DNA of 64,000 nucleotides from Niveispirillum lacus (GTDB lineage Bacteria > Pseudomonadota > Alphaproteobacteria > Azospirillales > Azospirillaceae): contig NZ_NOXU01000030.1 of NCBI RefSeq assembly GCF_002251795.1, positions 372,001 through 436,000 on the forward strand. The letters are read 5' to 3'. Positions within the stretch are counted from its first letter, which is position 1. Every line of letters starts with the position of its first letter. The notes below the pieces were generated by a model. It was not told the DNA's origin and made no database searches. It saw only the letters and a list, made by a program, of their open reading frames with translations. Below are positions 1 through 64,000 of this stretch, one piece after another. A program made the translations under genes and the position numbers.

Positions 1-183
1 ACCCGTCGGGCGGCTGGCAGTATGGGGTTGGGTCTGCATGTTGTGTTTAATCAGGTGACGCAACGGCTTAGCGGGGCCATCACCATCGACAGTGTTCTGG
101 GCCAGGGCACCGTGGCCACAGTGCGCATTCCGCGCGAAGTGCCGAACTATGTTCCCACGGCCTTCTTTCCCCTGCCAACCTGA
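1..183 (+). CDS. Sensor histidine kinase, C-terminal fragment
   Basis: The window opens inside this gene; 60 codons are visible, ending at TGA 181-183. The sequence MGLGLHVVFNQVTQRLSG followed by GQGTVATVRIP is the G2 box and last strands of a HATPase_c ATP-binding domain, so the protein is the tail of a two-component sensor kinase. The sensor and H-box regions lie outside the window. It converges on the small-peptide genes downstream, leaving about 20 bp between the stops. Whether it controls those peptides cannot be decided here. Confidence 0.8.
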   Translation, partial: TRRAAGSMGLGLHVVFNQVTQRLSGAITIDSVLGQGTVATVRIPREVPNYVPTAFFPLPT

Positions 184-203
184 CAGCAGGGGTACCGTCT
201 ACC

Positions 204-356
204 TTAAATCAGCGCGTGCAGCGTGATGGACAGAAAGGCGGCGACGGCCAGGACGGTGACGGCCTCGATGATGCCGGCGCTGTCTTTGAGCGTGCTCGCC
301 AAACCGGACAGGACATCTTCGGCATCATGGGCGGCGGCGTGGATGTAAGCGGACAT
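204..356 (-). CDS. Small hydrophobic-tail peptide A1 (50 aa)
   Basis: A 50-codon gene: ATG at 356-354, TAA at 206-204, with GGAGAA a few bases upstream of the ATG. It begins MSAYIHAAAHDAEDVLSGLA and ends in a hydrophobic stretch, AVAAFLSITLHALI. It differs from A2 (1146-1298) at only two residues. It also shares a core with A3, B1 and B2 (small acidic N-half, then an IEA motif, then about 18 hydrophobic residues). It is second in a two-gene unit behind B1, with a 53-nt gap, under the sigma-54 promoter at 602-618. There is no Cys, no Gly-Gly leader and no lipobox. Small membrane protein or exported amphipathic peptide are both possible; the function is unknown to me. Conservation among five paralogues is the argument that it is translated. 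Confidence 0.72.
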   Translation of the reverse strand: MSAYIHAAAHDAEDVLSGLASTLKDSAGIIEAVTVLAVAAFLSITLHALI

Positions 357-409
357 GATGTTCTCCTTCAGGGTGGGGTGGGGCAGGGAAGGGCTGGGGT
401 CGGGTTTGA

Positions 410-559
410 TCAGAGCATCAGGTTCAGGCAGGCGGTCAGGACGGCCGCGATGCTCAGCACGGCCGTCGCTTCGGCCAGGTCTGCGGCTGTCGGCACCGAG
501 GCCAGCACCGTTTCGATCAGGGAGCCTTCGGTTTCGATCTTGTTCGTCAGGTCGGTCAT
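410..559 (-). CDS. Small hydrophobic-tail peptide B1 (49 aa)
   Basis: Chosen start is ATG 559, preceded by GGAG about 6 nt away; an upstream in-frame extension would run through the sigma-54 promoter, so it is rejected. The product begins MTDLTNKIETEGSLIETVLA, continues SVPTAADLAEATAVL and ends with a hydrophobic tail, TACLNLML. Its closest relative in the window is B2 (1518-1667), with the same MTDLTN head and PTAADL core. It is the first gene of the B1-A1 unit and lies about 32 nt from the predicted transcription start. Function unknown. Confidence 0.72.
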   Translation of the reverse strand: MTDLTNKIETEGSLIETVLASVPTAADLAEATAVLSIAAVLTACLNLML

Positions 560-601
560 TTTTATCTCCATCATGATTTGTTGTCTGGATGTCTGTAGTA
601 C

Positions 602-618
602 AGCAAAGGCCGTGCCAA
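602..618 (-). promoter_or_regulatory. Sigma-54 (-24/-12) promoter of B1-A1
   Basis: Read on the minus strand the sequence is TTGGCACGGCCTTTGCT, a full match to the RpoN consensus TGGCACG-N4-TTGCW, with the GG and GC elements correctly spaced. The predicted transcription start is near 591, about 30 nt before the B1 ATG. The same element, embedded in a longer conserved block (ATTTTCCAGAAT further upstream), precedes B2. Confidence 0.85.
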
Positions 619-732
619 GTGCTATTTGGGTGTATTCTGGAAAATAATTAGCCATCATGATGGTCGCTTTATTCACTTGATGGAAAAAATAACGATATTA
701 TGGCCCATTGATCATGTGGTGGTGATGGCGAC

Positions 733-780
733 TGTCCGAAAACGGACAATGGCATCTCGTTCGCTGTCCGTGTGCGAACA
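733..780. promoter_or_regulatory. Paired enhancer-like dyads upstream of B1-A1
   Basis: TGTCCGAAAACGGACA (733-748) is a perfect 6-4-6 dyad. TGTCCGTGTGCGAACA (765-780) is an imperfect copy centred 32 bp away, about three helical turns. The first dyad begins 115 bp upstream of the promoter edge, and AT-rich DNA (about 640-710) lies between. This is the layout expected for an enhancer-binding activator of sigma-54 promoters. Both also satisfy TGT-N10-ACA, the minimal NifA site, but so would many dyads, so the activator is not identified. Confidence 0.65.
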
Positions 781-845
781 ATGTCGCCGAACGTAGTTTT
801 ACGTTGTCCTGCTCCGGCGATCTCCGGCAGGTCGGTTTTGCGACA

Positions 846-876
846 AACGCAAAAACCCGCCGGAAAGGCCGGCGGG
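846..876 (-). terminator. Rho-independent terminator of the B2-A3-A2 unit
   Basis: The stem CCCGCCGG (856-863) pairs with CCGGCGGG (869-876). On the minus strand the stem is followed by TTTTTGCGTTTG. It lies 270 nt beyond the A2 stop and just before the B1 enhancer dyads, so it isolates the two small-peptide units from each other. Confidence 0.7.
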
Positions 877-1145
877 CGCGGATGCGAGGAGGGGCGTAAT
901 CTGGGTGATCTAAGGGACCGGCGCGTCGACCCGGCGAGGGCGGGTGCGCAATGCCGGCGTCCGACCGGGCGGATGCCTGTGCTGAAGCGGGGACTGGAAA
1001 GCAGAAGGGGCGCTTTGGGCGCGACCGTCAGGGCGGTCTGTGTGGCGCTGCCGTTAAGGGGGCGGTGCGCAGCAGGGTGTGACGGCTCTCCGGCCATCGC
1101 CACCCCCATCCCCCGCCGCCGGGCGGCATGGGGGAGAAGGGTGGA
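877..1145. other. Untranslated tail of the B2-A3-A2 transcript, with hairpin
   Basis: No convincing gene is seen. A long minus-strand reading frame here also runs through the terminator and enhancer sites and has no family signature. A hairpin, CCCCCAT (1103-1109) with ATGGGGG (1128-1134) and an inner GC stem, stands just after the A2 stop. It may be a 3' stabilising structure or processing site. The remaining DNA would be a long 3' untranslated region if the terminator at 846-876 is the true end. Confidence 0.4.
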
Positions 1146-1298
1146 TCAGATCAAGGCATGCAGTGTGATGGACAGAAAGGCGGCAACGGCCAGGACGGTG
1201 GCTGCTTCGATGATGCCGGCGCTGTCTTTGAGCGTGCTGGCCAAACCGGACAGGACATCTTCGGCATCATGGGCGGCGGCATGAAGATAAGCGGACAT
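1146..1298 (-). CDS. Small hydrophobic-tail peptide A2 (50 aa)
   Basis: ATG 1298, TGA 1148-1146, with GGAGAA upstream of the start as for A1. The product begins MSAYLHAAAHDAEDVLSGLA and is 48/50 identical to A1 by eye; the changes are I5L and V33A. It ends AVAAFLSITLHALI. It is the third gene of B2-A3-A2, 29 nt after A3. The near identity with A1, including its leader, points to a recent duplication of a block. Function unknown. Confidence 0.72.
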   Translation of the reverse strand: MSAYLHAAAHDAEDVLSGLASTLKDSAGIIEAATVLAVAAFLSITLHALI

Positions 1299-1327
1299 GA
1301 TGTTCTCCTTCGGGGTGGGGTGGGGGA

Positions 1328-1480
1328 TCAGAACAGGGTGTTCAGGCTGATCGCCACGAAGGCGGCGGCCAGAACCAGGGTGGCGGCCTCGATCACATCG
1401 GCGATGGTGGGCAGCGAGGTTCGCAGGCCCGACAGCACGTCGTGGGCGTCATCGGCGGCGGTGTGGATAAAAGCGGGCAT
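1328..1480 (-). CDS. Small hydrophobic-tail peptide A3 (50 aa)
   Basis: ATG 1480, TGA 1330-1328, with GGAG upstream. The product begins MPAFIHTAADDAHDVLSGLR, continues TSLPTIADVIEAATLVL and ends AFVAISLNTLF. It aligns without gaps to A1/A2 over the N-terminal half. It shares SLPT-ADVIEA with B1/B2, and so ties the A and B types together as one family. It lies 37 nt downstream of B2 and 29 nt upstream of A2 in the same unit. Confidence 0.7.
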   Translation of the reverse strand: MPAFIHTAADDAHDVLSGLRTSLPTIADVIEAATLVLAAAFVAISLNTLF

Positions 1481-1517
1481 TGTCTTCTCCATCATTTCAA
1501 AAACATGGGGGCAGTGA

Positions 1518-1667
1518 TCAGAGCATCACATGCAGGCTGATCGTCATCAGGGCGCCAACGGCCAGGGCCGCGCCGGCTTCGATCAGGTCTGCCGCGGTGG
1601 GCAGGGAAGCCAGGAAGCTGCTCAGCAGGCTCTCATCGGCTTGGCTGTTATTGGTCAGATCGGTCAT
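1518..1667 (-). CDS. Small hydrophobic-tail peptide B2 (49 aa)
   Basis: ATG 1667, with GGAG of a GGAGAC sequence upstream. The longer in-frame extension to 1763 crosses the sigma-54 promoter and is rejected. The product begins MTDLTNNSQADESLLSSFLA, continues SLPTAADLIEAGAALAVGAL and ends MTISLHVML. It is the lead gene of B2-A3-A2 and the closest paralogue of B1. The N-terminal about 28 residues are polar and acidic; the last about 20 are hydrophobic enough for a membrane helix. Function unknown. Confidence 0.72.
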   Translation of the reverse strand: MTDLTNNSQADESLLSSFLASLPTAADLIEAGAALAVGALMTISLHVML

Positions 1668-1709
1668 TTTGGTCTCCGTCAGTGTGTGTCGTCTTGATGA
1701 ACCTGTATC

Positions 1710-1726
1710 AGCAAACACCGTGCCAA
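1710..1726 (-). promoter_or_regulatory. Sigma-54 (-24/-12) promoter of B2-A3-A2
   Basis: The minus strand reads TTGGCACGGTGTTTGCT, again a full TGGCACG-N4-TTGCW match. The predicted start is near 1699, about 32 nt before the B2 ATG. This matches the B1 promoter geometry almost to the base. Confidence 0.85.
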
Positions 1727-1840
1727 GTGGCTTTTTGGCGCATTCTGGAAAATCGGTAGGCATCTACAGGGCGTTTATGGCGACAAAGTGGTGATTTTTG
1801 CAAAAAGTGGATTGGATTGCGATCATCCTAGGGCGGCGAT

Positions 1841-1887
1841 TGTCCGGAAACGGACAGTGATCGGGGCCAGATGTTCGCTGATGGACG
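1841..1887. promoter_or_regulatory. Paired enhancer-like dyads upstream of B2-A3-A2
   Basis: TGTCCGGAAACGGACA (1841-1856) is a dyad whose 6-bp arms are perfect. TGTTCGCTGATGGACG (1872-1887) is a degenerate copy centred 31 bp further. The first dyad starts 115 bp upstream of the promoter edge at 1726, exactly as in the B1 unit. Keeping both spacing and arms across two otherwise diverged leaders argues that they bind a protein. Confidence 0.65.
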
Positions 1888-1950
1888 GTTTACGCTCTTG
1901 TCGCTGTGGCATGCGTGATTTGCATCACATGGCTTAACAGGCATGCAAAA

Positions 1951-1984
1951 ACAGCAAAAACCCCGCCGGACGGGCCGGCGGGGG
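1951..1984 (-). terminator. Terminator of ccrM
   Basis: The stem CCCCGCCGG (1961-1969) pairs with CCGGCGGGG (1975-1983), followed on the minus strand by TTTTTGCTGTTTTT. It lies 56 nt beyond the ccrM stop. Its stem closely resembles that of the terminator at 846-876. Confidence 0.8.
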
Positions 1985-2039
1985 CAATGAACAGTCAGAA
2001 CCGGGGGCCAATGGGGACCGATCCGCCCCCTGTCCCTGA

Positions 2040-3224
<1,185 letters not shown>

Positions 3225-3226
<2 letters not shown>

Positions 3227-3902
3227 AGAGAGTTAGGGAGAGTTGTTCGGAAACTGGTGCAAAAGAGCGCCGGTGATGTGGCGTCGGACCCAGCTTTTTG
3301 ATGGCCGCAAGATGCGCGGCGGTGCCATAGCCCTGATTGCGTTCCCAACCATATCCGGGGTACTGGACCGCCAATTGCCCCATGATCTTGTCCCGTGTCA
3401 CCTTGGCCACGATTGACGCGGCGGCGATGGACAGCGACAGCGCATCACCCTCCACCAGGGTTTCCACCCGGCAACGCAGTTTTGGCGGACGGTTTCCATC
3501 CACCAGCGCCAGCGATGGCAGACGGCCGATTTTTGTGGCCAGATCGTCCACCGCACGGGCCATGGCCAGGAATGTGGCCTGCAAAATGTTCACCGCGTCG
3601 ATTTCCTCCACCGACGCGACGCCCACTCCATAGGGGCTATGGGCAATGATCCGGGTGAACATGGCTTCGCGCTGCGCCTGCTTCACCTTCTTGCTGTCAT
3701 TGATGCCATCGCACCAGGCGGGTATGGCCCCAGGGGGCAACAGGACGGCGCCGGCCACCACTGGCCCGGCCAGGGGGCCGCGCCCGGCTTCGTCCACACC
3801 GCAGACCGGGAAGTCAGGCCCATGGCCCAGGCGATATTCGTGCGAAAGATCAGGCATGCCTGCTGGTGTGGCAAATGCCGGGCATCCGTGCAAGGCCGAC
3901 AT
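3225..3902 (-). CDS. rnhB: Ribonuclease HII
   Basis: A 225-aa type 2 RNase H, which cuts the RNA strand of RNA-DNA hybrids and removes misincorporated ribonucleotides. GVDEAGRGPLAGPVVAGAV at about residues 35-53 carries the first two acidic ligands (D37, E38); LALVDGNRPP and SIVAKVTRDKIM are the other conserved blocks. An internal ATG at 3857 (MPDLSHEYRLG) would give 210 aa, closer to many homologues; neither start has a strong ribosome site. It lies upstream of ccrM on the same strand, a common alphaproteobacterial pairing. Confidence 0.93.
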
Positions 3903-3922
3903 GCAGACAGACTTTCGTCGAT

Positions 3923-3936
3923 TTGCGATGGATCAA
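3923..3936. promoter_or_regulatory. FixK/FNR-like box before hemN
   Basis: TTGCGATGGATCAA fits the FixK-type pattern TTG(A/C)-N6-(T/G)CAA exactly, and the FNR consensus TTGAT-N4-ATCAA with two mismatches. It lies 71 bp upstream of the hemN ATG, in the 104-bp divergent space shared with rnhB. Oxygen-independent hemN genes are classic members of FNR/FixK regulons. No transcription data are available here. Confidence 0.5.
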
Positions 3937-4006
3937 GGCTGCATCGGTGCGGTGGGCGCAATGTTCGCCCCATCCGCGATCCGACCAGCCCTGTGCGAGG
4001 CCCGTC

Positions 4007-5359
4007 ATGCGTCCCGATCTTGTTGCCAAGTACCGACATCAGCGCGTGCCCCGCTACACGTCTTATCCGGCCTCGCCGCACTTCACCGATGCTGTCACGG
4101 CGGATACTTATCGCGACTGGCTGTCATCGGCCGATCCGCGATCCGCCTTGTCGCTGTATCTGCATCTGCCCTTCTGTAAATCCATGTGCTGGTACTGTGG
4201 CTGCCACACCACCGTGGTCCGACACGAGGACCCGATCTGGTCCTATCTGGCGGCCCTGTCGGCCGAACTGCGCAATGTTGCGGGCTTGCTGCCGCAGGGG
4301 CCGGTTGTACGGCATGTGCATTTTGGGGGCGGCACGCCGACGCTGCTGCCCGTACAGGGCTTCCGGGCGTTGATGGCCGAACTGCGTACCCGCTTTCAGA
4401 TCGCCCCGGACGCAGAAATCGCCATCGAAATCGACCCCCGCACCCTGACACCGGACATGGTAGAGGCTCTGGGCGATGTCGGCATCACCCGTGCTTCGCT
4501 GGGTGTGCAGAGTTTCGATGCCGAGGTGCAGGCCGCCATCAACCGGATACAGCCCTTTGCCATGACCGAAGCGGCAGTCCAGCGGCTGCGGGCAGTCGGC
4601 ATCCGGGGCGTCAATCTGGACCTGATCTATGGCCTGCCGCGCCAGACCGTGGCCAGTTGTGTGGATACGGTGCGCCAAGCCGTGAGCCTGAAACCTGACC
4701 GTCTGTCGATCTTCGGTTATGCACATATGCCAGGATTCAAGGCTCACCAGGGCCGTATCGATCCCGAAATATTACCGGACGCCGATGAACGTGTGGCGCA
4801 GTTGCGGGCCATGGAAATGGCGGTAATGGCCTCAGGTTATGTCCGTATCGGCATGGATCACTTTGCCCGGCCGGATGATGATATTGCCATCGCTGCCAAA
4901 AACGGCACGCTGCGCCGCAATTTCCAGGGCTATACGACGGACGAGGCCGACCTGCTGCTGGCCTTCGGCGCTTCAGCCATTGGCAAGCTGCCTCAAGGCT
5001 ATGTCGCCAATATCCTGTCCTTGCCAGGCTACCTGAAGGCGATGGAGACCGAGGGTCTGGCCACCGCGCGCGGTTACCGGATGAGCCTGGATGACAAATT
5101 GCGCGCCACCGTGATTGAAGCACTTATGTGTCGTTTCGATGTCGATCTGGCTCAGGTGGCAGCGGCGTTTGACACCCCGCACGAAGCCATCATGCCCGAT
5201 CCGCATGCGATTGCCGATCTGGCTGGCGACGGGGTTGTTCATCTGTCCGGCACACGGCTGGTCGTTCCGGAGGCGGCACGACCGTTGGTCCGCTCCGTCG
5301 CGGCCCTGTTCGACCGGCATCTGGACCCAGAGGGCGGGCGGCACAGCAAGGCGATTTGA
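4007..5359 (+). CDS. hemN: Oxygen-independent coproporphyrinogen III dehydrogenase
   Basis: A 450-aa radical-SAM enzyme that decarboxylates coproporphyrinogen III to protoporphyrinogen IX without oxygen in haem synthesis. CKSMCWYCGC at residues 57-66 gives the CxxxCxxC cluster ligands plus the extra Cys typical of genuine HemN rather than HemW. GGGTPT follows, and the HemN C-terminal domain is present. ATG 4007 was chosen because the protein then begins with the HemN-type N-terminus (YRHQRVPRYTSYP); the frame is open further upstream but encodes nothing HemN-like. The FixK/FNR-like box at 3923-3936 suggests induction at low oxygen. Confidence 0.93.
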   Translation: MRPDLVAKYRHQRVPRYTSYPASPHFTDAVTADTYRDWLSSADPRSALSLYLHLPFCKSMCWYCGCHTTVVRHEDPIWSYLAALSAELRNVAGLLPQGPVVRHVHFGGGTPTLLPVQGFRALMAELRTRFQIAPDAEIAIEIDPRTLTPDMVEALGDVGITRASLGVQSFDAEVQAAINRIQPFAMTEAAVQRLRAVGIRGVNLDLIYGLPRQTVASCVDTVRQAVSLKPDRLSIFGYAHMPGFKAHQGRIDPEILPDADERVAQLRAMEMAVMASGYVRIGMDHFARPDDDIAIAAKNGTLRRNFQGYTTDEADLLLAFGASAIGKLPQGYVANILSLPGYLKAMETEGLATARGYRMSLDDKLRATVIEALMCRFDVDLAQVAAAFDTPHEAIMPDPHAIADLAGDGVVHLSGTRLVVPEAARPLVRSVAALFDRHLDPEGGRHSKAI

Positions 5360-5434
5360 TGCGGGGCCGCGGTACTGGACAGGGGGGCAGGGGCACGGCA
5401 TTGTCGCCCCTCACCAGACCGTCATAAAAGTGCA

Positions 5435-6337
5435 ATGAACATGCGATCCATCCGCGTCCTGCTGCTGGCGGCAACGGCTGTTGCCCTGTCCGGTTGTGCC
5501 ATCCATATCGCCGCCCCTGCCGACAAAGCCCCGCCACCAGCAGCCATCACCACGCCAGCCCCGGTAGCCACGCCCAAGCCGGGCCCGGAAGATGATCCGC
5601 GCCTGCTGGCCACTTTGTACATGCAACAAGCCGAAGAATTGCGCCGCCTCTCGAAGCAGGCCTATGCGCTGGCCACGAGTCGCCTGCCCGCCGCGCTGAA
5701 ACAGCCGGGATCGTCGGCGCTGGAACAGACCGATGGCGGCACCGGCAAACCACCGGCCGCCATTTTCGACGTCGATGAAACGGTGCTGGATAACAGCCCG
5801 CAACAGGCCCGGGCCATCCTGTCCGGTACCCGCCATTTCGACCTGTCGCGGTGGGATCAGTGGGTGGGTGAACGGGCGGCGTCCCCCATGCCCGGCGCTG
5901 TCGATTTTGTGAAGGAACTGCGCCGTAACAAGGTGCGCGTTGTTTTCATCACCAACCGTGAATGTCGTCCGCGTCCCGTCAACCCCGGTGATCCGTGTCC
6001 GCAGCATGCTGACACGCTGGCCAATCTGAATGCCGTTGGCCTGGGTCCGGTGGCGCCGGAAGACCTGTTGTTGAAGGGTCAGAATGGCTGGCCCAGCGAC
6101 AAGGCCCCGCGGCGGCAAGAGGTCATTCGCACCCACCGTATCGTCATGTCCCTGGGCGATCAGTTCAGCGATATGATGACCGTGACCCGTCAGGATGACA
6201 GTGCGGCCCGTGCCCGTATCGCGGCTGAACATGAGGATTTGTGGAACAGCCGCTGGATCATCATCCCTAACCCGACCTATGGGCAATGGGTTGATGTTCT
6301 GCCCGAGCCGATCAGCGGTTCGCTGCGCACCAAGTAG
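5435..6337 (+). CDS. Acid phosphatase lipoprotein, e(P4)/HAD class C family
   Basis: A 300-aa outer-membrane or periplasmic lipoprotein. The signal peptide runs to the lipobox ALSGC, with lipidated Cys21; a Pro/Ala-rich spacer follows. The HAD nucleophile motif DVDETVLDN is at 112-120, and VVFITNRE and the SLGDQFSDM acidic motif come later. The DDDD arrangement is that of class C acid phosphatases such as Haemophilus e(P4), which dephosphorylate nucleotides for uptake. A second ATG at 5441 is a possible start. It follows hemN by 75 bp with no obvious functional link. Confidence 0.88.
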   Translation: MNMRSIRVLLLAATAVALSGCAIHIAAPADKAPPPAAITTPAPVATPKPGPEDDPRLLATLYMQQAEELRRLSKQAYALATSRLPAALKQPGSSALEQTDGGTGKPPAAIFDVDETVLDNSPQQARAILSGTRHFDLSRWDQWVGERAASPMPGAVDFVKELRRNKVRVVFITNRECRPRPVNPGDPCPQHADTLANLNAVGLGPVAPEDLLLKGQNGWPSDKAPRRQEVIRTHRIVMSLGDQFSDMMTVTRQDDSAARARIAAEHEDLWNSRWIIIPNPTYGQWVDVLPEPISGSLRTK

Positions 6338-6344
6338 GGGCCAG

Positions 6345-6370
6345 GGGCGCCGTGGGGATTGACGGCGCCC
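6345..6370 (+). terminator. Stem-loop after the acid phosphatase gene
   Basis: GGGCGCCGT (6345-6353) pairs with ACGGCGCCC (6362-6370) around an 8-nt loop, 8 nt after the stop. The tail is ACCCCTTTGG, without a proper T-run, so it may be a weak terminator or a transcript-stabilising end. Confidence 0.45.
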
Positions 6371-6523
6371 ACCCCTTTGGCTGATCCTGTCGGCAGTGCG
6401 CGTTGGGGCGCCTCCTGTCCGCGGCAAGGAAGCCTGCTTCCACCCATCCGAGCTGGTTCGCCATGTCGATCCGCTTCCTCCCGCCCGTTTCAGCGGACAA
6501 GGGCACCATGGGAAGGAAGAACC

Positions 6524-8227
6524 ATGCCCCGCACACTGACCCCGGCCACCCATCTTGATACGCTGCGGCGGGAGGCCAAGCGATGGCTGAAGGCCATTCG
6601 CGCCGGTGATAGCGCCGCCCGCACCCGCCTGAGCACACTCACGCCCCAGGCCCCGGCTGATCCCGGCCTGCGTGATGTCCAGTTGGCCTTGGCCCGCGAC
6701 TACGGGTTTGCGGGCTGGGCAGCGCTCAAGCAGGCTGTGGCGGATCTGGCACTCACACGGCAGTCGCAGGCTTCCAAGGTTTATACTGTCCTGCGCGCCG
6801 CCTGGGATGGTGGCGACCGGGCGGCGGCAGCGCGCATTCTGGCCCGTTGGCCCGATATCGGGGCTGGCGACCTGCTGCTGGATGTTTTGCGTGGGCACAC
6901 AAGTTCTGTGGCACGGCGACTGGCTGCCGATGCCAGTCTGGTGAACCGCAAGACCGGCCCGTTGAACTGGGAACCGCTGCTCTACCTTGCCTATGCCCGC
7001 CTGCCGGGTGGGGCGGGGGTGGAGATGGCGCGCCTGCTGCTGGACCATGGGGCCGATCCCAATGCCCGCTTTGACGATGGTTGGGGCAATGCCTTTACCA
7101 TTCTGACTGGATTGATCGGGCAGGGGGAAGGTGACCGGCCCCCGCATCCCGATGCCCGCGCCCTGATGGCCCTGCTGGTGGAGCGCGGCGCCGATCCGTT
7201 TGATCTTCAAGCATTGTACAATACCTCCATCAGCCGGGATGAGGTGGAATGGCTGGATGTTATCTGGTCGGCCTGTGCGGCGCGCGGCGTGACGGGGGCC
7301 TGGCTGGAACGACTGGACGCGCCGCGGATCGGGGGCCGTTTCCCGCTGCCGGTGATCGACTATCTGCTGGGCAATGCCGTGGCCTACAACCATCTGAGTG
7401 GGGCCGACTGGCTGCTGCGGCATGGGGCAGATGCGGATGGTATTCACGCTTATTCCGGCCGGTCACTGCTTGTCGAAGCCCTGGTCTATGGTCACCGTGC
7501 CATGGCGGATCTGCTGCGTCGCCATGGCGCGCGCGAACCCGACCTGTCACCGGCCATGGCGTTTCAGGCGGCGGCGATGGCGCTCGACCGGGAACAGGCC
7601 CGGACCCTGGCCCTGGCGCATCCACAGGTTCTGGACGACCCAGCACCCCTGCACAATGCGGCACAGCAGGGTCGGGTGGGGGTTGTGGAACTGCTTCTGG
7701 CGTTGGGCGTGCCTGTCGATCTGGCCGATGCGGGCGGTCAGCGGGCCATCCAGTACGCCGTGATGGGCGATGCGCTGGATGTTGTCCGCTTGCTGGTGAC
7801 ACGCGGAGCAGATGTCGACCGGCCCACGGCCACTGATTATGGCGGCGGTGCCATGGGCTTCGCCGCGCATTTTGGCCGGCGCGATATCGCCGCCTTCCTG
7901 GCCCCGTTCAGCCGGGACGTGTCGGAAATGGTCTATCTGGGTTTGGTGGATCGGCTGACCGACCTGTTTGCCCAGGAACCGGCACTGGTGAACGCCCCGC
8001 ACCCGAAATTCGGCACGCTGCCTTTGTTCGCCCTGCCGGAAGGGGAGGAGGAGGCCGCTGCCATGGCCGCCTTTCTTCTCCGCGCGGGAGCAAACCCGCG
8101 CGCCATCAATCAGGACGGTATCGGTGCTGGAAAGGCGGCCCGCGACCGCGGTCTGATCGACGCTGCCGATATCATCGAGGCAGCCGCAGCGGTCAATCCG
8201 GCACAAAAGCCAGGGCCACCCCGTTGA
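6524..8227 (+). CDS. Ankyrin-repeat protein
   Basis: 567 aa from ATG 6524, which has a GGAAGGAAGA ribosome site; the frame is open further left but low-complexity there. The N-terminal region (HLDTLRREAKRWLKAIRAGD) resembles a short helical domain found ahead of ankyrin repeats in bacterial proteins. Ankyrin-type motifs follow (LLLDHGADPNARFDDG, LLRHGADADGIHA, VVELLLALGVPVDLADAGG, VVRLLVTRGADVDRPT). No signal peptide or membrane segment is present, so a cytoplasmic protein-binding role is likely; the partner is unknown. Its last 35 bp overlap the convergent msrB gene. Confidence 0.85.
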   Translation: MPRTLTPATHLDTLRREAKRWLKAIRAGDSAARTRLSTLTPQAPADPGLRDVQLALARDYGFAGWAALKQAVADLALTRQSQASKVYTVLRAAWDGGDRAAAARILARWPDIGAGDLLLDVLRGHTSSVARRLAADASLVNRKTGPLNWEPLLYLAYARLPGGAGVEMARLLLDHGADPNARFDDGWGNAFTILTGLIGQGEGDRPPHPDARALMALLVERGADPFDLQALYNTSISRDEVEWLDVIWSACAARGVTGAWLERLDAPRIGGRFPLPVIDYLLGNAVAYNHLSGADWLLRHGADADGIHAYSGRSLLVEALVYGHRAMADLLRRHGAREPDLSPAMAFQAAAMALDREQARTLALAHPQVLDDPAPLHNAAQQGRVGVVELLLALGVPVDLADAGGQRAIQYAVMGDALDVVRLLVTRGADVDRPTATDYGGGAMGFAAHFGRRDIAAFLAPFSRDVSEMVYLGLVDRLTDLFAQEPALVNAPHPKFGTLPLFALPEGEEEAAAMAAFLLRAGANPRAINQDGIGAGKAARDRGLIDAADIIEAAAAVNPAQKPGPPR

Positions 8228-8591
8228 TGCAGTAACGCAGGAAGGTCGGCGGTGGCCCATCCTCGAACACATGGCCAAGATGGGAACCGCACTGGCTGCA
8301 ATGCACTTCGGTACGGACCATCCCATGGGATCGGTCGACATGGGTGCCGACCGATCCCGGCAGCGGGTCGTTAAAACTGGGCCAGCCGGTGCCGCTCTCG
8401 AACTTGTCCCCGGATTGAAACAGCGCCTGTCCGCATCCGGCACAGCAAAAGCGGCCCGGACGCTTTTCCCGCAGCAGGCCACAGGACCCGGGTCGCTCGG
8501 TGCCATGGGCCCGCATCACCCGATACTGGTCCGGGGTCAGAAGCTGGCGCCACTCGGCATCGCTGCGGGTGATGGGGAAGGTGGGTGCCAT
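8193..8591 (-). CDS. msrB: Peptide-methionine (R)-S-oxide reductase
   Basis: 132 aa, full length for MsrB. It repairs methionine-R-sulfoxide in proteins. Two CxxC pairs (CAGC and CSQC) bind structural zinc. GTGWPSF and GHVFEDGP are the substrate-site blocks. RYCINGVAL carries the catalytic cysteine near the C-terminus. The 3' end overlaps the ankyrin gene tail by 35 bp in convergent orientation. Confidence 0.95.
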   Translation of the reverse strand: MAPTFPITRSDAEWRQLLTPDQYRVMRAHGTERPGSCGLLREKRPGRFCCAGCGQALFQSGDKFESGTGWPSFNDPLPGSVGTHVDRSHGMVRTEVHCSQCGSHLGHVFEDGPPPTFLRYCINGVALAFVPD

Positions 8592-8616
8592 TGCCGTCTC
8601 CAGGTCAGACTCCAGA

Positions 8617-9057
8617 TCAGATCTTCGCCATATGGATCAACGGATAGGGTTTTCCAGCATGGTCCACCGGTGACCGTCCGATCTCCAGAAAACCCTGCGA
8701 TACATAAAAATCCACGGCTCCCGGATTCTGCACATTCACATCGACCACCAGATGCTGGCGGAGACCCAGCGCGTGGGCGATCAGGCGGCGGCCCACCCCC
8801 TGGCGATGCCAGTCCGGATGCACAAACAAGGCTTCGATTTTCGGGCCTGCCAGTCCGATGAACCCCTGGATCACGCCATCGGGGGACAGGGCCAGCCAAA
8901 GCGGTTTGCTGGGAAGGTAAAGGGTTACCAGCAGATGTTCATAAAGGGCCACATCCGCCGGGGCAATGAACCCATGCGTGGCATCCACTGACGCGCGCCA
9001 GACGCGGTGGATGCTGGCATTGTCGGCAGGTGTGGACAGGCGGATTGCTGTCGGCAT
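8617..9057 (-). CDS. GNAT-family N-acetyltransferase, YjaB-like
   Basis: 146 aa from ATG 9057 (MPTAIRLSTPADNASIHRVW), preferred over the upstream start at 9102 because the GNAT fold begins at TAIRLS. IEALFVHPDWHRQGVGRRLI is the acetyl-CoA-binding motif A (R/QxxGxG/A form). VDVNVQNPGAVDFYVSQGF is motif B. The pattern resembles E. coli YjaB-type acetyltransferases; the substrate is not known. It is read in the same direction as msrB, 25 bp upstream of it. Confidence 0.85.
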   Translation of the reverse strand: MPTAIRLSTPADNASIHRVWRASVDATHGFIAPADVALYEHLLVTLYLPSKPLWLALSPDGVIQGFIGLAGPKIEALFVHPDWHRQGVGRRLIAHALGLRQHLVVDVNVQNPGAVDFYVSQGFLEIGRSPVDHAGKPYPLIHMAKI

Positions 9058-9138
9058 CGGGCCAAAGTCCCGAACAACATGGAAGGGGCCGGTCCCGAAC
9101 ACAGGACCGGCCCCATGGTGACAGAGGCAAGGGGGGTG

Positions 9139-11211
9139 TTACCAGACCTTACAGGCCTTGTCGCCCCGGACCATCTTGTCGGTTGGCTGGCAGTTAAAGG
9201 CCTTGGCGAATTCCGGCATGTTCGACAAGGTGCCGTTCACGCGGTATTCGGGCAGGGAATGCACGCCTGTCTGGGCCTGCAGGCGGCGGAATTCCGGCCG
9301 TTCCTGCGCACACCAGACATTGGCCCAGCCATAGAAGAAGCGCTGTTCAGCGGTCAGCCCGCCGATCTTCTTCCGCATCCCGGCCTCACCCAGCCGGCGC
9401 TTCAGCGCGTCCAGCGCCACCGCAAGACCGCCATTGTCGGCGGTGTTTTCGCCCAGCGTCTGCTTGCCGTTCAGGTTGACGCCTTCCACAGCCTGGAACC
9501 CAGAATATTGATCCACCAGGCACTGCGCCCGCTCGGTGAAGCGCTTGGCGTCATCCTCGGTCCACCAGTCCTTCAGGTTGCCATCACCGGCGAACTTGCG
9601 ACCCTGGTCATCGAAACCATGGATGATCTCATGCCCGATGACCCCGCCGATGGCGCCATAATTATAGGCGTCGTCGGCGGTGAAGTCGAAGAAGGGCGGC
9701 TGGAGAATGCCGGCCGGGAAATTGATATTGTTCTGCTGCGGCGAATAATAGGCGTTCACCGTCGGCGGGGTCATTCCCCATTCCGAACTGTCGCGCGGCA
9801 GCCCGATCCGGGCCAGCCGGCGGCGCTGTTCAAAGCTTTCGGCGCGGGTGACATTGCCCAGCAGGTCGCCCTTCACGATGGTCAGCGCCGAATAATCGCG
9901 CCAATTGTCGGGATAGCCGATCTTATTGGGCATGTTGGCCAGCTTTTCATGCGCCTTTGTCTTGGTTTCCGGGCTCATCCATTCCAGACCGCTGATCCGG
10001 TCCTTCAGGGCCGCCTGCACATCGCCGACCATGGTCAGCATGCGCTTCTTGTGTTCCGGGCCGAACGCCTTCTCCACAAAATACTGGCCCAGATCTTCGC
10101 CCAGCGCATTGTCGGTGGCAGCGACACAGCGCTTCCAGCGTGGACGCTGTTCCTTGGTGCCGTTCAGGGTGCGGCCGTAAAAATTGAAGGCCTCTTCGCT
10201 GAAGGCGGTGGGCAGCCATTGGGCATTGCTGCGCAGCGTATGCCAGGTCAGATAGGTCTTGATGTCTTCCACACTGGCCTGGGTCAGTTTGGTATTCACC
10301 GCTTCAAAAAATTTCGGCTGCCCGACATTCATCTCGCTAAAGGCCGGTGCGCCGATGGCTGCCAGGTAGGCGGCCCAGTCAATGGCCGATACCGACTTGG
10401 CAAAATCAGCAAGAACCGTAGGGTTATTCTGCTTTTGCGGGTCACGCCGTTCCAGGCGGGTCATCGACGCCTCGGCGAGCGCTGTCTCAAACGCCATGAC
10501 CGTGTCGGCCTTGGCCTTTGCAGCGTCGGCTGGTGTCCCAGCCAGTTCGAACATCTTGGCGACATGCGCAACATAGGCGGCGCGCTGTTCCGCGGATTTG
10601 GGGTCATCCTTGAAATAGAAATCGCGATCCGGCAGACCCAGGCCACCCTGGCCGACCGTTGCGATGGTCTGCACGGCATCGCTGAATTTCTGCATGCGGC
10701 CAAAACCGAACAGGGCATTCACGCCCTGATCATGCAGAAAGCCGATAACCGCCCCCAGGTCCTTTTTGTCCGTCAGACCGTTGATCCGGTCCAGCATCGG
10801 TGCCAGCGGGGCCAACCCCTTGGCATCTACGGCCGCCTCATCCATGCAGGCGGCATAGAAGTCGGCGATACGGGCGGTCTTCGGGGTCGGATTGGCGGCG
10901 GCTTGATCCAGGATCTGGCGCAGCAGGGTCAGGTTCTTGTCGGCCAGGACGTTGAAGTTGCCCCAGCGCGCCTGATCGTCGGGAATGGGATTTTCGCGCT
11001 TCCACACGCCGCAGGCATGCAGGAAGAAATTATCGCAAGGCGACACGGTGTCGTCCAGGACCGGCAGGCCCGGCGCCGGCGGCTTGCCGGCCTTGGCGGC
11101 GGCGGGTGCTACCTGCGCCACCTGTGTATCCGCCAGGGCCGCGCCCGACAGCATGAACGTCAATCCCAACGCCAGCAGGCTGCTGGCGCCCATCCCGATC
11201 CGTTTCATCAT
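9139..11211 (-). CDS. pepO: M13-family zinc metallopeptidase (neprilysin/PepO-like), exported
   Basis: 690 aa. It has a Sec signal peptide (MMKRIGMGASSLLALGLTFM, cleavage near ALA-DT). The M13 N-terminal helical domain follows (VSPCDNFFLHACGVW). VNAYY at about 485-489, GHEIIHGF (zinc ligands His527 and His531) and GENTADNGG at about 587 (third ligand Glu588) form the active site. The protein ends CKVW, the conserved M13 C-terminus. It is expected to act on peptides in the periplasm. Genes on both sides are unrelated. Confidence 0.95.
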   Translation of the reverse strand: MMKRIGMGASSLLALGLTFMLSGAALADTQVAQVAPAAAKAGKPPAPGLPVLDDTVSPCDNFFLHACGVWKRENPIPDDQARWGNFNVLADKNLTLLRQILDQAAANPTPKTARIADFYAACMDEAAVDAKGLAPLAPMLDRINGLTDKKDLGAVIGFLHDQGVNALFGFGRMQKFSDAVQTIATVGQGGLGLPDRDFYFKDDPKSAEQRAAYVAHVAKMFELAGTPADAAKAKADTVMAFETALAEASMTRLERRDPQKQNNPTVLADFAKSVSAIDWAAYLAAIGAPAFSEMNVGQPKFFEAVNTKLTQASVEDIKTYLTWHTLRSNAQWLPTAFSEEAFNFYGRTLNGTKEQRPRWKRCVAATDNALGEDLGQYFVEKAFGPEHKKRMLTMVGDVQAALKDRISGLEWMSPETKTKAHEKLANMPNKIGYPDNWRDYSALTIVKGDLLGNVTRAESFEQRRRLARIGLPRDSSEWGMTPPTVNAYYSPQQNNINFPAGILQPPFFDFTADDAYNYGAIGGVIGHEIIHGFDDQGRKFAGDGNLKDWWTEDDAKRFTERAQCLVDQYSGFQAVEGVNLNGKQTLGENTADNGGLAVALDALKRRLGEAGMRKKIGGLTAEQRFFYGWANVWCAQERPEFRRLQAQTGVHSLPEYRVNGTLSNMPEFAKAFNCQPTDKMVRGDKACKVW

Positions 11212-11375
11212 CTCAACCCTTGTTTTGACCTATGTGCAGGATTCGGCCCTATCGGGGCCTGTTGCTTATGGAGGCGAAATTATCACGGCTGCCTGTCCGG
11301 TTCCGACATCGCTTTGTAACACGCACGTAAATGCCTGTTGCAGATTGGTTGCATCGGGGCCAAGACCGGGCCCGT

Positions 11376-11870
11376 TCAAGTGGGATCGTCGTTCACGGAC
11401 CTGATGATACCGGGAAGGGCGGTGATCATGGCCATGGCCAGCCCGTCGCCCCCCGGCAGCAGTGATAGGTTGGCCCGCACCAGCGCCGCATCCACCATCT
11501 GGCATCGACGTTGGGCGGGCAAGTTCTGCAGGACCGACTGTTGCACCCGTTCTGCGGCCAGTTCCGCTGCCTGCACCTGGGACCGCAGGGACTGTGTTGC
11601 CGTATCCGGGGCAGGCGGAGGGCCGGATTTCAGTTGCCGGCGCACAGCGCGCAGCGGCTGTACCACCGCCTCGTTCCAAGGGCGGGTGGCGGTCACGGCC
11701 GCAGACACTTCCGCGGCTGTCAGGTCATGGCCATGCGCAGCCAGCCACACGGCCCAGAGCAACAGATTGACATCGCCCCCGTGCTGATCTTGGGCGGTCA
11801 GGCACGCGTCTGCCACATCTGGTATACCGTAGACCGACAGGGAAAAGGACCAGAGGTCGGGAATGCTCAC
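11376..11870 (-). CDS. TIGR02444 family protein
   Basis: 164 aa starting with GTG 11870, which overlaps the pfkA stop as GTGA. It begins with a Phe/Leu/Trp-rich N-terminus (LWSFSLSVYGIPDVADACL) followed by DVNLLLWAVWLA, the hallmark of the uncharacterised TIGR02444/DUF2390 family. The second half is an alpha-helical, Gln/Ala-rich region. No enzymatic motif is visible. The 4-bp overlap indicates translational coupling to pfkA. Function unknown. Confidence 0.75.
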   Translation of the reverse strand: MSIPDLWSFSLSVYGIPDVADACLTAQDQHGGDVNLLLWAVWLAAHGHDLTAAEVSAAVTATRPWNEAVVQPLRAVRRQLKSGPPPAPDTATQSLRSQVQAAELAAERVQQSVLQNLPAQRRCQMVDAALVRANLSLLPGGDGLAMAMITALPGIIRSVNDDPT

Positions 11871-12952
11871 CGATCCCCCACATAAATCCCCAGCCCCCGC
11901 GCCGTCTTGACCAATGTTCCGTCGATATCCACCGCCGCATAGGTGGCGATGGCATCTTCGATGGGGATGTCGATAACCCGGCGGTTGGACCAGGCGACCA
12001 GACGGTCACTTTTACCTTCGGCCAGCAGATCGACGGCGGCCACGCCAAAGGCAGAGGCCAGCACCCGGTCATTATGGCCCGGCGGGCAGCCGCGCTGAAC
12101 ATGGCCCAGCACAGTGACGCGGGTTTCGGCCCCCGTTGCTTCGGCAATCAGATGGCCGATATAATTGCCAATCCCGCCATAGCGTTTCTGCCCATCGGTG
12201 AATTCCTGCTGCGCCTTCACGCCCTCCATGGTCCGCACGGCTTCCGACACGACGACCAGGGCGAAGTTGCGGCCACCGGCCTGCACGCGCCTGATCTTGT
12301 CGGCCACGCCGGCCACCGACCAGGCCAGTTCCGGCAGCAGGATGACATCGGCACCCCCGGCAATCCCCGCCGACAGGGCGATATGGCCGGCATCGCGGCC
12401 CATGACTTCCAGCACCATGACGCGGGCATGGCTGGCGGCGGTTGGCTGCAACCGGTCCAGCGCTTCGGTCGCGACCGCCACCGCCGTGTCAAAGCCGACG
12501 GACATCTCGGTGATGCCCAGGTCATTATCGATGGTCTTGGGAATGCCGATCAGTTTGATGCCGCCAATACGCGCCAGTTTGCGCAGGATGGCCATTGATC
12601 CGTCGCCACCGATACCGATCAGGCTGTCCACGCCCAGTTCCCGCAAGCCCCCGATAATCTCCTGACTGCGGTCCTTCCTTGTGCCGTCAGCCATTGGATA
12701 GGCAAAAGGATCGCCCTTGTTGGTGGTGCCCAGGATGGTGCCGCCCTGGCGCATCATGGCGCCATCGACGCCTTTCAGGTCGAGATTCACATACCGGACG
12801 GGCCGCGCCAGCAACCCTTGGGTTCCGTCCTCAATCCCCACCACCTCCCAACCATAATGGGCGGCGCGATGAACGGCGGCGCGGATCACGGCGTTCAGGC
12901 CGGCACAGTCGCCGCCGCTGGTCAGGATGCCGATACGCTTGGCTGCGGTCAT
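11867..12952 (-). CDS. pfkA: 6-phosphofructokinase
   Basis: 361 aa from ATG 12952 (MTAAKRIGILTSGGDCAGLN). The upstream open frame to 13378 covers the terminator at 13028-13058 and is rejected. GGDGS at 115-119 is the ATP-type signature; PPi enzymes have Asp in place of the second Gly. However, PKTIDND at 138-144 has the Lys seen in PPi-linked and group III mixed enzymes, so donor specificity is uncertain. It phosphorylates fructose 6-phosphate in glycolysis. Many alphaproteobacteria rely on Entner-Doudoroff and lack this enzyme, so its presence together with fbaB and a pyk-like gene is informative. Confidence 0.92.
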   Translation of the reverse strand: MTAAKRIGILTSGGDCAGLNAVIRAAVHRAAHYGWEVVGIEDGTQGLLARPVRYVNLDLKGVDGAMMRQGGTILGTTNKGDPFAYPMADGTRKDRSQEIIGGLRELGVDSLIGIGGDGSMAILRKLARIGGIKLIGIPKTIDNDLGITEMSVGFDTAVAVATEALDRLQPTAASHARVMVLEVMGRDAGHIALSAGIAGGADVILLPELAWSVAGVADKIRRVQAGGRNFALVVVSEAVRTMEGVKAQQEFTDGQKRYGGIGNYIGHLIAEATGAETRVTVLGHVQRGCPPGHNDRVLASAFGVAAVDLLAEGKSDRLVAWSNRRVIDIPIEDAIATYAAVDIDGTLVKTARGLGIYVGDR

Positions 12953-13027
12953 TCTTTTTCCCCTGGTCTTTGGTGCCAGGGTGCCAGGATCACCGCCCAG
13001 AGGGCAAGGTTGTTGAACCAGAACACC

Positions 13028-13058
13028 AAAGGGGCGCCCTGTTTTTTGGGGGCGCCCC
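13028..13058 (-). terminator. Terminator after the APH-fold kinase gene
   Basis: GGGGCGCCC (13031-13039) pairs with GGGCGCCCC (13050-13058) around a T-rich loop. The minus-strand tail is TTTGGTGTTC. It separates the upstream kinase/SDR genes from pfkA. Confidence 0.6.
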
Positions 13059-13124
13059 AGGTGCAGGCATATCACGTCGATGGGGAGCGAGGGGCAAGCG
13101 GCAGGGCCTGACCCCGCACCCCGG

Positions 13125-14195
13125 TCACGCCTTATCCGACACGAAGCGCCAGCCCGTCTCCGCCGCTGCGCGTGCCACCTCGCCATAGGCCAAGGCCTTG
13201 CGGTCGGCGGCATTGCCAGCCAGCGCGCGGGCATAGACGCCCTGGCAGATGGCGGCGATGCGGAAGAAGGCGAAGGCCAGGTAATAGGGCCAGTCGGGAA
13301 TGCCGGCCCGCCCCGTGCGCTGGCAATAGGCTGAAACATAATCGGCTTCTGTGGGGATGCCCGAAGCCGCCAGATCAACGCCCACCAGCCCCGGAAACTG
13401 CTTGATCCCCGCCGGCAGATGATAGGCCATGCAATTATAGGCCAGATCGGGCAGGGGATGGCCCAGGGTCGCCAGTTCCCAATCCAGGATGGCGACGACC
13501 CGCGGTTCCGTTTTGTGCAGCATCAGGTTACCCAGGCGGAAATCACCATGCACAATGGTGACCTCTTCCCCCGCCGGCACGGCCCGCGGCAGCCAATCCA
13601 TCAGCCGTTCCATGGCCGGAATGTCGCTGTCGCCCTTGGTGGCCACGAACTGCTTGGACCAGCGTTCGACCTGCCGCTGGATATAGTGTTCCGGCTTGCC
13701 GAAATCCGACAGGCCAGCGGCGCGCCAATCCACACTATGCAGGGCGGCCAACGTCGCGTTCATCCCGTCATAGATGGCCGCCCGGTCGGCGTTGCTGAAC
13801 CCGTCCAGCGCCACATCCGACAGGACGCGCCCATCAATATGGTCCATCACGTAAAAGGGCGTACCGATAATGCCCGCATCCTCACACAGCAGGCGGGCAT
13901 TGGGCACGGGCGCGGCGCTGGCCGAAAGCGCCCGCATGGCGCGGAATTCCCGCTCCACCATATGTGCGCTGGGCAACAGCTTGCCGGGCGGCTTCTTGCG
14001 CAGCACGAAGCGTGCGCCCGCCGCATCGCTGATCAGAAAGGTGGGGTTGGACTGCCCGCCCTGAAATTGCTGCACCCTTGCCGGCCCCTGGAACCCGTCC
14101 AGATGGGCCGACAGATAGGTGTCCAGTGCCGCCTCATCAAACCGATGCTGCGGCAGCACATCAATCAGGATGGCCGCCCCCTTGCCCTCGCTCAT
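13125..14195 (-). CDS. APH-fold phosphotransferase (ACAD10/fatty-acid-metabolism associated)
   Basis: 356 aa from ATG 14195 (MSEGKGAAIL). The kinase-like fold shows RFVLRKKPPG (nucleotide-binding Lys), HGDFRLGNLMLH at 216-227 (catalytic Asp) and LDWELATLG at 237-245 (metal-binding Asp). This resembles the APH domain of human ACAD10/ACAD11, whose bacterial relatives sit with acyl-CoA dehydrogenases and SDRs in fatty-acid pathways. Here two SDR genes lie directly upstream on the same strand (13-bp gap to the first) but no acyl-CoA dehydrogenase is adjacent. The substrate is presumably a hydroxyacyl compound, by inference only. Confidence 0.85.
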   Translation of the reverse strand: MSEGKGAAILIDVLPQHRFDEAALDTYLSAHLDGFQGPARVQQFQGGQSNPTFLISDAAGARFVLRKKPPGKLLPSAHMVEREFRAMRALSASAAPVPNARLLCEDAGIIGTPFYVMDHIDGRVLSDVALDGFSNADRAAIYDGMNATLAALHSVDWRAAGLSDFGKPEHYIQRQVERWSKQFVATKGDSDIPAMERLMDWLPRAVPAGEEVTIVHGDFRLGNLMLHKTEPRVVAILDWELATLGHPLPDLAYNCMAYHLPAGIKQFPGLVGVDLAASGIPTEADYVSAYCQRTGRAGIPDWPYYLAFAFFRIAAICQGVYARALAGNAADRKALAYGEVARAAAETGWRFVSDKA

Positions 14196-14208
14196 GACCG
14201 GTCCCCGC

Positions 14209-14994
14209 TTACAGGATCGTCGGATCGGCGATGGTCGCACCGCCATCGGCCACCAGCAACTGCCCCGTGACAAAGGCTCCGGCCGGGGCGGCCAGCATCA
14301 GGGCGACACCCGCGATCTCGTCTGGTTTGCCGAACCGGCCCAGGGGTGCGCGGCGCATGATGGCCTTGGCGATGTCGGGATTGTCGGTCAGGGCCTTGGC
14401 GAAGTCCGTCTCCACAATGCCGGGGGCAATGCCGTTGACGCGGATATTGGCCCGGCCATGTTCAACGGCCAGATTGCGGACCAGGGCCGCTTCCGCCGCC
14501 TTGGACACGCCATAGGCACCGATCACGGGATTGCCGCGCAGGCCGGCGATGGAGGACAGGATGATCACCGACCCGTCCTTGCGCTCCGCCATGCCGGGGA
14601 TCACCATGTTGCACAATTGCCAGGTGCTGCGCAGGTTCGACCCCATGATCTTGTCCCAGGCCTCATCGCTGACACTGGCCAGCGGGCCATAGACGGGGTT
14701 GATGGCGGCATTGGCGACCAGGATGTCGATGCGGCCCCATTGTGCCAGCGTGGCATCGACCAGCGCCTGCAAATCCTCCTTGCGACCGATATTGCAGGCG
14801 ACCGAGATCGCCTCGCCACCGGCGGCGATGATCTCATCGCGCACCACGTCGCAGGCGTCGAGCTTGCGCGACGAAATAACGACCTTGGCCCCGGCGCGGG
14901 CATATTCCTGGGCAATGGACTTGCCGATCCCGCGTGAGGAGCCGGTGATCAGGGCCACTTTGCCGGACAGGTCGAACAAGGGATGCGTGGTCAT
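14209..14994 (-). CDS. SDR-family oxidoreductase
   Basis: A 261-aa classical short-chain dehydrogenase. TGSSRGIG at 17-24 is the NAD(P)-binding glycine motif, ANAA at 94-97 stands for NNAG, and Ser148, Tyr161 and Lys165 (YGVSK) are the catalytic residues. The C-terminus has the usual TGQLLVADGG. It lies between the APH-fold kinase and a second SDR gene on the same strand, suggesting a role in oxidising or reducing a lipid-derived alcohol. The substrate cannot be read from sequence. Confidence 0.9.
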   Translation of the reverse strand: MTTHPLFDLSGKVALITGSSRGIGKSIAQEYARAGAKVVISSRKLDACDVVRDEIIAAGGEAISVACNIGRKEDLQALVDATLAQWGRIDILVANAAINPVYGPLASVSDEAWDKIMGSNLRSTWQLCNMVIPGMAERKDGSVIILSSIAGLRGNPVIGAYGVSKAAEAALVRNLAVEHGRANIRVNGIAPGIVETDFAKALTDNPDIAKAIMRRAPLGRFGKPDEIAGVALMLAAPAGAFVTGQLLVADGGATIADPTIL

Positions 14995-15063
14995 GGGATA
15001 GTCTCCTCAATCGCCCCGTGGGCTGCGAAATCGTGTGTTGGGCTGTCCGTTGGTTCTGTCCCG

Positions 15064-15183
15064 CCTCCCCGGCGACAAGCCGGGGTCCAGGGGCCACAGG
15101 ATCAGACCTCGACGCGGCATGGATCAAAGCTGCGGAGAGCAAGTGCGCTTGGCCCCTGGGTCCCGGCCTTCGCTGGGAAGGCG
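15064..15183. repeat. 120-bp palindromic intergenic repeat, copy 1
   Basis: The element starts CCTCCCCGGCGACAAGCCGG and ends CCCGGCCTTCGCTGGGAAGG, so its termini are long imperfect inverted repeats; inner arms AGGGGCCA and TGGCCCCT also pair. A second copy of the same length is at 51311-51430, with conserved ends and a diverged middle except for GCTGCGGAG. It sits between two same-strand SDR genes. It is likely a REP/MITE-like element that folds into a long hairpin in RNA. Confidence 0.75.
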
Positions 15184-15214
15184 GTAATACGGGACCTTAC
15201 GCATCGCCCCCTCA

Positions 15215-15976
15215 CTACGCCGTCGTGCCGCCATCGATGGCATACTCGGCCCCGGTGATGAACGGGCTTTCGTCCGACAGCAGGAACAGCACGACATTGG
15301 CCGCATCCTCCGGTTTGCCCATGCGGCCCAGCGGGGCCGTGCGCTCCAGCCGGCGACGCATCTTTTCAGAATCCGGGGCGGCGTCGATCATCTGCTGTAC
15401 CATCGGTGTGTACAGGAACGATGGGTGGATGGAGTTGCAGCGGATGTTGTAGTTCTGCTGCGCGCACCATTTCGCCGTCGATTTGGTCAAAAGCCGCACG
15501 GCCCCCTTGGCAGAGCAATAGGCCGCCAGATCAGCCGCCCCGATCAGGCCCGCGACCGACGAAACATTGACGATGGAGCCGCCGCCTGTCTGCTTCATGG
15601 CCTTGATGGCGTACTTACAGCCCAAGAAGGTGCTCTCCACATTCACGGCATGAACAAAACGCCATCCTTCCAGCGTCTCATCCTCGATATTGTGCAGCGA
15701 GCCACAGCCGGCATTGTTCACCAGACCGTCCAGCCGTCCATATTTCTGGACCACATGGCCGATCACCTCAACCCAGCGATCTTCCTTGGTCACGTCCTGC
15801 GCCAGGAACTCGATCCCATCGCCCAGTTCGGCGACCGCCGCCTCGCCGCCCTGCACATTGCGGTCGGTGATCACCACCTTGGCCCCTTCACGCAGCGCCG
15901 CGCGCGCTGTCGCCAGCCCGATGCCCGAAGCGCCCCCTGTGATCAGGACAATCTTGTCCTGCAGGCGTCCCACCAT
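15215..15976 (-). CDS. SDR-family oxidoreductase
   Basis: 253 aa from ATG 15976, which has a GGAGGAGA ribosome site; the longer frame to 16138 is not supported. TGGASGIG at 13-20, NNAG at 87-90, and Tyr153 and Lys157 (YCSAK) define a classical SDR. Asp38 after the second strand favours NAD over NADP. It ends FITGAEYAIDGGTTA. It resembles cyclohexanol/3-oxoacyl-type dehydrogenases. It is separated from the next SDR gene by the 120-bp palindromic repeat, so the two may be transcribed differently. Confidence 0.9.
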   Translation of the reverse strand: MVGRLQDKIVLITGGASGIGLATARAALREGAKVVITDRNVQGGEAAVAELGDGIEFLAQDVTKEDRWVEVIGHVVQKYGRLDGLVNNAGCGSLHNIEDETLEGWRFVHAVNVESTFLGCKYAIKAMKQTGGGSIVNVSSVAGLIGAADLAAYCSAKGAVRLLTKSTAKWCAQQNYNIRCNSIHPSFLYTPMVQQMIDAAPDSEKMRRRLERTAPLGRMGKPEDAANVVLFLLSDESPFITGAEYAIDGGTTA

Positions 15977-16115
15977 GATCTTCTCCTCCCGATCCTGCGT
16001 GCCGGGTCGTGCCGGCCCCGTCTCAAACGTTTGTTTGAATGTAGGGGAAACAGCGGTCGGGGGCAATCCATTCCGTGCAGGCCATGCAGCGGATGCCGCC
16101 GCGTGCTGGCCGGGG

Positions 16116-16412
16116 TTACAGGCTGGGTCGCTGCTCAAACCCGGTCAGACCGGGGTCGGTGGCTTCGGCCACTTTGACATTGATGACGATGGCCTTTGGC
16201 GGGCCCTGCCAGCAGGCGTCCAGCATGGCGTCCACATCAGGACCGTGACCGGCAAACAGGGCTTCCACGCTGCCATCAGCGCGGTTGCGGACCCACCCGT
16301 CCAATTGTCGGGCGCGTGCCTGTTCAACGGTCCAGCCGCGGTACCAGACGCCCTGTACCCGGCCCGTGATGGTGACGCTGACGGCGCGGCGGTCGTCCAT
16401 CGAATGTATCAT
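16116..16412 (-). CDS. acyP: Acylphosphatase
   Basis: 98 aa from ATG 16412 (a second ATG at 16400 would give 94). The motif GRVQGVWYRGW at 17-27 holds the catalytic Arg25, and GWVRNRADGSVE at 39-50 holds the catalytic Asn43. It hydrolyses carboxyl-phosphate bonds such as acetyl phosphate. Length and motifs fit the family well. It is divergent to the GNAT gene at 16532. Confidence 0.9.
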   Translation of the reverse strand: MIHSMDDRRAVSVTITGRVQGVWYRGWTVEQARARQLDGWVRNRADGSVEALFAGHGPDVDAMLDACWQGPPKAIVINVKVAEATDPGLTGFEQRPSL

Positions 16413-16531
16413 GAATGTCTCGCTTGTTTTGCCGCTATCCAGCCCAAGGTGGTGCTGCTTGTCAATGTCGCTCGCCAAGGCGGCGATTCTGGGGCAGCAT
16501 GGGGGTGGATAAAGCCGATCCGGAGGGGGCC

Positions 16532-17098
16532 ATGCACAATGCCAGCCTGATCCGTCCCGCCAGCCCAGCCGATGCGCCGGGCATTGCCCAGGTGCATGTC
16601 GAAAGCTGGCGAAGCACCTATCCCGGCATGCTGCCCGACCGTTATCTGATCGGGCTGTCCACGGCAACGCACGAGAAGCGCTGGCGCAGCCTTCTGTCAG
16701 GGTCGGCGCCGCCGCGCGGCCGCCGGACCTTCGTCGCGCAGGAAACCGGTGGTCGCATTATCGGCTTTGCATCCTGCGGCCCGCAGCGCACGGGTTTACC
16801 CGGCTATGGCGGCGAATTTTACGCGCTTTACCTGCTGGATCATGCGCAAGGCCAGGGGATCGGCCGGCGGTTTCTGGCTGTCATGGCCCAGCATCTGCTG
16901 GTGGCGGGAACACAGGCCGCACTGGTCTGGGTGCTGCGGGACAATCCGTCACGCTATTTTTATGAAAGGCTGGGCGGCGATCTTCTGGCCGAACAGCCCA
17001 TTGGCTTTGCGGGCACCAAATTGATGGAAGTAGCGTATGGCTGGACCGATCTGGTGCCGCTGGCGCGCCTGGCCGCCGATCCGCGTGTCGGGGGATAA
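16532..17098 (+). CDS. GNAT-family N-acetyltransferase
   Basis: 188 aa from ATG 16532, which has an excellent GGAGGGGG ribosome site. The N-terminus SLIRPASPADAPGIAQVHVE is the usual GNAT opening, and FYALYLLDHAQGQGIGRRFL is the acetyl-CoA-binding motif with QGxGxG. VWVLRDNPSRYFYERLGG is the C-terminal acceptor-side motif. It belongs to the family seen beside toxin and antibiotic resistance genes, but nothing nearby indicates a specific substrate. Confidence 0.85.
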   Translation: MHNASLIRPASPADAPGIAQVHVESWRSTYPGMLPDRYLIGLSTATHEKRWRSLLSGSAPPRGRRTFVAQETGGRIIGFASCGPQRTGLPGYGGEFYALYLLDHAQGQGIGRRFLAVMAQHLLVAGTQAALVWVLRDNPSRYFYERLGGDLLAEQPIGFAGTKLMEVAYGWTDLVPLARLAADPRVGG

Positions 17099-17114
17099 TG
17101 CCGGGCGGGGGCGA

Positions 17115-17339
17115 TCAGCGGAAATAGATCGCCGAAAATATTAAACCGCCGACAATCCCGACCAGCAGGGCCAGGTTCACGGCGCGGCGAAGACGCTTAC
17201 CCCAAGGGGCAGGATTGTCATTGGCCGGTGAGGGGCGACGCCACAGAAACGGGGCGCGCGTCGAAAACAGAAGGGCATCACGGGTGGCCCTCTGGGGGCC
17301 ACCCGCTTTGCCGGATTGGCTATGCTTACGCTCAGCCAC
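17115..17339 (-). CDS. Possible small membrane protein
   Basis: Reading frame of 74 codons if it starts at GTG 17339; a TTG at 17357 is also possible. The C-terminal half looks protein-like: [19 protein letters not shown] followed by a hydrophobic segment ([19 protein letters not shown]) and a final Arg. The start region overlaps the end of gltA and is crossed by a hairpin, so the true start is unclear. It may be a gltA-coupled one-helix protein. I do not recognise a family. Confidence 0.35.
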
Positions 17340-18660
17340 GCTTCTCGACCGGAACAAAGTCGCGCGGCGTATGGCCCATATAGAGCTGACGCGGGCGACC
17401 GATCTTCTGCCCCGGGTCCTTGATCATCTCCTGCCACTGGCTGATCCAGCCGACGGTGCGGGCCAGCGCGAACAGCACGGTGAACATGCTGGTCGGGAAG
17501 CCGATGGCCTTCAGGATGATGCCCGAGTAGAAGTCGACGTTCGGGTACAGTTTCTTTTCGATGAAGTAGGGGTCGGACAGGGCAATCCGCTCCAGTTCCA
17601 CCGCGATGTCCAGCAGCGGATCGTCCTTGATCCCCAGCTCAGCCAGCACTTCCTTACAGGTCTGCTGCATCACCTTGGCGCGCGGGTCGTAGTTCTTATA
17701 GACCCGGTGGCCGAAGCCCATCAGACGGAAATTGTCGTTCTTGTCCTTGGCGCGGGCAATGAACTCCGGAATGCGATCAACGGTCTTGATCTCTTCCAGC
17801 ATCTTCAGCACGGCCTCATTGGCACCGCCATGGGCGGGGCCCCACAGGCTGGCGATACCGGCCGCGATGCAGGCAAACGGGTTGGCGCCCGACGATCCGG
17901 CCAGACGGACGGTGGAGGTGGATGCATTCTGCTCGTGATCGGCGTGCAGGATGAAGATCTTGTCCATCGCCTTGGCGATGACCGGGTTCACCTTGTACGG
18001 CTCACAAGGAACACCGAACGTCATGTACAGGAAGTTTTCCGCGTAACCCAGATCGTTGCGCGGGTACATGAAAGGCTGGCCGACAGAATATTTATAGGCC
18101 ATGGCGGCGATGGTCGGCAGCTTCGCGATCAGGCGATGCGAGGCGATCATGCGCTGCTTGGGATCATTGATGTCGGTGCTGTCATGATAGAAGGCCGACA
18201 GGGCGCCGACCACGCCGCACATCACCGCCATGGGATGTGCGTCACGGCGGAAGCCGCGATAGAACTGCGTCAGCTGCTCATGCACCATCGTGTGACGGGT
18301 GATGGTGGCCTCGAATTCCTTCTTCTGCGCGGCGTTGGGCAGCTCGCCATGCAGCAGCAGGTAGCAGACTTCCATGAAGTCCGAGCTGTCGGCCAACTGG
18401 TCGATCGGGTAGCCGCGATGCAGCAGCACACCTTCGTCGCCATCAATATAGGTGATGGCCGAGTCGCAGGACGCGGTCGACGTGAAACCGGGGTCGTAGG
18501 TGAAGCATCCCGTAGCGCCGTAGAGCTTTCGGATGTCAATGACATCCGGCCCCGTCGAGCCCTTCAGGATAGGCAAGTCAAGCTTCTTGCCGGTCCGGTT
18601 ATCGATCAGGGTCACCGTATCGGCGGTTCCATCGCCCGCCGTCTGGGTTGTCTGGCTCAT
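17332..18660 (-). CDS. gltA: Citrate synthase
   Basis: 442 aa, the length of the type II hexameric, NADH-sensitive class. It condenses acetyl-CoA and oxaloacetate to citrate, the entry step of the TCA cycle. [12 protein letters not shown] and [15 protein letters not shown] contain the two active-site histidines; the N-terminal beta domain ([19 protein letters not shown]) is typical of Gram-negative type II enzymes. It lies downstream of gltX on the same strand with about 100 bp between, so it probably has its own promoter. Confidence 0.97.
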
Positions 18661-18764
18661 GTCGGCACGTCCTCAAGGGTTTCGTTAGGGGTTATTGCCC
18701 CGTTTTTGAGAGTGGGGCGGAGTTTAGTGCCGCGCCGCAGCGAGTGCAACGCAACAGCACTTTT

Positions 18765-20168
18765 TTAACCATGGTTTTTGACATCTTCTAAACGCGACAG
18801 GCTTTCCTCGCGTCCGAGAATTTCCGCCACCTCAAAAATCGGCGGCGAAACCGAGGTACCGGTCAGGGCGGCGCGTAAGGGTTGCGCCACCTTGCCCAGC
18901 TTCAGGCCGTTGGTCTCTGCGAAATCGCGGACAATGGCTTCCAAAGTGCCGGCTGTCCATTCACCGGCTTCGGCGAATTGGGCGGCGAGGGCGCCAATCT
19001 GCGCCCGCACCTCCGGCGTCAGCAGGCCTGCGGCCTTCTCATCCAACGTGAGGGGACGGCTGGCGAACAGATACAGCGACCCGTCCGCCAGTTCGATCAG
19101 CGTCTTCACCCGAGGCTTGAAACCAGGGATGGACCGCAGCAGGCGCGCCTTTTCCACATCCGACAGGGCGCGACCGATCTTGGCCTCGATAAACGGTGTG
19201 GTCAGGGCGACCAGACGCGCATCATCCGCCTCGCGGATATAATGCGCGTTCAGGTTCTCCATCTTGGCGAAGTCCAGGCGCGAGGGGGAGCGGCCAATGC
19301 CCTCCAGCGTGAACCATTCAATGGCCTGGTCGGTCGAAATGATTTCGGCATCGCCATGGCCCCAGCCCAGGCGCAGCAGATAATTGCGCATGGTTTCGGG
19401 CAGAAAGCCCATGTCACGATAGGCCTCGATGCCCAGCGCGCCATGGCGCTTGGACAGCTTGGCCCCGTCCGGCCCATGGATCAGGGGGATATGGGCGAAT
19501 TCCGGGGTCTTCCAGCCCATCGCATTATAAATCTGGATCTGGCGGAACGTATTGGTCAGGTGATCGTCGCCGCGCACGACATGGGTGACGTCCATGTCAT
19601 GATCATCGACCACGACCGCCAGCAGATAGGTGGGCGTGCCGTCGGAGCGCAGCAGGATCAGATCGTCCAACTGGCTGTTCTGGACCTTCACCTCGCCCTG
19701 CACATGGTCCTTCACCACCGTCTCGCCCTCACGCGGGGCCTTCAGGCGGATGGCGGGCGCCACGCCAGCGGGGGCTTCGGACGGGTCACGATCACGCCAG
19801 CGACCGTCATAGCGTGGTTGCTGGCCGGCGGCCTTCTGGGCCTCGCGCATCGCCTCCAGTTCCTCTGGGGTGCAGTAACACCGGTAGGCCGTACCATTGG
19901 CCAGCATCTGTGCCACCACTTCCGCATGCCGGTCCTTACGCTGGAACTGGCTGATCGCCTCGCCATCCCATTCCAGGCCCAGCCATTTCAGCCCTTCCAG
20001 AATGGCGTCCACGGCGGCGTCGGTCGACCGGGCGCGGTCCGTATCCTCAATGCGCAGCAGGAATTTGCCCTGGTGATGCTTGGCAAACAGCCAGTTGAAC
20101 AGGGCCGTGCGGCCGCCGCCAATATGAAGGTAACCGGTGGGCGAGGGGGCGAAACGGGTGACGATCAT
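18765..20168 (-). CDS. gltX: Glutamate--tRNA ligase
   Basis: 467 aa from ATG 20168 ([18 protein letters not shown]). HIGG at 15-18 is the class I HIGH signature, and KLSKRHGA is the KMSKS-type loop. It charges tRNA-Glu, and in alphaproteobacteria a non-discriminating form may also charge tRNA-Gln. The open frame extends upstream to 20225 but without similarity. It is divergent from comEC. Confidence 0.95.
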
Positions 20169-20468
20169 CGCAGAACTCTTATGGTCCCAAACGGGAGAAT
20201 GATTGTTTGCGGGGTGGTTTAGCACAGCGTTGCCGCCCGTGAACAGCGCCGGGCCGGGGATACTCCCCCCTTAAAAAGTCGTGGGTACACCCTTGCCGGA
20301 CCCCGTTCAGCAGTCCAGGCCGCGGGCAGGGTAGGGCTTGATGGCCAGAAAAGAGTGTATCTGATACGGTTTTCATCTCCTTGTAATGTTACCGGTCATC
20401 CTTGATCATGGTGGAAACGGCTGTCACAGCCGCTGGATGTATGTCATCGCCCGATCAGTGGGGGCTTC
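20169..20468. other. Divergent gltX/comEC intergenic region
   Basis: Exactly 300 bp between the two start codons. I find no RNA gene or reading frame with a family signature. The right half (about 20340-20400) is the more AT-rich part and contains the short palindrome GTATCTGATAC; promoters for both genes must lie here. Confidence 0.4.
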
Positions 20469-22556
20469 ATGCCGGTGGTGGGACTGGGACGATGGACAGG
20501 GATTTCCGTGGTCACCACGGCGCTGCTGGCGGAAAGCGGGCGGTGGGTGCTGTGGTTTCCGGTGCTGCTCGGGGTCGGGATCGGCCTTTATTTTGCGCTT
20601 GCCCATGAACCGCCCCGCTGGTCGGGCGCGACTGTCCTGGCGGCGGCGGTGTTGACGGCCTGGCTGGTGCAGGTCCGGTGGCCGGGTTGGGGCCTGCCGG
20701 CCTGGATTCTGCTGGTGGCGCTGCCGCTGGGCTTCACGACGGCACAGATCCGCACGGCGCTGGTGGCATCGCCGATCCTGCAAATGGCAATCGGTCCGGT
20801 GGGCGTGACCGGGAGCGTGGTGCAGATCGACCGTCTGGAATCCGGTATGCGCCTGTTCCTGGCTGACCCGCGTGTGGCCGGGCTGGACCCCGCCATCACG
20901 CCGCGTCTGGTCCGTATCTCGGTGCGGGATATGGGTGTGGTGCCGGCGATTGGCGAAAATGTGCGCCTGTTCGCCCGGTTGGGCCCGGCCAATGCACCGG
21001 TGGAACCTGGCGCCTTTGATTTCCGTCGCCATCTTTATTTTCAAGGGGTGGGCGCCACTGGTTTTGCATTGGGTCCGGTGCAACGGCGGGGCGGGGTGAC
21101 GGCCGATGGGTTCTCCCTGGAACAGTGGCGGAACATCATCGCCGAACGGGTAGCGGCCCGGTTGCCCGACGCCGCGACCGCCGGCATGGTGACGGCCCTG
21201 CTGAACGGCCAGCCTACGGCCATCCCGGAGGCGGACATGGTGGCGATGCGGCAGTCGGGCCTGCAGCATCTTTTGTCCATTTCCGGCCTGCATATCGCCC
21301 TGGTGGCGGGGCTGGTGTTCTTTTTGCTGCGCGGCGGCATGGCCTTGTGGCCGTGGCTGGCCCTGCGCCACCCGATCAAAAAATATGCGGCTGTCGGCGC
21401 GCTGGCGGCATCGGTCTTTTACATGTTGATGGTGGGATCACCGGTGCCGACACAGCGGTCGGTGCTGATGACCGGGGTGATGCTGCTGGCCATCCTGGTG
21501 GACCGTAACCCATTTTCTCTGCGGGTTGTGGCGGTGGCGGCTTTGGTGGTCTTGCTGGTCCAGCCCGACGCCATGGTCGGGCCCAGCTTTCAGATGTCGT
21601 TCGCCGCTGTTGTGGCACTGATTGCCGCGTTCGAGGTTGCAACCCCCTGGATCGCCGCTCAGCGTCAGGAAGGCGGGCGCGGCTGGCTGGGCCAGGGTCT
21701 GATCTATCTGGCCAGCCTGTCGCTCACCTCGCTGGTGGCGGGCATCGCCACCATCCCGTTCGGGCTGCACCACTTTCAGCAGATGTCGAATTACGGTCTG
21801 CTGGCCAATATGATTGCGGTGCCCATCACCAGTTTCTGGGTCATGCCCTGGGGCTTGGCCGTCTATCTGTTGATGCCGTTCGGGCTGGAGGGTTTGGCTG
21901 TCACGGCCATGGGCTGGGGGGCGGCGGCGATTTTATGGACAGCGCACTGGGTGGCGGATATGCCCGGTGCCGCCATTCAATTGCCGCTGCTGCCAACAGC
22001 GGGCCTGGCCCTGATCACCCTGTCGGGCCTGTGGCTCTGTCTCTGGCAGGGGCGGGTGCGCTTATTGGGCGTGATCGGGATTGTGACGGGATTGCTGTTT
22101 CTGCCACTGAATGCGCAACCCGATCTGCGGATCAATGATGATGGTAAGGTGGTGGGGGTGCGGCTGGCCGACGGGGGACTGGCCGTCTCTACTCGCCGTG
22201 CTGGCCGTTTTGACAGCGACGAATGGGCCCAGCGTGATGGGGTGAACGCGCCCCGCACCTGGGCCAGGGTCGGCACGCCGGATGGGCGTCTCACCTGCGA
22301 CCGGCCTGATGCCTGTCTTTACCGGCGGCATGGCCGCACCGTCGCCATCGCCCTGTCGGGGTCGGCGCTGGGGCCCTTATGCGTATCCGGGGCCGATGCC
22401 CTGGTCACCGGTCAGGTGGCTGGACCTTGCGATATCCCCCTGATCATCGACCTGAAACAGGTTGCCGACCGGGGCGCCCACGCGCTTTATCTGCGTGACA
22501 ACGCCATTCATGTGGACAGCGTACGGGCCGCACCGGGGGCGCGGCCCTGGCAATGA
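20469..22556 (+). CDS. comEC: ComEC/Rec2-family DNA-uptake channel protein
   Basis: A 695-aa polytopic inner-membrane protein. The N-terminal helices and the soluble DUF4131 domain (GPVGVTGSVVQIDR, LVRISVRDM) come first. The competence domain follows, with the signature HLLSISGLHIALVAG, and multiple helices run to about residue 530. The C-terminal 150 residues are soluble but show no metallo-beta-lactamase HxHxDH motif, so this is the short form common in alphaproteobacteria. It is thought to carry single-stranded DNA across the inner membrane. No other competence genes are in the window. Confidence 0.88.
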   Translation: MPVVGLGRWTGISVVTTALLAESGRWVLWFPVLLGVGIGLYFALAHEPPRWSGATVLAAAVLTAWLVQVRWPGWGLPAWILLVALPLGFTTAQIRTALVASPILQMAIGPVGVTGSVVQIDRLESGMRLFLADPRVAGLDPAITPRLVRISVRDMGVVPAIGENVRLFARLGPANAPVEPGAFDFRRHLYFQGVGATGFALGPVQRRGGVTADGFSLEQWRNIIAERVAARLPDAATAGMVTALLNGQPTAIPEADMVAMRQSGLQHLLSISGLHIALVAGLVFFLLRGGMALWPWLALRHPIKKYAAVGALAASVFYMLMVGSPVPTQRSVLMTGVMLLAILVDRNPFSLRVVAVAALVVLLVQPDAMVGPSFQMSFAAVVALIAAFEVATPWIAAQRQEGGRGWLGQGLIYLASLSLTSLVAGIATIPFGLHHFQQMSNYGLLANMIAVPITSFWVMPWGLAVYLLMPFGLEGLAVTAMGWGAAAILWTAHWVADMPGAAIQLPLLPTAGLALITLSGLWLCLWQGRVRLLGVIGIVTGLLFLPLNAQPDLRINDDGKVVGVRLADGGLAVSTRRAGRFDSDEWAQRDGVNAPRTWARVGTPDGRLTCDRPDACLYRRHGRTVAIALSGSALGPLCVSGADALVTGQVAGPCDIPLIIDLKQVADRGAHALYLRDNAIHVDSVRAAPGARPWQ

Positions 22557-22568
22557 TGGTCGCTCGTC

Positions 22569-23258
22569 TTACTTTTTGCCGTACAGATTTTCCCGTTCCT
22601 GGTCAGACAGGGGGGTGCCGGCCGGTTTCACCTTATCGGCCAGCAATGCCAGACCGCGCTGCACCGCCGGGCGGGCGGCGATGGCGTTGAACCAGCGCTG
22701 CACATGGGGATAATCGTTCAGGTCGATATCATATTTCGGTGCATTGCGGACCCAGGGGAAAGTTGCCATATCGGCAATGCCATAGTCATCGCCGCCCAGA
22801 AAGGCCGCTTCACCCAGCCGTGTATTGGCCACCTTCAGCAGCCGCTTGGCTTCATTGCGATAGCGTTCGATGCCATAAGGCACCTTTTCAGGGGCATAAA
22901 GGATGAAATGTCCGGCCTGTCCGAACATCGGGCCGACGCCGCCCATCTGCCACATCAGCCATTGAATATGGGTGTACCAGACAGCGGGGTCCTTGGGGCG
23001 GAATTTTCCTGTCTTTTCCGCCAGATAGATCAGAATGGCGCCGCTTTCAAACAGGCTCAGCGCTTTGCCGTCCGGGCCATCGGGATCGACAATCGCTGGC
23101 ATGCGGTTATTGGGCGCGATTTTCAGGAAATCGGGCTGGAACTGGTCCCCGGCCCCGATATTGACGGCATGCACCGCATAGGGCAGGCCCATTTCCTCCA
23201 GGGCGATGGAAACCTTGTAGGCATTGGGTGTGGGCCAGACATGAAGCTGGATGGTCAT
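22569..23258 (-). CDS. Glutathione S-transferase, YghU/YfcG-like
   Basis: 229 aa from ATG 23258 (MTIQLHVWPTPNAYKVSIAL). The thioredoxin-like N-domain contains NNRMPAIVDPDG and SLFESGAILIYLAEKTG (glutathione site). The helical C-domain has the N-capping motif DYGIADMATFPW. The TPNAYKV opening is that of the Nu-class disulfide-bond oxidoreductases YfcG/YghU, which are strong glutathione-disulfide reductases. The upstream extension to 23396 is not family-like. Confidence 0.9.
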   Translation of the reverse strand: MTIQLHVWPTPNAYKVSIALEEMGLPYAVHAVNIGAGDQFQPDFLKIAPNNRMPAIVDPDGPDGKALSLFESGAILIYLAEKTGKFRPKDPAVWYTHIQWLMWQMGGVGPMFGQAGHFILYAPEKVPYGIERYRNEAKRLLKVANTRLGEAAFLGGDDYGIADMATFPWVRNAPKYDIDLNDYPHVQRWFNAIAARPAVQRGLALLADKVKPAGTPLSDQERENLYGKK

Positions 23259-23501
23259 CGTCGGCGATCCTTGCAGCGACGGGTTGGCGAAGATGGCGGC
23301 CACCCTATCGGCAAAGCGATCATGGCGAAAGTGAGGCTGCTCACAGCCGCCATATGAATGCAGACCGGGCACAGTCCCGACCCCTGTGCCGATCACCCCC
23401 CCCTCACCGCCATCAGGGTAGCCGGGGCGAAATCCTTCACCCCTCCTCTGGGCGGCCTACCATCCCTGCACAAATGGTAACGCCGATGATCGTCCGGCTA
23501 T

Positions 23502-24740
23502 TCAGCCCTGCGGGCCCGTCGCTCCGGGCACATCGGGGGGAAGGCGAACACTGACGATTGTACCTTTGCCGGGAACAGAGGAGATATCCAGAACACCGCC
23601 CAGCATTTCCACAAAGCGGCGAGTCAAGGGTAGCCCCAGGCCGGACCCTTTAGGGTGCGGCTTGTCGGGTTGACGCACCTGGCCAAAGGGTTTCATCACC
23701 GTGGCCAGATCCTGGTCTGCGATACCGATGCCGGTATCGCGGATCACCAAGATCACGGCGCCCCCATCATCCTGTCCTGCCACTTCCACGGTCACACGAC
23801 CGCCGCGCGGGGTAAATTTGATGGCGTTTGAGGCCAGGTTGATCACGATCTGGCGGATCTTTTCCGGATCGGTGCGGATGTGCAGCGGCACGTCCGGTAC
23901 CTTGATGTCCAGGATGATGCCCGTACCTTCGGCCAGTTGACGCAGCATACGGGCGCTGTCCTGCACGGTACGGCCGATATCGATTTCCCGCACTTCCAGC
24001 GGCTCTACACCGGCTTCGGCGCGGGCCAGATCGAGGGTGCCATCGACGATGGCCAGCATATGGGTGGCCGCCTGATGAATATCGACAGCATACTCACGAT
24101 AGCGCGGATCGCGGTGGGGCCCATGGGCTTCGTCGCGGATCAGTTCTGAAAAACCGATAATGGCATGCAGCGGCGTGCGCAATTCATGGGCGGCCCCGGC
24201 AACCACTTCACTGGTGCGGCGGCGATCCTCAATCTGCGTTTTCTGCGACTGGTCCACCAGTTTGCGTTGGGCTGCCTTCAGCAGTTCCATGGCTTCGTTC
24301 AGTCGCTGGTTCCGCTCCGCTGCCCGTTGTTCAGCTTGGGTCAGCCGATCCCGCAACGTGAGATGCGCCAACAGCCGAATTTGTAATTCCACCAGCGTTT
24401 CCGGCCGTTCCATCACCTCCAGAACGCCCATTTCCACGGCTTGGGTGCGCTGCTGTGCGGTGACATCGTCGCCAATCATGATGATGATCGGATCAACCGG
24501 CAGGTCGGCGGCTTTGACGCTGGCAACCAGACCCAGCGGCGCGCCGACCGTCTCCAAATCCACCACCAGCAGGCCAGGTCGGCGGGAACGGCAAGTGGCC
24601 AGCACGCCTTCTTCGGATGGCAGGAAACGAAGATCGACAGATGGCGTCAGCCGCTTCAGCTTGGCCGACTCCGGGTAGCGCGATTGGTTGCCGCCGATCA
24701 CCAGGATCGTGGCCGGGTCTTCCTTCAGGTGCATTGCCAT
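23502..24740 (-). CDS. Soluble sensor histidine kinase with N-terminal receiver-like domain
   Basis: 412 aa, no membrane segment. Residues 10-125 look like a response-regulator fold (ILVIGGNQSR, VVDLETVG with Asp61, IIIMIGDD, then EVMERP where receivers have a Lys-Pro). The conserved Lys is missing. A coiled-coil linker follows at 130-178. The H-box GAAHELRTPLHAIIGFSEL has His185, and the ATPase boxes INLASNAIKF, DTGIGI and GSGLGLPL follow. The order receiver-kinase suggests it is driven by an upstream kinase or by a degenerate receiver acting as a sensor. No response regulator is adjacent. Confidence 0.85.
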   Translation of the reverse strand: MAMHLKEDPATILVIGGNQSRYPESAKLKRLTPSVDLRFLPSEEGVLATCRSRRPGLLVVDLETVGAPLGLVASVKAADLPVDPIIIMIGDDVTAQQRTQAVEMGVLEVMERPETLVELQIRLLAHLTLRDRLTQAEQRAAERNQRLNEAMELLKAAQRKLVDQSQKTQIEDRRRTSEVVAGAAHELRTPLHAIIGFSELIRDEAHGPHRDPRYREYAVDIHQAATHMLAIVDGTLDLARAEAGVEPLEVREIDIGRTVQDSARMLRQLAEGTGIILDIKVPDVPLHIRTDPEKIRQIVINLASNAIKFTPRGGRVTVEVAGQDDGGAVILVIRDTGIGIADQDLATVMKPFGQVRQPDKPHPKGSGLGLPLTRRFVEMLGGVLDISSVPGKGTIVSVRLPPDVPGATGPQG

Positions 24741-24903
24741 GCTGACGCGTTATCTGCCTGCTCCTATATGTGGCACAGGCAGTCCGACTTGTCGCCTGCA
24801 ACCTCTCCGCCAGTACCGCATGGGCGATACGAATTGGCGGTAGGGTTTATCCCATGGCGGCAGGGGCGATCCGGGCCGGCCATCGGCGGTTCAGCACACC
24901 GGT

Positions 24904-25371
24904 TTATACCCAGCGCCCGGCGGCATTTTCGTCGCTTTCGCGCGCTGCCACCCAGCGCTCTCCCGACCGGTCGGTTTCTTCCAGCTTCCAAAAGGGCGCC
25001 TTGGTCTTTAGCCAGTCCATGATGAAGCGGCAGGCATCAAAGGCGGCCTCACGGTGGGCTGATGCACAGGCAACCAGAACAATGCGTTCCCCGGGCTCCA
25101 TCCGTCCAAAGCGATGGATGATCAGGCTGGCTGACAAGGGCCACCGCGTCCGCGCCTCGGTCTCAATCGCTTCCAGCTGCCGTTCCGTCATACCGGGATA
25201 ATGTTCCAAGGTCAGGGCGCGCACCGTGCCCGCAGCCTCGCCAGCCTGGGGATGCAGGTCCCGGACCAGACCGGTGAAGCAGCACACCCCCCCAATGCCG
25301 GTATCGCCATCGGACAGGGCCGCCAACTCGGCCCCGATGTCGAAATCCTGCTGCTGGACCCTGACGCTCAT
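24904..25371 (-). CDS. moaE: Molybdopterin synthase catalytic subunit MoaE
   Basis: 155 aa. MoaE inserts two sulfurs into precursor Z, taking them from the MoaD thiocarboxylate. GGVCCFTGLVRD, LTLEHYPGMTE, IIHRFGRMEPGE and LKTKAPFWKLEET are the family blocks, with the catalytic Lys residues in the last one. Its start overlaps the moaD stop by one base (TGATG), so the two are translationally coupled. Cofactor supply fits the molybdenum hydroxylase at 46.7 kb. Confidence 0.95.
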   Translation of the reverse strand: MSVRVQQQDFDIGAELAALSDGDTGIGGVCCFTGLVRDLHPQAGEAAGTVRALTLEHYPGMTERQLEAIETEARTRWPLSASLIIHRFGRMEPGERIVLVACASAHREAAFDACRFIMDWLKTKAPFWKLEETDRSGERWVAARESDENAAGRWV

Positions 25372-25625
25372 CAGCCGCCCGTCACAGGTGGGAACAGAGC
25401 CACCTCGTCACCGGCGGTCACCGGATGGCTGAAGGGCACATATTCCTGGTTTACGGCCACCTTGACCACGTCCAGATTGGCCAGCGCGTCGGCATAGCCG
25501 GCCCCACGGCCCCGCAGCCACTCGATCAGGCCGGCAACATCCGTGACGCCCGCCGGCAAGGGCACGCGTTCCTCGGCCATGCCGATCTTGGTGCGCAACC
25601 AGGCAAAATAGAGCAGCTTCAGCAT
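25371..25625 (-). CDS. moaD: Molybdopterin synthase sulfur carrier subunit MoaD
   Basis: 84 aa with a beta-grasp (ubiquitin-like) fold, ending FPPVTGG. The C-terminal Gly-Gly is adenylated and thiocarboxylated to deliver sulfur to MoaE. It lies 4 bp after pgsA and overlaps moaE, in the conserved uvrC-pgsA-moaD-moaE order. Confidence 0.95.
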   Translation of the reverse strand: MLKLLYFAWLRTKIGMAEERVPLPAGVTDVAGLIEWLRGRGAGYADALANLDVVKVAVNQEYVPFSHPVTAGDEVALFPPVTGG

Positions 25626-25629
25626 AAGA

Positions 25630-26202
25630 TCACCCCTGTGGGTTCAGCATATGACGCAGGCCGGCGCGCAGATAATCCCACCCGGTCAGCAGGGTCAGGG
25701 CGGCGGCCAGCCACAGCCCGATCTCCCCGATCAGGGTGACGGGCCAGCCTTCCGGCCCATCGGCCCCGACGATCAGCCAGCCGATGGCCACCATCTGGAT
25801 CGTGGTCTTCCATTTGGCAAGCTGGCTGACCGGTACCGAGATACGCAGGCCGGCCAGGAATTCGCGCAGGCCCGACACCATCACCTCGCGCAAGAGGATG
25901 ATAATGGCGGGGATAATGGCCAGCCCGTCGATTTTGCTGACTGCCGTCAGCATCATCAGCACGGCGGCCACCAAGAGCTTGTCGGCGATCGGGTCCAGGA
26001 ACTTTCCAATCAGGCTTTCTTCCCGCCAGATACGGGCCAGATAGCCATCGAACCAGTCGGTGATGCAAGCCGCCGCATACAGCCCCAGCGCCGTCCAGGC
26101 GCTCCATTTTCCCGGAAAGAAAAACAGGGCCACGATCACCGGGATCACGGCGATGCGCGACAGGGTCAGGATATTGGGCAGGCTGGTCAGCATGGGCGCC
26201 AA
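25630..26202 (-). CDS. pgsA: CDP-diacylglycerol--glycerol-3-phosphate 3-phosphatidyltransferase
   Basis: A 190-aa inner-membrane enzyme making phosphatidylglycerophosphate, the committed step to phosphatidylglycerol and cardiolipin. The CDP-alcohol phosphotransferase motif DG-x2-AR-x8-G-x3-D-x3-D is complete in CITDWFDGYLARIW plus GKFLDPIADK. Four to five hydrophobic helices are visible. An ATG at 26193 (MLTSLPN) is an alternative start. It sits between uvrC and moaD. Confidence 0.95.
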   Translation of the reverse strand: MAPMLTSLPNILTLSRIAVIPVIVALFFFPGKWSAWTALGLYAAACITDWFDGYLARIWREESLIGKFLDPIADKLLVAAVLMMLTAVSKIDGLAIIPAIIILLREVMVSGLREFLAGLRISVPVSQLAKWKTTIQMVAIGWLIVGADGPEGWPVTLIGEIGLWLAAALTLLTGWDYLRAGLRHMLNPQG

Positions 26203-26252
26203 GTCAGGGTGTTGAAGAGGGTGGGGCTAGGCAGGGGTCGGTGGCGCGCATC

Positions 26253-28190
26253 CTATCCTTCCCCATGGAAGTGATCATAGATGATTCTGGCGACAGCCTC
26301 GCTGATGCCTTCCACCGCTTGCAGATCGGCCAGCCCGGCACGGGAGACGGCACGTGCCGAACCGAAATGCAGCAGCAGCGCCTTCTTGCGGCGCGGTCCG
26401 ATTCCCTGAATCTCATCCAGGGGGGATGCACTGATGGCCTTTTCCCGTTTGGCCCGATGTGTGCCGATGGCAAAGCGATGCGCCTCGTCGCGCAGGCGTT
26501 GCAGATAATAGAGGACGGGGCTTTTATGCTCCATGCCAAAGGGTGGGCGGCCTGGCATGAAAAAGCGTTCGCGCCCCGCATCGCGGTCCGGTCCCTTGGC
26601 GATGGCGACCAGGGGCACATCTTCGATGCCCAGTTCGGCCATCACTGCCATCACCACACCCAACTGCCCCTCGCCGCCATCGATCAGCACCAGATCGGGC
26701 CAGCTTTCGCCAGCCCGCTCCGGATCTTCCTTCAGGGCCCGTTCGAATCGTCGGGTAAAGACCTCACGCATCATGGCGAAATCGTCGCCGGCGGCGTCGG
26801 GGGCCTTGATGTTGAATTTGCGATAGGCGTTCTTGATGAACCCGTCCGGCCCTGCCACGATCATGCCGCCGATGGCATGCGCGCCCTGAATATGGCTGTT
26901 GTCATAGACCTCGATACGGTTGGGGGGCTCGGCCAGACCAAATGCCTCCGCCACGCCGGCCAGCAGCTTGGCCTGGCTGCCGGTTTCCGCCAGCCGGCGG
27001 CCATGGGCGTCGCGGGCATTGGTGATGGCATGATCGACCAACCGCTTCTTGTCGCCGCGTTTGGGCGTATGCAGTTCCACCTTGGACCCGGCCCGCACCG
27101 AAAGTGCTTCCTGCAACAAGGCCTCCTCCGCCAGATCATGGCTGGCCAGGATCAGGGGCGGGGCCGCCTTGTTGTCGTAGAACTGGGCAATGAAGGAGGC
27201 GAGGACCTCCTCGACCTCCACCACCTTGTCATGGCTGGGGAAATAGGCGCGATTGCCGTAGTTGCGGCCGCCGCGGAAGAAGAAGACCTGAATACAGGTG
27301 CTGCCCCCCTCTTGATAGGCCGCGATGATGTCGGCATCCTCAACACCTTCGACATTGATATCCTGATGCGCCTGAATGGCGGTGAGCGCGCGGATACGAT
27401 CACGCAGTTTGGCGGCGCGTTCAAAATCCAGCGCTTCGGCTGCGGCCTGCATGTCGGTGGCCAGCGCCGTCTGTATCTCACGGCTGCGTCCTTCCAGGAA
27501 CTGCTTGGCCTCTTTGACCTGCTCGGCATAGTCTGCCGCCGTAACCTTCTCGACGCAGGGCGCCGTGCAGCGCTTGATCTGATATTGCAGACAGGGCCGG
27601 GTGCGGCTGTTGAAGATGGTATCGGCGCAGGTGCGCAACTGGAACGCCCGCTGCAGGGCTGTCAATACCCGGTTAACAGCGCCCGCTGATGCAAAGGGCC
27701 CGTAATAGGATCCGGCCTCCGTTCGGGTTCCCCGGTGCTTGGTCAGTTGCGGGTAGGCGTGGCCGCCGGTGATCAGGATATGGGGGAACGTCTTGTCGTC
27801 GCGCAGCAAGACATTATAGCGCGGCATCAGTTTCTTGATCAGGTTCGATTCCAGCAGCAGCGCCTCCACCTCTGTATGGGTGGTGACGAACTCCATCTGC
27901 GTGGTTTCGGCGATCATGCGCTGCAACCGGATGGGCAGCTTTACGGGCATTGTGTAGTTGGTGACCCGCTTTTTCAGGCTGCGCGCTTTCCCGACATACA
28001 GCGCATCCCCGTCATCATTCAGCATTCGGTAAACACCTGGCCGGTCGGGCAGGGTGCGCAAATAGCCCTTGATGATCTCTACCCCCCGGTTCAGGTCGGC
28101 CACGGTGCGTTTGCGTTTGCTCACCGTCGTCGGAGCGGCAGCGTCGGGGATGGCGGCGGGGGCGGGATTATGGTCGGCATCGTCGGTCAT
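26253..28190 (-). CDS. uvrC: Excinuclease ABC subunit C
   Basis: A 645-aa dual-incision nuclease of nucleotide excision repair. The GIY-YIG domain lies near residues 48-85 ([24 protein letters not shown]). A Cys-containing segment ([13 protein letters not shown]) follows, then the UvrB-binding UVR motif ([14 protein letters not shown]). The RNase H-like nuclease has [10 protein letters not shown] and [10 protein letters not shown], and the tandem helix-hairpin-helix end has [13 protein letters not shown]. It heads the uvrC-pgsA-moaD-moaE operon. Confidence 0.97.
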
Positions 28191-28533
28191 GATTTCAGCA
28201 TGTGGCGCATCGCCGTCCGCCGGTCAATCACCTGCTGAAACCGGCTGCCCGTTCCTCCGGAAGTCATAGCCCATGGCCGGAAGAGATAGCGGTAACGCCG
28301 TTGCCCTGGCCATCCGATGGTGCGATGACGGGTGGGAAGCCCCGGTCGGGATTTCCACGAAATCTGTGGATAAGTCTGCGGACAAGTACGGGGCTTCCGG
28401 GGCGGGACCTAGGGAGTCTGCGGGTTCCATCGTCTTGCATAAAAAATAGGCATAAAAAATCAGACCATTGATTTTATTGATAATTTTGGAAGTCAAGCTG
28501 ACATGTGGCTGTCATGAAGGGCATTGCGGGGCT

Positions 28534-28574
28534 TGACAATGCCAAATGCACCCGCGTAGCGCGGCGCATTGTCA
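28534..28574. repeat. Nested inverted repeat (hairpin)
   Basis: TGACAATGC (28534-28542) pairs perfectly with GCATTGTCA (28566-28574), and an inner CCGCG-TAG-CGCGG stem sits inside the loop. There is no T-run on either side, so it is not a classical terminator. It could be a protein-binding dyad or part of a structured RNA. Confidence 0.5.
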
Positions 28575-28895
28575 GCCTGTGCAAAAAACTAGGACCATGA
28601 ACGCAGGCGGCAGGACGTAATTCGTCCGTTCCTGGGAACCTGAACCCGTCTTTGTTGGTTAAGAACTCGTTTACACAGAGGTCAGGGGGAGGCATCGCCT
28701 GTGTTCTGTGACTGGTGGCCTGCCATAGGGACGCGGGTCGGGCATCAGCGGCGATCGTTCCTTGCTCTGGGAATAAAGACCGCTTGGCCACGGCCCCGCT
28801 AATCGGGATGGCTGCCATGCCCATCTCAAAACCTATCGGACCGAAACAGTCAGAGGCTTGATTTGCCAAGGATATTGTGCGCTGCAACAAAAAAG

Positions 28896-28924
28896 TTGAC
28901 GAAAAAAGCGGCAAAGTGCATGAT
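28896..28924 (+). promoter_or_regulatory. Candidate sigma-70-type promoter of the phasin gene
   Basis: TTGACG (28896-28901), a 17-bp spacer, then CATGAT (28919-28924), followed by about 85 bp of leader to the phasin ATG. The -35 matches five of six and the -10 four of six consensus bases. Confidence 0.45.
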
Positions 28925-29012
28925 GAGGCTCGGAAATGTTGCGCCGCAGCAGGGTGTTCCTGCCTGTGTCGCCCGCCGGCGTTACTGACGACAGACAGCA
29001 TTGGGGAACATG

Positions 29013-29489
29013 ATGGCGAACACCAAGAATCCGTTTCTGGACTTCGACCCGGCGAAGTTTTTTGACATGAACCGCTTCACCGATTTCCAGAAGGCGTTCG
29101 GCGAGTTCAAGCTGCCCAGCCCCGACTTCGAGGGTGTGGTCGCCACGCAGCGCCGTAACGTGGAAGCCATTGTTGCCGCCAACCAGTTGGCGATCGAGGG
29201 CTATCAGGCTGTTGCCCGCCGTCAGGCTGAAATCATTCGCCAGTCCCTGGAAGAGACCTCCGCCGTGGTCACCGAACTGCTGACCCCCGGCACCCCGGAA
29301 GACAAGGTGGCTAAGCAGGCCGCTCTGGTGAAGGCCTCCTTTGAGAAGGCCTCGGCCAATCTGAAGGAACTGTCGGAACTGGTGGCCAAGTCCAACAGCG
29401 AAGCGGCTGAAGTCCTGTCCAAGCGGGTCAAGGAAAGCATCGAAGAGCTGCAGGGCGTTCTGGCCAAGGTGACCGCCAAGAAGGCCTGA
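29013..29489 (+). CDS. Phasin family protein
   Basis: 158 aa from ATG 29013, five nt after GGGGA (ATG 29010 is also possible). It is all-alpha with long amphipathic helices (NVEAIVAANQLAIEGYQAVA, RRQAEIIRQSLEETSAVV), the Phasin_2 pattern. It ends in a Lys/Ala-rich tail (AKVTAKKA). Phasins coat polyhydroxyalkanoate granules and control their size. The gene stands alone with its own promoter and a strong terminator; the PHA synthase genes are not in the window. Confidence 0.9.
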   Translation: MANTKNPFLDFDPAKFFDMNRFTDFQKAFGEFKLPSPDFEGVVATQRRNVEAIVAANQLAIEGYQAVARRQAEIIRQSLEETSAVVTELLTPGTPEDKVAKQAALVKASFEKASANLKELSELVAKSNSEAAEVLSKRVKESIEELQGVLAKVTAKKA

Positions 29490-29511
29490 TCCTTCCCGAT
29501 CGACGGTGCCG

Positions 29512-30738
29512 TCAGTTGAAGGCCGCCCCCTGTGGGCGGCCTTTTTCGTCCGGGGGCGGGAAGGCAATGACCTGCCCCCCATCGTCCGGCGGCCCGCCGG
29601 CCCGCCGCGCGCGTTTATCCTGGTACATGGCCTGATCGGCATGGTGCAACAGCATGTCGATATGCTGACCATCACGCGGGGCGAGGGCGGCCCCCAGGCT
29701 GATGCGTACGTCTTCGACATCGTTGCCCAGCACCATCGGCCCTTCGATGGCACGTCGCAGGCGGGCAGACGCAGAGTCCAGGTCGTGGCCATCGCGCAGA
29801 TTGCTAAACAGCACCACAAACTCGTCACCGCCAATCCGTGCGGCATCATCGCTGTCACGTAGGAATTCGCGTAACCGGTCGGCCACCGTCACCAGCACGG
29901 CATCTCCACCGGCATGGCCGTAGCGGTCATTGATGGCCTTGAAGCGGTCCAGGTCAAAATAGGTGATACCAAAGGCGCCGGCCCCCCGCCGCTGTCGCGC
30001 CAGAGCCCGTTTCAGAACGGTTTCCAACTGTCGGCGATTGGCCAGCCGGGTCAGCGGGTCAATCTGGCTGACGGCCAGCACCTGCTGGCGTACACGCATG
30101 TTCACCGACAGCATCAGCCCGTAAACCCAGCCCAGGCCGAACAGTGCCACCAGCGTGAAGACGCTGGCATTCAAGGTCTGGTAGGGGAATGTCTCACCCG
30201 GTGACAGGGTGACCGCCACGGTCCAACGCCACCCGGCTGCTGCGGCCATCAGCACATAGAACCCGGCTGCCATGCCATGCACGATGCGTTCATGGGGGGC
30301 GGTCCGCCACATCATGGTGACCGCCGCCGCGATCAGCATCGCCACGCAGATGGCATCATGCCAGATATAGCGGCGGATCATGTTTTCCTTGTTCAGGATC
30401 GAAATGCCCACCACCATGGCGATGCCGGCCAGGATCAACCATTGCCGCGTTGCCGGGTTTCCAAAACCCCGGAACCGCATCGCCCCTTCAAACAACAAGA
30501 TCATGGAGGCAAGGTTGAGGGAGTTATTGATCAAGGTGTAGCTGGGGCCTGTCACCAACCCCTGGATCACCATGACCGACAGTACCCACGCCGTCACATG
30601 CAGGCATTGCGACAGGCTCCAGATGCCCAGTCCCGGTACGGTCGGGTTGATGCGCCACACCATGACCAAAGCCACTGCATTGATCAGCGCCAGCGCCGCC
30701 ACAACCGCGTAAATGGTGAAATAGTCCAGCACCGGCAT
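29512..30738 (-). CDS. Membrane diguanylate cyclase (GGDEF), copy A
   Basis: A 408-aa protein with about six or seven hydrophobic segments in residues 8-212, then a cytoplasmic GGDEF domain. GGDEF is intact at 303-307. RDSD at 294-297 is the product-inhibition I-site, five residues before it. FDLDRFKAINDRYGHAGGD is the metal/substrate region. It should make c-di-GMP in response to an unknown membrane signal. It is a tandem paralogue of the gene at 30823-32028; both proteins share the same topology and similar N-termini (VWRI at 27-30, LLFEGAMRFRGFG). Confidence 0.93.
   Translation of the reverse strand: MPVLDYFTIYAVVAALALINAVALVMVWRINPTVPGLGIWSLSQCLHVTAWVLSVMVIQGLVTGPSYTLINNSLNLASMILLFEGAMRFRGFGNPATRQWLILAGIAMVVGISILNKENMIRRYIWHDAICVAMLIAAAVTMMWRTAPHERIVHGMAAGFYVLMAAAAGWRWTVAVTLSPGETFPYQTLNASVFTLVALFGLGWVYGLMLSVNMRVRQQVLAVSQIDPLTRLANRRQLETVLKRALARQRRGAGAFGITYFDLDRFKAINDRYGHAGGDAVLVTVADRLREFLRDSDDAARIGGDEFVVLFSNLRDGHDLDSASARLRRAIEGPMVLGNDVEDVRISLGAALAPRDGQHIDMLLHHADQAMYQDKRARRAGGPPDDGGQVIAFPPPDEKGRPQGAAFN
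29518..29546 (+). terminator. Strong terminator of the phasin gene
   Basis: GGCCGCCC (29521-29528) pairs with GGGCGGCC (29534-29541), followed by TTTTT. The element lies within the last codons of the convergent diguanylate cyclase gene, so it is coding on the minus strand and a terminator on the plus strand. Confidence 0.9.
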
Positions 30739-30822
30739 CCGCGCAGCCCGCCAAATCCCTTGAAAACCTTGTTCGATCCTATGCCCGTAACCGGTGCATC
30801 ACGATAGGTTCCGCCCTATCCG

Positions 30823-32028
30823 TCAGGATGGAAGCGGATCACCGGCCTCGGCATACTCGCCAAGGTCCTGTGGTGCGGACGCTGTCCGCCGGCCACGTTT
30901 ATCCCGGTACATGCTGGCATCGGCGTTGCGTAACAACATGTCCGCCTGTTCGCCATGCAAGGGCGCCAGGGCCGTCCCCACGCTGATCCGGATATCCACA
31001 TCACGATGTGGAATGAATGACAGAGGACCCTCTATGGCTTGCCGCAGACGGTCGCGGGCGCTCGACAGGCATGCGGTGTCACGCAGGCCATGCAGCAGCA
31101 CGACAAACTCGTCGCCACCGACACGCGCAGCCACATCCTGCGCCCGCACGAACTGCCGTAACCGTCGGGCCACTTCAACCAGAACCGCATCACCGGCCTC
31201 ATGGCCCAACTGATCATTGACCTGTTTGAAGCCATCCAGATCAAAATAGGCGATACCCAGCAGATCGCCGGTCCGACCGCGCATTGCGAGCGACCGGGAC
31301 AATTCCTGGTGCAGCGCCCGGCGATTATCCAAACCGGTTAATGGGTCCAGCAGTCCCATCCGGACCACCTGCTGGCGTGCTTCGGCATTGATCGACAGGA
31401 TCAGCCCATACAGCGTTCCAAGGCAGCACAGAACCAGGATGGCAAAGATCGTGAAATTCAGGGATTGCGGTTCCAGGTCGGTCCAGCCCAAGGACGCCGC
31501 AATCGCCAGGCACCAGCGGCTCAGATAAGTCACCGCCTGGACCAGCAGATAGAATCCTGTCAATCCATGCGCCAGCCGCTGATAGGAAGCGGGCCGCCAC
31601 AGCATGGCAGCCGCCGCCGCACAGAGTAGCAGCACAGCCACGGCATCATGGAAAAGATAGCGGGCAATCGGATCGTCACGATTGATCAGGGACATGACAA
31701 TGGTGATGAAAAAGGTCATCACCAACCAGGGCAGGCGCGCCTGTCCCGACCCGATTCCCCGGAACCGTAAAGCGCCTTCCAGCAGCAACAGCAGCCCGGC
31801 CAGGTTCATCACATTGTTGAAGGCCGTGTAATAGGGATCACCAACAAGCCCGAGATTGACAAAAAGGCTGGGGAACCAAGCGGTGGCAACAACAAGTTGT
31901 GACCCGGTCCAGGCAGAAAGCCCCTTCATGTCATGGTGAATGCGCCAGACGATCGCCATAGCAACAAAGTTGATCAAAGCGACTGCCCCGATCAGCGTCG
32001 ACAAGGTGAAAAACTGCACCATTGTCAT
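30823..32028 (-). CDS. Membrane diguanylate cyclase (GGDEF), copy B
   Basis: 401 aa, same architecture as copy A: an N-terminal membrane region (VWRI at 27-30, LLLLEGALRFRGIG near 80-93), then GGDEF at 304-308 with I-site RAQD at 295-298 and FDLDGFKQVNDQLGHEAGD. Alignable along the whole length, the two arose by duplication and then diverged. The membrane half belongs to no sensor family I can name. Both cyclases look catalytically competent and feedback-inhibited. Confidence 0.93.
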   Translation of the reverse strand: MTMVQFFTLSTLIGAVALINFVAMAIVWRIHHDMKGLSAWTGSQLVVATAWFPSLFVNLGLVGDPYYTAFNNVMNLAGLLLLLEGALRFRGIGSGQARLPWLVMTFFITIVMSLINRDDPIARYLFHDAVAVLLLCAAAAAMLWRPASYQRLAHGLTGFYLLVQAVTYLSRWCLAIAASLGWTDLEPQSLNFTIFAILVLCCLGTLYGLILSINAEARQQVVRMGLLDPLTGLDNRRALHQELSRSLAMRGRTGDLLGIAYFDLDGFKQVNDQLGHEAGDAVLVEVARRLRQFVRAQDVAARVGGDEFVVLLHGLRDTACLSSARDRLRQAIEGPLSFIPHRDVDIRISVGTALAPLHGEQADMLLRNADASMYRDKRGRRTASAPQDLGEYAEAGDPLPS

Positions 32029-32131
32029 GCTCGCGTCATGCTCCCGACCGACCCACCATTTGGATTAATCTTTAGGGGGTATTATAGAACAGAAGCCTTA
32101 GTTGTCATCGGCAATTTGTCTGGGACCCGGC

Positions 32132-32162
32132 AAAGAAAAAGGCCCCGTCATCTGACGAGGCC
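32132..32162 (-). terminator. Terminator of the Arg/Asp-repeat protein gene
   Basis: GGCCCCGTCA (32141-32150) pairs with TGACGAGGCC (32153-32162), with one G-U type pair. On the minus strand TTTTTCTTTG follows. It lies 35 nt beyond the stop of the gene at 32197-33468. Confidence 0.85.
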
Positions 32163-32196
32163 TTCATCTGGATTGTATATCCTGCAACCTTCAGCT

Positions 32197-33468
32197 TCAG
32201 CCCCGGGGCTGTTGGGGCGGCGGCAGATTGGTACGGTAGGAGGTGAAGGGGATCGGGCGCAGTTCTTCCTTGCGGCTGGCAGAGATTTCAATCTCCATGC
32301 GCGCGATCACCTTGCGTAGCTCATGCAGCGCGTCGGTCAAACCCTGCACGCCGCCACCCGTCTGGCCCTTCCAGGCCTTATAGGCTTCGGCACAGGCTTT
32401 GGCTGCGGCATCCATCCGTTCATCGGCCGGCACCGTCGGCACTTCAGCAGCTTCCAGGCGGGCTGGATTACGCTGCTGCTGGCGATAAGGATAGACGACC
32501 TCAGCCGGATTGTCGGAGGGGGTGTAATCCACCGCCGGACGGTCATTGCCACGCAACTCGTTTCCACTACCGCCGCGGTCGCGATCAAACTCACGCGGCG
32601 GGCGGGCTTCCAGACGGTCACGCGGCGGACGCTCCCCGAAACGGTCACGCTGCGGGCCGGGCTGGCCACCCTGGGGGAAGCGGAGATTGCCCTGCTGCTG
32701 ACGGCGGTCACCCTGTTGCGGACCGCGATCCTGACGGGGTTCGCGATCCTGACGCGGTTCACCCCGGAAATCGCGCTCCATACGGGGTTCACGGTCCTGG
32801 CGCGGTTCACGGTCCATACGCGGTTCGCGGTCCATACGGGGTTCCCGATCCGGACGCGGCTCGCGCCCTTCCGGGTTGAAACGCTCACCCCGCTCGGGGC
32901 GTCCCTCTCGAAGGTCACGCGGCGGACGATTGTCCCGCGCCTCAAAGCGACGCGGCACCTCGCCATGGCGGCCGCTATCGTGGTGGAACGGGCTTTCCCG
33001 GGATGGTTCGGTGGCCGGGGGCGCGGTCAGCACCGGGTCAGCCGGCGCTTCCACGGCCGCCGGGGCCGGGATGCTGACGGAGTTACCGGAGGCGGTATCT
33101 TCAACCGCAGCCTCGGGCGCGCGGGCTTCCGCGGCGCGGGCGGCCCGGCGCGGGCGTGCTCCCTCGGCGGCGACGGAAACCGGGGCTGGTTCCACCGGGA
33201 TCGGTGCGGCCGGGGTTGCCTCTACCATTTCCTCGCCTTCGCCGCTCAGACCAGCGGCCTCGGCCTTGCGGACGATGTAGGAAATGGCGCTGGGCGTGCA
33301 GTCAAATTCCCGGGCGATGGCGGACAGCGTGGCGCCCGCCCTGTAGCGCTCCAGAATTCTCGGCCAAGCGGATTGCGGAATACGGCCCCGACGCTTCGGG
33401 GACTCCGCATCACCTTCGTTTTCGGCGTTCAAGATATCACTCGGTTGCCAGAGAGGCTCATGCGTCAT
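32197..33468 (-). CDS. HTH-headed, Arg/Asp/Pro-repeat disordered protein
   Basis: 423 aa. Residues about 25-75 form a helix-turn-helix-like domain (WPRILERYRAGATLSAIARE, FDCTPSAISYIVRKAEAAG). An Ala/Pro/Glu-rich linker follows. Residues about 165-330 are dominated by repeats of the form MDREPR, QDREPR and MERDFR, strongly charged and probably unstructured. A short helical C-terminal region (KACAEAYKAWKGQTGGG, ELRKVIARMEIEISASRKEE) closes it. The combination of a DNA-binding head and an RNA-binding-like low-complexity body suggests a nucleic-acid-associated or condensate-forming protein; this is inference. The opposite-strand frame is a shadow. Confidence 0.8.
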   Translation of the reverse strand: MTHEPLWQPSDILNAENEGDAESPKRRGRIPQSAWPRILERYRAGATLSAIAREFDCTPSAISYIVRKAEAAGLSGEGEEMVEATPAAPIPVEPAPVSVAAEGARPRRAARAAEARAPEAAVEDTASGNSVSIPAPAAVEAPADPVLTAPPATEPSRESPFHHDSGRHGEVPRRFEARDNRPPRDLREGRPERGERFNPEGREPRPDREPRMDREPRMDREPRQDREPRMERDFRGEPRQDREPRQDRGPQQGDRRQQQGNLRFPQGGQPGPQRDRFGERPPRDRLEARPPREFDRDRGGSGNELRGNDRPAVDYTPSDNPAEVVYPYRQQQRNPARLEAAEVPTVPADERMDAAAKACAEAYKAWKGQTGGGVQGLTDALHELRKVIARMEIEISASRKEELRPIPFTSYRTNLPPPQQPRG

Positions 33469-33786
33469 GCAGCGGATTCACAGTCTCAGGCGGACCTGCC
33501 GGATGTACAGGCCTTGTTGCAGGGACCGGTTGGGTCTCGGCTTGCCAGCGGAAGGGTCTGCCAGGATTTGTGTGTTCAGATATGGGGGAATTGTTCTCGA
33601 ATTGAAAGAGAAACTGCGCAGTGCCGATAAAAAAACCGGGCATGGCGTGCATGTGTGCTTGGCTGGGGACTGGGACCGGACCGGTTGGGCAACGAAATCA
33701 GGCGTGGATGACCCGCCCTCTTGCGGGACAGGACCGGTTGCGGCACAGTCCGCGCCATTCCATCCCGTCGCCACGGATCTGTCCGC
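33469..33786. other. 318-bp divergent intergenic region
   Basis: Lies between the repeat-protein gene (minus) and a secreted-protein gene (plus). I see no gene or RNA. An A/T-rich stretch around 33590-33640 is the likeliest promoter zone; no clear -35/-10 pair stands out. Confidence 0.35.
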
Positions 33787-34425
33787 ATGTTGTCTTTCCG
33801 TTCGGTCGCGCGCGCTGTTGGCGCTGTTTCCCTTGCCACCCTGCTGGCAGCAGGCCCGGCCCTGGCCGCGTCAACCAAGGGGCCCTGTTATTCAGTGCCG
33901 GAATTTGCAGCCGAACAGGGGATCCGGTTGCATACCGAACTGATGGTGGTGGGACTTACCTGTCAGCATATGGATGTGAAGGGTGAAGTCAGCCTGTTCA
34001 ACAAGTACAAGCAGTTTACGCTGAAGCATCAGACCCGTATCCAGCAATGGGAAAAGACCCTGGTCGCCTATTACAAACGCACGACCAGTGGCAATCCAAC
34101 CCGCACCTTCGACACGTTCCGCACGCGCCTGGCCAATGAAACGTCACAGCGGGCCATTGCGCTGACGACCCCAGTCTTTTGTGGAACCCATGCACCGCTG
34201 GTAACGGCGGCAATGACGGCCAGCCTGGAGGAGATCGAACGTGGCCTGCTGCCGGATGCCGATGGTGTCCGGGTCGCCAATGCACCGCGTTGTGATCGCC
34301 CGGCGCCGACGGTGCTGATGGCGGACGCGGCGGCGGCAGCCAAGGCGGCGCCGGCCCGCGCGCCTGCGGCTTCCGGCGCTGCGGCCGGGGCAGCCAAGAC
34401 CAAGTCGAAAAGTGCAGCCCCCTGA
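33787..34425 (+). CDS. Secreted conserved hypothetical protein
   Basis: 212 aa from ATG 33787. The signal peptide (MLSFRSVARAVGAVSLATLL, then AAGPALA) is followed by a compact domain with Cys residues at KGPCYSV, GLTCQHM, PVFCGTH and APRCDRP, four cysteines that could form two disulfides. The tail from about residue 185 is Ala/Pro/Lys-rich, likely disordered. No enzyme motif is seen. It is expected in the periplasm. I do not recognise the family. Confidence 0.75.
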   Translation: MLSFRSVARAVGAVSLATLLAAGPALAASTKGPCYSVPEFAAEQGIRLHTELMVVGLTCQHMDVKGEVSLFNKYKQFTLKHQTRIQQWEKTLVAYYKRTTSGNPTRTFDTFRTRLANETSQRAIALTTPVFCGTHAPLVTAAMTASLEEIERGLLPDADGVRVANAPRCDRPAPTVLMADAAAAAKAAPARAPAASGAAAGAAKTKSKSAAP

Positions 34426-34434
34426 TCTGGCGGA

Positions 34435-35469
34435 TCAGGGAATGGTGAACAGCCAGACGCCATCTGCCGCGCGCTGATGGCGTTGCAAACGGCCGGTTGC
34501 CACCAGATGGTTGAGATGGGCCAGGGCTTCGCCCGCCGCAAAACTCATCTGATGGGTGTCCAGGGTGCGGTTGAACATGCTGTGGGTGATCTCCGCCACA
34601 GTCCGCCCGCCGGCCGAACAATCACGCTCGGCCTCGGCCAGCCGTTCCGCATGATGGTGCAGCAACGCGTCGATGCGTCCGTGCAGGTCTTGGAAGACCG
34701 GTCCGTGTGAGGGCAGGACCAGGGTGTCTGCTGGTAATCCGCGCAGCCGTTTCAGCCCGTCCAGAAATTCCGCCAGCGGGTCGGCAAAAGGTTCGGCTGG
34801 CCAGACGCTGACATTGGGGCTGATACGAGGCAGCACCATGTCGCCGGCAATCAGCACCGGTTCGCCGTCTGTGCTGTACAGGCAGGCATGTTCTGGTGAA
34901 TGCCCGCCAGAGGTGAGGATGGTCCAGGTACGGTCGCCGATACACAGACGGTCACCCTGCGTTAACCGATCAAACGTGGCGGGGACCACCGGCACGCCAC
35001 GGGCATAGGCATTGCCCCGTGTGGTCAGGGCGGCCAGCACCGGGGCCTCCAGCCCCATAGCGCTGTAGAAGCGGCGCCCCGCCTCGGCGATTTCGTCTGA
35101 ATGGTCCAGGCACAGCATCCGGGCCAGCAGCCACTCCGTCCGGGTCATGCAGAGCGGCGCATCGAAACGCTGGCACAGCCAATCTGCCAGACCGATATGG
35201 TCAGGATGGAAATGGGTAACGATGACGCGTCGTACCGGCGCCGTCCCCAGAAATTCTGCGGCAACCTGGTCCCACAGGCTGCGTGTCAGGTTGCTGGCCA
35301 CACCGGTATCAATCAGGGTCCAGGCCGGGCGCCCATTGTCCATCCGGTCGGCCAACAGCCAGACATTAATATGGTTCAACTGAAAGGGCAGGGGCAGGCG
35401 AAGTCCCCAGACGCCGGGGGCAGTCTGGGTGATGGTGATCGACAGGTCCTGTGGGGCCGGGGCGTTCAC
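34435..35469 (-). CDS. MBL-fold metallo-hydrolase
   Basis: 344 aa. THFHPDHIG at 85-93 is the HxHxDH zinc motif, SGGHSPEHACLY gives the third-motif His, IAGDMVLP the bridging Asp, and LPSHGPVF the final His. After the hydrolase domain is a winged-helix-like C-terminus (RTVAEITHSMFNRTLDTHQM, ALAHLNHLVATGRLQR), the arrangement of LACTB2-like hydrolases. The substrate is unknown. The stop lies 9 bp from the convergent secreted-protein gene. Confidence 0.92.
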   Translation of the reverse strand: MNAPAPQDLSITITQTAPGVWGLRLPLPFQLNHINVWLLADRMDNGRPAWTLIDTGVASNLTRSLWDQVAAEFLGTAPVRRVIVTHFHPDHIGLADWLCQRFDAPLCMTRTEWLLARMLCLDHSDEIAEAGRRFYSAMGLEAPVLAALTTRGNAYARGVPVVPATFDRLTQGDRLCIGDRTWTILTSGGHSPEHACLYSTDGEPVLIAGDMVLPRISPNVSVWPAEPFADPLAEFLDGLKRLRGLPADTLVLPSHGPVFQDLHGRIDALLHHHAERLAEAERDCSAGGRTVAEITHSMFNRTLDTHQMSFAAGEALAHLNHLVATGRLQRHQRAADGVWLFTIP

Positions 35470-35655
35470 GGTCGGTCGGGCCTTTCATCGGGGCGGGTCC
35501 TGATCGGACCGCCGACAGGGGGTTGGTCAAGACATAGGGCAGACCGGCGCGATATGCCATGCCTCCCTGATTGTCATCGAACCATGATGGCAAGCGTCAT
35601 GATCGCTCGGGTAGTGGTGCCGGCGCCACAATATCCGTTCAGGGAGTGCGGTCGC

Positions 35656-35841
35656 ATGAATGCCCAAACCGGCGTCATCATTGAAATTGACGAAGAAGCG
35701 CTGGGTCTGCTGGTGGTGATGGAGGAAGAACTTGTGTTTCACGCGGTCCATCCTGCTGTGCAGCGTCTGCATGGCCAGCGCTTCCACGATGGTGTGGCGG
35801 CCCGTCGGGAAGCCATGAAAGCCTTTCGCAGCGCGGCGTAG
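35656..35841 (+). CDS. Small acidic hypothetical protein (61 aa)
   Basis: From ATG 35656: MNAQTGVIIEIDEEALGLLV, followed by VMEEELVFHAVHPAVQRLHG and a basic end (AARREAMKAFRSAA). The acidic N-half and basic C-half with regular hydrophobic spacing look like a real small protein, but only a modest ribosome site (GGGAG at 35642) is present, about 9 nt upstream. It stands alone between an MBL hydrolase and the OmpA-type gene. No family recognised. Confidence 0.55.
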   Translation: MNAQTGVIIEIDEEALGLLVVMEEELVFHAVHPAVQRLHGQRFHDGVAARREAMKAFRSAA

Positions 35842-36070
35842 AACAAACGCAAATTCTCCTGCGTGATTGTTTAGCCATATGGGCTAGTATGTTTGGCCAT
35901 GAAGTTGCCACCTTGAGTCGGCACAACAATTTCTGTAAGTCTGGTGTGACCGGACGCGCGGGCTTTTGCCTGCACGGCCGTGACAGAACAGGTCGCCGCC
36001 GGGATCGTCGCCCGTTTTCAGGTCCCGACGAAAAGGTGATCGCCCCAAGGGCCCATAAGGAGAATGAAAG

Positions 36071-37141
36071 ATGAAACTGCACCATTTGCTGATGGGAACT
36101 GCACTGGCACTCGTGCTGCCCATGGCCGCCTCGGCGCAGAACCTGCCGGAAGGCCCGTATATCGGGTCGCAGATCGGTGTGAACTGGCTGCAGGATCTGG
36201 ACCTGAAGACCGCCGCCACGACCAACAAGGTCAACACCAAGGAAACCATCGCCGCTGTGCTGGAGGGTGGTTATCAGTTCGGTGATGGTCTGCGTCTGGG
36301 CGTTGAGGGCGGCTATGCCGTCCATCAGGTCGACAAGATCAGCGCCAACCTTGGCAATCCGATCGGTGACGTCACCACCTTTACCCTGATGGGTGTGGTG
36401 CAGAAGGAATTCGATGTCGGGTCGCCGTTCCGTCCCTATGTCAGCGCCGGCCTGGGCTGGGGCTGGGTCGATACCGACAATGTCGGTCCCGTCTTCACCG
36501 CCCCTTACTATTCAAACGCCGCGCAGGACAACTTCGCCTATCAGTTGGGCGTGGGCGTCTCTTACGCGCTGACCCCGGATCTCGATCTGACCTTCGGTTA
36601 TCGCTACCAGGGCATGGATGACCTGAAGTTCAAGAGCGAGACCCCGGCTTACAAGAGCAACTATAACTCCCACAGCGTGCTGATCGGCGTCCGCACTGTC
36701 TTCGGCGCTGCGCCGGAGAAGCCCGCGCCGGCTGCCGCCATTGTCGCTCCCCCGCCGGCCCCGGCGGTTGCCCCCGCTCCGGCGCCGGTACCGGCCGCTG
36801 CACCGACCATCACCCGTAACTTTACGGTCTTCTTTGACTGGGATCGTTCGGTGCTGTCGGCCGATGCGCAGCAGGTTCTCCAGAACGTCGCCCGCGATGC
36901 CAAGGCTGGCAAGATCGTGCAGATCAACGTGTCCGGCCATGCCGACACGTCCGGTCCGACCGACTATAACCAGAAGCTGTCGCAGCGTCGCGCCGAAGCC
37001 GTCCGCGAATATCTGGTCAGCCAGGGTCTGCCGGCGAACCAGGTCGCCGTGGAAGCCAAGGGTGAGACCGACCTGCTGGTCCCGACCGCCGATGGCGTGC
37101 GTGAGCCGTCGAACCGTCGCGCCGTGATCGTGTTCCCCTGA
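36071..37141 (+). CDS. OmpA-family outer-membrane protein
   Basis: 356 aa, preceded by AAGGAGA. The signal peptide is cleaved after AASA. An eight-stranded beta-barrel occupies about residues 24-215 (GPYIGSQIGVNWLQDL, YVSAGLGWGWVDTDN, LTFGYRYQGMDDL, NYNSHSVLIGVRTVFG). A Pro/Ala hinge spans about 218-250. The OmpA peptidoglycan-binding domain follows (FFDWDRSVLS, VSGHADTSGPTDYNQKLSQR, EPSNRRAVIVF) with the Asp and Arg that bind diaminopimelate. It tethers the outer membrane to the cell wall. Its strong ribosome site and terminator imply abundant expression. Confidence 0.95.
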   Translation: MKLHHLLMGTALALVLPMAASAQNLPEGPYIGSQIGVNWLQDLDLKTAATTNKVNTKETIAAVLEGGYQFGDGLRLGVEGGYAVHQVDKISANLGNPIGDVTTFTLMGVVQKEFDVGSPFRPYVSAGLGWGWVDTDNVGPVFTAPYYSNAAQDNFAYQLGVGVSYALTPDLDLTFGYRYQGMDDLKFKSETPAYKSNYNSHSVLIGVRTVFGAAPEKPAPAAAIVAPPPAPAVAPAPAPVPAAAPTITRNFTVFFDWDRSVLSADAQQVLQNVARDAKAGKIVQINVSGHADTSGPTDYNQKLSQRRAEAVREYLVSQGLPANQVAVEAKGETDLLVPTADGVREPSNRRAVIVFP

Positions 37142-37160
37142 TCGCAACCACGGAATGGAA

Positions 37161-37223
37161 CCGCCGGTCAGTCATGACCGGCGGGTGCCGCGAAAAAGGC
37201 CGCTGAACACAGCGGCCTTTTTT
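37161..37223 (+). terminator. Hairpin plus Rho-independent terminator after the OmpA gene
   Basis: A first perfect hairpin (CCGCCGGTCA 37161-37170 with TGACCGGCGG 37175-37184) is followed by the terminator proper: GGCCGCTG (37198-37205) with CAGCGGCC (37210-37217) and TTTTTTATTTT. The double structure would end and stabilise an abundant mRNA. Confidence 0.9.
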
Positions 37224-37284
37224 ATTTTATCAGCGTTTTATTTGATTTAATTTTGATCTGTTTTTGCAACGGCTCGTTCGGGCA

Positions 37285-37950
37285 TTACGCCATCGGGGCG
37301 ATGCCATGCTCCATCGCCCAGATGGCGGCCTGGGTGCGGTTGCCGGCATTAATCTTCCGCATGGCGTTTTTGAAATGCATCTTCACGGTGCTTTCCGTGA
37401 TCGACAGGCGCCGGGCGATGGCCTTGTTCGAATGACCGCTGATGACACAAGCCAGGATCTGGGTTTCACGCGGTGACAGGTCGGCGCCCCCGGACTGGCT
37501 TTGCGTGTCCCCGGCAGTGGTGGTTACACTGGGTGATTGGCCCAATCCCTGGGCCGCGGCGGCCGGGTAGACCGCCTGTCCCATCAAGATCAGGCGGACC
37601 GCACGCAGCACCGCGTTAAAGGAGGCGCCCTTCGACACATGACCATGGGCGCCGGCGGCCAGGCTGCGGGCCAGGGCCGGCTGGCTCAGATCAGCACTCA
37701 GCACGAGAATCCGTGCCTCAGGTGCGGCCTGCCGCAACCTCAGCAGCGCATCGCCATCGTCGGTACGGTCAAGGCCGGCCGGGTCGGTGATGATCAGGGC
37801 TGGCGCCGGTGGTTGCGCCAGGGCCTGTTCGGCCGCCATCAGCGAGGGCAGGGGTGAGTCCACCGCCATGCCTTCTTCTTCCAGGAGAGCGGCCAGCGCT
37901 GCACTGAACAACTGGTCATGATCGACCAGCACCACGGACCCGGATGTCAT
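37285..37950 (-). CDS. LuxR/NarL-type response regulator
   Basis: 221 aa from ATG 37950 (MTSGSVVLVDHDQLFSAALA). The receiver domain has acidic Asp10 and Asp12, a probable phosphoacceptor Asp56 (ALIITDPAGLD) and VSKG with the conserved Lys. The C-terminal GerE helix-turn-helix is LSPRETQILACVISGHSNKA and ITESTVKMHFKNAMRKI. It is divergent from a second, similar regulator at 38282, and the space between is AT-rich. No kinase gene is adjacent. The upstream in-frame extension lies in AT-rich leader and is rejected. Confidence 0.88.
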   Translation of the reverse strand: MTSGSVVLVDHDQLFSAALAALLEEEGMAVDSPLPSLMAAEQALAQPPAPALIITDPAGLDRTDDGDALLRLRQAAPEARILVLSADLSQPALARSLAAGAHGHVSKGASFNAVLRAVRLILMGQAVYPAAAAQGLGQSPSVTTTAGDTQSQSGGADLSPRETQILACVISGHSNKAIARRLSITESTVKMHFKNAMRKINAGNRTQAAIWAMEHGIAPMA

Positions 37951-38281
37951 CCCCGCATACCCCCTTCGATCCAGCCCATTCCCATCGCCGCTGAACCAGG
38001 CGCATGCCGCATTCGACGGGAATTTTTCCCATGATTCCAAGCCTCTTGGGCCTGTCGCTGAAACTTTAGTTAAAATACAATCGATAGATCGATAATCGAA
38101 GTAACTGCAAAGGATAAAAACTTCGAATTTCGATCTAAATTCATAACAACTCACGTCCTGTGAAGAATATAAACAGATTCTGAATCAATTGACCAGAAGG
38201 AGGTTGCGAGAGGACTTAATCCGTACGAATATGTACGTGAGGTTAACACCGGGACTGGATGCCCGTTTGCTGGAGGTCGTG
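37951..38281. promoter_or_regulatory. AT-rich divergent control region of two LuxR-type regulators
   Basis: 331 bp between the starts. Positions about 38060-38190 are markedly AT-rich against the GC-rich background and hold TCGAT/ATCGA repeats around 38088-38100. At 38222-38237 is a palindrome, CGTAC-GAATAT-GTACG, 45 bp before the right-hand ATG, suitable for a dimeric LuxR-type protein. AGGAGG near 38199 is followed by in-frame TTG codons, so a longer start for the right-hand gene cannot be excluded. Confidence 0.5.
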
Positions 38282-39034
38282 ATGACCATCGCTGTGCGCC
38301 GGGGCGGTAATCCGCTGCGTGTTGTGTCCATGGAAACGTACGCGCGACCTTCCGGGGTCGATGCCGTGTCCGGCGTGCGCCGCCGCTGTTTCCTGATCAT
38401 TGATCCGCAGGCCCTGGTCCGGCACGGTCTGGCGCTGACCCTGTCATCGCTGAATGATGGGGCGCAGACCTGGCAGGCTGGTACCCCGGCAGAGGCCCTG
38501 GTTCTCCTGGCGCAGGCGACCAGCATTCCCGATGTGATCCTGATGGATGCTGACGGGTTGGGCAGCGAACGGATGGCGGCCATCGCCGATTTCCTTGCGC
38601 GGGTGCAGGGTGTGCCCACCATCATCATGTCATCCGGCTTCACCCCGGCGGAAACCCGCACCCTGCTGACGGCGGGGGCTTCTGCCTGCCTGCTGAAAAG
38701 CGACCCCAGTGCCGTTCTGGCGGAGGCGGTGTCGCTGGCGCTGACGCGGGAAGGCTATGTGCAGATGCCCTATGCCATGCTGACCCCGTCTGTCGCGGCC
38801 CCGGTGGCGGAAGATCAGGCCGACATGGCATCGGTCTCCCGCCTGACCAACCGTCAGCGCGATATTTTCCGTCTGCTGCTGTCCGGCTGTTCCAACAAAG
38901 AGATCGCCCGGCAGTTGGGCGTATTGGAAGGCACCGTGAAGGTTCATGTGCGCGCGATGATGCAGAAGCTGGGCGCCCGCAACCGCACCCAGATCGCCAT
39001 TCTGGCCGCCCGTACCGGTTTCCGCGCCGACTGA
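38282..39034 (+). CDS. LuxR/NarL-type response regulator
   Basis: 250 aa from ATG 38282, with GGAGG five nt upstream. After about 30 residues of N-terminal extension the receiver begins (RRRCFLIIDPQALVRHGLAL) with Asp41, phosphoacceptor Asp89 (VILMDADG) and ACLLKSD with the conserved Lys. The GerE domain is LTNRQRDIFRLLLSGCSNKE and LEGTVKVHVRAMMQKLG. It is a paralogue of the divergent regulator: the ends RNRTQIAILAA and NRTQAAIWAM match. The target genes are unknown. Confidence 0.88.
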   Translation: MTIAVRRGGNPLRVVSMETYARPSGVDAVSGVRRRCFLIIDPQALVRHGLALTLSSLNDGAQTWQAGTPAEALVLLAQATSIPDVILMDADGLGSERMAAIADFLARVQGVPTIIMSSGFTPAETRTLLTAGASACLLKSDPSAVLAEAVSLALTREGYVQMPYAMLTPSVAAPVAEDQADMASVSRLTNRQRDIFRLLLSGCSNKEIARQLGVLEGTVKVHVRAMMQKLGARNRTQIAILAARTGFRAD

Positions 39035-39062
39035 CGGGTCCCGCCGCGGGCGTCTGACGGTT

Positions 39063-40415
39063 CTACACGCCCGCGACCGTCATCCCCTCGATGCGCAGGG
39101 TCGGGGCATCAATGCCGTATCGCCGGCAAAGGTCGCTGGCGGGGGTCAGGCGGCGGTACATGTCCTTCAGATTGCCGGCGATGGTGATTTCGCTGACCGG
39201 ATAGGCAATTTCACCATTCTCAATCCAGAAACCGGCGGCGCCGCGTGAATAGTCACCAGTGACCCCATTCACACCCTGGCCCATCATCTCCGTCACATAC
39301 AGACCCTGCCGGATATCGGCCATCAGGTCCTTGGGCGACAGCGGGCCGGGTTCCATATACACATTGGTGGGGCTGGGGGCCGGTGGGCCGCCCGTGCCGC
39401 GTGTGGCATGGCCGGTGGGCGACAGGCCCAGTTGACGCGAAGAGCGCAGGTCCAGAATCCAGGTGGTCAGGACACCGTCCTCGATCAGGCACCGCCGCTG
39501 GTTGGCCAGACCTTCCGCGTCGAACGGCTTGGATCGCAGACCACGGCGGATATGCGGGTCCTCGACGATACGGATGCCGCTGCCGAACACGTCCTGGCCC
39601 AGACGGTCTTTCAGGAAACTTGTGCCGCGTGCAATGGCGGCCCCCGATATGGCCCCGCAGAAGGTACCGACAAATCCGCCCGACAGGCGCGGGTCAAAAA
39701 TGATGGGAACAGCCTGACTCTTCACCTTGCGGGGGTTCAGCTTGGCCACCGTTTTCTGGCCTGCACGTGTCCCGATCTCTGTCGGGCTTTCCAGATCACT
39801 GCCATAGACCGTGGAATGAAAATCATAGTCGCGTTCCATGCCGGTCCCTTCACCGGCCAGGACGGAGACTGACAACGACCGGCGTGACACACCATACCCG
39901 CCGGCAAAACCATTGCTGGCCACCAGCGTCACGGCGCTGCGGCTCCAACTGGCATCGGCCCCGTCGGAATTGGTGACGCCGGCCACGGCGCGGGCGGCAT
40001 CCTCGGTTTCCTTGGCAGCGGCGATCAGGTCGGCCGCTGTCGGCTCCGCACTGTCCAGCAGGTCCAGATCCGGCCAGGTCTGGGCAATCTGGTCAGGGTC
40101 GGCGATCCCGCAGAACGGGTCCTCCGGCACGGCGCGGGCCATGGCCACGGCGCGGTCGGCCAGCTCGGCCAGCATGCGGGGGCTACGATCGGTGCTGGAA
40201 ACCACGGCCATGCGCCGGCCCACAAACACGCGCAGGCCCAGATCGCCGGCTTCCGACCGTTCCAGTCCTTCCGGCTGGCCCAGCCGCGTTGACAATGACA
40301 GTGACGCCGCATCCACCAGCAGTGCATCGGCCGCGTCGGCACCCGCCCGGCGGGCGCGCTGGATCAGATCGTCCAGCAGATTGGCGGCGTCCTGATCGAA
40401 ACTGGGCTTGCTCAT
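39063..40415 (-). CDS. pmbA: TldE/PmbA-type metalloprotease subunit
   Basis: 450 aa from ATG 40415 (MSKPSFDQDAANLLDDLIQR). It shows the TldD/PmbA fold blocks: LGLRVFVGRRMAVVSSTDRS, SRRSLSVSVLAGEGTGMERD, VPIIFDPRLSGGFVGTF, and a C-terminal GVNGVTGDYSRGAAGFWIEN and GEIAYPVSEITIAGNL. It lacks HExxH, as expected for the E subunit, which forms a heterodimer with TldD to degrade unfolded peptides, including microcin leaders and CcdA. No tldD gene is in the window. Confidence 0.92.
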   Translation of the reverse strand: MSKPSFDQDAANLLDDLIQRARRAGADAADALLVDAASLSLSTRLGQPEGLERSEAGDLGLRVFVGRRMAVVSSTDRSPRMLAELADRAVAMARAVPEDPFCGIADPDQIAQTWPDLDLLDSAEPTAADLIAAAKETEDAARAVAGVTNSDGADASWSRSAVTLVASNGFAGGYGVSRRSLSVSVLAGEGTGMERDYDFHSTVYGSDLESPTEIGTRAGQKTVAKLNPRKVKSQAVPIIFDPRLSGGFVGTFCGAISGAAIARGTSFLKDRLGQDVFGSGIRIVEDPHIRRGLRSKPFDAEGLANQRRCLIEDGVLTTWILDLRSSRQLGLSPTGHATRGTGGPPAPSPTNVYMEPGPLSPKDLMADIRQGLYVTEMMGQGVNGVTGDYSRGAAGFWIENGEIAYPVSEITIAGNLKDMYRRLTPASDLCRRYGIDAPTLRIEGMTVAGV

Positions 40416-40729
40416 CACATTTCCCGTATCCACGGCCCGGCACAGGGCGGTCACCAGACATCTAGCATTCGCCCCCTGGCCCGCAAAGGGCCAAAGCACC
40501 CGTCGCGACGGTGTGTCCCTGTGCTGTACGTGCAACAGGGTATGGGTGTTACGGCCCGTTAACCCCCCAGAGACAATATAAACATTTGCATGTTAAAGAG
40601 TCGCTTATATAGTCGGTGCATGGGTATCGGGGCGATGCCCAGGATCAACATCCGGCCTCAAGCGCGGGTTTCCGGCGGACCAGAAACCGCCCCTGTGCTT
40701 GAGCTGAACTGACAACAGAGGAGGCCGTT
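40416..40729. other. 314-bp intergenic region upstream of the 55-aa gene
   Basis: No gene is seen. An AT-rich stretch at 40571-40614 (AATATAAACATTTGCATG and GCTTATATAG, with a GAGTC site between) is the probable promoter of the small gene at 40730. The left part is the pmbA leader. Confidence 0.4.
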
Positions 40730-40897
40730 ATGCGTGAAGCGACAAATCTGAAGCAGCGTGCCGCCATGGTCCTGCAAGCCCTGGTCCTGTGCGGTCTGTT
40801 TGTGGTGGCGGCCCTGTCCGCCGGCGAACAGTCGGCCCATGCCGGTGGTGCGGCTATGGCCCATGACCAGGCAAGCGTGGCCCTGCCGAAAGGCTGA
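40730..40897 (+). CDS. Small single-helix protein (55 aa)
   Basis: ATG 40730 follows GAGGAGG by five nt, an excellent ribosome site. The product starts MREATNLKQRAAMVLQALVL, continues with a hydrophobic helix (CGLFVVAALSAG) and ends in a short His/Ala-rich tail (EQSAHAGGAAMAHDQ, ASVALPKG). It may be a small membrane protein or be cleaved after the helix (SAHA-GG) and exported. It lies 85 bp ahead of yajQ. No family recognised. Confidence 0.6.
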   Translation: MREATNLKQRAAMVLQALVLCGLFVVAALSAGEQSAHAGGAAMAHDQASVALPKG

Positions 40898-40982
40898 CCC
40901 CCGGCGTGGAAGGATGACGCACGGTGATGCAGGATGCTAGTCTGTGTCCTGCATTCAATCCGTTGTCAGGAACTTTTCCCCG

Positions 40983-41474
40983 ATGCCTTCTTTCGACATC
41001 GTCTCCAAGACCGAAATTGCCGAAGTGAACAACGCCGTTCAGGGTGTGGTGCGTGAGCTTCAGACGCGTTTCGATTTCAAAGGCTCCAAATCCACCTTGG
41101 AAGTGAAGGAGAAGGAGAGCGAAATCCACATCCATACGGAGGATTCGACCAAGCTGGCGCAGTTGCAGGAAATGCTGAAAGGCTATTTCGTGCGCCGCAA
41201 GTTGGACCCCGGTTGCCTGGACTGGGGCAAGGAAGAAAACGCTGCCGGTGGCACCCTGCGCCAGACGATCAAGGTCAAGCAGGGCATTGACCAGACCCTG
41301 GCCAAGCAGATCACCAAGGCCATCAAGGACAGCAAGATGAAGGTCCAGGCCTCCATCCAGGGCGACGAGCTGCGCGTGACCGGCAAAAAAATTGACGATC
41401 TGCAAGCTGCCATTGCCATGGTCAAGGGCCTGAAGATCGAGCAGCCCCTGCAATATGTGAATTTCCGCGACTGA
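40983..41474 (+). CDS. yajQ: YajQ-family c-di-GMP/nucleotide-binding protein
   Basis: 163 aa from ATG 40983 (MPSFDIVSKTEIAEVNNAVQ). Two ferredoxin-like repeats are covered by TRFDFKGSKSTLEVKEKE, RRKLDPGCLDWGKEE, KDSKMKVQASIQGDELRVTG and the ending PLQYVNFRD, all family landmarks. Homologues in Xanthomonas and Pseudomonas bind c-di-GMP and act with transcription factors. Two diguanylate cyclases lie 10 kb to the left. Confidence 0.95.
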   Translation: MPSFDIVSKTEIAEVNNAVQGVVRELQTRFDFKGSKSTLEVKEKESEIHIHTEDSTKLAQLQEMLKGYFVRRKLDPGCLDWGKEENAAGGTLRQTIKVKQGIDQTLAKQITKAIKDSKMKVQASIQGDELRVTGKKIDDLQAAIAMVKGLKIEQPLQYVNFRD

Positions 41475-41487
41475 TTCGTGCGGCTGG

Positions 41488-41529
41488 CCCTTACCCTCCC
41501 ATGCCCGTTGCGCTGTGGGAAGGTAAGGG
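41488..41529 (+). terminator. Long stem-loop between yajQ and glmU
   Basis: CCCTTACC-C-TCCC (41488-41500) pairs with GGGA-A-GGTAAGGG (41517-41529). There is no T-run, so termination efficiency is uncertain; it could serve both convergent genes. Confidence 0.5.
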
Positions 41530-41562
41530 ATGCGCTGATCCGGCCGGGTCGCCGCCCTGGTG

Positions 41563-42921
41563 TTAGGTTTTTCCCAACTTGGCTTTCAGCGCCAGCTTAG
41601 CGGCACGGTATCGTGTTGCCCAACCGGCCTTTTCTTCCTGCGGGGCACGGCTGATGGCCAGGGCCTCGGCAGACACGTCGCGCGTCACGACTGTACCCGC
41701 GGCGGTATAGGCCCCATCCCCCACGCAGACCGGCGCCACCAGGGTGGAATGGGTGCCGATGAACACATTCTGCCCAATGCGGGTGCGATGCTTCAGCACG
41801 CCATCATAATTGCAGGTGATGGTGCCGGCCCCGATATTGGACCCGCCGCCGACATCGGCATCCCCCAGATATGTCAGGTGGTTGGCCTTGGCGCCGGCCC
41901 CGAATTTGGTGTTTTTCAGCTCAACAAAATTCCCGATATGGGCCCCTTCGCCGATATCGCTGCCCGGACGCAGCCGGGCAAAGGGGCCGATGATGGCGCC
42001 CCTGCGCACGACCACACCTTCCAGATGACTGAAAGGTTTGATCTCAACCCCGTCCTCCACCGTGACGCCCGGTCCGAACACGACATTCTGGCCCACCGTG
42101 ACATCCCGGCCCAGCACCGTGTCGGCGGCGAAATACACCGTGTCAGGGTCCAGCAAGGTGGCCCCATTGGCCATGGCGGCCTGCCGTAACCGGCCCTGGA
42201 AAATCCGTTCGATACCCGCCAGTTCGGCGCGGCTATTGACCCCGGCAGTATCGTCGGTCGGCCCTTCGACCACGGCACAGCTCCAGCCCGCCATCCGCGC
42301 GACCGCCACCGCATCGGTCAGATAATACTCGCCCTTGGCATTGTGATTGCCGATCCCGGACAACAATGTGCCCATGCGGGCCCCGTCAAACGCCATGAAC
42401 CCGGCATTACAAAGGGTGACCGCGCGTTCTTCGGTGCTGGCATCCAGGAATTCGACGATCTTCTCCAGCCCGCCATCGGCGCCCAGAATCAGGCGACCAT
42501 AGGCGCCCGGATCGGCAGGCCGCATGCCCAGAACCACAACCGCCGGGTTCTGTCCGCCGGCGCGTGCAGCGACCATGGCCGACAGGGTCGCCGGCGTAAT
42601 CAAGGGCGAATCGCCATAAAGGACCAGCACATCACCGCTAAAGCCCGCCAGGGCACCCAGGGCCGCCTTCACAGCGTCCCCCGTTCCCCGTTGCTGTTCC
42701 TGCACCACGGTCGGGTGCGGGGCAACGGCAGCAGCAACATTGTCCATGCCGGGCCCGACCACGACCACAATCTTTTCCGGTGACAGGCTTTCTGCCGCTC
42801 GGATCACATGATTGACCATCGGCATGCCACCCAGCGGGTGCAGCACCTTGGGCAGATCGGATTTCATGCGTGTGCCCTTGCCGGCGGCAAGGATGATGCA
42901 GGCGAGCGGACGTTGGGGCAT
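41563..42921 (-). CDS. glmU: Bifunctional UDP-GlcNAc pyrophosphorylase / glucosamine-1-phosphate acetyltransferase
   Basis: 452 aa. The N-terminal uridyltransferase domain starts with LAAGKGTRMKSDLPKVLHPL (nucleotide loop 11-19) and has QQRGTGDAV and YGDSPLI. The C-terminal left-handed beta-helix of hexapeptide repeats (VTVGQNVVFGPGVTVEDGVE, AHIGNFVELKNTKFG, NIGAGTITCNYDG) is the acetyltransferase. It makes UDP-N-acetylglucosamine for peptidoglycan and lipopolysaccharide. It is divergent from gph with 86 bp between. Confidence 0.97.
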   Translation of the reverse strand: MPQRPLACIILAAGKGTRMKSDLPKVLHPLGGMPMVNHVIRAAESLSPEKIVVVVGPGMDNVAAAVAPHPTVVQEQQRGTGDAVKAALGALAGFSGDVLVLYGDSPLITPATLSAMVAARAGGQNPAVVVLGMRPADPGAYGRLILGADGGLEKIVEFLDASTEERAVTLCNAGFMAFDGARMGTLLSGIGNHNAKGEYYLTDAVAVARMAGWSCAVVEGPTDDTAGVNSRAELAGIERIFQGRLRQAAMANGATLLDPDTVYFAADTVLGRDVTVGQNVVFGPGVTVEDGVEIKPFSHLEGVVVRRGAIIGPFARLRPGSDIGEGAHIGNFVELKNTKFGAGAKANHLTYLGDADVGGGSNIGAGTITCNYDGVLKHRTRIGQNVFIGTHSTLVAPVCVGDGAYTAAGTVVTRDVSAEALAISRAPQEEKAGWATRYRAAKLALKAKLGKT

Positions 42922-43007
42922 GGTGGCGGGCCGGTCGGCAGTTTGTCTAAGCTGGCCCCCTGTATCATACAGACCCCTGCGAAAGCCAAGCGGAAGCGGC
43001 AGAGACG

Positions 43008-43685
43008 ATGAGCATCCTGAAACGGTTTCCCGCCCTGATCTTCGATTTCGACGGGACCCTGACTGACAGCGCGCCCGATATCACCCTGGGCTTGAACCGG
43101 CTGCTGGCCCAGGAAGGCCGGCGGGAATTGCCGCTGTCCATGGTGCATCACATGATCGGCGATGGGGCGGGACGGCTGGTGGAGCAGGCCTTCGCCGCCA
43201 CGGGTGTGGCCCTGACACCCGCTGAGCTGGGGCCGATGACGGCGCGGTATCTGGCGATCTATGGCGCGCTGCCCGTGGATCGGTCCTGTATCTATCCGGA
43301 TGTGGTGGACACACTGACCGCCTTGAAGCAGGCTGGGCATCGCCTGGGCCTGTGTACCAACAAGCCAGCGGGGATCAGTGTCGATCTGTTGGGCGAACTG
43401 GGGCTGGACACGCTGTTCGATGCGGTGGCGGGCGGGGACAGTGTGGCGCGCCGGAAGCCGCATCCCGACCCGCTGCTGTTCGTGATGGACCGGTTGGGCG
43501 TGGATGCGGGTGGGGCCGTGATGGTCGGCGACAATGCCAATGATGTGGCGGCGGCGCGGGGGGCCGGCGTGCCGGCCGTGGCCGTCGCCTATGGCTATCC
43601 GCGCATGCCGCTGGCAGAACTGGGCGCGGATATCATCATCGACCGGTTCGCGGACTTGCCCACCGCGCTGGCGCGGCTGGTGTAA
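43008..43685 (+). CDS. gph: Phosphoglycolate phosphatase, HAD family
   Basis: 225 aa. IFDFDGTLTD holds the nucleophile Asp13 and acid/base Asp15. LGLCTNKPAG is motif II, RRKPHPDPLL gives the motif III Lys, and VMVGDNANDVAAARGAGVP is motif IV. It removes 2-phosphoglycolate from oxidative DNA damage repair or photorespiration. The pairing with glmU is seen in other alphaproteobacteria. It converges on the DUF3108 gene with only 3 bp between stops. Confidence 0.9.
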   Translation: MSILKRFPALIFDFDGTLTDSAPDITLGLNRLLAQEGRRELPLSMVHHMIGDGAGRLVEQAFAATGVALTPAELGPMTARYLAIYGALPVDRSCIYPDVVDTLTALKQAGHRLGLCTNKPAGISVDLLGELGLDTLFDAVAGGDSVARRKPHPDPLLFVMDRLGVDAGGAVMVGDNANDVAAARGAGVPAVAVAYGYPRMPLAELGADIIIDRFADLPTALARLV

Positions 43686-43688
43686 GGG

Positions 43689-44495
43689 TTAGACCGCCTT
43701 GACGGTGGAGAGGTGCACCTTCACCGCCCCCAGCGGGCTGTCCATCTCCAGCCGCACAGGTACAGGCGTACCGCCAGCAATGGCCGGGGCGATATAGAGC
43801 GTGACGGGGATGTCCTTGCGCTTGGCTCCCTCCCGATCGCGGTCGCGCTGGCGGTTTTCCTTCCACCGGCCGGCGACCGGCTTGTATTTCACCGTGCAAG
43901 CCGTCGCCGGGCCGGCATAGACCGACAGGTCCGTTGCCTCCAGCGTCGCCGGGCCTTGCGTGGCGAAGACCAGATCATAGCGTTGACGCCCGTCATAAAC
44001 GGGCACGGTGATGTCGCAATCCCCCTTCTTCGCCACTTGGTCCAGAACGGCCACAATGGCGGAAACCGGGTCGACTGTACCCAGGCGCAGGTTCACGGGC
44101 ACCGGTTCCCGGTCCTTTTCCGGTTCCGGATTGGCCAGCGTCAAGGTGGGCGTGCCGTCGGGTGTATAATCCACAGTGGTCATGCGCGGCTGGTCACGCC
44201 AACTGCCATGGGCGGTAAATTGTCGCGGCTGTGGCAGGGCTCCGGAGAGCAGCCCTTGCGCGCGGACATCGGTTTTCCACTGCGCCACCCGGCCCAGGAA
44301 ACCATCTGTCTGCATCTTCAAACCGGCGCGATAACCGTTGGCGCCCAGTGCCATTTCCGCATCGGCGTCCAGTACATGCACGCCGCCGACATGCACCGCG
44401 TAGGTCAGCGATAGCCCCTGTGCCGGGTTGGCGGTGGCCACCGTGGTTGGCGCTATGGCCAGAAGGGCGAAAGGGAGGCAGCGGAACATGCGCAT
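43689..44495 (-). CDS. DUF3108 domain-containing exported protein
   Basis: 268 aa from ATG 44495 (MRMFRCLPFALLAIAPTTVA), with GGAGG-type AAGGGAGG... not present near it, so the start rests on the clear signal peptide, cleaved near ATA-NP. The mature protein begins LSLTYAVHVGGVHVLDADAE and continues GFLGRVAQWKTDVRAQGLL, the DUF3108 signature of predicted periplasmic beta-barrel or lipid-handling proteins. A basic segment (KENRQRDRDREGAKRKD) and VRLEMDSPLGAVKVHLSTV end it. Function unknown. Confidence 0.82.
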   Translation of the reverse strand: MRMFRCLPFALLAIAPTTVATANPAQGLSLTYAVHVGGVHVLDADAEMALGANGYRAGLKMQTDGFLGRVAQWKTDVRAQGLLSGALPQPRQFTAHGSWRDQPRMTTVDYTPDGTPTLTLANPEPEKDREPVPVNLRLGTVDPVSAIVAVLDQVAKKGDCDITVPVYDGRQRYDLVFATQGPATLEATDLSVYAGPATACTVKYKPVAGRWKENRQRDRDREGAKRKDIPVTLYIAPAIAGGTPVPVRLEMDSPLGAVKVHLSTVKAV

Positions 44496-44667
44496 GTCGG
44501 TGGGCCTCTCAACACTGCGTGCGGCAATCGTGAGGGCAATGTGGGTCGGAACGTCTTGTCCGACAAGGATTTCCATCAATGTGCCGAAAAAAATCACCGG
44601 GCTTTCGACTTTTCCCTTTGACAGGCCGTCCCCAACCCCCTAAAACCCCGCTCCACCGACGACGGAT

Positions 44668-44742
44668 GGGCGCGTAGCTCAGCGGGAGAGCATCGCCTTC
44701 ACACGGCGGGGGTCGCAGGTTCAATCCCTGCCGCGCCCACCA
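44668..44742 (+). tRNA. tRNA-Val (anticodon CAC)
   Basis: 75 nt including an encoded CCA. The acceptor stem GGGCGCG pairs with CGCGCCC, the D arm is GCTC-AGCGGGA-GAGC, the anticodon arm TCGCC-TTCACAC-GGCGG has anticodon CAC, and the T arm is GCAGG-TTCAATC-CCTGC. All stems are well formed. It decodes GUG. A strong terminator follows 18 nt later. Confidence 0.96.
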
Positions 44743-44755
44743 TCCTTCGGTATCC

Positions 44756-44789
44756 AAAAAGCCGCCGGCCCTGTGCCGGTGGCTTTTTT
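44756..44789 (+). terminator. Rho-independent terminator of tRNA-Val
   Basis: GCCGCCGGC (44761-44769) pairs with GCCGGTGGC (44775-44783), followed by TTTTTT. A run of five A precedes the stem, so it may also work leftward. Confidence 0.92.
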
Positions 44790-44883
44790 GCTTTCCAGAT
44801 CAGGGCTTTGCTGACACGAGTGCTGGTCGTTGCCTTGGGTTCCTTCCTGCGCCGGGACAGCGTTGCGGCGAACGGAATACCTG

Positions 44884-45429
44884 TTACTGCGCGCCCGGCT
44901 GTTTGGGTTTGCGCATCTCGTCGAGCTTGCGTTCCGTTTCCCGCGATCGCCACAGCCAGGGTGGCTCAACCCGGCCGCCCCACAGGCCCCGTCGGAAAGA
45001 AATGGCCCGCGCCTCGATCGATATATAGTCAAAGCTCAGGGGCCGGTAGGCCAGGGCCATGCCGCGCTCCACCATGGCATAGGCCAGATCATCACCGTTT
45101 TCCGCCCGGCAAACGGCCAATGTCGGTCCCGAGGCGGCGGACTGGCCCCGTGGTGTGCATTCGATCTGCATGTTATTGATCAGCAGTTCCAGAATGCGGG
45201 TCGACAGGGCAAAACAATCATAACTCTGCCCACGGACATTGACGCAGGTTTGCCCTCTGTCCGGGGCGTCGATTCCAAACAGGCGGAATTCCTGTCCCTT
45301 GACCGTGACAAGATCGCCCTCCTTGGCGGCGCCGATGCCTTTGACGGGCGCTTTGTTGCCGGCGCCTTGGGCCAGCACCGAGACCGGCAGGGCCAACAGC
45401 ATAAACAGGATCAGACAGGCCCCCCTCAC
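44884..45429 (-). CDS. Thermonuclease-like (SNase-fold) exported protein
   Basis: 181 aa. The signal peptide MRGACLILFMLLALPVSVLA ends near LAQG. The OB-fold nuclease-like core shows GDLVTVKGQEFRLFGIDAPD (substrate Asp/Arg region), RGQSYDCFALSTRILELLI and the late motif MVERGMALAYRPLSFDYISI with GLWGG. It lacks some charged residues of the staphylococcal active site, so catalytic activity is unsure. The start overlaps the SRAP gene stop by 4 bp, indicating co-transcription with that DNA-repair gene. Confidence 0.82.
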   Translation of the reverse strand: MRGACLILFMLLALPVSVLAQGAGNKAPVKGIGAAKEGDLVTVKGQEFRLFGIDAPDRGQTCVNVRGQSYDCFALSTRILELLINNMQIECTPRGQSAASGPTLAVCRAENGDDLAYAMVERGMALAYRPLSFDYISIEARAISFRRGLWGGRVEPPWLWRSRETERKLDEMRKPKQPGAQ

Positions 45430-46148
45430 AGCAGGCTCCCCGTCATAATGGGCGCGATGACTGCCGTTGGATCATAGGGGGCCACCAGGTCGGGCCCGTC
45501 ATTGCGGACGGCATTGACCAGCGGCGTGACCGGCCACAGCCGCAGGCTGCCGGGCGCGGGCGCGTGCATCAGGCCATGGCGCGCAATCTCCGGCGTCTCT
45601 GGCGACAACCAGCACGCCACCGCCTCCGCATTCATCAGCATGACGGGCGTACGTTCATGAATGCGGCCCAGGTCGTCATTGGCGGGCGCGGTCAGGATGC
45701 AGGTCGTAAACAACATCTCCCCCTCGCCCCCGCGCCACACCTCCCACAGGGCGGCAAACCCCATGGGGTGGCCATCGGCGCGGGAGACGTACCAGGGCTG
45801 TTTGCGGTCGCCCGTCTGGGGCCATTCATAAAAACCATCGGCGGGAATGACGGCTCGGCGCTTACGCCAGGCCTCACGGAAACTCGGTTTGTCAGCAGCG
45901 CTTTCACTACGGGCATTGATCATGCGGGCCGCCCCGCTTGTATCTTGTGCCCAGGAAGGGACCAGTCCCCAGCGCATGGCGGTGACTGACCTGTTGCCGG
46001 CACGGTCCAACCCGATGACCCCGATCTCTGCCGTTGGTGCGATATTGAAACGTGGGTGCAGTAACCGGGGCGAAAGATCCTCGCGCAACCGCGCATCGAA
46101 TGCGTCTGCCAGATCCTTCAGGAATTTCTGTACAAACCGCCCGCACAT
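45426..46148 (-). CDS. SRAP (YedK/HMCES) abasic-site DNA-protein crosslinking protein
   Basis: 240 aa from ATG 46148, which places the catalytic Cys at position 2 (MCGRF), as required since Met1 is removed. FNIAPTAE holds the conserved Asn, IPADGFYEW the Glu, and GLMHAPAPG the His of the active site. It covalently caps abasic sites in single-stranded DNA. The longer open frame to 46343 would bury the Cys and is rejected. It is coupled to the SNase-like gene. Confidence 0.95.
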   Translation of the reverse strand: MCGRFVQKFLKDLADAFDARLREDLSPRLLHPRFNIAPTAEIGVIGLDRAGNRSVTAMRWGLVPSWAQDTSGAARMINARSESAADKPSFREAWRKRRAVIPADGFYEWPQTGDRKQPWYVSRADGHPMGFAALWEVWRGGEGEMLFTTCILTAPANDDLGRIHERTPVMLMNAEAVACWLSPETPEIARHGLMHAPAPGSLRLWPVTPLVNAVRNDGPDLVAPYDPTAVIAPIMTGSLL

Positions 46149-46379
46149 GTCGGGTATCGCCCCTGTTGTGTGTGGCGGATTGTACAGACCTAAGCCGCCC
46201 TCCGGAAGCGGGGTTAACACCAAAGGTCCTCTTGTCCCCGCGACAGTTGTTTCCAATATGGAGCGTGAAGGAAAGGGTAGTGTGTTGTCACAGGGCAGAC
46301 ACGGAACCTTGCCTGATCTTTTCCGTTGGGGCGACAGGGGCACGAACAGGCCAGCCGAGGGGCTGGCAGGAGGACGCTG

Positions 46380-46640
46380 ATGTCATTTCCAGGCGGAATG
46401 CTGATCACCCCGGCCGAACGGGCGGCCTTGCTGGGTCCGGATCGGCCCGATCCCATGTCTGACCGTCCCCGCTGGTCACCAGCACGCCCGCGCGGCCGGG
46501 ACAGACGCGACGTTACATTGCGGCTGGATGGCGATCTGATCGACTGGTTCCGTCGTCACGGTGGCGGCCACCGCGCCATGCAGGCCCGCATCAACGCCGC
46601 CCTGCGCGCCTATATGGCCGACCATGATGCGGAGGAGTAA
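46380..46640 (+). CDS. Orphan BrnA-like antitoxin protein
   Basis: 86 aa from ATG 46380, with AGGAGG 6 nt upstream. The C-terminal half (RDRRDVTLRLDGDLIDWFRR, MQARINAALRAYMADH) matches the ribbon-helix-helix BrnA antitoxin pattern (VTLRLD, WF, RINA-LRAYM). The N-terminal half is Pro/Arg-rich. In the usual brnTA operon the toxin gene lies directly upstream; here no BrnT-like gene lies on either side (SRAP to the left on the other strand, a molybdenum hydroxylase to the right). It could act as a free repressor. Confidence 0.75.
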   Translation: MSFPGGMLITPAERAALLGPDRPDPMSDRPRWSPARPRGRDRRDVTLRLDGDLIDWFRRHGGGHRAMQARINAALRAYMADHDAEE

Positions 46641-46708
46641 GCGGGAAGGTTGCTCCCGCCGCGCCATCCCCTATGATCGGGCGATCCTTCGGCCAGGAGC
46701 GTTCGCCC

Positions 46709-49039
46709 ATGACCAAGTTCGGTATCGGACAGCCCGTCCCGCGTAGTGAAGATACAAGGCTGCTGCGTGGGGCTGGTCGTTACACGGACGATGTCCGCAT
46801 GCCCGGTCAGAAGGTGGGCTATGTGCTGCGCAGCCCGCACGCCCATGCCGCCATCCTGTCCATCGATACGACCGATGCCGCCTCCATGCCCGGCATCCAG
46901 GCGATCTTCACCGCTGCCGACCTGAAACAGGCGGGGATCAAGGATATCCCCTGTGTTGTGCCGCTGCGCGTGCGCGCGGGCACCACCCTGCATATGAAGC
47001 ACCGGCCCGTTCTGGCTGACGGTTTCGTGCGCCATGTCGGCGAACCCGTGGCGTTCATCGTGGCCGACAGCCTGTATCAGGCGATGGACGCCGCCGAGGC
47101 GGTGATGGTCGATTACGACATGCTGGATGCGGTGGTCGATACCGCCGCCGCCCTGACGCACCCAGCCCAGGTGCATGGCGATGTCCCCGCCAACCTGGCC
47201 TATGACTGGGAGAAGGGGAACCGGACGGCGACGGACGATGTCTTTGCCAGGGCCGCACGCATTGTCCGCCTGGACCTGATCAATAACCGCCTGTCCGCCA
47301 ACCCGCTGGAAGGCCGCGCCTGTCTGGCCGAACATGATACCGGGGCCGATATCACGCGCCTGACGGTGGGCAGCCAGGGCGTGCATGATATGCGCGACAT
47401 GCTGGCCGGCATCTTCGGCGAGGACAGGGCCCGGTTCCATGTGCTGACGCATGAGGTGGGCGGCGGATTCGGGATGAAGCTGTTCTGCTATCCCGAATAT
47501 GTGCTGGCCTGTTTTGCAGCGCGGAAGGTGGACGCGCCGGTGGCCTGGACCAGCAGCCGGGCAGAAGCCTTCCTGTCCGACGATCATGGCCGCGACAATG
47601 TCAGCGTCGCCGAACTGGCGCTGGACACGGAGGGCCGCATCCTGGGCCTGCGCGCCGATATCATTGCCAATATGGGGGCGTACCTGTCGAACTACGCCAC
47701 CTATATCCAGACTGACGGCCAGACCAAGATGCTGTCGGGTGTCTATACCATCCCCGCGATCTATGCCCGCGTGCGCGGTGTCTATACGCACACACAGCCC
47801 GTCGATGCCTATCGCGGGGCGGGACGGCCGGAGGCGGCCTATCTGGTCGAACGGCTGATCGACAAGGCCGCGCGGGAGATCGGGCAGGACCCGGCGGCAT
47901 TCCGCCGCCTGAACATGATCCCGCCCTCTGCCATGCCCTATCGCACGCCCCTGGGCCATGTCTATGACAGCGGCGATTTCGCGGGCACGCTGGAGGCCGC
48001 ATTGGAACGCGCCGACCGGGCGGGCTTCCCCGCGCGCCGGGCCAAGGCGCGGGAGCAGGGCCGGCTGCTGGGCCTGGGTATCGCCACCTATATTGAGGCC
48101 TGTTCGGGCGGGGCGCCGGAGGCGGCGGAACTGCTGGTGAAGCCCGACGGGTCCGTCCTGCTGCTGATCGGCACGCAATCAAACGGGCAGGGGCATGAAA
48201 CGGCGTATAAACAGGTCATCGCCGAGGTTCTGGGGATCGAACCCGACGCCATCGCCATGGTGCAGGGTGACAGCCAGGTGGTGAAGACCGGGGGCGGTAC
48301 CGGCGGCTCCCGTTCCATCCCCACGGGTGGTGCCGCCGTGCGCGACGGGGCGGCGGATGTGATCAGTCAGGCCCGGCCCGTGGCGGCAAGGCTGCTGGAG
48401 GCCGATGAGCATGCCTTGCGGTTTGAGGTGACGGATGCGGGTGGGGGCTTTGCCGTTACCGGTTCCAACCGTTTCGTGCCCTTTATTGAGGTGGCAGCGG
48501 CGGCCAAACCAGACGCGGATGGCCATGTCTTTCGCGGCAAGGGCAAATACAGCCCGCCGTCCAACACTTTCCCCAATGGCACGCATGTCGTTGAAATCTC
48601 GGTGGAGATCGACACGGGCGTGCCGCGTATCGAACGCTATACCGTGGTCGATGATTTTGGCACGGTGCTTAATCCCCTGCTGCTGGAGGGCCAAGTGCAT
48701 GGCGGCATCGCGCAGGGCATGGGGCAGGCGCTGCTGGAACTGATCCGCTTCGATACGGAGTCGGGCCAACTCCTGACCGGGTCCTTCATGGATTACGCCA
48801 TGCCGCGCGCCGACCATCTGCCCATGATTGATTTCAGCCTGCGGCCCGTGCCCTGTGCCACCAATCCGCTTGGCCTGAAGGGGGCGGGGGAGGCCGGGGC
48901 CATCGGCGCCTGTCCGGCCATCATCAATGCCCTGGTCGATGCCCTGGCCGACCATGGCGTCACCCATGTCGATATGCCCGCCACGGCACCGGTGCTGTGG
49001 CGTCTGATCCATTCCGCGAAAGCCGCGACCGCGGCATGA
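46709..49039 (+). CDS. Xanthine dehydrogenase-family molybdopterin-binding subunit (CoxL-like, form II)
   Basis: 776 aa from ATG 46709 (MTKFGIGQPVPRSEDTRLLR). The N-terminal a/b-hammerhead domain has GRYTDDVRMPGQKVGYVLRS. The molybdopterin-binding domain shows HEVGGGFGMK, DAYRGAGRPEAAY (AYRGAGR marks form II, not true CO dehydrogenase), and GLKGAGEAGAIG with the catalytic Glu. The small iron-sulfur and medium FAD subunit genes that normally accompany it are absent. cysQ follows 13 bp later. The substrate is unknown; an aldehyde or heterocycle is typical. Confidence 0.9.
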   Translation: MTKFGIGQPVPRSEDTRLLRGAGRYTDDVRMPGQKVGYVLRSPHAHAAILSIDTTDAASMPGIQAIFTAADLKQAGIKDIPCVVPLRVRAGTTLHMKHRPVLADGFVRHVGEPVAFIVADSLYQAMDAAEAVMVDYDMLDAVVDTAAALTHPAQVHGDVPANLAYDWEKGNRTATDDVFARAARIVRLDLINNRLSANPLEGRACLAEHDTGADITRLTVGSQGVHDMRDMLAGIFGEDRARFHVLTHEVGGGFGMKLFCYPEYVLACFAARKVDAPVAWTSSRAEAFLSDDHGRDNVSVAELALDTEGRILGLRADIIANMGAYLSNYATYIQTDGQTKMLSGVYTIPAIYARVRGVYTHTQPVDAYRGAGRPEAAYLVERLIDKAAREIGQDPAAFRRLNMIPPSAMPYRTPLGHVYDSGDFAGTLEAALERADRAGFPARRAKAREQGRLLGLGIATYIEACSGGAPEAAELLVKPDGSVLLLIGTQSNGQGHETAYKQVIAEVLGIEPDAIAMVQGDSQVVKTGGGTGGSRSIPTGGAAVRDGAADVISQARPVAARLLEADEHALRFEVTDAGGGFAVTGSNRFVPFIEVAAAAKPDADGHVFRGKGKYSPPSNTFPNGTHVVEISVEIDTGVPRIERYTVVDDFGTVLNPLLLEGQVHGGIAQGMGQALLELIRFDTESGQLLTGSFMDYAMPRADHLPMIDFSLRPVPCATNPLGLKGAGEAGAIGACPAIINALVDALADHGVTHVDMPATAPVLWRLIHSAKAATAA

Positions 49040-49052
49040 TGAGAGTTTGACA

Positions 49053-49835
49053 ATGCTATCTGCCAAAGAGTTGGCGGCGCTGCTGCCCGCTGTCCGTACG
49101 GCCGCTGAACAGGCCTCCGCCGCCATCCTGCGCCATTATGAGGCGGGGGCGGAGGCAACCGCGAAGGCCGATGGCAGCCCCGTCACCGCCGCCGATCAGG
49201 ATGCCGACGCCATCATCCTGTCCGCATTGCGCAGGCTGACCCCCGATATCCCCGTGGTAACGGAGGAGGAGGTGGCGGCGGGCCGCGTCCCTGATATCTC
49301 ATCCGGTACCTTCTGGCTGGTCGATCCGCTGGACGGGACCAAGGAATTCATCAAGCGTAATGGCGAGTTCACGGTGAATATCGCCCTGATCCAGGGCGGC
49401 GCGCCAGCGCTGGGCGTGGTCATGCTGCCCGTCGGCGGCACAATCTATGCCGCTGCTGGCCCCGGCACGGCGGTGCGGGGCGCACCAGGGCGGAAGGATG
49501 AGCCGATCCAGGTCCGCCCTGTGCCGGCGGTGGGCCTGACGGTCCTGACCTCGCGCAGCCATGCCGACAATGCGGCGGTGGATGAATTCCTGACCGGCCG
49601 CCGCGTGGCGAACCGGGTGGCGGCGGGCAGTTCGCTGAAATTCTGCCGCGTGGCCGAAGGGGTGGGTGATGTCTATCCGCGCTTAGGCCCGACCTGTGAA
49701 TGGGATATCGCGGCGGGCCATGCCGTGCTGATCGGGGCCGGCGGCTGCCTGACCCTGCTGGATGGCGAGCCGTTCCCTTATGGCAAGGCCCCCACATTCC
49801 TGAACCCGCACTTCGTGGCCTGGGGTGGCGCATAA
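49053..49835 (+). CDS. cysQ: 3'(2'),5'-bisphosphate nucleotidase
   Basis: 260 aa from ATG 49053. The inositol-monophosphatase fold has metal sites VTEEEVAAG, WLVDPLDGTKEFI and TCEWDIAAGHAVL. It recycles adenosine 3',5'-bisphosphate formed in sulfate assimilation. An in-frame TTG at 49047 is an alternative. It lies 13 bp after the molybdenum hydroxylase gene, so co-transcription is likely, though no functional link is obvious. Confidence 0.93.
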   Translation: MLSAKELAALLPAVRTAAEQASAAILRHYEAGAEATAKADGSPVTAADQDADAIILSALRRLTPDIPVVTEEEVAAGRVPDISSGTFWLVDPLDGTKEFIKRNGEFTVNIALIQGGAPALGVVMLPVGGTIYAAAGPGTAVRGAPGRKDEPIQVRPVPAVGLTVLTSRSHADNAAVDEFLTGRRVANRVAAGSSLKFCRVAEGVGDVYPRLGPTCEWDIAAGHAVLIGAGGCLTLLDGEPFPYGKAPTFLNPHFVAWGGA

Positions 49836-49918
49836 CGGGGATGCGATGCCCGTCACATCGCTGACGCTTCATCATCCCTACATTTGAACTGATCCCTTCA
49901 TCCACAGGAACCGTCCCC

Positions 49919-51286
49919 ATGTCCCAGTATGATTTCGACCTGTTCACCATTGGCGCCGGCTCCGGCGGGGTGCGGGCGTCGCGCATCGCGGCGGGGCATG
50001 GGGCACGGGTGGCGGTGGCGGAAGAACGCTATTTCGGCGGCACCTGCGTCAATGTCGGCTGCGTACCGAAAAAGCTGCTGGTCTTTGGCGCCGAATATGG
50101 CCAGGCCTTTGCTGATGCTGCCGGCTACGGCTGGGCCGCAGACAATATCCGCCATGACTGGAACGCCCTGATCGCCGCCAAGGATGCGGAGATCGCCCGC
50201 CTGAACGGCATCTATCGCCGCCTGCTGGAAGGCGCTGGCGTCACGATTTTCGAAGGCCGGGCCACCATCGTGGATGCCCATACAGTGGAGGTGAATGGAA
50301 CGCGGGTGACGGCGGAACGTATCCTGATCGCCACGGGCGGCTGGCCGGAACTGCCGGAACAGCCGGGTGCCAGGGACTATGGCATCACCTCGAACGAGGT
50401 TTTCTATCTGAAAGAGTTCCCGCGCCGGGTCGTGGTGGCCGGCGGCGGCTATATCGCGCTGGAATTTGCCAGCCTGTTCAACGGGCTGGGTGCCAAGGTA
50501 ACCCAGCTTTACCGGGGTGCGCAGATCCTGCGTGGATTCGACAAGGATGTCCGCGATTTCGTGGCCGATGAGGTGCGCAAGGCCGGTATCGACCTGAAGC
50601 TGCACACCATCATCAGCCGCATCGAAAAGACCGAAAGCGGTCTGCTGGCCCATCTGTCGGACGGCAGCGTGCTGGAATGCGACGCGGTGGTCTATGCCAT
50701 CGGGCGCAAGCCCATGTCCTATGGGCTGGGCCTGGAAAATGTCGGGGTGGAGACGGACCAGGCCGGGGCCATTACCGTCAATGACCAGTACCAGACGTCG
50801 GTGCCGTCGATTTATGCCCTGGGCGATGTCACCAACCGCGTGAACCTGACGCCGGTGGCCCTGGCGGAGGGGCATGTGCTGGCCGACCGTCTCTATGGCA
50901 ACCGCCCGCGCGATGTGAACTACGACAATATCCCCACCGCCGTGTTTTCCATCCCCCCTGTCGCGACCGTGGGCATTACGGAGGAGCAGGCCCGCGCCAC
51001 CCTGGCCGGCGGCGTCGATATCTACCGCACCAATTTCAAGCCCATGCGCCACCAGCTCTCCGGCCGTGATCAGCGCACTTTCATGAAACTGGTGGTGGAC
51101 CGCGCCACGCAGAAGGTGGTGGGCTGTCACATGGTCGGCGCCGATACGCCGGAGATGATCCAGGGTGTGGCGGTGGCCATGAATGCCGGTGCTACCAAGC
51201 AGGTCTTCGACAATACGATCGGTCTGCACCCGACGGCGGCGGAGGAGTTTGTGACAATGCGGACAAAGGCGCCGGACCCGGCGTGA
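49919..51286 (+). CDS. gor: Glutathione-disulfide reductase
   Basis: A 455-aa flavoprotein reducing GSSG with [19 protein letters not shown] is the FAD-binding GxGxx[16 protein letters not shown] has the redox cysteines 43 and 48. [15 protein letters not shown] is the NADPH site. [12 protein letters not shown] at the C-terminus has the active-site His. SRAP, Msr and GST genes elsewhere in the window also point to oxidative stress handling. Confidence 0.96.
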
Positions 51287-51310
51287 CGGGGGGGGCTCTC
51301 AATATCACAG

Positions 51311-51430
51311 CCTCCCCGGCGAAGGCCGGGGCCCAGGGGCATAGGCTCAAACCCTTCCGCTGCATTTTAGGGACGCTGCGGAGGTGTCGGGCATCTGGCC
51401 CCTGGATCCCGGCCTTCGCCGGGAAGGCGA
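51311..51430. repeat. 120-bp palindromic intergenic repeat, copy 2
   Basis: It starts CCTCCCCGGCGAAGGCCGGG and ends CCCGGCCTTCGCCGGGAAGG. The termini are inverted repeats of about 30 bp, with inner CCAGGGGC and GCCCCTGG-like arms. It has the same length and ends as copy 1 at 15064-15183. It lies between gor and the convergent rpmE, just beyond the gor stop. Confidence 0.78.
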
Positions 51431-51471
51431 GAAAGGGCAATGGTCATGCCCTGGCGCTTTAGCCCAAACAC

Positions 51472-51506
51472 AAAAAGCGCCGCCAGGATGCCCCGGCGGC
51501 GCTTTT
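51472..51506. terminator. Bidirectional terminator between gor and rpmE
   Basis: GCGCCGCC (51477-51484) pairs with GGCGGCGC (51495-51502). On the plus strand TTTT follows, on the minus strand TTTTTGTGTTTG. It can end both the convergent rpmE and gor transcripts. Confidence 0.85.
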
Positions 51507-51529
51507 CGTTTGCCTTGCGGCCAAGCAGC

Positions 51530-51751
51530 TTACTTCAGGCCGAAGCTCTGGAAGCGCTTGTTGAACTTGGCGATCTGGCCGCCAGTGTCCAGCAGCTTCT
51601 GCACGCCCGTCCAGGCCGGGTGGGACTTCGGATCAATGTCCAGACGCAGCGTGTCGCCGGCCTTGCCCATGGTGGTGCGGGTCTTGAAAGAGGTACCGTC
51701 GGTCATGACAACGGTGATCTCGTGGTACGCGGGGTGGATATCAGGCTTCAT
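51530..51751 (-). CDS. rpmE: 50S ribosomal protein L31, zinc-free form
   Basis: 73 aa: [20 protein letters not shown], then SFKTRTTMG and a C-terminal [10 protein letters not shown]. coli-type L31 binds zinc through cysteines; this one has no cysteine at all, so it belongs to the C-minus, zinc-independent form. It stands alone, divergent to the ABC exporter. Confidence 0.95.
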
Positions 51752-51963
51752 GGTCGGCAGTCCCTAAATCGAAGCCGCGCTTATATACAAAGCCTGGGGT
51801 TAAGGCAACCCCATCCAACCCTGCATGGATGCAAGGCTGGGCTGATCACATTCGGCGCGGCAGCTATGTCAACGGGGCGTTGTTGTTGCCCTGACGCGGC
51901 CATGCGGTTACCACGGGATGATATGGATTTCTACCCGCTTTCTTCATTCGCGGAGCAACTTCC

Positions 51964-53751
51964 TTGGTCTTTCGTGACAATCGCGTCGACGGTACTGCTG
52001 CCGAGGGGCGCCCGCCCCGCGATCTGAAGCCTTTGCGCCTGCTTTGGCCGTTCCTGAAGCCGTATCGCGCCCGGATCGCCGGAGCGACAGCGGCGTTGGT
52101 GGTGGCGGCCGGTACGGTTCTGGGGTTGGGTCAGGGGTTGAAGGCGCTGGTAGACCATGGATTCGCCGCCGGTAATGCCGACCTGCTGAACCAGGCGCTG
52201 TTGGTATTGCTGGTGGTCATCCTGCTGTTGGGCGTATCGACCTTCGCCCGATTCTATCTGGTGTCCTGGATCGGCGAACGGGTGGTGGCGGATATCCGGC
52301 GCAAAGTGTTCGACCATCTGGTCACCCTGTCGCCCGCTTTTTATGAGACCAATAAGACGGGTGAAATCCTGTCACGCCTGACCACCGACACCACCTTGCT
52401 GCAACAGGTGATCGGCACCAGCGTGTCCATCGCGCTGCGCAATACCCTGATGCTGGTGGGCGGGCTGGTCCTGCTGCTGCTGACCAGCCCCAAACTCACG
52501 GGCTTGGTGCTGCTGGTGGTGCCGCTGGTGGTGGCTCCGATCGTGGTGTTCGGGCGTAAGGTCCGTACCTTGTCGCGCGCCAGCCAGGATGCGGTGGCCA
52601 ATATCGGCACGCGCGTGGATGAGGTGCTGGGCGGTATCCGCACGGTGCAGGCCTTTGGCCGCGAACCGCTGGAGATCGACCGCTTTGCCGGTTCGGTTGA
52701 GGATACGGTGAAGGTGTCGCTGCGCCGGATCAAGGCGCGATCCTGGCTGACCATGCTGGTCATCATGCTGGTGTTCGGGGCCATCGGCACCGTTTTGTGG
52801 ATCGGTGGGCATGATGTCATTGCCGGCCGGATCAGCGGTGGTCAGCTTTCGGCCTTCATCTTCTATGCCGTCATGGTGGCGGGGGCTGTGGGTGCCTTGT
52901 CAGAGGTGGCCAGCGACCTTGCCAATGCTGCCGGCGCCACCGAACGGCTGTTCGACCTTCTGTCCAAGGTGCCGGATATCCGGGCACCGGCCCATCCGCT
53001 GCCCCTGCCCACACCCACGCAGGGGGAGGTGCGGTTCGACGGGGTGCGGTTCAATTATCCCTCCCGGCCCAAGGACAGCGCGCTGGACGGTCTGTCGCTG
53101 ACGGTGCGGCCCGGTGAGCGGGTGGCCCTGGTCGGGCCATCGGGGGCGGGCAAGACCACGATCTTTCAATTGCTGCTGCGATTCTATGACCCGCAGGAGG
53201 GCTCTGTGCGCCTGGATGGCGTGGACATCGCCCAGACCCACCCATCCGACCTGCGGTCACGTATTGGCATCGTGCAGCAGGACAGTGTGATCTTCTCCGC
53301 CAGCGCCCTGGAAAATATCCGTTATGGCCGTCCCGGTGCGTCGGACGCGGAGGTGCGGGCCGCCGCCGCTGCTGCCCATGCGCTGGACTTCATTGAGGCG
53401 ATGCCCGAAGGATTCGATACGTTCCTGGGTGAAAAGGGCGTGCGCCTGTCGGGTGGGCAGCGCCAGCGAATCGCCATTGCCCGCGCCATCCTGCGTGACG
53501 CCCCGCTGCTGCTGTTGGATGAAGCCACCTCGGCCCTGGATGCCGAAAGCGAGCGGCTGGTGCAGGCGGCGCTGGAAACCCTGATGAAGGACCGCACCAC
53601 TCTGATCATCGCTCACCGCCTCGCCACCATCGTCAATGCCGACCGTATCGTGGTGCTGGATGGCGGCCGGATGGTGGAAGAGGGGACGCATGAGGAATTG
53701 CTGCGCCAGGAGGGTCTGTATGCGCGGCTGGCGGCGCTCCAATTCGCATAG
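51964..53751 (+). CDS. ABC exporter, fused membrane and ATPase domains (MsbA-like)
   Basis: A 595-aa half-transporter starting at TTG 51964 with GGAG eight nt upstream; no ATG is in frame before the family region. Six helices span about residues 35-320. Walker A GPSGAGKTT, Q-loop GIVQQDS, signature LSGGQRQR, Walker B LLLLDEATS and the switch IIAHRLA are complete. It should homodimerise and export a lipid or hydrophobic compound. It converges on a TetR-family gene 4 bp away. Confidence 0.93.
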   Translation: MVFRDNRVDGTAAEGRPPRDLKPLRLLWPFLKPYRARIAGATAALVVAAGTVLGLGQGLKALVDHGFAAGNADLLNQALLVLLVVILLLGVSTFARFYLVSWIGERVVADIRRKVFDHLVTLSPAFYETNKTGEILSRLTTDTTLLQQVIGTSVSIALRNTLMLVGGLVLLLLTSPKLTGLVLLVVPLVVAPIVVFGRKVRTLSRASQDAVANIGTRVDEVLGGIRTVQAFGREPLEIDRFAGSVEDTVKVSLRRIKARSWLTMLVIMLVFGAIGTVLWIGGHDVIAGRISGGQLSAFIFYAVMVAGAVGALSEVASDLANAAGATERLFDLLSKVPDIRAPAHPLPLPTPTQGEVRFDGVRFNYPSRPKDSALDGLSLTVRPGERVALVGPSGAGKTTIFQLLLRFYDPQEGSVRLDGVDIAQTHPSDLRSRIGIVQQDSVIFSASALENIRYGRPGASDAEVRAAAAAAHALDFIEAMPEGFDTFLGEKGVRLSGGQRQRIAIARAILRDAPLLLLDEATSALDAESERLVQAALETLMKDRTTLIIAHRLATIVNADRIVVLDGGRMVEEGTHEELLRQEGLYARLAALQFA

Positions 53752-53755
53752 ACGG

Positions 53756-54343
53756 TCAGGGGCGCGCTGCGGTCAGGATGGTGACCGCGTTGTCGGCCAA
53801 CCGTTCTGCGAAAACCGCGTTTAAGGGCTGATGCCCCGCCAGGATTCGATAAAAGACGGGGCCGTAGACCATATCCAGCAGGGTGTCGATATCCGCGGGC
53901 GGCGGGACTTCACCGCAGCGGGCGGCCTCAATGATCAGGTTTCGCCCCGCCTCCCGGCTGGACAGGATGACGCGGTTGCGGAAGGCCCGTGTCATTTCGC
54001 TTTCCGGATCGGCAGCGGCCAGCGTCATGGCGATCTGCCGGCCGCGTGTGGTGGCAAAGGCCTGAACCAGGGCCTGCATCTGCGCCGTCAGGGCCGCTTT
54101 CAGGCCCGTCTCACCGCCCGGCTGTGCCAACGGCACCCCATCGATCAGGGCGGCCATGGCCAGTTCGCAGGCATTGGTCCAGTTGCGGTAGAGGGTTGCC
54201 TTGCCCACGCCCGACCGGGCGGCCACCGCCTCCACCGTCAAACGGCCAAACCCTTCCTCCATTAAAATCGCATGGGCCGCCGCCAGGGCCTTTTCGCGGG
54301 CGGCGGTGCTGGGTGGGCGGCCACGTGGCTTCACATCATTCAT
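53756..54343 (-). CDS. TetR-family transcriptional regulator
   Basis: 195 aa. The N-terminal helix-turn-helix is FGRLTVEAVAARSGVGKATL with YRNW. The C-terminal ligand domain resembles TetR_C_11/AcrR types (FYRILAGHQPLN). It is divergent to the VOC-protein gene with 60 bp between, where a near-palindrome lies (54361-54374), so it probably represses that gene and itself. Regulation of the neighbouring exporter is also possible. Confidence 0.92.
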   Translation of the reverse strand: MNDVKPRGRPPSTAAREKALAAAHAILMEEGFGRLTVEAVAARSGVGKATLYRNWTNACELAMAALIDGVPLAQPGGETGLKAALTAQMQALVQAFATTRGRQIAMTLAAADPESEMTRAFRNRVILSSREAGRNLIIEAARCGEVPPPADIDTLLDMVYGPVFYRILAGHQPLNAVFAERLADNAVTILTAARP

Positions 54344-54360
54344 GATTGACTCATTTCGAA

Positions 54361-54374
54361 ACGAAACGTATCGT
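54361..54374. promoter_or_regulatory. Candidate TetR-family operator
   Basis: ACGAAACGTATCGT is a 14-bp dyad symmetrical at 12 positions (ACGA-x-ACGT-x-TCGT). It lies 18 bp before the TetR-gene start and 30 bp before the VOC-gene start, and overlaps the AT-rich promoter zone. TTCGAA next to it may extend the site. Confidence 0.55.
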
Positions 54375-54403
54375 AATTAAAATTAAACGGCAGCAGGTGA
54401 CAA

Positions 54404-54850
54404 ATGTCCAGCATTACGGCGGTTATGCCCTATTTCACGGTGAAAGATGCCTCTGCGGCGATCGATTTCTACCGTCGCGCCTTCGGGGCGGTGGAGATTT
54501 TCCGGATGACCGACCCGATGGATGGCCGCATCGGCCATGCCGAACTGCGCCTGGGGGACAGCACCATCATGCTGTCGGATGAATATCCGGATTTCGGTGC
54601 GCTGAGCCCCGATACGGTGGGCGGCACGCCGGTAACGCTGTATCTGGCGACCAAGGCGGTTGATGAGGATCTGGCGCGCGCCGCAGAGGCTGGCGCGATG
54701 GTGATCCGGGCCGCCGCGAACCAGAGCTTTGGTGAACGCAGCGCCATGATCATGGACCCGTTCGGCCATCGCTGGATGCTGTCCCAAACCATCGAACAGG
54801 TCAGCCCGGAAGAGATGCAGCGCCGCTGGAACGCGGAAACGGGTGCGTGA
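54404..54850 (+). CDS. VOC-family (glyoxalase/PhnB-like) protein
   Basis: 148 aa. It begins MSSITAVMPYFTVKDASAAI and has FYRRAFGAVEIFRM, GHAELRLGDSTIMLSDEYP and FGERSAMIMDPFGHRWMLS, the PhnB/glyoxalase-fold pattern of paired beta-alpha-beta modules. Such proteins are often dioxygenase-like or resistance proteins of unknown substrate. It is controlled most likely by the divergent TetR-type repressor. Confidence 0.9.
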   Translation: MSSITAVMPYFTVKDASAAIDFYRRAFGAVEIFRMTDPMDGRIGHAELRLGDSTIMLSDEYPDFGALSPDTVGGTPVTLYLATKAVDEDLARAAEAGAMVIRAAANQSFGERSAMIMDPFGHRWMLSQTIEQVSPEEMQRRWNAETGA

Positions 54851-54871
54851 GCGCTGGGACGGTGGGGGCGA

Positions 54872-55498
54872 TCACGCCCCCGCAATCACCTTGTTGAAGG
54901 CCTTCACGGCCGCCGCCGGACCATCCTTGTACCCCCACACCCCGCCGCTGACGGCCAGGAAGTCGGCCCCGGCATCGACCAGGACGGCGCAATTATCCAC
55001 CGTGATGCCGCCAATGGCCACGCAAGGCACTTCCATCATTTCCTGCCACCAGGACAGGATTTCCGGCTCGGCCCGGGCCTTGGGGTCCTTGGTGGCCGTG
55101 TCGAAGAAGGCACCGAAAGCGACGTAATCCGCCCCATCCTCTCCCGCCACCATGGCCAGATGCCGGCTGTCATGGCAGGTGACGCCGACAATGGCGTCGC
55201 GGCCCATGATCTTGCGCGCCTGGGCATAGGGCGTGTCTTCCTGCCCGACATGCACGCCGTCACAGCCACCCGCCGCCGCCAGGTCGGGCCGATCATTCAG
55301 GATGAAGGCTACCTCCCGGCTTTGCACCACGGGGCGCAGGGCGTCGATGGCGCGGCGGATGACATCGTCGCCCACATCCTTCAGCCGCAACTGCACGCAG
55401 GCCACATCGCCCGCATCCAGCGCCGAGGCCAGCAGGGCGGGGAAGGTGGCGAGATCGATCTTGGGCGGGGTGATCAGGTAGAGGCGGCAGTCGGACAT
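54872..55498 (-). CDS. thiE: Thiamine phosphate synthase
   Basis: 208 aa from ATG 55498 ([13 protein letters not shown]). The TIM-barrel blocks are [17 protein letters not shown] (pyrophosphate and Mg site), [19 protein letters not shown] and AIGGITVDN. It couples HMP-PP with the thiazole phosphate. No TPP riboswitch is seen upstream, and no other thi genes are adjacent. The 3' end of the upstream fbaB unit is terminated before it. Confidence 0.92.
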
Positions 55499-55514
55499 GG
55501 TTTTCTCTGAACGA

Positions 55515-55553
55515 TAAAGAAAAGGCCCGGCGGGCTGAACCACGCCGGGCCCC
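55515..55553 (-). terminator. Terminator of fbaB
   Basis: GGCCCGGCG (55524-55532) pairs with CGCCGGGCC (55543-55551), and the minus-strand tail is TTTTCTTTATCG. It lies 85 nt after the fbaB stop and 17 nt before the thiE ATG, so thiE needs its own promoter or read-through. Confidence 0.82.
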
Positions 55554-55638
55554 TTAACGGGCACTATATAGCAAGGGCCGGTGCACTTGACCCCTGCTAT
55601 CCACGCCGGGCGGCGCAGAAGGGAACAGGGACCAACCC

Positions 55639-56568
55639 TTATTCCTTGTTCTGGTAGATACGCACCAGCTTGTCCAGCAGGGCCAGCGCGTCCTCGCGGG
55701 AACGCTGGAAGGCGTTGCGGCCGATGATGGAGCCGTTGCCGCCGCCATCGCGGATGGCGCGGGCATCCTCATACACCGCATCCTCGCCCTTGGCAGCGCC
55801 GCCGGAGAAGACAACGATGCGGCGACCATTGAAGCAGGCCTGGGTGATGTGCTTCACGCGCTCGGCCAGGGTCTCGCGCGGGATATTGTGCTTTTCATAG
55901 ATCTTGCGCGCCTCGTCCTGTTCCAGGTCGGCGGTCGGCAGCTTGACCTTGATGATGTGGGCGCCCAGCAGGGCGGCCATATGGGCGGCGTAGGCATCCA
56001 CGTCCAGCGCCAGCTCACCCTTCTTGGAGATGTCGCCGCCGCGCGGGTAGGACCAGATGACGGTGGCGATGCCCTTGGACTTCGCCTCGCGCGACAGTTC
56101 GCGGATTTCCTCATACTGGCCGAACATGGCGTCGGAGCCGGGATAGATCGTAAAGCCGATGGCCGAACAGCCCAGGCGCAGCGCGTCATCAACGCTGGCG
56201 GTGACGGCCTGATCGGCCCCTTCTTTCAGACGTGACAGGCTGTTGGCACTGTTCATCTTCAAGATCAAGGGGATGGAGCCGGCGAAGGTGGCGGCACCGG
56301 CTTCCAGCGGGCCCAGTGGTGCTGCATAGGCCGACAGGCCGGCATCAATGGCCAACTGGTAGTGATAGTGCGGGTCATAGGCGGCAGGGTTCATGGCAAA
56401 GCTGCGGGCCGGACCATGCTCGAAACCCTGGTCGACAGGCAGGATCACCAGCTTGCCGGTGCCGCCCAGGCGGCCTTCCATCAGGATGCGGGCGAGATTG
56501 GCCTTGGTGCCGGGATTGTCGCTCTCATACCAGGAAAGGATTTCCTTAACGCGGCGGGTCAGCTTCAT
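55639..56568 (-). CDS. fbaB: Class I fructose-bisphosphate aldolase, DhnA type
   Basis: 309 aa from ATG 56568 ([20 protein letters not shown]). [41 protein letters not shown] (Schiff-base Lys region) and [10 protein letters not shown] define the archaeal/DhnA-type metal-independent aldolase. It cleaves fructose 1,6-bisphosphate in glycolysis or runs in reverse for gluconeogenesis. It matches pfkA and the pyk-like gene as part of a glycolytic set, though the three lie apart. Confidence 0.95.
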
Positions 56569-56686
56569 CTTCGTTTTCCTGCCAGTTCGGCGGGCCGTTT
56601 CGGCCCTCATGTGGGTGCGGGTTTGATATCGCAGGCACCGGCGTAAAGCAACGTGACGACATTACGAGATAGTGGCCTAGATTCCG

Positions 56687-57151
56687 TTACATTGTTTTGA
56701 AATCAATATGTTGCGTCAGGTATTGCTTTAGCGTGGCACCACGGTTGCGCCGCCAGCACACCTCTGTTGTGAGCAGCGGCGCGGGGTGCAGCCGGGCACC
56801 ATGGGCCTCTGCTAACGATGTCAGACGGGTCAGCACCCCATCTGGAGTCGCAGGGCCAGGGGTAAAGGCGATGTCGGTGCAGCCGGCGCGCAAGGCAGAA
56901 AGTACCAGGCCGGGCAGGTCAGCGCAGTCCAGTAGGGCCTGGAAGGGGCCTGGCGCCTGGGCGGCCCAGACCTCCTGCAATCCCGCCCACCATCCGGCAC
57001 CGGCCAGCCCGCTGATACCGGTGGCCGAGACCAGCCTGACCGGCCGGCCCTGCGCGATGTCGAGAACCATCCTTCCGGCCTCCAGCCCGTCCACCCGCAC
57101 GGCGGGGACGGTGGACCAGTCGATGGAGAGGGCGCAATCCATCACCGTCAT
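56687..57151 (-). CDS. Hypothetical protein (154 aa)
   Basis: 154 aa from ATG 57151 (MTVMDCALSIDWSTVPAVRV). The pattern of short strands and helices (GRPVRLVSATGISGLAGAGW, QALLDCADLPGLVLSALRAG, CTDIAFTPGPATPDGV) could be an alpha/beta fold, perhaps STAS-like. No catalytic motif is visible. It stands divergent to the pyk-like gene with 140 bp between. The upstream extension is not protein-like. Confidence 0.65.
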   Translation of the reverse strand: MTVMDCALSIDWSTVPAVRVDGLEAGRMVLDIAQGRPVRLVSATGISGLAGAGWWAGLQEVWAAQAPGPFQALLDCADLPGLVLSALRAGCTDIAFTPGPATPDGVLTRLTSLAEAHGARLHPAPLLTTEVCWRRNRGATLKQYLTQHIDFKTM

Positions 57152-57291
57152 GACACTTCCTTCGGGGTCTGGGACGGGTTCTGTTAACCCCGATATGGGG
57201 CCGCCATCTCTACCTGAATGCCGGCGCGCCGTCACGGGCCTGTCATGACCGCCGCCTATGCTGCTCCCTGGACAAGCGATCAGGTGCAGGA

Positions 57292-58788
57292 ATGACTCAG
57301 AAGGGGCGAATGCAGGACCCACCGCATACGGAAATGACGGCGCAGACGCTGTTGGCGGAACTCGCAGCCTTGCGCACCCTGGTGCTGGCGGACGCGGCCC
57401 ACACGCTGGAGCCGTGGGAGGTGGCCAGGCCAGTACCGGACGGCATCGTCAACCTGTCCCATTATCTGGCCCTGCGCCGACACGATCTGCGTCCTGTGCA
57501 GCGGCGCCTGATGGCGTTGGGGCTGTCGTCGCTGGGCCGGCTGGAAGGCCGGGTTTTGCCGACCCTGGACGCGGTGATCTCGGCGCTGGCAGCCCTGGCA
57601 GGACGGGACAATCCGGTTGCCGCCCCTTTGGAGGCTGCCTTCTTTGCCGGCGAGGTCCGGTTAGCAACCGCTGCGGATGCGCTGCTGGGACCAGCCGCCC
57701 CTCACCGCCGCTGCCGTATCATGGTGACGCTGCCCGGCACCGCCGCCGCCGACCCGGATATGATTCTGGATCTGGCCCGGCGTGGCATGGACATCGTCCG
57801 GATCAACTGCGCCCATGATGATGCGGCCGCCTGGCGGGCGATGGCGGCGCATGCGCGCCGTGCCGCCTCGCTGGTGGGCCGGCCGCTATCCATTCTGATG
57901 GATATTGCAGGCCCAAAGATTCGCACGGGCGAGGTACGGACAAAGGAGAAGAAGGCCCGCTTGCAGGCCGGTGATGCCCTGCGGCTGGTGGCGTCGGGCG
58001 AGCCTTGGTGCGATGCGCATGCTCCCTTTGCGGCGGCTGTGTCGCTGGCGGAGATCGTGCGCCGCCTGTCGCCGGGTGAGCGGCTGCGCTACGACGATGG
58101 TGCGCTGGAAGGGGTGGTGGAGGGGGTGGACAGCGACACGGCTATCATCCGTATCGTCCGGGCCAAGGGCGGTGGCGTGAAACTGAAGCCCGAGAAGGGG
58201 CTGAATCTGCCCGACACGGCGCTGGGCCTTTCCCCCCTGACCGACAAGGACCAGGATGATCTGGCCACCGTTGTCGAATGTGCCGATATGATTGGCTATT
58301 CCTTTGTCAGCCGGCCTGAGGATATCGACCTGCTGGAGCGCGCCCTGGACCGCTGCGCCGTGGAGCGTAAGCCGGGGCTGGTGGCCAAGATCGAACGGCC
58401 GGAGGCTGTGACCAACCTGCCGGGCCTGATGGCACGGGCAGCAGCAAAGGACTGGCCCTTCGGTGTGATGATCGCCCGCGGTGATCTGGCCGCCGAAATC
58501 GGGTTCGAGCGTGTGGCGGAAATGCAGGAGGAAATTCTCTGGCTGTGCGAGGCGGCTGGTGTACCCGTCATCTGGGCCACGCAGGTGCTGGAGGATCTGG
58601 TAAAGGACGGGGTGCCGTCGCGCGGGGAAATGACGGATGCTGCTATGGCCGCACGGGCCGAATGCGTGATGCTGAACAAGGGTCCGGCGGTGGCGGCCGC
58701 TGTCGATCTGCTGGACCGGCTGTTGGCCCGCATGGATGGGCATATCGTGAAGAAAACCCCCACCTTGCGGGCCCTGAAATCCTGGTAG
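57292..58788 (+). CDS. Pyruvate kinase-like protein with N-terminal extension and no C-domain
   Basis: 498 aa. Residues 1-135 are a helical extension unlike pyruvate kinase (LLAELAALRTLVLADAAHTL, VNLSHYLALRRHDLRPVQRR). The barrel then follows: GMDIVRINCAHDD (for IVRxNxSH), ILMDIAGPKIRTGEV, GLVAKIERPEAVTNL (catalytic Lys motif KIE), VMIARGDLAAEIGF and WATQVLEDLVKDGVPSRGEM. The sequence ends soon after the barrel, so the usual allosteric C-domain is absent. Cys-Ala-His replaces the usual Phe-Ser-His after the Asn. Activity as pyruvate kinase is uncertain. Confidence 0.82.
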   Translation: MTQKGRMQDPPHTEMTAQTLLAELAALRTLVLADAAHTLEPWEVARPVPDGIVNLSHYLALRRHDLRPVQRRLMALGLSSLGRLEGRVLPTLDAVISALAALAGRDNPVAAPLEAAFFAGEVRLATAADALLGPAAPHRRCRIMVTLPGTAAADPDMILDLARRGMDIVRINCAHDDAAAWRAMAAHARRAASLVGRPLSILMDIAGPKIRTGEVRTKEKKARLQAGDALRLVASGEPWCDAHAPFAAAVSLAEIVRRLSPGERLRYDDGALEGVVEGVDSDTAIIRIVRAKGGGVKLKPEKGLNLPDTALGLSPLTDKDQDDLATVVECADMIGYSFVSRPEDIDLLERALDRCAVERKPGLVAKIERPEAVTNLPGLMARAAAKDWPFGVMIARGDLAAEIGFERVAEMQEEILWLCEAAGVPVIWATQVLEDLVKDGVPSRGEMTDAAMAARAECVMLNKGPAVAAAVDLLDRLLARMDGHIVKKTPTLRALKSW

Positions 58789-58789
58789 G

Positions 58790-59584
58790 TCAGGGGCAGG
58801 TGGGCCCTCCCAGTGTCGGTGGGTTTGCGGCCGGCTGTGGTCGCACCTTTGCGGAGACGGGCAGGGGCAACGCCTGCAGCCGTGTCGCCACCAGCGATGC
58901 CATGGCCCGCGCCCCCTTCTCGCTGAAATGGGTGTCGTCGGCAATGCCCTCGGCCCAGCGTGTGTAACCAGCAGCCTGGGCCTGTTCCTTGCTGTAATGC
59001 AGGAAATAGGCTTTGGCTGGCTCCGGCCCCAGCCCATGCACATAGACCCGGCTGTCATAGCCCAGATCAATCAGCGGGGTGCCCGTCTCTCGCGCCACTG
59101 CCCGCGTGACCTCGGCATAGGTGGCAAAACTGTCGTTGATGCTGCCATCCGGGGCGAAGCTGCGGCGCGCCACCGGTGTCAGCAGAACGGGCTGCGCGCC
59201 CTTTTCGCGGGCCATGGCGATGAAGCGCAGCAGATTGACACGGAAAGCGGGCAGGGGCGTATAGCGCTCCTCCCGCGCCTGATTGGCATCATTGTGCCCG
59301 AACTGAATCAGCAGCGTATCGCCCGCGGCGATATCCTTGGCAATGGCATCAAAGCGCCCTTCGGCGATGAAGCTTTTGGTGCTGCGGCCGCCCATGGCCC
59401 GGTTTTCCACCGTCACCGTGCCGTCCAGATTACAGGCCAACGCCATGCCCCAGCCCATCTGCGGATAGCGGTCGGGGGCGTAATGGGCGGCCGTGCTGTC
59501 CCCGGCAATGAAAATGCGCTCGGCCATCGCCGCTGGCGCTGACAGCAGCAGGGCTGCCAGGGCCGGGAACATCCAGTACCGCAT
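58790..59584 (-). CDS. SGNH/GDSL esterase, rhamnogalacturonan acetylesterase-like (CE12)
   Basis: 264 aa from ATG 59584, six nt after GGGAGG. The signal peptide is MRYWMFPALAALLLSAPAAM. FIAGDSTAA has nucleophile Ser30, NRAMGGRSTKSF and FGHNDANQ supply the oxyanion-hole residues, and DDTHFSEKGA gives the Asp and His. It belongs to the RhgT/YesT-type family that deacetylates plant pectin fragments, which would suit a plant-associated bacterium. No pectinase gene is adjacent. Confidence 0.9.
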   Translation of the reverse strand: MRYWMFPALAALLLSAPAAMAERIFIAGDSTAAHYAPDRYPQMGWGMALACNLDGTVTVENRAMGGRSTKSFIAEGRFDAIAKDIAAGDTLLIQFGHNDANQAREERYTPLPAFRVNLLRFIAMAREKGAQPVLLTPVARRSFAPDGSINDSFATYAEVTRAVARETGTPLIDLGYDSRVYVHGLGPEPAKAYFLHYSKEQAQAAGYTRWAEGIADDTHFSEKGARAMASLVATRLQALPLPVSAKVRPQPAANPPTLGGPTCP

Positions 59585-59783
59585 CGCCATCCTCCCGCAG
59601 ATTTGTATGACAACTTTCAAGCCGGTGGCAAAATAGGCGCAGCGGGCGGCCAGGGCAAGGGTCTTTGGCCGTCAGATACTGTTATGTTCCGATCCGTACC
59701 TTCCCCCCTGTGGGCGCTTTACGCGCTGCCCTCTCCGCCCCTATAAACGGGGCACCGATTGACCCCTAGGCTTCTGGTTTTCC

Positions 59784-61058
59784 ATGCACGACATCCGTTC
59801 CATCCGCGACAATCCCGCTGCCTTTGATGCCGGCCTGGCCCGGCGTGGTGTGGAACCGCTGTCTCCCCGCATCCTGGAACTGGATCAGGAACGCCGTGCC
59901 TGCCAGACGCAGGCCCAGGAGCTGCAGGCCCGCCGGAATGAGGCGTCTAAGCTGATCGGCGCCTATAAGAAGGAGGGCAAGGACGCCCAACCCCTGCTGG
60001 ATGAGGTCGCGGCGATCAAAGAAAAGATGCCGCAGCTTGAGGAACGCGAGAAGGAACTGGGGGCCGAGCTGGACCGCATTCTGGCCTCCTATCCCAACAT
60101 CCCCGCCCCGGATGTGCCCGACGGCAAGGATGAGCATGACAATGTCGAAATCCGCCGCGTCGGCACGCCAACGGAAATCGTGGGCGCCAAGCAGCATTTT
60201 GAGCTGGGCGAAGCCTTGGGCCTGATGAGCTTTGATCTGGCGGCCAAGCTGTCGGGTGCGCGGTTTACGGTCCTGCGTGGACAGTTGGCCCGGCTGGAGC
60301 GGGCCCTGGGCGATTTCATGCTGGACATCCACACGACCGAGTACGGCTATGAGGAAGTGTCCCCGCCGCTGCTGGTCAAGGATGACGCCGCTTTCGGCAC
60401 GGGCCAGTTGCCGAAATTCACCGAGGACCTGTTCCAGACCACCAACGGTTTCTGGCTGATCCCAACGGCGGAAGTGCCGCTGACCAATCTGGTCAATGAC
60501 GCCATCCTGGATGCCGAGGAGCTGCCCCTGCGCCTGACGGCCCGCACGCCCTGTTTCCGGTCGGAGGCCGGGTCGGCCGGGCGTGACACGCGCGGCATGA
60601 TCCGCCAGCATCAGTTCTACAAGGTGGAAATGGTCTCCATCACCCGGCCCGATCAGTCGGCGGCGGAGCATGAGCGGATGACCGATGCGGCGGAAACGGT
60701 GCTGAAGCGTCTGGGCCTGCCGTTCCGCACGGTCACGCTTTGCTCGGGCGATATGGGCTTCACGGCCCAGAAAACCTACGATATCGAGGTCTGGCTGCCG
60801 GGCCAGGCTGCGTACCGCGAAATCTCCTCCTGCTCCAACTGTGGTGACTTCCAGGCCCGGCGCATGAAGGCCCGCTTCCGCGCCAAGGGGGAGAAGTCGA
60901 CACAGTTCGTGCATACGCTGAACGGCTCCGGTACCGCCGTGGGCCGCTGCCTGATCGCGGTGCTGGAAAATTATCAGCAGCCTGACGGCTCCATCCTGAT
61001 CCCGGACGCCCTGCGCCCGTACATGGGCGGGCTGGAGCGGATTGCCCTCAATGGCTGA
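59784..61058 (+). CDS. serS: Serine--tRNA ligase
   Basis: 424 aa. The N-terminal coiled-coil arm (about 25-105) that grips tRNA-Ser precedes the class II core: [20 protein letters not shown] is motif 2 and [16 protein letters not shown] motif 3. It heads the serS-surE-pcm-nlpD cluster; its end overlaps surE by 8 bp. Confidence 0.97.
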
Positions 61059-61827
61059 TTTCGATTTCACCGGCACCCGCATCCTGATCAGCAATGATGA
61101 CGGCATCCATGCCCAGGGGCTGGCCGTGCTGGAGGCGATTGCCCGCGACCTGACCGACGATGTCTGGGTGGTGGCGCCAGAGACGGAGCAGTCCGGCGCC
61201 TCCCATTCGCTGACCATGCATCGGCCGTTGCGCGTGCGCGAACTGGGGCCGAAACGTTATGCCGTTGATGGCACGCCCACCGACTGCGTGTTGCTGGCCA
61301 TCAACCATTTCATGGCCGACAAGAAGCCGGCCCTGGTTCTGTCGGGCATCAATCATGGCAGCAATCTGGGCGAGGATGTGACCTATTCCGGCACCATCGC
61401 CTGCGCCATGGAGGCCACGCTGCTGGGGGTGCGCGCCATCGCCATGAGCCAGCGCATGCCCCATGGCGGCCCGCCCAACTGGGCCGTTGCCAAGGCCTTG
61501 GGCCCACAGGTCGTGCGCAAGGTGATGGCCGCCGACTGGCCGAAGCTGGTCTTGATGAATGTCAACTATCCCGACGTTGCTGTCGGCGATGTGACCGGTG
61601 TGCATGTGGTCCGCCACGGCAACCGCAAGATCGGGGACGAGTTGGATGAACGGATCGACCCGCGCGGCCGGCGTTATTTCTGGATCGGTGCCGCGCGCGG
61701 GGATGAGGATGTGCCCGCTGATACCGACGTGCATGTCGTCAACCATGGCGGCGTTGCGGTTACGCCGATTTTCCTGGACCTGACCCATTACGATTGTCTG
61801 GAGAACCTGAAAGGGGTCTTTGCATGA
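61051..61827 (+). CDS. surE: 5'/3'-nucleotidase SurE
   Basis: 258 aa from ATG 61051. [14 protein letters not shown] has the metal-binding Asp pair, [25 protein letters not shown] and [13 protein letters not shown] complete the site. It is a stationary-phase nucleoside monophosphatase. It overlaps serS by 8 bp and pcm by 4 bp (ATGA), so translation is coupled. Confidence 0.96.
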
Positions 61828-62480
61828 CCAGCGGGGCGGCGCGCAAGATCAGGTTGCTGATGCTGCTGCGCCGCCAGGGGGTGACGGACGTCAATGTCCT
61901 GCGGGCCATCGAACTGATCCCGCGCGAATTGTTTGTGCCGCGCCCGTTCCGTGATCAGGCTTATGAGGATACGGCTCTGCCCATCGGCCATGGTCAGACC
62001 ATCAGCCAGCCGCAAGTGGTGGGCCTGATGACGCAGGCCCTGGAACTGGGTGACCGGCACAAGGTACTGGAAATCGGAACCGGGTCCGGATATCAGGCGG
62101 CAATCCTGGCCAAAATTGCCCGCCGGGTCTATACAATCGAACGTCACCGTCCGCTGGCGCAGGAGGCGGAGCAACGCTTTACCGCTCTGCGCCTGCATAA
62201 CATGACGGCCAGGGTTGGGGATGGGATTCGGGGATGGCCAGAGGCAGCGCCCTTTGAGCGCATCCTGGTCACCGCAGGTTGCATAGGTAACCCGCCTCGT
62301 GATCTAATGGACCAACTCGCGGTTGGTGGCATCATGGTGATCCCCTTGGGCCCGGATCACCGGGCATTGAATGTGGTGCGTATCCGCCGGGATCAGGATG
62401 GATTGAAGCGAGAGGTACTGTGGCCCGTCAGGTTTGTCCCCCTGCTGCCGGATGTCGCCCCGGACCCGGTGTCGGCATGA
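61824..62480 (+). CDS. pcm: Protein-L-isoaspartate O-methyltransferase
   Basis: 218 aa from ATG 61824. YEDTALPIGHGQTISQP is the substrate motif; LEIGTGSGYQAAILAK is the AdoMet site. It repairs isoaspartyl residues in ageing proteins. It overlaps surE (ATGA) and nlpD (ATGA), the conserved surE-pcm-nlpD operon. Confidence 0.95.
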   Translation: MTSGAARKIRLLMLLRRQGVTDVNVLRAIELIPRELFVPRPFRDQAYEDTALPIGHGQTISQPQVVGLMTQALELGDRHKVLEIGTGSGYQAAILAKIARRVYTIERHRPLAQEAEQRFTALRLHNMTARVGDGIRGWPEAAPFERILVTAGCIGNPPRDLMDQLAVGGIMVIPLGPDHRALNVVRIRRDQDGLKREVLWPVRFVPLLPDVAPDPVSA

Positions 62481-63745
62481 AGATGGCCTTCCGCCTCGCC
62501 CTGGCCACGATGCTGTCGGGTCTGCTGCTTTCCGGCTGCTCGACAGAGGGTGACCTGCCCAGCAAAGCCGCGCGGGCGCCTGCAGCGCCGGTGAATTCCA
62601 TTTTCGTTTCCCGCGGCGATACGCTGTACAAGCTGGCGCAGCAATATAACGTTCCGGTCCGTGACCTGATCGAGGCCAACGGGCTGACCGCGCCGTTTAT
62701 GCTCCAGCCGGGACAGCGTCTGCTGCTGCCGCTGCCCAAACTCTATGTGGTGAAGGCGGGTGACACGCTGTACGGCCTGTCACGGCAATACCAGGTCGAC
62801 ATGGCCGAACTGGTCCGTCTCAACGGGTTGCAGCATCCCTACACCCTGAAGGCTGGGCAGAGTTTGCGGTTGCCGGGGCAAAGCCCGATGGCCGGGGTAT
62901 CGGTCGCGGCCGCCCCGCCGCCGCCAGCGTTGAAACCCGCCATTCCGGCGCCAAGTCGCAAACCGGAAGTGCCGCCGGCGGCCAGTTCCAGCCCGGCGGA
63001 GCGTACGCAGCGCCCGGCGGTGGAGGTGGCGACCCTGCCGCCGCCGCCTGCGGCAGCAACCGCACCGCCGCGTCCCGCCGCCGCCCCTCTGGCCCCGCCT
63101 GTCGCGGCGGCTGGCAAACGGGGGGTGGAGACGGAAAGCCTGCCCCCCGCACCCACTGCCGCTGCGCCGGCGCCGGCCCTGGCCCCGGCAGCACCTGTCA
63201 CACCTGACCGGCGCCCCGCTGCGACACCGGCGCCACAGGTCTCGCCACCACCGGCCCAGGTGGCTGCGCCACCACCGGCCCAGGTGGCTGCGCCACCAAC
63301 GGCCCAGGTGGCTGCGGTCACTCCGCCGCCGCCACCGCCACGGGATGATGTACCCCCAGCCCGCGCGGGAAACCGTTTCCTCTGGCCCGTGCGCGGGCCG
63401 ATCCTGTCAGGATTCGGTGAAAAACCGGGCGGCTTGCGCAATGATGGTATCAATATCGGGGCGCCAAAGGGCACGGCGGTGATGGCGGCGGAAAACGGGG
63501 TCGTTGCCTATGCCGGTAATCAATTGAAATCCTTCGGCAATCTGGTTCTGATCCGTCATGATGGCGGCTGGGTGACCGTCTATGCCCATCTGGATGCGTT
63601 GGCGGTTGAACAGGGGCAGCGCGTCACGCGCGGGCAGGGGATCGGCACGGTTGGCCAGACCGGAAATGTCCGTTCCTCGCAGTTGCATTTTGCCATTCGC
63701 AAGGGCGAACAGGTGTTGAACCCTGTTGACCAATTGGAAAAATAG
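62477..63745 (+). CDS. nlpD: NlpD-like lipoprotein: two LysM and degenerate M23 (LytM) domain
   Basis: 422 aa from ATG 62477. The lipobox LLSGC gives lipidated Cys21. LysM motifs lie at about 46-88 (FVSRGDTLYKLAQQYNVPV) and 90-134 (YVVKAGDTLYGLSRQYQVD). A Pro/Ala-rich linker spans about 138-310 and includes a triplicated 8-aa unit. The M23 domain lies at about 318-418. Its metal ligands are missing: NDGIN stands where HxxxD is needed, and QLHFAI replaces HLHFEI. It is therefore an amidase activator rather than an endopeptidase, as for E. coli NlpD/EnvC. Confidence 0.92.
   Translation: MKMAFRLALATMLSGLLLSGCSTEGDLPSKAARAPAAPVNSIFVSRGDTLYKLAQQYNVPVRDLIEANGLTAPFMLQPGQRLLLPLPKLYVVKAGDTLYGLSRQYQVDMAELVRLNGLQHPYTLKAGQSLRLPGQSPMAGVSVAAAPPPPALKPAIPAPSRKPEVPPAASSSPAERTQRPAVEVATLPPPPAAATAPPRPAAAPLAPPVAAAGKRGVETESLPPAPTAAAPAPALAPAAPVTPDRRPAATPAPQVSPPPAQVAAPPPAQVAAPPTAQVAAVTPPPPPPRDDVPPARAGNRFLWPVRGPILSGFGEKPGGLRNDGINIGAPKGTAVMAAENGVVAYAGNQLKSFGNLVLIRHDGGWVTVYAHLDALAVEQGQRVTRGQGIGTVGQTGNVRSSQLHFAIRKGEQVLNPVDQLEK
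63245..63316 (+). repeat. Three tandem 24-bp repeats in the nlpD linker
   Basis: The unit CCACCACCGGCCCAGGTGGC plus TGCG occurs three times (63245-63268, 63269-63292, 63293-63316), the third with one change (A for C). It encodes PPPAQVAA-type units in frame, so copy number can vary without frameshift. Confidence 0.85.
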
Positions 63746-63765
63746 CGGCTGCTGTCCTCATCAAA

Positions 63766-63801
63766 AACAAAGGGCCGGGCACCCCGACGGTACCCGGCCC
63801 T
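63766..63801. terminator. Terminator-like stem-loop after nlpD
   Basis: AGGGCCGGG (63771-63779) pairs with CCCGGCCCT (63793-63801). The plus side continues CCATTTATTTG; the minus side has TTTGTTTTTG, so leftward termination looks better. It lies 25 nt after the nlpD stop. Confidence 0.65.
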
Positions 63802-63919
63802 CCATTTATTTGCCGAAGATCCACTGCCCACGGCGACGGCGTTAACGCCAACCGGCCTCAGCTTTGTCCTGGGCAGTGTGCGGGCAGGCCGTAACCCGCC
63901 CGCACTCTTGCGGCAGCGT

Positions 63920-63955
63920 AAACCTGCCTTGATCGTCATCGACCAAGGCAGGTTT
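63920..63955. terminator. Perfect 12-bp stem-loop near the right edge
   Basis: AAACCTGCCTTG (63920-63931) pairs with CAAGGCAGGTTT (63944-63955) around a 12-nt loop, just beyond the stop of the partial gene at 63959-64000. The T-tail is only TTT, so it may be a weak terminator. Confidence 0.6.
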
Positions 63956-63958
63956 GTC

Positions 63959-64000
63959 TTACTTGTTGCCTTCCGGCGGCGTGGTGCCTTCGGCCGGCGG
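63959..64000 (-). CDS. Possible C-terminus of a gene entering from the right
   Basis: Fourteen codons on the minus strand read PPAEGTTPPEGNK followed by TAA (63961-63959), with the stem-loop at 63920-63955 directly downstream. The Pro/Glu/Gly-rich tail is protein-like but too short to identify. Confidence 0.35.
   Translation of the reverse strand, partial: PPAEGTTPPEGNK

Follow-up and report, generated by a model that had tools for sequence, protein, structure and literature searches.

Pyruvate kinase (PK) is a textbook allosteric enzyme, with its FBP site in the C domain. In Corynebacterium glutamicum, the enzyme Pyk2 (NCgl2809) carries 120 extra residues at its N terminus, lacks the C-terminal domain, and catalyses PEP + ADP → pyruvate + ATP (PMC5112673). 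It rescues a mutant deleted for both pyk1 and pyk2, takes the place of Pyk1 in vivo, requires Mn2+ together with K+ or another monovalent cation, and elutes as a hexamer (PMC5112673). Pyk2 is activated by FBP and inhibited by ATP. Because the C domain, which holds the FBP site in other pyruvate kinases, is missing, its authors inferred a distinct allosteric mechanism (PMC5112673). The pyk2 gene shares a transcript with ldhA, and oxygen deprivation raises its mRNA 14-fold (PMC5112673). A later paper refers to it as a second functional pyk gene that is strongly transcribed when oxygen is withheld (PMC10478468).

The 498-aa protein described here resembles Pyk2 in its N-terminal segment of ~120 aa, in its catalytic A domain followed by no C-terminal regulatory domain, and in being a second pyruvate kinase beside a canonical one. 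The two differ in size. Pyk2 is reported at 67.6 kDa, with modelled catalytic parts at residues 128–213 and 346–606, whereas the 498-aa protein has one B domain and is without the insert of ~110 residues that long-form members of the family carry after barrel strand 3 and ahead of the B domain. From its published size we infer that Pyk2 is a long form. The architecture that surprised the initial annotation of our locus is already in print for Pyk2. The family is known but thinly studied: judged by titles and abstract openings, the literature held nothing devoted to a further member, no paper came up for ‘PRK14725’ together with ‘pyruvate kinase’, and the enzyme assays found include no short-form member. 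Methylosinus pyk2, Arabidopsis At3g49160 and the general PK classes were considered as well and set aside, as the published passages on them tie none to the PRK14725 family.

The gene lies in the window, by which we mean the whole stretch of 64,000 nucleotides from Niveispirillum lacus that was analysed. Its features are the following.

57292..58788, + strand: pyruvate kinase of the Pyk2 type (NF011314/PRK14725-like), short form, 498 aa (open frame, PF00224, NF011314, purifying selection)
57337..57702, + strand: N-terminal helical domain, residues 16–137 (35-member alignment, 22-row N-domain alignment, helix prediction)
57706..57924, + strand: first half of the PK (alpha/beta)8 barrel, residues 139–211 (PF00224, fold match to PDB pyruvate kinases)
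57805..57819, + strand: N-C-A-H-D segment, residues 172–176, Ala for the canonical Ser (Ala in 35/35 of the family, Ser in 6/6 canonical-type)
57928..58227, + strand: single B domain, residues 213–312 (alignment with canonical and long forms)
58228..58689, + strand: second half of the barrel, residues 313–466, with K366, E368, A-R-G-D398, T430 and N462-K463-G (alignment)
58690..58785, + strand: C-terminal tail, residues 467–498, ending KKTPTLRALKSW, without PK_C (translation, Pfam, alignment)

The frame at 57292–58788 has no internal stop and is exact to both ends. Against the closest ortholog dN/dS is 0.16 over 498 codons, hence the gene is under purifying selection. PF00224 is the sole Pfam domain of the product (residues 139–462, E 1.6e-51, 175.8 bits against a gathering score of 30); PK_C (PF02887) is absent in the Pfam scan, and the stretch after the barrel comprises only ~30 residues. 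The ~137 residues that precede the barrel match no credible Pfam family and are mostly helical by prediction. The initial annotation, made from the letters alone, had described barrel motifs mostly kept, an added helical N-terminal domain, a missing regulatory C domain and a changed NCAH segment, and all of this is borne out. Its label of a non-canonical gene stands for the architecture and falls for the idea of a peculiarity of this gene, since the features are common to the known NF011314/PRK14725 family.

PF00224 has two places in the genome at E ≤ 0.001, the gene at 57292–58788 and one on another contig. The latter (G000:C22, L001) is a 514-aa frame with barrel and PK_C, and contains the only PK_C of the whole genome. 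This canonical Pyk and the 498-aa protein have the PK barrel, the B domain and the core catalytic residues in common; unlike the 498-aa protein, the canonical one has PK_C, is without the N-domain and reads NFSH instead of NCAH at residues 172–175. The initial annotation named normal pyruvate kinase activity with ordinary regulation and no second pyk gene as what would speak against it; the genome does contain a separate canonical pyk. The profile of canonical enzymes with barrel plus PK_C, TIGR01064, gives the 498-aa protein 209.3 bits, below its cut-off of 306.4, which argues against a canonical TIGR01064-type pyruvate kinase.

Among NCBIfam models NF011314 (PRK14725, ‘pyruvate kinase’) scores highest, at 535 bits against 222.6 for the runner-up. 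It also ranks first for the five other members scanned, three of them short and two long. The curated equivalog cut-off of 642 is missed by all four short forms (535–589) and passed by both long ones (788 and 864). The model has 614 positions, and ~219–325, the insert, are missing from the 498-aa protein, which is the likely reason for the score below the cut-off. As the cut-off is missed and the insert is part of the model, we class the protein as a short-form relative and not as an NF011314 equivalog; by its sequence, the product is assigned to the Pyk2/PRK14725 family as a short form. The long-form members aligned here are L024, L025, L026, L027 and L030–L036. In a one-against-one comparison with hhalign their insert matches the short-form B domain over 71 columns (probability 90, E 1.6e-6, identity 13%); its match to the B domain of the long form itself is weaker (probability 25, E 8e-4). 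The insert can reasonably be read as a degenerate second B domain that would have arisen by duplication, though this is not proven.

The distribution of the family is patchy. With a match above 300 bits counted as membership, members occur in 11 of the 59 genomes covered by the relatives search, our own among them, and no NF011314 match in these 59 exceeds 642. Within the genus, 6 of 11 genomes carry a member. An even sample of the phylum gives 14 of 398 genomes, again including our own, seven above the family cut-off and seven below. Among the control genomes NF011314 is matched at E ≤ 1e-70 only in C. glutamicum and Deinobacterium chartae, one of the two above the cut-off. Plasmids contribute 12 records at ≥80% cover (alphaproteobacteria, Nostoc, Bacteroidota and gammaproteobacteria); the loci were examined in 11 of these, and all 11 annotated records label the family gene ‘pyruvate kinase’. 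The one locus returned by a single-protein scan of genome contigs encodes a canonical-type PK and belongs to a Zipacnadia MAG. Two family members found later and kept outside the alignment lie on IMG/VR contigs classed as viral (L084 1–1527 and L085 2818–4701). L085 also encodes a phage tail collar protein and a D12 class DNA methyltransferase; these contigs are possibly prophage edges.

We aligned 35 members (24 short, including the 498-aa protein, and 11 long) with six canonical-type enzymes. All 35 have the N-domain, Ala in the NCAH segment, the short C-terminal tail and the core catalytic residues. In a tree on 226 barrel columns the family forms one clade against the six canonical-type rows, with support 100/100. 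The 498-aa protein groups with its genus relatives L013, L011 and L012 and with L038 from another family. Support for separating short from long forms is weak (29/75 for the long forms as one group).

The catalytic residues are kept throughout the family. R170, N172, H175, D204, G207, K209 and R211, together with D269-G270, K366, E368, A395-R-G-D398, T430, R444 and D449, are invariant in 35/35 members and the same in 6/6 canonical-type enzymes, and K302 is kept in 34/35. We take these aligned positions to be the PEP, metal and proton-relay residues, with roles transferred from muscle PK. The family departs from the canonical type at a small number of sites: Ser to Ala at 174 (35/35, canonical-type Ser 6/6), Phe to Cys at 173 (34/35, canonical-type Phe 5/6), Gly to Ala at 400 (35/35), Ser to Asn at 462 (35/35) and Ser to Thr at 448 (32/35). 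As Ala 174 is found in every aligned member, NCAH reads as a family signature and not as damage in one gene. Position 209 is Lys in all 35 members and all six canonical-type rows, and Lys rather than Glu at this place presumably marks K+-independent enzymes; since Pyk2 was reported to have a need for K+ or another monovalent cation, we draw no K+ prediction from Lys209.

The predicted fold is in line with this. An AlphaFold2 model from a four-row alignment (pLDDT 78.3, pTM 0.76) has residues 10–132 mostly helical, followed by the barrel with the B domain; the structure prediction that the initial annotation had proposed as a check thus returns a helical N-domain and then a PK barrel with B domain. 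All 50 Foldseek matches listed are pyruvate kinases, the best from P. aeruginosa at E 6.7e-28. One of them, 3khd, bears only a locus name as its title and was recognised as a pyruvate kinase in a separate search. Top among the VIA-align matches is muscle PK 2g50_B (Z 31.8, rmsd 3.3 Å over 337 residues, model range 137–498). Hence, the 498-aa protein is predicted to have the fold of a PK barrel plus B domain.

The family has an N-domain of its own. N54, Y58, R62, Q70, L73, G77, L78, L81 and E85 are invariant in 35/35 members, and most of the S-S-L-G-R that follows G77-L78 is conserved too. The domain evolves faster than the core in three of three comparisons (dN/dS 0.26 against 0.10 with the closest ortholog, 0.48 and 0.45 against 0.25 and 0.24 in the other two). 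Its profile and the kinase profile pick out an identical set of 14 genomes among the 398, and in each of them the strong N-domain match falls in the kinase frame. A weaker additional match, L083 (G377:C28:47520-47711, E 6e-5), falls in a 74-aa frame away from a kinase and may be due to chance. In the 398-genome sample the N-domain is thus seen only fused to this enzyme, one weak match aside, with at most 11 first-look candidates scored per genome among the rows listed, so that solitary copies could have escaped.

Searches for relatives of the N-domain returned little. Among 22 N-domain slices scanned with Pfam, six families turned up, none of them credible and none in more than one member. The PDB profile search with the N-domain found four designed TIM barrels over 17–21 residues, with no stretch passing alone, and two more matches at E 0.84 and 1.4. 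For the AlphaFold model of the N-domain alone (three rows, pLDDT 73.8) Foldseek gave nothing below E 1.9, and the best VIA-align score, Z 6.5, is within the range that helical bundles reach by common arrangement. As the model is of middling confidence, these null searches do not amount to a new fold. CheA P1 domains were among the best N-domain fold matches, at only Z 6.5 and rmsd 3.9 Å over 99 residues; an Hpt module was tried and rejected, since the 24 short members have no near-invariant His in the N-domain, which makes a phosphotransfer module unlikely.

The neighbours of the gene in the window are a hypothetical gene, one for a class I FBP aldolase, and thiE. The stretch 55639–57151 holds the aldolase (PRK09250 type) and an uncharacterised upstream gene, which has no Pfam or NCBIfam match at E 0.1. 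The aldolase and the hypothetical gene form one matching block in five genus genomes without the pyruvate kinase gene (G001, G005, G006, G007 and G010), therefore the pairing of aldolase and kinase genes is probably incidental. The GDSL gene, the right-hand neighbour, lies elsewhere in the three of those five where it was matched. The closest relative, G003, is the only examined locus that keeps both the hypothetical and the GDSL genes around the kinase gene, so genome context says little on the role.

Some relatives offer more suggestive surroundings. On two Nostoc plasmids the short form adjoins genes for L-lactate dehydrogenase (ldh) and phosphoglycerate mutase. Two sphingomonad plasmids have the family gene a few kb from cytochrome oxidase genes, one of them annotated as cbb3-type. 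In G004, of the same genus (L052 5029–9319), it lies between genes for a FixP-like cytochrome and a FixG-like ferredoxin, and thus probably inside a cbb3 oxidase region. The ldh, cbb3-type oxidase and FixP/FixG-like neighbours give these relatives a low-oxygen or fermentation setting. lepA adjoins the family gene in G008, G019 and G012; apart from these cases, the 20 neighbour proteins scanned, from 12 of 15 mapped loci, are diverse.

We scanned for FNR/FixK boxes from 250 bases before to 30 bases after the predicted start (only approximate for G003), with TTGAY-N4-RTCAA assumed as the motif. At least 9 of the 10 box letters occur before 5 of 24 short-form genes, whereas 6547 random windows drawn from these loci predict 0.56. 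The five count as four independent cases, since two of them come from sphingomonad plasmids that are nearly identical. Perfect boxes occur in 2 of 24 against 0.05 expected: the palindromes TTGAT-N4-GTCAA at L053 and L054, which lie 16 and 44 bases ahead of the predicted start. An initial scan of wider regions covered 30 genes, six of them long forms; six genes had at least 9 letters, and no long form reached 9. Upstream of the gene at 57292–58788 the best site has 7 of 10 letters, and the window scan places no box near it.

Taken together, the gene very probably encodes a functional and probably conditional second pyruvate kinase, a short form of the Pyk2 (PRK14725) family in which the N-domain would fill the roles of the C domain. 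By analogy with Pyk2, the 498-aa protein is most likely ordinary in function and would catalyse the same reaction, PEP + ADP → pyruvate + ATP. The N-terminal helical domain would supply the assembly and the effector response that the C domain gives in classical enzymes, and the protein may serve at low oxygen or in overflow, alongside the canonical Pyk. The patchy occurrence, six of 11 genomes in the genus, could suggest a decaying or non-functional paralogue; with dN/dS of 0.16 overall and 0.10 in the core, no internal stop and intact catalytic residues, this is hardly conceivable. The initial annotation had raised an unregulated enzyme, a new substrate or a new partner. The former two become less likely because the homologue Pyk2 is a regulated, ordinary PEP/ADP pyruvate kinase, FBP-activated and ATP-inhibited although it is without the C domain (PMC5112673). 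A new partner finds a point in its favour in the self-assembly of Pyk2, which is described as eluting as a hexamer, and in nothing else that we found.

An enzyme that is constitutively active, having lost effector response along with its C domain, would fit the absence of PK_C and the location of the FBP site of other pyruvate kinases in that domain (PMC5112673). However, the reported FBP and ATP responses of Pyk2 oppose it, and the N-domain is present in 35/35 members and under purifying selection, so that we regard loss of regulation as unlikely. Neofunctionalisation of the barrel, towards a different enolpyruvyl substrate or phosphoryl acceptor, might be read from the family-wide changes near the active site at 174, 400 and 462 (35/35) and 448 (32/35). 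Nevertheless, R170, N172, D204, R211, K366, E368, D398 and T430 are all kept, Pyk2 is reported to use PEP and ADP and to replace Pyk1 in vivo, and none of the genes that recur in the examined neighbourhoods points to another substrate, the recurrent ones being ldh (two Nostoc), cytochrome oxidase (two plasmids, one genome) and lepA (three genomes); we consider this very improbable.

Within the preferred reading, that of a regulated short-form isozyme, we tentatively suggest that the N-domain is a domain for regulation and assembly of a kind not described before, which would take the place of the C domain, build a non-tetrameric, hexameric enzyme, and carry or transmit the FBP response, the short form being its minimal version. 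This is a possibility that we rate below even chances.

The family is without the C domain, and yet the one studied homologue is, by its published description, FBP-responsive, which makes an effector site without a C domain the question that these proteins pose. The short form, of ~500 residues and one B domain, is a minimal representative for locating that site. The plain ‘pyruvate kinase’ annotation masks a second class of isozyme that is built differently and, if the suggested role of the N-domain is true, this class would represent a second, independent solution to the allosteric control of the same barrel.
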